Under the pieces are notes generated by a model. The model ran no database searches. It saw only the letters and a program-made list of their open reading frames with translations, and was not told the DNA's origin. 12,230 bases of DNA, taken from positions 1 to 12,230 of the forward strand of contig JAGAPI010000085.1 in NCBI GenBank assembly GCA_017623335.1, read 5' to 3'. The translations under genes and the position numbers were made by a program. This DNA is from Prevotella sp. (GTDB lineage Bacteria; Bacteroidota; Bacteroidia; Bacteroidales; Bacteroidaceae). Shown one piece after another: positions 1 through 12,230 of the stretch; positions within the stretch are counted from its first letter, which is position 1, and each line of letters opens with the position of its first letter.

Positions 1-67
1 GCAATCTTGAGATACCGCGGCTTGCGCCATAGCTTCGTAACACGTTTATATGTTTGTTCACTGCATT

Positions 68-89
68 TTATGAACTGCCACATTCATAA
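68..89. repeat. Short perfect inverted repeat upstream of the toxin promoter
   Basis: TTATGAA (68-74) and TTCATAA (83-89) form a 7-bp perfect inverted repeat around an 8-base spacer. It ends 34 bases before the -33 element of the toxin-antitoxin promoter. No T-run follows, so it does not look like an intrinsic terminator; it could be a regulator site or chance. The rest of bases 1-123 shows nothing recognisable. One frame is open from base 1 to 162, but its translation resembles no known family. Confidence 0.35.
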
Positions 90-123
90 GATAAGAAAAA
101 TGAGGAAAAAATATGCGAAAAAG

Positions 124-154
124 TTGTATAGTAATAAAACTTTTATTACCTTTG
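124..154 (+). promoter_or_regulatory. Promoter of the toxin-antitoxin operon (Bacteroidota type)
   Basis: TTG at 124-126 serves as the -33 element and TACCTTTG at 147-154 as the -7 element (consensus TAnnTTTG), with a 20-bp spacer. The spacer length is identical to that of the other two strong promoters in this window. The toxin ATG begins 5 bases after the -7 element. Since this promoter class starts transcription roughly that distance downstream, the transcript is probably leaderless or nearly so. Confidence 0.75.
131..149. promoter_or_regulatory. Palindromic operator candidate inside the toxin-antitoxin promoter
   Basis: GTAATAAAA (131-139) and TTTTATTAC (141-149) form a perfect 9-bp inverted repeat around one central C. 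It fills the spacer between the -33 and -7 elements and covers the first three bases of the -7 box. A dimeric XRE-family antitoxin commonly represses its own promoter through such a site, so binding here would block RNA polymerase. Binding by the downstream antitoxin is inferred. Confidence 0.6.
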
Positions 155-158
155 CACC

Positions 159-491
159 ATGAGAAAAATTATAGCTTATAAAAGCTACTTTAAGGATTTT
201 GTCAGCAGTCTGTCAAAAGATGAAGCAAACAAGTTACGCCGTGCTTTGGATTTGTTCAAGATGGAGGACAGGATGCCAAGGCATTATATCAAATTCATAC
301 GTGACGGAATATACGAGTTTCGTGTGAACTATGGCAATAATGAGATGCGTGTCTTCTTTATATACGATGGTGACACAGTAGTGGTGTTGTTCAACGCTTT
401 CAGAAAAAAGACGCAAAAGACACCTGATAGGGAAATAATAAAGGCAATAAGATTAAAGAAAGAATATTATGATGGAAAAGAGAGACAATAA
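159..491 (+). CDS. higB: HigB-type toxin, phage Gp49-like / RelE superfamily
   Basis: This 110-residue protein is a likely mRNA-interferase toxin of the HigB (Gp49-like) branch of the RelE/ParE superfamily; such toxins cut mRNA at the ribosome. Supporting segments are the start MRKIIAYKSYFKDF, the central strand DGIYEFRVNYGNNEMRVFF (about residues 48-66), the hydrophobic strand VVVLFNAFRKKTQKTP (about 75-90) and the basic helix ending in KKEYYD. The central R and F positions and the FRKKTQKTP motif are typical of this family. Length is normal (about 100-120). The ATG sits 5 bases after the promoter's -7 box, which leaves no room for an earlier start. The antitoxin gene overlaps its end by 23 bases, and the toxin-first order is characteristic of higBA. 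No frameshift is seen, so it is probably functional. Target specificity cannot be read from the sequence. Confidence 0.9.
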   Translation: MRKIIAYKSYFKDFVSSLSKDEANKLRRALDLFKMEDRMPRHYIKFIRDGIYEFRVNYGNNEMRVFFIYDGDTVVVLFNAFRKKTQKTPDREIIKAIRLKKEYYDGKERQ

Positions 492-777
492 TGACATTTT
501 TGATGTTGACGCATGGTTGGATGAGGGACTTGGCAAAGAAGGTACTCCTGAACGTGAGGCTAACCGCGAAAAGGCATGGGAGGAGTATAATGCTCAGATT
601 TTGCTGGATGCACGTAAGAATGCGCGACTCACTCAGGAGGAGCTTGCCCGCCGCATAGGGGCAAACAAAGGATATATATCGAGAGTTGAGCGAGGATTGC
701 TTACACCTACAGTGGCGACACTTTACAAGATAGCTGCTGCAATGGGGCTTACAGTAGAACTCCGCCCAATACATTAG
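469..777 (+). CDS. higA: HigA-type antitoxin, XRE-family helix-turn-helix protein
   Basis: This 102-residue protein is the likely antitoxin partner, which would bind and neutralise the upstream toxin and repress the shared promoter. The N-terminal half (residues 1-45) is acidic and rich in charged residues. The C-terminal half holds a Cro/C1-type helix-turn-helix: LTQEELARRIGANKGYISRV (about 54-73), followed by ERGLLTPTVATLYKIAAAMG. The coding start overlaps the toxin gene by 23 bases, which suggests translational coupling. A second in-frame ATG at 472 is an equally possible start. The stop codon at 775-777 is directly followed by remnant insertion-sequence DNA, but the C-terminus (GLTVELRP) looks like a natural end for this family. 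The cognate operator is probably the palindrome at 131-149 (inference). Confidence 0.9.
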   Translation: MMEKRDNNDIFDVDAWLDEGLGKEGTPEREANREKAWEEYNAQILLDARKNARLTQEELARRIGANKGYISRVERGLLTPTVATLYKIAAAMGLTVELRPIH

Positions 778-860
778 AAATTTCCATTATCTTTGTATTC
801 TGTACGGGAGCACTCGACACTTCGGAGACCGAATCCATGATACATAAAGCTGACGTCCAT
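774..860 (-). pseudogene. N-terminal fragment of an ISL3-family-like transposase
   Basis: On the minus strand, an ATG at 860-858 opens a 28-codon frame reading MDVSFMYHGFGLRSVECSRT, then EYKDNGNF, and stops at 776-774. ISL3 (IS204/IS1001/IS1096/IS1165) transposases characteristically begin with this type of segment: a hydrophobic aromatic stretch, then a leucine-arginine loop, then a Cys-Ser-Arg-Thr/zinc-finger-side motif. The full protein would be some 400 residues, so more than 90 percent is missing and the fragment cannot transpose. The final codon or two and the stop are probably fused flanking sequence, since the stop lies inside the 3' end of the antitoxin gene. The resemblance is by recall of the family, not by a search. 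Confidence 0.6.
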
Positions 861-1040
861 AATTTCTATCTTTTATAGTTTGGTCACTACAAAGATAATG
901 GATTGTCAGCTTTTTCCGTTCATTTATACCAAAATTAAGGTTATGAAGTGTGAGGATTGGGCTTCACTGACGACCGTTATTTCAAGCTTAGACTGATGGC
1001 ATTGCATGATGACGGTATCACAGCATTCCTGTGAAGCCCC
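778..1040 (-). mobile_element. Truncated ISL3-like insertion-sequence end
   Basis: Read on the minus strand, the segment begins near 1040 with GGGGCTTCACAGG, which resembles an IS terminal repeat. It continues through about 180 bases of leader to a promoter box (897-890) and the first codons of an ISL3-like transposase at 860, then breaks off about 80 bases later beside the antitoxin stop codon. A subterminal inverted repeat, GGGCTTCAC (959-967) with GTGAAGCCC (1031-1039), lies at the outer end, and a small hairpin TCACAG-N5-CTGTGA occupies 1018-1034. The distal part and second terminal repeat are absent, so no target-site duplication can be scored. Family assignment rests on the transposase N-terminus. 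Confidence 0.6.
890..897 (-). promoter_or_regulatory. -7 element of the IS transposase remnant
   Basis: On the minus strand TATCTTTG matches the TAnnTTTG consensus and lies 29 bases before the transposase ATG at 860. No TTTG is found 20 bases further upstream, so the promoter looks weak. The surrounding 15 bases (888-902) are the exact reverse complement of 783-797 within the transposase codons; this looks coincidental or IS-internal. Confidence 0.4.
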
Positions 1041-1063
1041 TTTTTAAAGTTATTATTGGGGTG

Positions 1064-1071
1064 CAAAGGTA
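1064..1071 (-). promoter_or_regulatory. Orphan promoter-like box pointing into the IS remnant
   Basis: TACCTTTG on the minus strand lies within a 15-base match (1060-1074, minus) to the toxin promoter region (144-158): both read TATTACCTTTGCACC. It points left into the IS remnant, whose outer end is about 23 bases downstream. No TTTG lies at the expected -33 position. No intact gene follows it, so it may be the promoter of a gene lost or displaced when the IS inserted. Confidence 0.35.
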
Positions 1072-1129
1072 ATATTTTATGAATAAAAAGAATTAAGTGC
1101 AGCCGTAATCTTTCTTGAAAGTTACATCA

Positions 1130-2335
1130 TCAATAGCAGAATCCGAACAGCCACCGTGGTATGCGGTTGCCATATCCCACCTCCGTGTCATCCACAGCAA
1201 GGAAGCTGCTGGGTACGTCAGCAATCTGCTCAAATGACTTCTTTTTGCCTCCAACCTCAAACAAATAATGGTTGTCGATAAGAAAATCGCCTTTGTCGGG
1301 TGTCTTGACATCATGGGAAACACTAAACTGATTGTAGAAAAATGTCTCACGTTCGTTCCCCTTGTTCACAATAGTACAGAGCGCATGCATAAGATTAGGG
1401 TTACCAAGAAATATTTTGTCGGGCTTATAAAGAAATTTATAATTCTTTGCCTTAGAGGTGAGAAGTGAGAGAATCTGAGCTTTGTCGAGAGCATAGAGCA
1501 TGCGGAGCCCCAGCTCATTGCTGGTTGACAGCTGTCGCCAAAGTTCCGACATTTTAGGCTCAAAAGGCACGTTCTCACTTATTATCATCACAAGTTTCTT
1601 GATTTTCTGAATTGTCTCAAATGACACTTTTTCCACAGCAGGCAGGTCGGTGTCGATTACCACAGAGACAGTTTCACGCAGACGTGCGGGAAAATCGTTT
1701 CCTGACTCTTTGTAGAAAGGATAATAGCCATGATGCAGATAGGCTTCTAAATAGGGGGCTATTCTTATTGACTTCGTTATCTGCATGGCATGTTCGACAT
1801 GATGCTGTAATAAATCATCAAGCGTAATCGTGTCTATATGAATGATGCCCTCAAAAGCTAAAAACTCACGAAATGACATGCCATAAAGCGTATAAGAAGT
1901 CTGACGGCGTGAGAGGTCGGTCTTCGCACTGTCAAGAATCAGCAGGGAACTGCTGGTATAGACAATACTCATATCGGGATAATTGTCATATATGTTCTTT
2001 ATTGTCTCCGACCATAGCTCATAGCGGTGAACCTCGTCAAGGTAGAGACGACGGATACCGTGCTGGTCTGCCCAATCCACCAACTCAATCAGCGAGTGCG
2101 TGGTGAACCACAGGTCATCAAGTGAGACATAAAGCGTTTGGTCAATATTCTTGTGATTTTCGAGGATATGTTGTAATAGCATGGTTGTTTTACCCACGCC
2201 ACGTGCTCCTTTTATGCTGATAATTCGGGCATCCCAATTAATTTGGCTGTAAAGATAGCGTTTGAAACGCAAGTCTACTTTGGTTATTTTGCGGTGATAA
2301 TTGTTGAAAAGAGGTTGTAATTCTATAGTTTCCAT
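1130..2335 (-). CDS. AAA ATPase with AAA_14 core and DUF4143 C-terminal region
   Basis: This is a 401-residue cytoplasmic P-loop ATPase. Walker A is GARGVGKT (43-50), Walker B is LYLDEVH (97-103), the sensor-like strand is IVYTSSSLLIL (124-134), and a DLSRR arginine motif follows (140-144). This order matches the AAA_14 family. The C-terminal half (from about 205) matches DUF4143, with a restriction-nuclease-like segment KGDFLIDNHYLFEVGGKKK (348-366). The end, GNRIPRWLFGF, is typical, so the gene looks complete despite a second open frame overlapping its 3' end. A canonical promoter lies 20 bases upstream and an AAGGAAAT ribosome-binding sequence precedes the ATG. Such ATPases are abundant and multicopy in Bacteroidales, and their function is not established. 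It is divergent from susC and likely not part of that operon. Confidence 0.9.
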   Translation of the reverse strand: METIELQPLFNNYHRKITKVDLRFKRYLYSQINWDARIISIKGARGVGKTTMLLQHILENHKNIDQTLYVSLDDLWFTTHSLIELVDWADQHGIRRLYLDEVHRYELWSETIKNIYDNYPDMSIVYTSSSLLILDSAKTDLSRRQTSYTLYGMSFREFLAFEGIIHIDTITLDDLLQHHVEHAMQITKSIRIAPYLEAYLHHGYYPFYKESGNDFPARLRETVSVVIDTDLPAVEKVSFETIQKIKKLVMIISENVPFEPKMSELWRQLSTSNELGLRMLYALDKAQILSLLTSKAKNYKFLYKPDKIFLGNPNLMHALCTIVNKGNERETFFYNQFSVSHDVKTPDKGDFLIDNHYLFEVGGKKKSFEQIADVPSSFLAVDDTEVGYGNRIPRWLFGFCY

Positions 2336-2355
2336 ATTTCCTTTTTTTTTGTGTG

Positions 2356-2387
2356 CAAAGTTAATGGTTTATATTTGGAACTGCAAA
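2356..2387 (-). promoter_or_regulatory. Promoter of the AAA ATPase gene
   Basis: On the minus strand, TTTG (2387-2384), a 20-base spacer, and TAACTTTG (2363-2356) make an exact Bacteroidota promoter. The expected start of transcription is near 2349, giving a leader of about 14 bases that includes a run of nine A (2350-2342) and an AAGGAAAT ribosome-binding sequence just before the ATG at 2335. The -33 element is itself part of the first of four upstream repeats, so a repeat-binding protein would compete with RNA polymerase. Confidence 0.75.
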
Positions 2388-2484
2388 TTTTTGGCCGTTT
2401 TTTACATTTCAAACTGCAAAAAAATGAGATTTTTTATATTTGAAACTGAAAAATGCGCTGTTTTCTTGTATTTGAAACTGCAAA
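2371..2484. repeat. Four helically phased 17-bp repeats upstream of the ATPase
   Basis: Imperfect copies of ATATTTGAAACTGCAAA start at 2371, 2404, 2436 and 2468, spaced 33, 32 and 32 bp, about three helical turns each. The best copies contain a dyad, ATTTG-N6-CAAAT; copy 2 and copy 3 each have one damaged half-site. The copy nearest the gene supplies the ATPase promoter's -33 element. The intervening sequences are AT-rich and unlike one another, and the copies are too short and divergent for CRISPR. An array of binding sites for a dimeric regulator, possibly involved in autoregulation of the ATPase, is the simplest reading (inference). Confidence 0.7.
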
Positions 2485-2495
2485 ATTGTCATCTC

Positions 2496-2529
2496 TATCT
2501 TAAGATACTTCACCATTTTATCTTAGATA
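2496..2529. repeat. Two adjacent small palindromes
   Basis: TATCTTAAGATA (2496-2507) is a perfect 12-bp palindrome, and TATCTTAGATA (2519-2529) is the same with one fewer central base. Their starts are 23 bp apart, about two helical turns. They sit between the ATPase repeat array and the left arm of the inverted repeat. They may bind a regulator or recombination accessory factor, but their AT-richness makes chance possible. Confidence 0.4.
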
Positions 2530-2548
2530 GGAAATGTCTATTATGCAT

Positions 2549-2566
2549 ACCTCGTAAGGCGAGGTG
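2549..2566 (+). repeat. Left arm of the inverted repeat flanking the promoter segment
   Basis: ACCTCGTAAGGCGAGGTG matches the reverse complement of 2756-2773 at 17 of 18 bases. It stands out as GC-rich in very AT-rich surroundings. The arm is also self-complementary (ACCTCG, loop TAAGG, CGAGGT) and is followed by GGCGTTTTT, so on the plus strand it could act as a small terminator. Together with the right arm it bounds a 189-bp segment with the layout of an invertible promoter. Confidence 0.8.
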
Positions 2567-2598
2567 GCGTTTTTACTATCAAAAATTTATTTCGGATG

Positions 2599-2630
2599 CA
2601 AAAGTAGTGAAAAATAATTAATATCACAAA
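2599..2630 (-). promoter_or_regulatory. Promoter between the inverted repeats, facing away from susC
   Basis: On the minus strand, TTTG (2630-2627), a 20-base spacer and TACTTTTG (2606-2599) form a full match to the Bacteroidota consensus. Transcription would start near 2592 and run leftward out of the repeat-bounded segment. Inverting the segment would move the -7 box to about 2716-2723 on the plus strand, facing susC with a leader of about 160 bases. In the present orientation no comparable promoter faces susC. An alternative is that this is a distal promoter of the ATPase gene, although that gene has a strong proximal promoter. Confidence 0.75.
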
Positions 2631-2755
2631 ATATTTTGCTAAAAATTTAAATAATACGCTAAAAAATAACGATTTGTTATCTTTTGGCGCATAATTTATT
2701 TATCTTTATGCAAAAAACGCTCTTTTTATAACAATTTTATTTCAAAAGAAATGCG

Positions 2756-2773
2756 CACCTCGCCTTACAAGGT
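2756..2773 (-). repeat. Right arm of the inverted repeat flanking the promoter segment
   Basis: On the minus strand this reads ACCTTGTAAGGCGAGGTG, matching the left arm except at one base. The single difference (T for C) weakens the arm's own hairpin to a shorter stem. It lies 117 bases before the susC start codon. Confidence 0.8.
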
Positions 2774-2890
2774 GACATAAATAAAAAAGAAATGAAGCAA
2801 AAGGAAATAAAAACAATATAAAATAAAACATACAGGATAATGATAATCCCGTAACATTTATAAAATTAACAACTAATTAAAAAAGTATTT
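2774..2890 (+). promoter_or_regulatory. AT-rich susC leader without a promoter of its own
   Basis: This stretch between the right repeat arm and the susC ATG has no TTTG and no TAnnTTTG match, so no recognisable promoter. There is no Shine-Dalgarno sequence; the A-rich run before the ATG is what Bacteroidota start regions normally show. No small gene or stable RNA structure is apparent. It presumably serves as the 5' untranslated leader of the transport operon. Confidence 0.5.
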
Positions 2891-5800
2891 ATGGAAAAAA
2901 GACTTTTGACTTTGTTGGTCAGCTTGTTCCTATATATTGGGACGGCATTGGCCCAAACTCAAGTTTCCGGTACGGTAACCTCTTCCGAAGACGGCTCACC
3001 CATTGTTGGTGCGTCGATAAAGATTGTAGGTACAAATACAGGTACTGTGACAGATGTGAACGGAAAGTACTCGCTTACGCTTCCGGCAGGCAAGAGTGCA
3101 GTGAGAGTTTCCTATGTTGGTATGATGGGAAAGACAGTAACTGTAAAAGGTGGAAAGACAAACATCATTCTTGACCCTGATCAGACAAATCTGGACGAGG
3201 TTGTGGTGACTGCTATGGGTATCACCCGCAGTGAGAAAACCCTCGGCTATTCTGCCACGACAGTGAAGAATGATGAAATAGTAGGCGCACGCACAACCAA
3301 TGTTGCCGATGCCCTTTCGGGTAAGGTCGCAGGTGTGCAGGTGAGTACTACGAGCAGCGACCCGGGAGCTGTGAGCAATGTTGTAATCCGTGGTTACGGT
3401 TCAATCAACGGCAGCAATCAGCCTCTGTATGTTGTTGACGGCGTGCCGTTGCAAAACAACATGGTGTCTGATTATGATCAGGGCAACAATATCTCAGCTG
3501 GCGGTATCTCGAACATCGCACCTGAGGATATTGAGAGCATGACTATTCTGAAAGGTGCAGCAGCTACAGCCCTTTATGGAAGCCGTGCCGCCAACGGTGT
3601 GATTCTCATCACCACCAAGACAGGTAAGAGGGGTGTTGCACGCAATTACACTATAAACTATAGTGGAAGTGTTCAGGCACGCATGGTGTCAATGCTTCCT
3701 GATTTGCAGAACAAATACGGTCAGGGTTGGGGCGGACGCCAGACATTCATAGAGAACGGTTCATGGGGACCGGCAATGGATGGCTCGCTGCAGGTGTATG
3801 GTCCTGCATGGAACAACCAGCAGCTCATTCACGAGTATTCGGCAGTGAAAGACAATATAAAGGATTTCTTTGAGACGGGTTGGTCGCAGAATCACAATGT
3901 TTCTCTTAGCGGTGTGTCAAATGACAACAAGATGACATACTATCTGTCATATTCATATACCGATGATAATGGTATCATGCCATATGATAAGGATGTATAT
4001 AGCCGCAACACTTTGGCAATGCGCAACAGCTATCAGGCTAACGAATGGCTGAAACTGTCGTCTTCATTCAACTTTGCACGCAGTGCCACCGACGCAGTGG
4101 GACAGTTTCAGGGAACATCTGTGATTGACGGTCTATATGAAAGCTCACGCGATGTGTCGCTTGTAGACAAGAAAGACCTGAGCAGCGCGTTCAATACTCC
4201 TGAGGCTTATTATACACCATACGGTATCACCAACCCGTATTGGGCTATAGAAAACAACTATAACCACACTGATGCCAAGCAGATTAACGGTAAGATTCAG
4301 GCTGATATCACTCCAATAAAGGACTTGACGCTTACATACCGTTTTGGCTTCGACTATTCTGACTATGACAGCAAAATCGGTGTTCCGCAGATTGCCCTTG
4401 ACGACAAGCTGATAACCAATGACTATGGTTACGGCCCAAAAAACATGAACCAAAGTGGATATGTGCGCAACCGTTATCGCCGTATGCATGAATTCAACCA
4501 TGACTTCATGGCAAACTATAAGAATAAGTTTATCGATGACCGTCTCGACCTGAGTGCAACAGTGGGTGTGAACATGAATGAACGTGCCATGACTTCCATG
4601 ACCGGACAGACAACCGACCTGACTTTCAATACAGGCTTCTGGGACCTGAGCAACGGTTCCACCAAGACAACACTCTCTGAGTTGCAGTCGAAGCGCCGTC
4701 TTGTAGGTTTGTTTGGCGACATTACCATTGGTTGGGACGATATGCTCTATCTCGGTCTTACAGCCCGTAACGACTGGTCGTCAACACTGCCTTTGGAGAA
4801 GAACAACTTCTTCTATCCCGGTGCTACACTGAGCTGGATATTCACAAAAGTGATTCCGGAGAATGACATACTGAGTTTCGGTAAGGTACGTTTTGCGTAT
4901 GGCAAGACCGGTAACGATGCCGGCGTTTATCTCACGGGATCTACCTACAGCCAAACAAGCATCAGCGGATATTATGGCAATGGTATTGCCAAGTTCCCAA
5001 TGAATGGCGTGAACTCATTCCTGCTGGGCAACACCAAGGGCAGCAACTCGCTGAAGCCTGAAATGACAACAGAGTTTGAGGTCGGTCTTAACCTGCAGTT
5101 CTTCAAGGGGCGTATCGGCATTGACGCCGCTTTCTACAACAGAACCACCGACGACCAGATATTCACATTGCCAGTTGACCCTGCAACGGGATATTATTAT
5201 CAGGTGACCAATTTCGGTTCGGTTCGCAACCGCGGTATTGAGCTGCTCGTCACCACTGTACCTGTACAGACAAGAGACTTCAAGTGGGAGTTGAGCTTCA
5301 ACTTCTCAAAGAACTGGAACAAGGTGCTTGAGATGCCCGAAAGCCTTGAGGGCGGCCGTGTGTCAATATATGATTTCTCGGCAGGAAACGATGCAGTGTA
5401 TATGTATGCAGAGGAAGGCAAGCCTATGGGCGAGTTCTACACCTATCTGCCACAGTACACCGACGACGGCAAGATGATAGTTGATGCTAACGGGCAGCCT
5501 GTAATCGGCACTCAGGTGGAGGATACGGGCAAGAACATGAACAGTGACTGGACCGGTGGTGTGACCACAGCCTTCACCTATAAGAACTTCACACTGAGCG
5601 CAGCTCTCGACATACGTAAGGGTGGATATATGTTCTCACGCACAAAGAATCTTATGCAGTTCACCGGTAACGGCACCATTACAACATACAACGACCGCCG
5701 TCCGTTCATTATCCCCAATTCGGTGGTGAACACCGGTACCGATGCCAACCCTGTGTATGTAGACAACACAACACCAATTTATCTGACAGACAATTCATAT

Positions 5801-6121
5801 CAGAACTATTTCAACAACTATGGTTATGGCAACGGCGGCGAGGCCTATCTGCTTGACCGCTCGTTTGTGAAGCTGCGCAACATCAGCCTCACATGGAACC
5901 TGCCGCAGAAATGGGTTAATGCAATGAGTTTGAGCAATGTTGCCCTGACAGCTTTCTGCAACAACGTGTTCACATGGACTGCAAGCGACAACTATTTCAT
6001 CGATCCTGAGGCTACAACGGTGAGCCAGGGTTCATACGGTGACCTTGCAACACAGTTCGGAGAGATGTACACCAATCCGTCGTGCAGAATTTTCGGCTGT
6101 AACCTGAGTGTGACTTTCTAA
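2891..6121 (+). CDS. SusC/RagA-family TonB-dependent outer-membrane transporter
   Basis: This 1076-residue protein imports oligomers across the outer membrane using TonB-derived energy, closed on top by its SusD partner. Visible parts are a signal peptide (1-21, cleaved after ALA), a carboxypeptidase-regulatory-like Ig domain (about 23-97, from QVSGTVTSSEDG), a TonB box LDEVVVTAMG (101-110), a plug domain (about 115-245) with the SusC signature SMTILKGAAATALYGSRAAN (216-235), then a long beta-barrel ending in the aromatic C-terminus NLSVTF. Length is normal for the family (about 1000-1100). It is the first gene of a four-gene operon; susD follows after 33 bases. Expression may depend on the invertible segment upstream and on the convergent HTCS. 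Cargo cannot be told from sequence; the SusD type and neighbours resemble the B. thetaiotaomicron BT2264 system, suggesting oligopeptides or an unusual oligosaccharide (inference). Confidence 0.97.
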   Translation: MEKRLLTLLVSLFLYIGTALAQTQVSGTVTSSEDGSPIVGASIKIVGTNTGTVTDVNGKYSLTLPAGKSAVRVSYVGMMGKTVTVKGGKTNIILDPDQTNLDEVVVTAMGITRSEKTLGYSATTVKNDEIVGARTTNVADALSGKVAGVQVSTTSSDPGAVSNVVIRGYGSINGSNQPLYVVDGVPLQNNMVSDYDQGNNISAGGISNIAPEDIESMTILKGAAATALYGSRAANGVILITTKTGKRGVARNYTINYSGSVQARMVSMLPDLQNKYGQGWGGRQTFIENGSWGPAMDGSLQVYGPAWNNQQLIHEYSAVKDNIKDFFETGWSQNHNVSLSGVSNDNKMTYYLSYSYTDDNGIMPYDKDVYSRNTLAMRNSYQANEWLKLSSSFNFARSATDAVGQFQGTSVIDGLYESSRDVSLVDKKDLSSAFNTPEAYYTPYGITNPYWAIENNYNHTDAKQINGKIQADITPIKDLTLTYRFGFDYSDYDSKIGVPQIALDDKLITNDYGYGPKNMNQSGYVRNRYRRMHEFNHDFMANYKNKFIDDRLDLSATVGVNMNERAMTSMTGQTTDLTFNTGFWDLSNGSTKTTLSELQSKRRLVGLFGDITIGWDDMLYLGLTARNDWSSTLPLEKNNFFYPGATLSWIFTKVIPENDILSFGKVRFAYGKTGNDAGVYLTGSTYSQTSISGYYGNGIAKFPMNGVNSFLLGNTKGSNSLKPEMTTEFEVGLNLQFFKGRIGIDAAFYNRTTDDQIFTLPVDPATGYYYQVTNFGSVRNRGIELLVTTVPVQTRDFKWELSFNFSKNWNKVLEMPESLEGGRVSIYDFSAGNDAVYMYAEEGKPMGEFYTYLPQYTDDGKMIVDANGQPVIGTQVEDTGKNMNSDWTGGVTTAFTYKNFTLSAALDIRKGGYMFSRTKNLMQFTGNGTITTYNDRRPFIIPNSVVNTGTDANPVYVDNTTPIYLTDNSYQNYFNNYGYGNGGEAYLLDRSFVKLRNISLTWNLPQKWVNAMSLSNVALTAFCNNVFTWTASDNYFIDPEATTVSQGSYGDLATQFGEMYTNPSCRIFGCNLSVTF

Positions 6122-6154
6122 CAACAAAGCGTAATAATAAAAGAGACTAAGAAT

Positions 6155-7672
6155 ATGAGAAAATATATATTGATGACAGTTCTCGCCTGCGGTCTGGGAC
6201 TGACTTCATGCGACAGTTACTTGGACATAAACCAAGACCCCAACTCTCCGGCTGAAGGAAATATCACATCATCGATGATCATGCCCGGAGTGGAGATGGC
6301 GATATCGAGCGCATACGGCAACTACCTTAGGATAACAGGCGGTTTTCATTCAGAGGTGTATGCACATCTTAACGGAACTTCAAACTACTTGGACTATTCG
6401 CAGTTCACACAGTCAGCCACACGCTCAAACCGTATGTACACTCAGCTATATGAGCAGGCATTGGTGAATTTGAATACCGTCTTGGCAAAATCGGAAGCTT
6501 CGGAGGACTGGGGCACATATCTTGCTGCAACCACCCTGCGTGCATTCTGCTATGAGACACTGGTGGACTGCTATGGAGAGACACCTTATACAGAGGCTCT
6601 TGATGCCAACAACCTGTCACCGAAATATGACGACGGCAAGACTGTGTATGAGGCTGTGATTGCAGAGCTTGATGCTGCTTTGGAGAAGGCTGCGCCAAGC
6701 AACGCTGTCTGCACAAACTTCCTGTTTCCCGGTGAGAATGCAGGCAAGTGGATACAGTTTGCCAATGCCCTTAAACTTAAGATGCTCATGCGTATGGCAA
6801 ATGTCGACGCTTCGGTGCTGGCTAAGGTGCAGCCCCTGGTTGAGCAGAACAATTTTCCGACAAATGATATTGCCTTTGCTGACTGCTGGAGTAATGAGGC
6901 AGGGGCTATGAACCCGTTCTATTCAGAGGAATTCTCAAGCTCATGGGGCTCAACACAGACTAATATCTGCGCCAATCTTGCCATCATTGGTACAATGCAG
7001 GTGAAAAACGCTTCGGGTGAGGTGGAATATACTGACCCTCGTATCAGTGCATTCTTCGAGAAAAACTCGGAGGGCAAGTATGTAGGCAGTATCTCCGGCA
7101 CCAACTATCCAAGCACAACAAGCCTCACGGCATGGTGCCGTCCTGTGATGGCATTCAACACTTCTGTGTCGCTGCTCACTGTGGCTGAGGTAAATTTCTT
7201 TATCTCTGAGTATTATGCCCGTTCGGGCAATGAGGCTCAGGCAAGGGCTTACTATAATGCTGCCATTGAGTCCTCGTTCAATTCTGCGGGTGTTGACGGT
7301 GCAGCCGAGCATATTGCACGCTATCCGTTTGATATGACAAACTATAAGAGGAGCATCGGTGTGCAGAAATGGGTTGCACTTTCGGGTGTCAATACCTTTG
7401 AGGCATGGTGTGAGCTGCGCCGCCTTGACTATCCTGCCTTCGACACCACGGTGAAGGGTGAGACATTCTTTACTGAGGGCGATGCCAGCACATTCACCAA
7501 CAACGGCTACAAGGAGGGTACGCTCTATACCCCCATCAAAGTGTTCGGACTTGTGGGAGCCAATAGGGTGCTGGAGCGTTTTCCGTATTCTGAGGTGTCA
7601 TCGGCACGTAACTCCAACACTCCGGCATTTGGCAATAGCGACTATACCAAGCCTGTGTTCTGGGGCGAGTAA
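6155..7672 (+). CDS. SusD-family surface lipoprotein (SusD_2 type)
   Basis: This 505-residue lipoprotein is the lid and ligand-binding partner of the preceding SusC transporter. A lipoprotein signal ends in the lipobox LTSC, making Cys19 the lipidated residue. The mature start CDSYLDINQDPNSP is the hallmark opening of the SusD_2/RagB group. Helical repeat-like segments follow (for example the stretch with ANALKLKMLMRMANVD at about 207-222), and the C-terminal region carries GVQKWVALSGVNTFEAWCEL and PIKVFGLVGANRVLERFPYS, both typical. Length is normal for the family (450-600). The start codon follows susC by 33 bases with no terminator between. Ligand identity is unknown. Confidence 0.95.
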   Translation: MRKYILMTVLACGLGLTSCDSYLDINQDPNSPAEGNITSSMIMPGVEMAISSAYGNYLRITGGFHSEVYAHLNGTSNYLDYSQFTQSATRSNRMYTQLYEQALVNLNTVLAKSEASEDWGTYLAATTLRAFCYETLVDCYGETPYTEALDANNLSPKYDDGKTVYEAVIAELDAALEKAAPSNAVCTNFLFPGENAGKWIQFANALKLKMLMRMANVDASVLAKVQPLVEQNNFPTNDIAFADCWSNEAGAMNPFYSEEFSSSWGSTQTNICANLAIIGTMQVKNASGEVEYTDPRISAFFEKNSEGKYVGSISGTNYPSTTSLTAWCRPVMAFNTSVSLLTVAEVNFFISEYYARSGNEAQARAYYNAAIESSFNSAGVDGAAEHIARYPFDMTNYKRSIGVQKWVALSGVNTFEAWCELRRLDYPAFDTTVKGETFFTEGDASTFTNNGYKEGTLYTPIKVFGLVGANRVLERFPYSEVSSARNSNTPAFGNSDYTKPVFWGE

Positions 7673-7692
7673 TAATACATTGTTTCATCAAA

Positions 7693-8397
7693 ATGAATCG
7701 TAATATGAAGAAAAATATAATTTATCTGATGTTTGTGGCATTGTTTGCCATAACACTCACAAGTTGCGACGACAGTTCTGAGGGCTTGACGCGTATCACA
7801 TATTATCCTGTACTTACACTCAACGGCGATGAAGTGATGCATGCCGACAAAGGCTCTACGTTTACCGATCCCGGCTGCAGTGCAGAGCTCAATGGAGAGG
7901 ATGTGTCAGCAGATGTTAAGGTGTCGGGAACAGTGAATACGGCAAAGTCCGGTGTGTATACTCTTACTTATTCTGTGGCAAATGCCGACGGTTTCAGTGC
8001 CTCGGCACTGAGAACTGTGATTGTCACCGATCCCAACGATGCCCATGAAGGTGTGTTTTATGTGTCTACTGCCGACAGCTATCGTGTGGCTTCTGCCACA
8101 GCACCATATAAGGGAGCGTTCGAGATTGTTATAACCAGCAACGATGACGGCACATATCATGTTGACGACTTGCTGGGTGGCTGGTACAGCCAGGGGGCAG
8201 GCTACGGTACGGCATATGCCATGGACGGTAAAATAGCTATCGGTGATGATGAGAGAATCACACTTGTTGACTGTTTCCTGACAGGATGGGGTGACAGCCT
8301 TGATAGTCTTGACGGAAAGTTTGATGTGGCAACTGGCACATACAATTGGACTGCCGAATATGCTGGAATGACCTTTGTTGTTGTATTGACAAAATAA
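7693..8397 (+). CDS. Surface lipoprotein with Ig-like (DUF5011) and BT_2262-like domains
   Basis: This 234-residue lipoprotein has the lipobox LTSC with Cys25 lipidated. The Asp/Ser-rich residues after it (CDDSSEG) resemble the Bacteroidota signal for export to the cell surface. The N-terminal half (about residues 38-112) looks like a DUF5011 Ig-like domain: STFTDPGCSAELNGEDVS, then GTVNTAKSGVYTLTYSVAN, ending in VIVTDP. The C-terminal half (about 118-234) is beta-rich with YKGAFEIVITSNDDGTYHVD and GTYNWTAEYAGM, resembling the BT_2262-like domain. The second Met (residue 5, base 7705) is the more typical lipoprotein start, MKKNIIYL. It begins 20 bases after susD and is part of the same operon. 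It likely sits on the SusCD complex as an accessory substrate-handling subunit (inference from BT2262). Confidence 0.85.
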   Translation: MNRNMKKNIIYLMFVALFAITLTSCDDSSEGLTRITYYPVLTLNGDEVMHADKGSTFTDPGCSAELNGEDVSADVKVSGTVNTAKSGVYTLTYSVANADGFSASALRTVIVTDPNDAHEGVFYVSTADSYRVASATAPYKGAFEIVITSNDDGTYHVDDLLGGWYSQGAGYGTAYAMDGKIAIGDDERITLVDCFLTGWGDSLDSLDGKFDVATGTYNWTAEYAGMTFVVVLTK

Positions 8398-8412
8398 AAA
8401 AGATTATTTGAT

Positions 8413-8949
8413 ATGAAGAAATATATATATATGTGTGTGGCACTTGCCGGAATGTTGTTTGTGTCATGCGAGAAAGACGAGATAGGCGGCACTGCCACAG
8501 AGGCTTTGGCTGGTGAGTGGTATGTGACCGTGGACGCAGTCGATGCCAACGGTGAGACTGTTTTGGAAGACCCCTTTGGAATTGGACATGTCCTGATGAA
8601 CACCTATAACACAGTTGACAATGTAAGTACAAAGATGTGGGTGGATGACAAGGGCTCATTCTGGAACTTTAAGGTGATCACCGCCTCAGATGTTAACAAC
8701 CTTACATTTACCACAAATGGTGAGGTGGTGAACAGCGCACTCAATGATGACGGTTCTGTGTATGACTGCAAGGTGAATATCTCCGATGGCAAGATGTTGC
8801 CTGGAGCCGCTACTAATCCTCATGGCACAAAGTCTGACAGCATTGTGTTCTACGTGGCATTCGATGATGACACCTATCCCGCTGAGTATGGATATGCCAA
8901 GTACAAGGTGTCGGGTTACCGTTACACCGGTCTGGCTTCTGATGACTGA
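8413..8949 (+). CDS. Small surface lipoprotein, lipid-binding putative hydrolase-like
   Basis: This 178-residue lipoprotein has a signal ending in FVSC, with Cys19 lipidated. It is followed by CEKDE, a strong match to the acidic surface-export signal. The mature part is compact and beta-rich: LAGEWYVTVDAVDANGETV (about 32-50), a central MNTYNTVDNVSTKMWVDDKG, and the end YAKYKVSGYRYTG. This resembles the Lipid_bd / lipid-binding putative hydrolase family, which in B. thetaiotaomicron includes BT2261. No catalytic motif is visible, and the family name is structural rather than demonstrated activity. It is the last gene of the operon, starting 15 bases after its neighbour and ending just before a terminator. 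An (AT)6 tract at 8421-8432 lies in the signal-peptide codons. Confidence 0.75.
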   Translation: MKKYIYMCVALAGMLFVSCEKDEIGGTATEALAGEWYVTVDAVDANGETVLEDPFGIGHVLMNTYNTVDNVSTKMWVDDKGSFWNFKVITASDVNNLTFTTNGEVVNSALNDDGSVYDCKVNISDGKMLPGAATNPHGTKSDSIVFYVAFDDDTYPAEYGYAKYKVSGYRYTGLASDD

Positions 8950-8987
8950 TAATCAAAGCAACTGAACAATCTCTCTTTTATAAGAGT

Positions 8988-9033
8988 TCTCCCCATCCCT
9001 TTTATTGCTGTGAAGCAACGTTGGATGGGGAGA
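8988..9033. terminator. Intrinsic terminator between the transport operon and the HTCS gene
   Basis: TCTCCCCATCC (8988-8998) pairs perfectly with GGATGGGGAGA (9023-9033), followed by TTTTTATTT. The loop contains a second small hairpin, TTGCT-GTGA-AGCAA (9005-9018). The strong GC stem plus T-run marks the end of the four-gene operon. The same stem can also stop the convergent HTCS transcript, which exits at 9057. A minor hairpin, CTCTT-TTAT-AAGAG, lies just upstream at 8973-8986. Confidence 0.9.
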
Positions 9034-9056
9034 TTTTTATTTAACCTGCATATTTT

Positions 9057-12000
9057 TTATTTATCTTTCATGTAGTCTCTTGGCGTTTGTCCATACATTT
9101 TCTTAAACATGGTGGAGAACGATGTAGTGTTGCTGAATCCGCATTTATACACTATTTCCGTGATATTATGGTTGCCCTCTTCCAGCAGCTTTGCTGCCTG
9201 CTGCATACGTATGTTGCGTATAAAGTCGTGCGGAGTCTGATTGGTAAGCTCCTTCATCTTGCGGTGCAGGTGTACGCGGCTCAGTCCCACACTTTGCGCT
9301 ATCATGTCCACGCTCAGGTCGCTGTTGCTTATGTTACTGTTTATCACATCCATTATTTTTACCATCAGTTTCTGGTCGGGCGTTGTTATTTCCAGCTTCT
9401 CCACCTTGTCGCTTTGGCTTTCCTCACCCGAGAATTTCTTCTCCATCACGCGTCGGCTGTTAATCTTGTTTATTATGGTGCGCTTCAGTATGTCCATGTT
9501 GAAAGGCTTGGTGATGTAGGCATCGGCTCCGGTCTCCAGTCCTTCCAGCACATCATTGTCCATAGCCTTTGCCGTGAGCATTATCACTGGAATGTGGTTG
9601 GTGCGTATATTCGACTTTATCTTAGTACACAGCTCGTTGCCGTCCATGCGTGGCATCATTACGTCGGTGACCACCAGTGCCGGCAGTTCTTTCTGAATCA
9701 CGGGCAGTGCCTCGGCACCATCTGCACAAGTCAGCACCCTGAACGTACTGCTGAGAGTTTGTGCAATGTATTGCCTTATCTCGTCGTCATCTTCAGCTAT
9801 CACTATTGTCTGCAGCTTTGGCTTTGCTTGTTTTTTGGGTGCTTTCCCTGTATCTTCCGCATTTATTGTATTATTTGCATCCCCCGTATTTTCTACATTT
9901 TCAGTGTCTTCAGTCTGTTCTGCATTCTCCTCCGGCACCTCAGGTGATGTACCGGTTGCGTTTTCGTCAGTGCTGGTTATATCGTTTCCCGCATGTGCCT
10001 CCGCAGTGCTGCTTTCCTGTTTTTGTACTTTTTCCATTATCTCTTCTTTTGTCAGGTGGGCATAACCCAATGGCAGTTCGATAACGAACTTGCAGCCTCC
10101 AGGCACGTTCTCAGCATGAATGGTACCGTGTTGCAGTTCGGTAAGCGAGCGTGCAAGGTCGAGTCCCACGCCCGTACCGGGCTTGGTGTTGCTGCCCTTT
10201 GCCTGATAGAACCGCATGAAAATCTTTTCCAGCTGGTCTTCCGGTATCTGCTGTCCGTCGTTGCTTACATAAATCCGCATGTTCTTGCTGTCGTGTTCCA
10301 GTCCAATCACCACGTTTTTGCCGTTTGGAGTATATTTCATTGCGTTCGACAGGAGGTTCATCATAACCTTGTCCAGTGCGGTGCGGTCAACCCAAGCCGA
10401 CAGCTTGTCTATTCCGTCGTGCATGAATGAGAGGTTGATGCCCTTGTTGCGTGCCGTGTAGGCAAACAGTGAGCAAATTTCGTTAATGAATCCCACCATG
10501 TCGGTTTCCTGCATCTGCATTTTCATCTGTCCCTTGTCTATTTTCCTCATGTCCATGATCTGGTTCACGATGTGGAGTATTCGCTCGGCATTGCGCTTGA
10601 TGGTGGCGTAGATGGCGTTGCGGTGAGGGTCGGTGTCCTCAGCCATGAGGTCTCCCAATGGCGATGTGATGAGCGTCATAGGTGTGCGTATCTCGTGGCT
10701 CAGGTCAATGAAGAAGCGCAGCTTGGCATCGTTCATCTCCTCGGCATGAATGTGTTTCTGCAGGTCGAGCTTATCCTGCTGCCGTGCCTTCATGTTGCGC
10801 CAGAGCCACCAGCATACATATATTATAATAAGGAGATAAATGGTTTTTGCCCACCATGAGAAGTACCACGGTTGGTGTACCACGATTGTTATCTCCTTCA
10901 CCTTCGACTGTGCGCCGTTTAATGTAGCCTGTATCCTTATATTATAGGTGCCCGGTGTGAGATGTGTGAGTGTCAGGCGGTTTGTTCCTTCCGCCAGTGA
11001 GCTCCACTTGCCCGAATCTATACTATAGCGGATCATCGTGCGCTCCTGATTCTTGAAAGTGAGTGTCGACAGGCGCAGGGTCACCGTGTTGTCCTGATGG
11101 CTCAGGTCGAAGCGGCTGCTTTCCGCCACGATGGTGTCGGTTATCACATAGTTTCCCGACTTCATTCTTGCTCTCACTATGGTGCTTCCTATCTCCAGTG
11201 CCGACAGTACCACGTCGAGTTTCTGCTGTCGGGGTGTGATGTCCTCGGGCGTGAATACGGTTATGCCCTGCATGCCTCCGAACAACAGCCGGTTGTCTGA
11301 CAGGCTCAGCGACACGCCGTCGCTGAACTCATTGCTCTGTAGTCCGTCGTTGGCATAGTAGTTTGTCACAGCTCCTGTGGATGGCTCCAGACAGCACAGT
11401 CCCTTCTTGGTGCTTATCCACAGCTTGCCGGTTTTGTCCTCCTGTATGTCGGCAATCGAGCTTGATGGCAGTCCCTGTGCCGTGGTGTAGCTTGTAATCT
11501 TCCCTTTTCTTTCAATCATGAATAGTGAGTCGTTGCCTCCCACCCACAGTCGTCCTTTCCTGTCCTCTTTTATTCCCGTCACGTTGTTGTTTTCGAGCAT
11601 AAGGTTTGTCCCGAACGTCTTTGTCCAGCTTCCCGACGGGATGTCGAGTGCCGCCAGTCCCATGGATGTGCCGATGTACAGTGTCTTGCCGTTGCGTGAC
11701 AGCCGCATCTGCATGATATAGTCGTTAGGCAGACATTGTTTCGTGCCGCCGCGGCTTTTGTAGCTCACGGTCTTGCCCGTGGCAATGTCATACATCTTCA
11801 GTCCGTCGCCCAGAGTTCCTATCCACAGGTGTCCTTTCTTGTCGGCAATGATTTCAAACACACCGGTAGCCTTGCCGTAACTCCATGGCAGACGGTGATA
11901 TTCGCCAGTTTCGGTGTCCACCCATCCGCAGCCCTTTGTGTAGGAGCCAATCCATAGCCGCTTGTTCTCGTCTTCGGCTATGCACAGCACAGCCGAGGGA

Positions 12001-12230
12001 ATGGAGTTGCTTTTGCCTTGTGGCGCAAAGTGTTTTTCCTGTCTGTATCCGCCGTCAGTGTTTAGGGCATACAGTCCGCCGCCGTCGGTGCCCACCCACA
12101 GTGTGCCGTCGGCTGTTTGGTGTACTGCCATCACACATTCGTCGCCGATGAGGTTTTGCTGTGGCATCTTCTTTCCAATGTAGCCGAACCGTGACTTGTG
12201 GTTCATCTGTACAAACAGTCCTTTCTGAAA
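9057..12230 (-). CDS. Hybrid two-component system regulator (HTCS), N-terminus beyond the window
   Basis: The frame is open to the window edge, so the protein is partial: 1049 residues from the internal Met at 12206, plus 8 more codons upstream. In order (numbered from that Met), it shows Reg_prop sensor-propeller repeats (about 24-320; LWVGTDGGGL, LWIGSYTKG, LWIGTLGDGL, LYIGTSMGL, LWISTKKGL), a Y_Y_Y domain (about 380-447), a membrane helix (about 452-470), a histidine-kinase domain with DLSHEIRTP (His504), N-box NLLSNAMKYTP (617-627) and GTGVGL, then an acidic linker (about 718-798). A receiver follows (acidic E805-D807, phospho-acceptor Asp848, Lys900), then an AraC-type DNA-binding domain (about 955-1049). 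Every key catalytic residue in the visible part is present. HTCS proteins sense periplasmic ligands and activate nearby SusCD operons, so control of the convergent operon is likely. Confidence 0.97.
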   Translation of the reverse strand, partial: FQKGLFVQMNHKSRFGYIGKKMPQQNLIGDECVMAVHQTADGTLWVGTDGGGLYALNTDGGYRQEKHFAPQGKSNSIPSAVLCIAEDENKRLWIGSYTKGCGWVDTETGEYHRLPWSYGKATGVFEIIADKKGHLWIGTLGDGLKMYDIATGKTVSYKSRGGTKQCLPNDYIMQMRLSRNGKTLYIGTSMGLAALDIPSGSWTKTFGTNLMLENNNVTGIKEDRKGRLWVGGNDSLFMIERKGKITSYTTAQGLPSSSIADIQEDKTGKLWISTKKGLCCLEPSTGAVTNYYANDGLQSNEFSDGVSLSLSDNRLLFGGMQGITVFTPEDITPRQQKLDVVLSALEIGSTIVRARMKSGNYVITDTIVAESSRFDLSHQDNTVTLRLSTLTFKNQERTMIRYSIDSGKWSSLAEGTNRLTLTHLTPGTYNIRIQATLNGAQSKVKEITIVVHQPWYFSWWAKTIYLLIIIYVCWWLWRNMKARQQDKLDLQKHIHAEEMNDAKLRFFIDLSHEIRTPMTLITSPLGDLMAEDTDPHRNAIYATIKRNAERILHIVNQIMDMRKIDKGQMKMQMQETDMVGFINEICSLFAYTARNKGINLSFMHDGIDKLSAWVDRTALDKVMMNLLSNAMKYTPNGKNVVIGLEHDSKNMRIYVSNDGQQIPEDQLEKIFMRFYQAKGSNTKPGTGVGLDLARSLTELQHGTIHAENVPGGCKFVIELPLGYAHLTKEEIMEKVQKQESSTAEAHAGNDITSTDENATGTSPEVPEENAEQTEDTENVENTGDANNTINAEDTGKAPKKQAKPKLQTIVIAEDDDEIRQYIAQTLSSTFRVLTCADGAEALPVIQKELPALVVTDVMMPRMDGNELCTKIKSNIRTNHIPVIMLTAKAMDNDVLEGLETGADAYITKPFNMDILKRTIINKINSRRVMEKKFSGEESQSDKVEKLEITTPDQKLMVKIMDVINSNISNSDLSVDMIAQSVGLSRVHLHRKMKELTNQTPHDFIRNIRMQQAAKLLEEGNHNITEIVYKCGFSNTTSFSTMFKKMYGQTPRDYMKDK

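Follow-up and report, generated by a model that had tools for sequence, protein, structure and literature searches.

In Bacteroidales, inverton promoters have been described as having a −33 TTTG box and a −7 box of the form TANNTTTGY (PMC8748976), and invertons are often found near genes for the cell surface (PMC11892184). Among the inverton groups reported in the latter study, group 131 is enriched for nearby TonB-dependent receptor and SusD genes, 68 of its 72 members stemming from Bacteroidota. With respect to individual systems, the Tsr0667 recombinase is reported to act at three SusC/SusD clusters and at nine other regions (PMC4747536), and for BT2264/BT2263 a promoter inversion brought about by BT2267, an invertase homologue, has been put forward as one possible explanation of expression data (PMC6080902). 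For the BF2766/Tsr19 promoters of B. fragilis, a larger number of repeats between promoter and gene reportedly goes along with lower transcription (PMC4747536).

The window analysed here, a stretch of 12,230 nucleotides of Prevotella sp. DNA, contains upstream of a susC gene a segment of 225 bp (2549–2773, without strand) that we consider to be probably an invertible promoter of the inverton type. The left arm of its inverted repeat (2549–2566, plus strand) reads ACCTCGTAAGGCGAGGTG, and the right arm (2756–2773) reads ACCTTGTAAGGCGAGGTG on the minus strand and matches the inverted left arm at 17 of 18 bases. Each arm consists of two six-base half-sites (ACCTCG or ACCTTG, and CGAGGT) flanking the asymmetric five-base core TAAGG, i.e., both form a 6-5-6 dyad, which is perfect in the left arm (ACCTCG / CGAGGT) and has one mismatch in the right, and the core, too, is conserved between the arms in inverted orientation. 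The first-pass annotation had described this repeat as G + C-rich arms enclosing 189 bp of AT-rich DNA, and a recount gave the same positions, match and interior length, with a G + C content of 61% in the arms as opposed to 22% in the interior. At 18 nt the arms lie within the range of 10 to 40 nt given for inverton repeats in PMC11892184. No third copy of the arm was found in the window at up to three mismatches.

The 17/18 inverted repeat is far beyond chance. Counting as equal in quality all repeats matching at 17 or more of 18 positions and lying 20 to 500 bp apart, 400 dinucleotide shuffles of the window yielded a mean of 0.0025 such repeats each, and 4,000 shuffles of the intergenic region 2336–2890 (555 bp) a mean of 0.00625; in the latter set, no repeat had arms with nine or more G + C. 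Since shuffled sequences constitute a weak null, real Bacteroidales DNA was used as a second control, comprising 1,373,543 bases from records of Segatella hominis, Prevotella sp. oral taxon 299, Parabacteroides distasonis and Bacteroides finegoldii. It contained 12 repeat pairs with at least 17/18 matches at a spacing of 100 to 400 bp, ten of them on the S. hominis plasmid, where they form two groups of five with some of the arms shared. None of the 12 enclosed a perfect promoter, and in none did the G + C fraction of the arms exceed 0.45, compared to 0.61 for the arms in the window. Enclosure by looser repeats was dropped as a line of evidence, because at a match of 15/16 only 2 of 114 control promoters were enclosed (in P. 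distasonis L008 and in Prevotella sp. 299, one each), a share no higher than that among randomly chosen AT-rich positions (22 of 600). For B. thetaiotaomicron, 1,997 repeats have been predicted, 569 of them with potential promoters, lax cases thus being common (PMC10994844).

Inside the segment, a perfect Bacteroidota promoter, TTTG-N20-TACTTTTG, is found on the minus strand (2599–2630) as an exact match to the consensus, and it is at present directed away from susC. By comparison, 263 of 20,000 shuffles of the segment interior contained a perfect promoter on either strand. Inverting 2549–2773 in silico brings the end of the −7 box to 167–168 bp before the susC ATG (2891), the promoter then facing susC. 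On both points, the complete minus-strand promoter at 2630–2599 and its relocation by a flip to about 170 bp upstream of susC, the first-pass annotation thus proved accurate. In addition, 2570–2626 (minus strand) aligns with a region of a S. hominis plasmid at 47/57 identity (4 gap positions), and this region lies directly upstream of, and in the same direction as, an annotated quinol monooxygenase gene. Because this counterpart is gene-proximal and co-directional with its gene, 2570–2626 looks like a promoter with its leader. A search with the segment and its flanks yielded one match in plasmid records and none in phage records, and the promoter-plus-leader pattern was matched in none of the viral contigs.

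The view that the segment is seen in its OFF orientation had been argued from the lack of a canonical plus-strand promoter in front of susC. In the present orientation, a TTTG-N19..21-TAnnTTTG sequence facing susC is indeed absent within 350 bp of its ATG, and TTTG-N18-TATATTTG at 2348–2377 faces the gene from further off at a spacing that departs from the usual one. However, a perfect promoter within 350 bp upstream is likewise absent from 18 of 19 control susC-like ORFs. As the start of each of these was set at the first ATG in its open frame, some of the upstream stretches begin too far out (in one ORF this start deviates from the annotated one). Therefore, the missing forward promoter is a weak argument for the OFF state, carries little weight and was dropped as proof of it.

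The presumed switched gene, susC (2891–6121, plus strand), codes for a TonB-linked outer-membrane transporter and is followed on the same strand by genes for a susD-like lipoprotein (6155–7672), a further lipoprotein (7693–8397) and a Lipid_bd-family protein (8413–8949). The best matches among solved structures are BT_2264, BT_2263 and BT_2262 for the first three, while the fourth matches 3h3i (a putative lipid binding protein) and BT_2261 with near-equal scores, that of 3h3i being slightly higher. By this comparison with the Protein Data Bank, the four proteins correspond to BT2264–BT2261 of B. thetaiotaomicron with their order kept. As the operon is thus of the BT2264 type, for which a promoter inversion has already been proposed in print, a promoter switch at this locus is in keeping with an existing suspicion. 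With respect to the assignment of the segment to the class of invertible promoters, the anatomy and the BT2264-type target are therefore in its favour, whereas the argument from orientation adds little.

Named relatives of the SusC protein at 73–75% identity are labelled Bacteroides, Parabacteroides or Bacteroidaceae, and those of the hybrid two-component regulator encoded further downstream, at 45–49%, are labelled Prevotella or Prevotellaceae. The cluster to which the SusC protein belongs comprises 28 member sequences and 6 contigs, and further relatives share 78–81% identity with it. The SusC search gave no confirmed viral locus; 112 plasmid records contained a SusC relative, the best place in each being less than 60% identical, and the BT_2262-type protein matched one record, from Pseudoalteromonas, with partial coverage. 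The regulator gene itself (9057–12230, minus strand), which includes an AraC-type domain and is open at the window end, is convergent with the operon and its product is a possible second layer of control. On the other side of the segment, the first gene met by the segment promoter in the present orientation codes for an AAA_14-type ATPase (1130–2335, minus strand), and a perfect promoter outside the segment (2356–2387, minus strand) lies just upstream of it. The region upstream of the ATPase gene also harbours four direct repeats of 24 nt (2365–2485) with a spacing of 33, 32 and 32 nt, i.e., about three helical turns apart, which are possible operator sites.

Compared to the invertons of the Bacteroidales as detected by PhaseFinder, the segment shares the short inverted repeats around a −33 TTTG / −7 TAnnTTTG promoter and the property that this promoter would face the downstream gene, here susC, in one of the two orientations. 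It differs in that it is known in one orientation and in that its arms are unfamiliar. With the simple promoter inversions at BF2766/Tsr19 the locus has in common the layout, and the reported effect of repeats on transcription would fit arms that act on transcription, although those promoters are linked to exopolysaccharide and vesicle formation. The inversions of the Tsr0667 and BT2267 type in B. fragilis and B. thetaiotaomicron are similar with respect to the SusC/SusD target family, but the arms do not follow the Tsr0667 consensus, which we take to be AGTYYYN4GDACT, and no such recombinase was found in the window. Against this presumed consensus the left arm scores 7 and the right arm 6 of 11 fixed positions, which is background, since 2,839 of 3,000 random 36-mers score 6 to 8. 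In the window as a whole, the same consensus has one exact match, far from the segment (316–330), and three matches with at most one mismatch, as against 2.73 expected.

The first-pass annotation had likewise not recognised the arm sequence, and by title no earlier description of the arm strings turned up among the matches listed in a literature string search. The exact arm was found in none of the viral contigs and in three genome contigs, labelled Alphaproteobacteria, Elusimicrobiales and Burkholderiales, respectively; these three are presumably chance matches. As none of the three is labelled Bacteroidota, either the lineage is absent from the collection or the arms are not shared. In the window no Rfam family reached its gathering score. 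A recombinase family, which had been said to be missing from the window, was not detected in 18 of the 44 listed window ORFs, among them every ORF of at least 145 aa, and the segment thus differs from the resistance-gene switches described in PMC8748976, all of which adjoin an invertase gene.

A possible parallel is provided by P. distasonis (NZ_OY725751.1, L008:995-1440), where a perfect promoter, 177 bp upstream of a susC related at 34% identity, is situated inside a repeat matching at 16/17 positions. Of the 19 control ORFs, this one alone has a perfect promoter within 350 bp, and it alone is preceded within 560 bp by a repeat matching at 16/17 or better. In contrast to the segment in the window, the arms are different ones with 412 bp between them and the promoter already faces susC, and the P. 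distasonis locus, a single case, is itself a candidate. Its arms score 9 and 10 against the presumed Tsr0667 consensus, a score of 9 or more being reached by 160 of 3,000 random 36-mers, and no other copy of the region was found in another plasmid record. A connection between the two sets of arms via a TACGA-like core was considered and dropped, this string being too short to be meaningful.

Taken together, an invertible promoter accounts for the anatomy better than the alternatives considered, and the segment, which is seen in one orientation, is likely a switch of a familiar type whose ends have an unfamiliar sequence. Both dyad arms would be recognised by a site-specific recombinase, most likely of the tyrosine type, whose gene would lie elsewhere, and the asymmetric cores, lying in opposite orientation, would direct inversion. 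In the present orientation the promoter would read from the susC side toward the ATPase gene; after inversion it would read out through one of the arms into the susC-susD-BT2262-BT2261-type operon, and the importer operon might in this way be switched between ON and OFF expression. What speaks against this reading is that no recombinase was detected in the 18 ORFs scanned, that the exact arm is found in no contig labelled Bacteroidota, that the arms score at background level against the presumed Tsr0667 consensus, that lax repeats with promoters are common, and that only one orientation is seen. However, a single orientation is not in itself counter-evidence, because for 1011 of the 1837 invertons counted in PMC11892184 the minor orientation was below 0.01. 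If the segment does invert, it would add an independent example, from arms of a different sequence, to the idea that BT2264-type SusCD importers are switched by DNA inversion, and would point to a further recombinase.

Both arms can in addition be folded in silico into terminator-like hairpins that point into the segment, one from the left arm with a T-run (2548–2576, plus strand) and the other from the right arm with a T-rich tail (2746–2774, minus strand), whereas no T-run follows the hairpin when the arms are read outward. These two are among the three terminator-like sites in 651 bp, compared to a mean of 0.4 in shuffled sequence, such calls being consensus matches in AT-rich DNA. Since T-rich tracts follow the hairpins in the inward direction only, the arms may, within the proposed switch, also act as a one-way insulator of the promoter that blocks read-through from outside. 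The inward hairpins thus suggest how an inverton might be shielded from adjacent loci. A more far-reaching version, which we regard as doubtful, assumes that the arms represent a type of recombination site which, as far as the titles listed in the string search go, is previously undescribed, that each arm would combine a recombinase dyad with a hairpin stopping the entry but not the exit of transcription, and that the switch would select either the BT2264-type importer operon or the AAA_14 ATPase gene, read-through being low in both states. Such an alternation is conceivable, as on the strand concerned no terminator-like site is listed in the stretch from the promoter to the ATPase gene. The ATPase gene also possesses its own perfect promoter (2387–2356).

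An alternative hypothesis assumes that the segment is a MITE-like, transposon-derived element with 18-bp terminal inverted repeats, which was inserted between the genes, contains the promoter incidentally and keeps its orientation at the site. In such an element, a short AT-rich interior bordered by two nearly identical inverted ends would be seen, and a conserved inverted core is expected of transposon ends as well as of recombination sites. However, a convincing target-site duplication was not detected in the flanks, where 49 combinations of shifts gave at best the 4-bp direct repeat CATA, at unequal shifts of 1 and 2 bases, and neither an extra copy of the arm in the window nor a Bacteroidota-labelled contig with the exact arm was found, which makes this explanation unlikely. 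More improbable still is an arrangement without any recombination, in which two inward hairpins serve as terminators or insulators on either side of a promoter that is fixed and drives the ATPase gene or a leftward RNA. It would be in line with the inward terminator-like arms and their excess over shuffled sequence, each comprising a G + C-rich hairpin and a T-run (by consensus match only), and with a promoter that is directed at the ATPase gene, no terminator-like site being listed in between on that strand. Yet, on the strand required, neither arm is immediately preceded by the end of a family-matched gene, the only listed plus-strand ORF there (2301–2621) crossing the left arm and matching no Pfam family; the ATPase gene is already provided with its own promoter; and there is no need for independent terminators to agree at 17 of 18 positions, loop included, just as a conserved inverted core is not required of terminators or operators. 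The least probable of the explanations, and a very unlikely one, is that the arms are palindromic operators on either side of the susC control region, to which a dimeric regulator such as the nearby hybrid two-component protein binds, since in spite of the 6-5-6 dyad in each arm (with one mismatch in the right) and of a hybrid regulator with an AraC-type domain in the window, a dimer would need the half-sites only, whereas the asymmetric core is kept inverted between the arms.

Inverted repeats of other kinds were encountered both in the control records and in the window. On the S. hominis plasmid NZ_CP137560.1, inverted repeats whose arms are related to each other form two shufflon-like clusters (L012:10319-12194 and L025:15450-16412, at about 50.3–52.2 kb and 315.4–316.4 kb, respectively), and in Prevotella sp. 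oral taxon 299 an intergenic repeat (L064:3991-4225) has 22-bp arms around 191 bp with no perfect promoter inside. In the window, a perfect 15-bp inverted repeat (783–797 / 888–902) lies just after an antitoxin-like gene, each of its arms containing a TATCTTTG box that is directed inward. Finally, an inverted repeat of 30 nt with 77% identity (144–173 / 1045–1074), with promoter-like TACCTTTGC boxes in both arms, encloses a Gp49/RelE-ParE-type toxin-like gene together with an HTH antitoxin-like gene.
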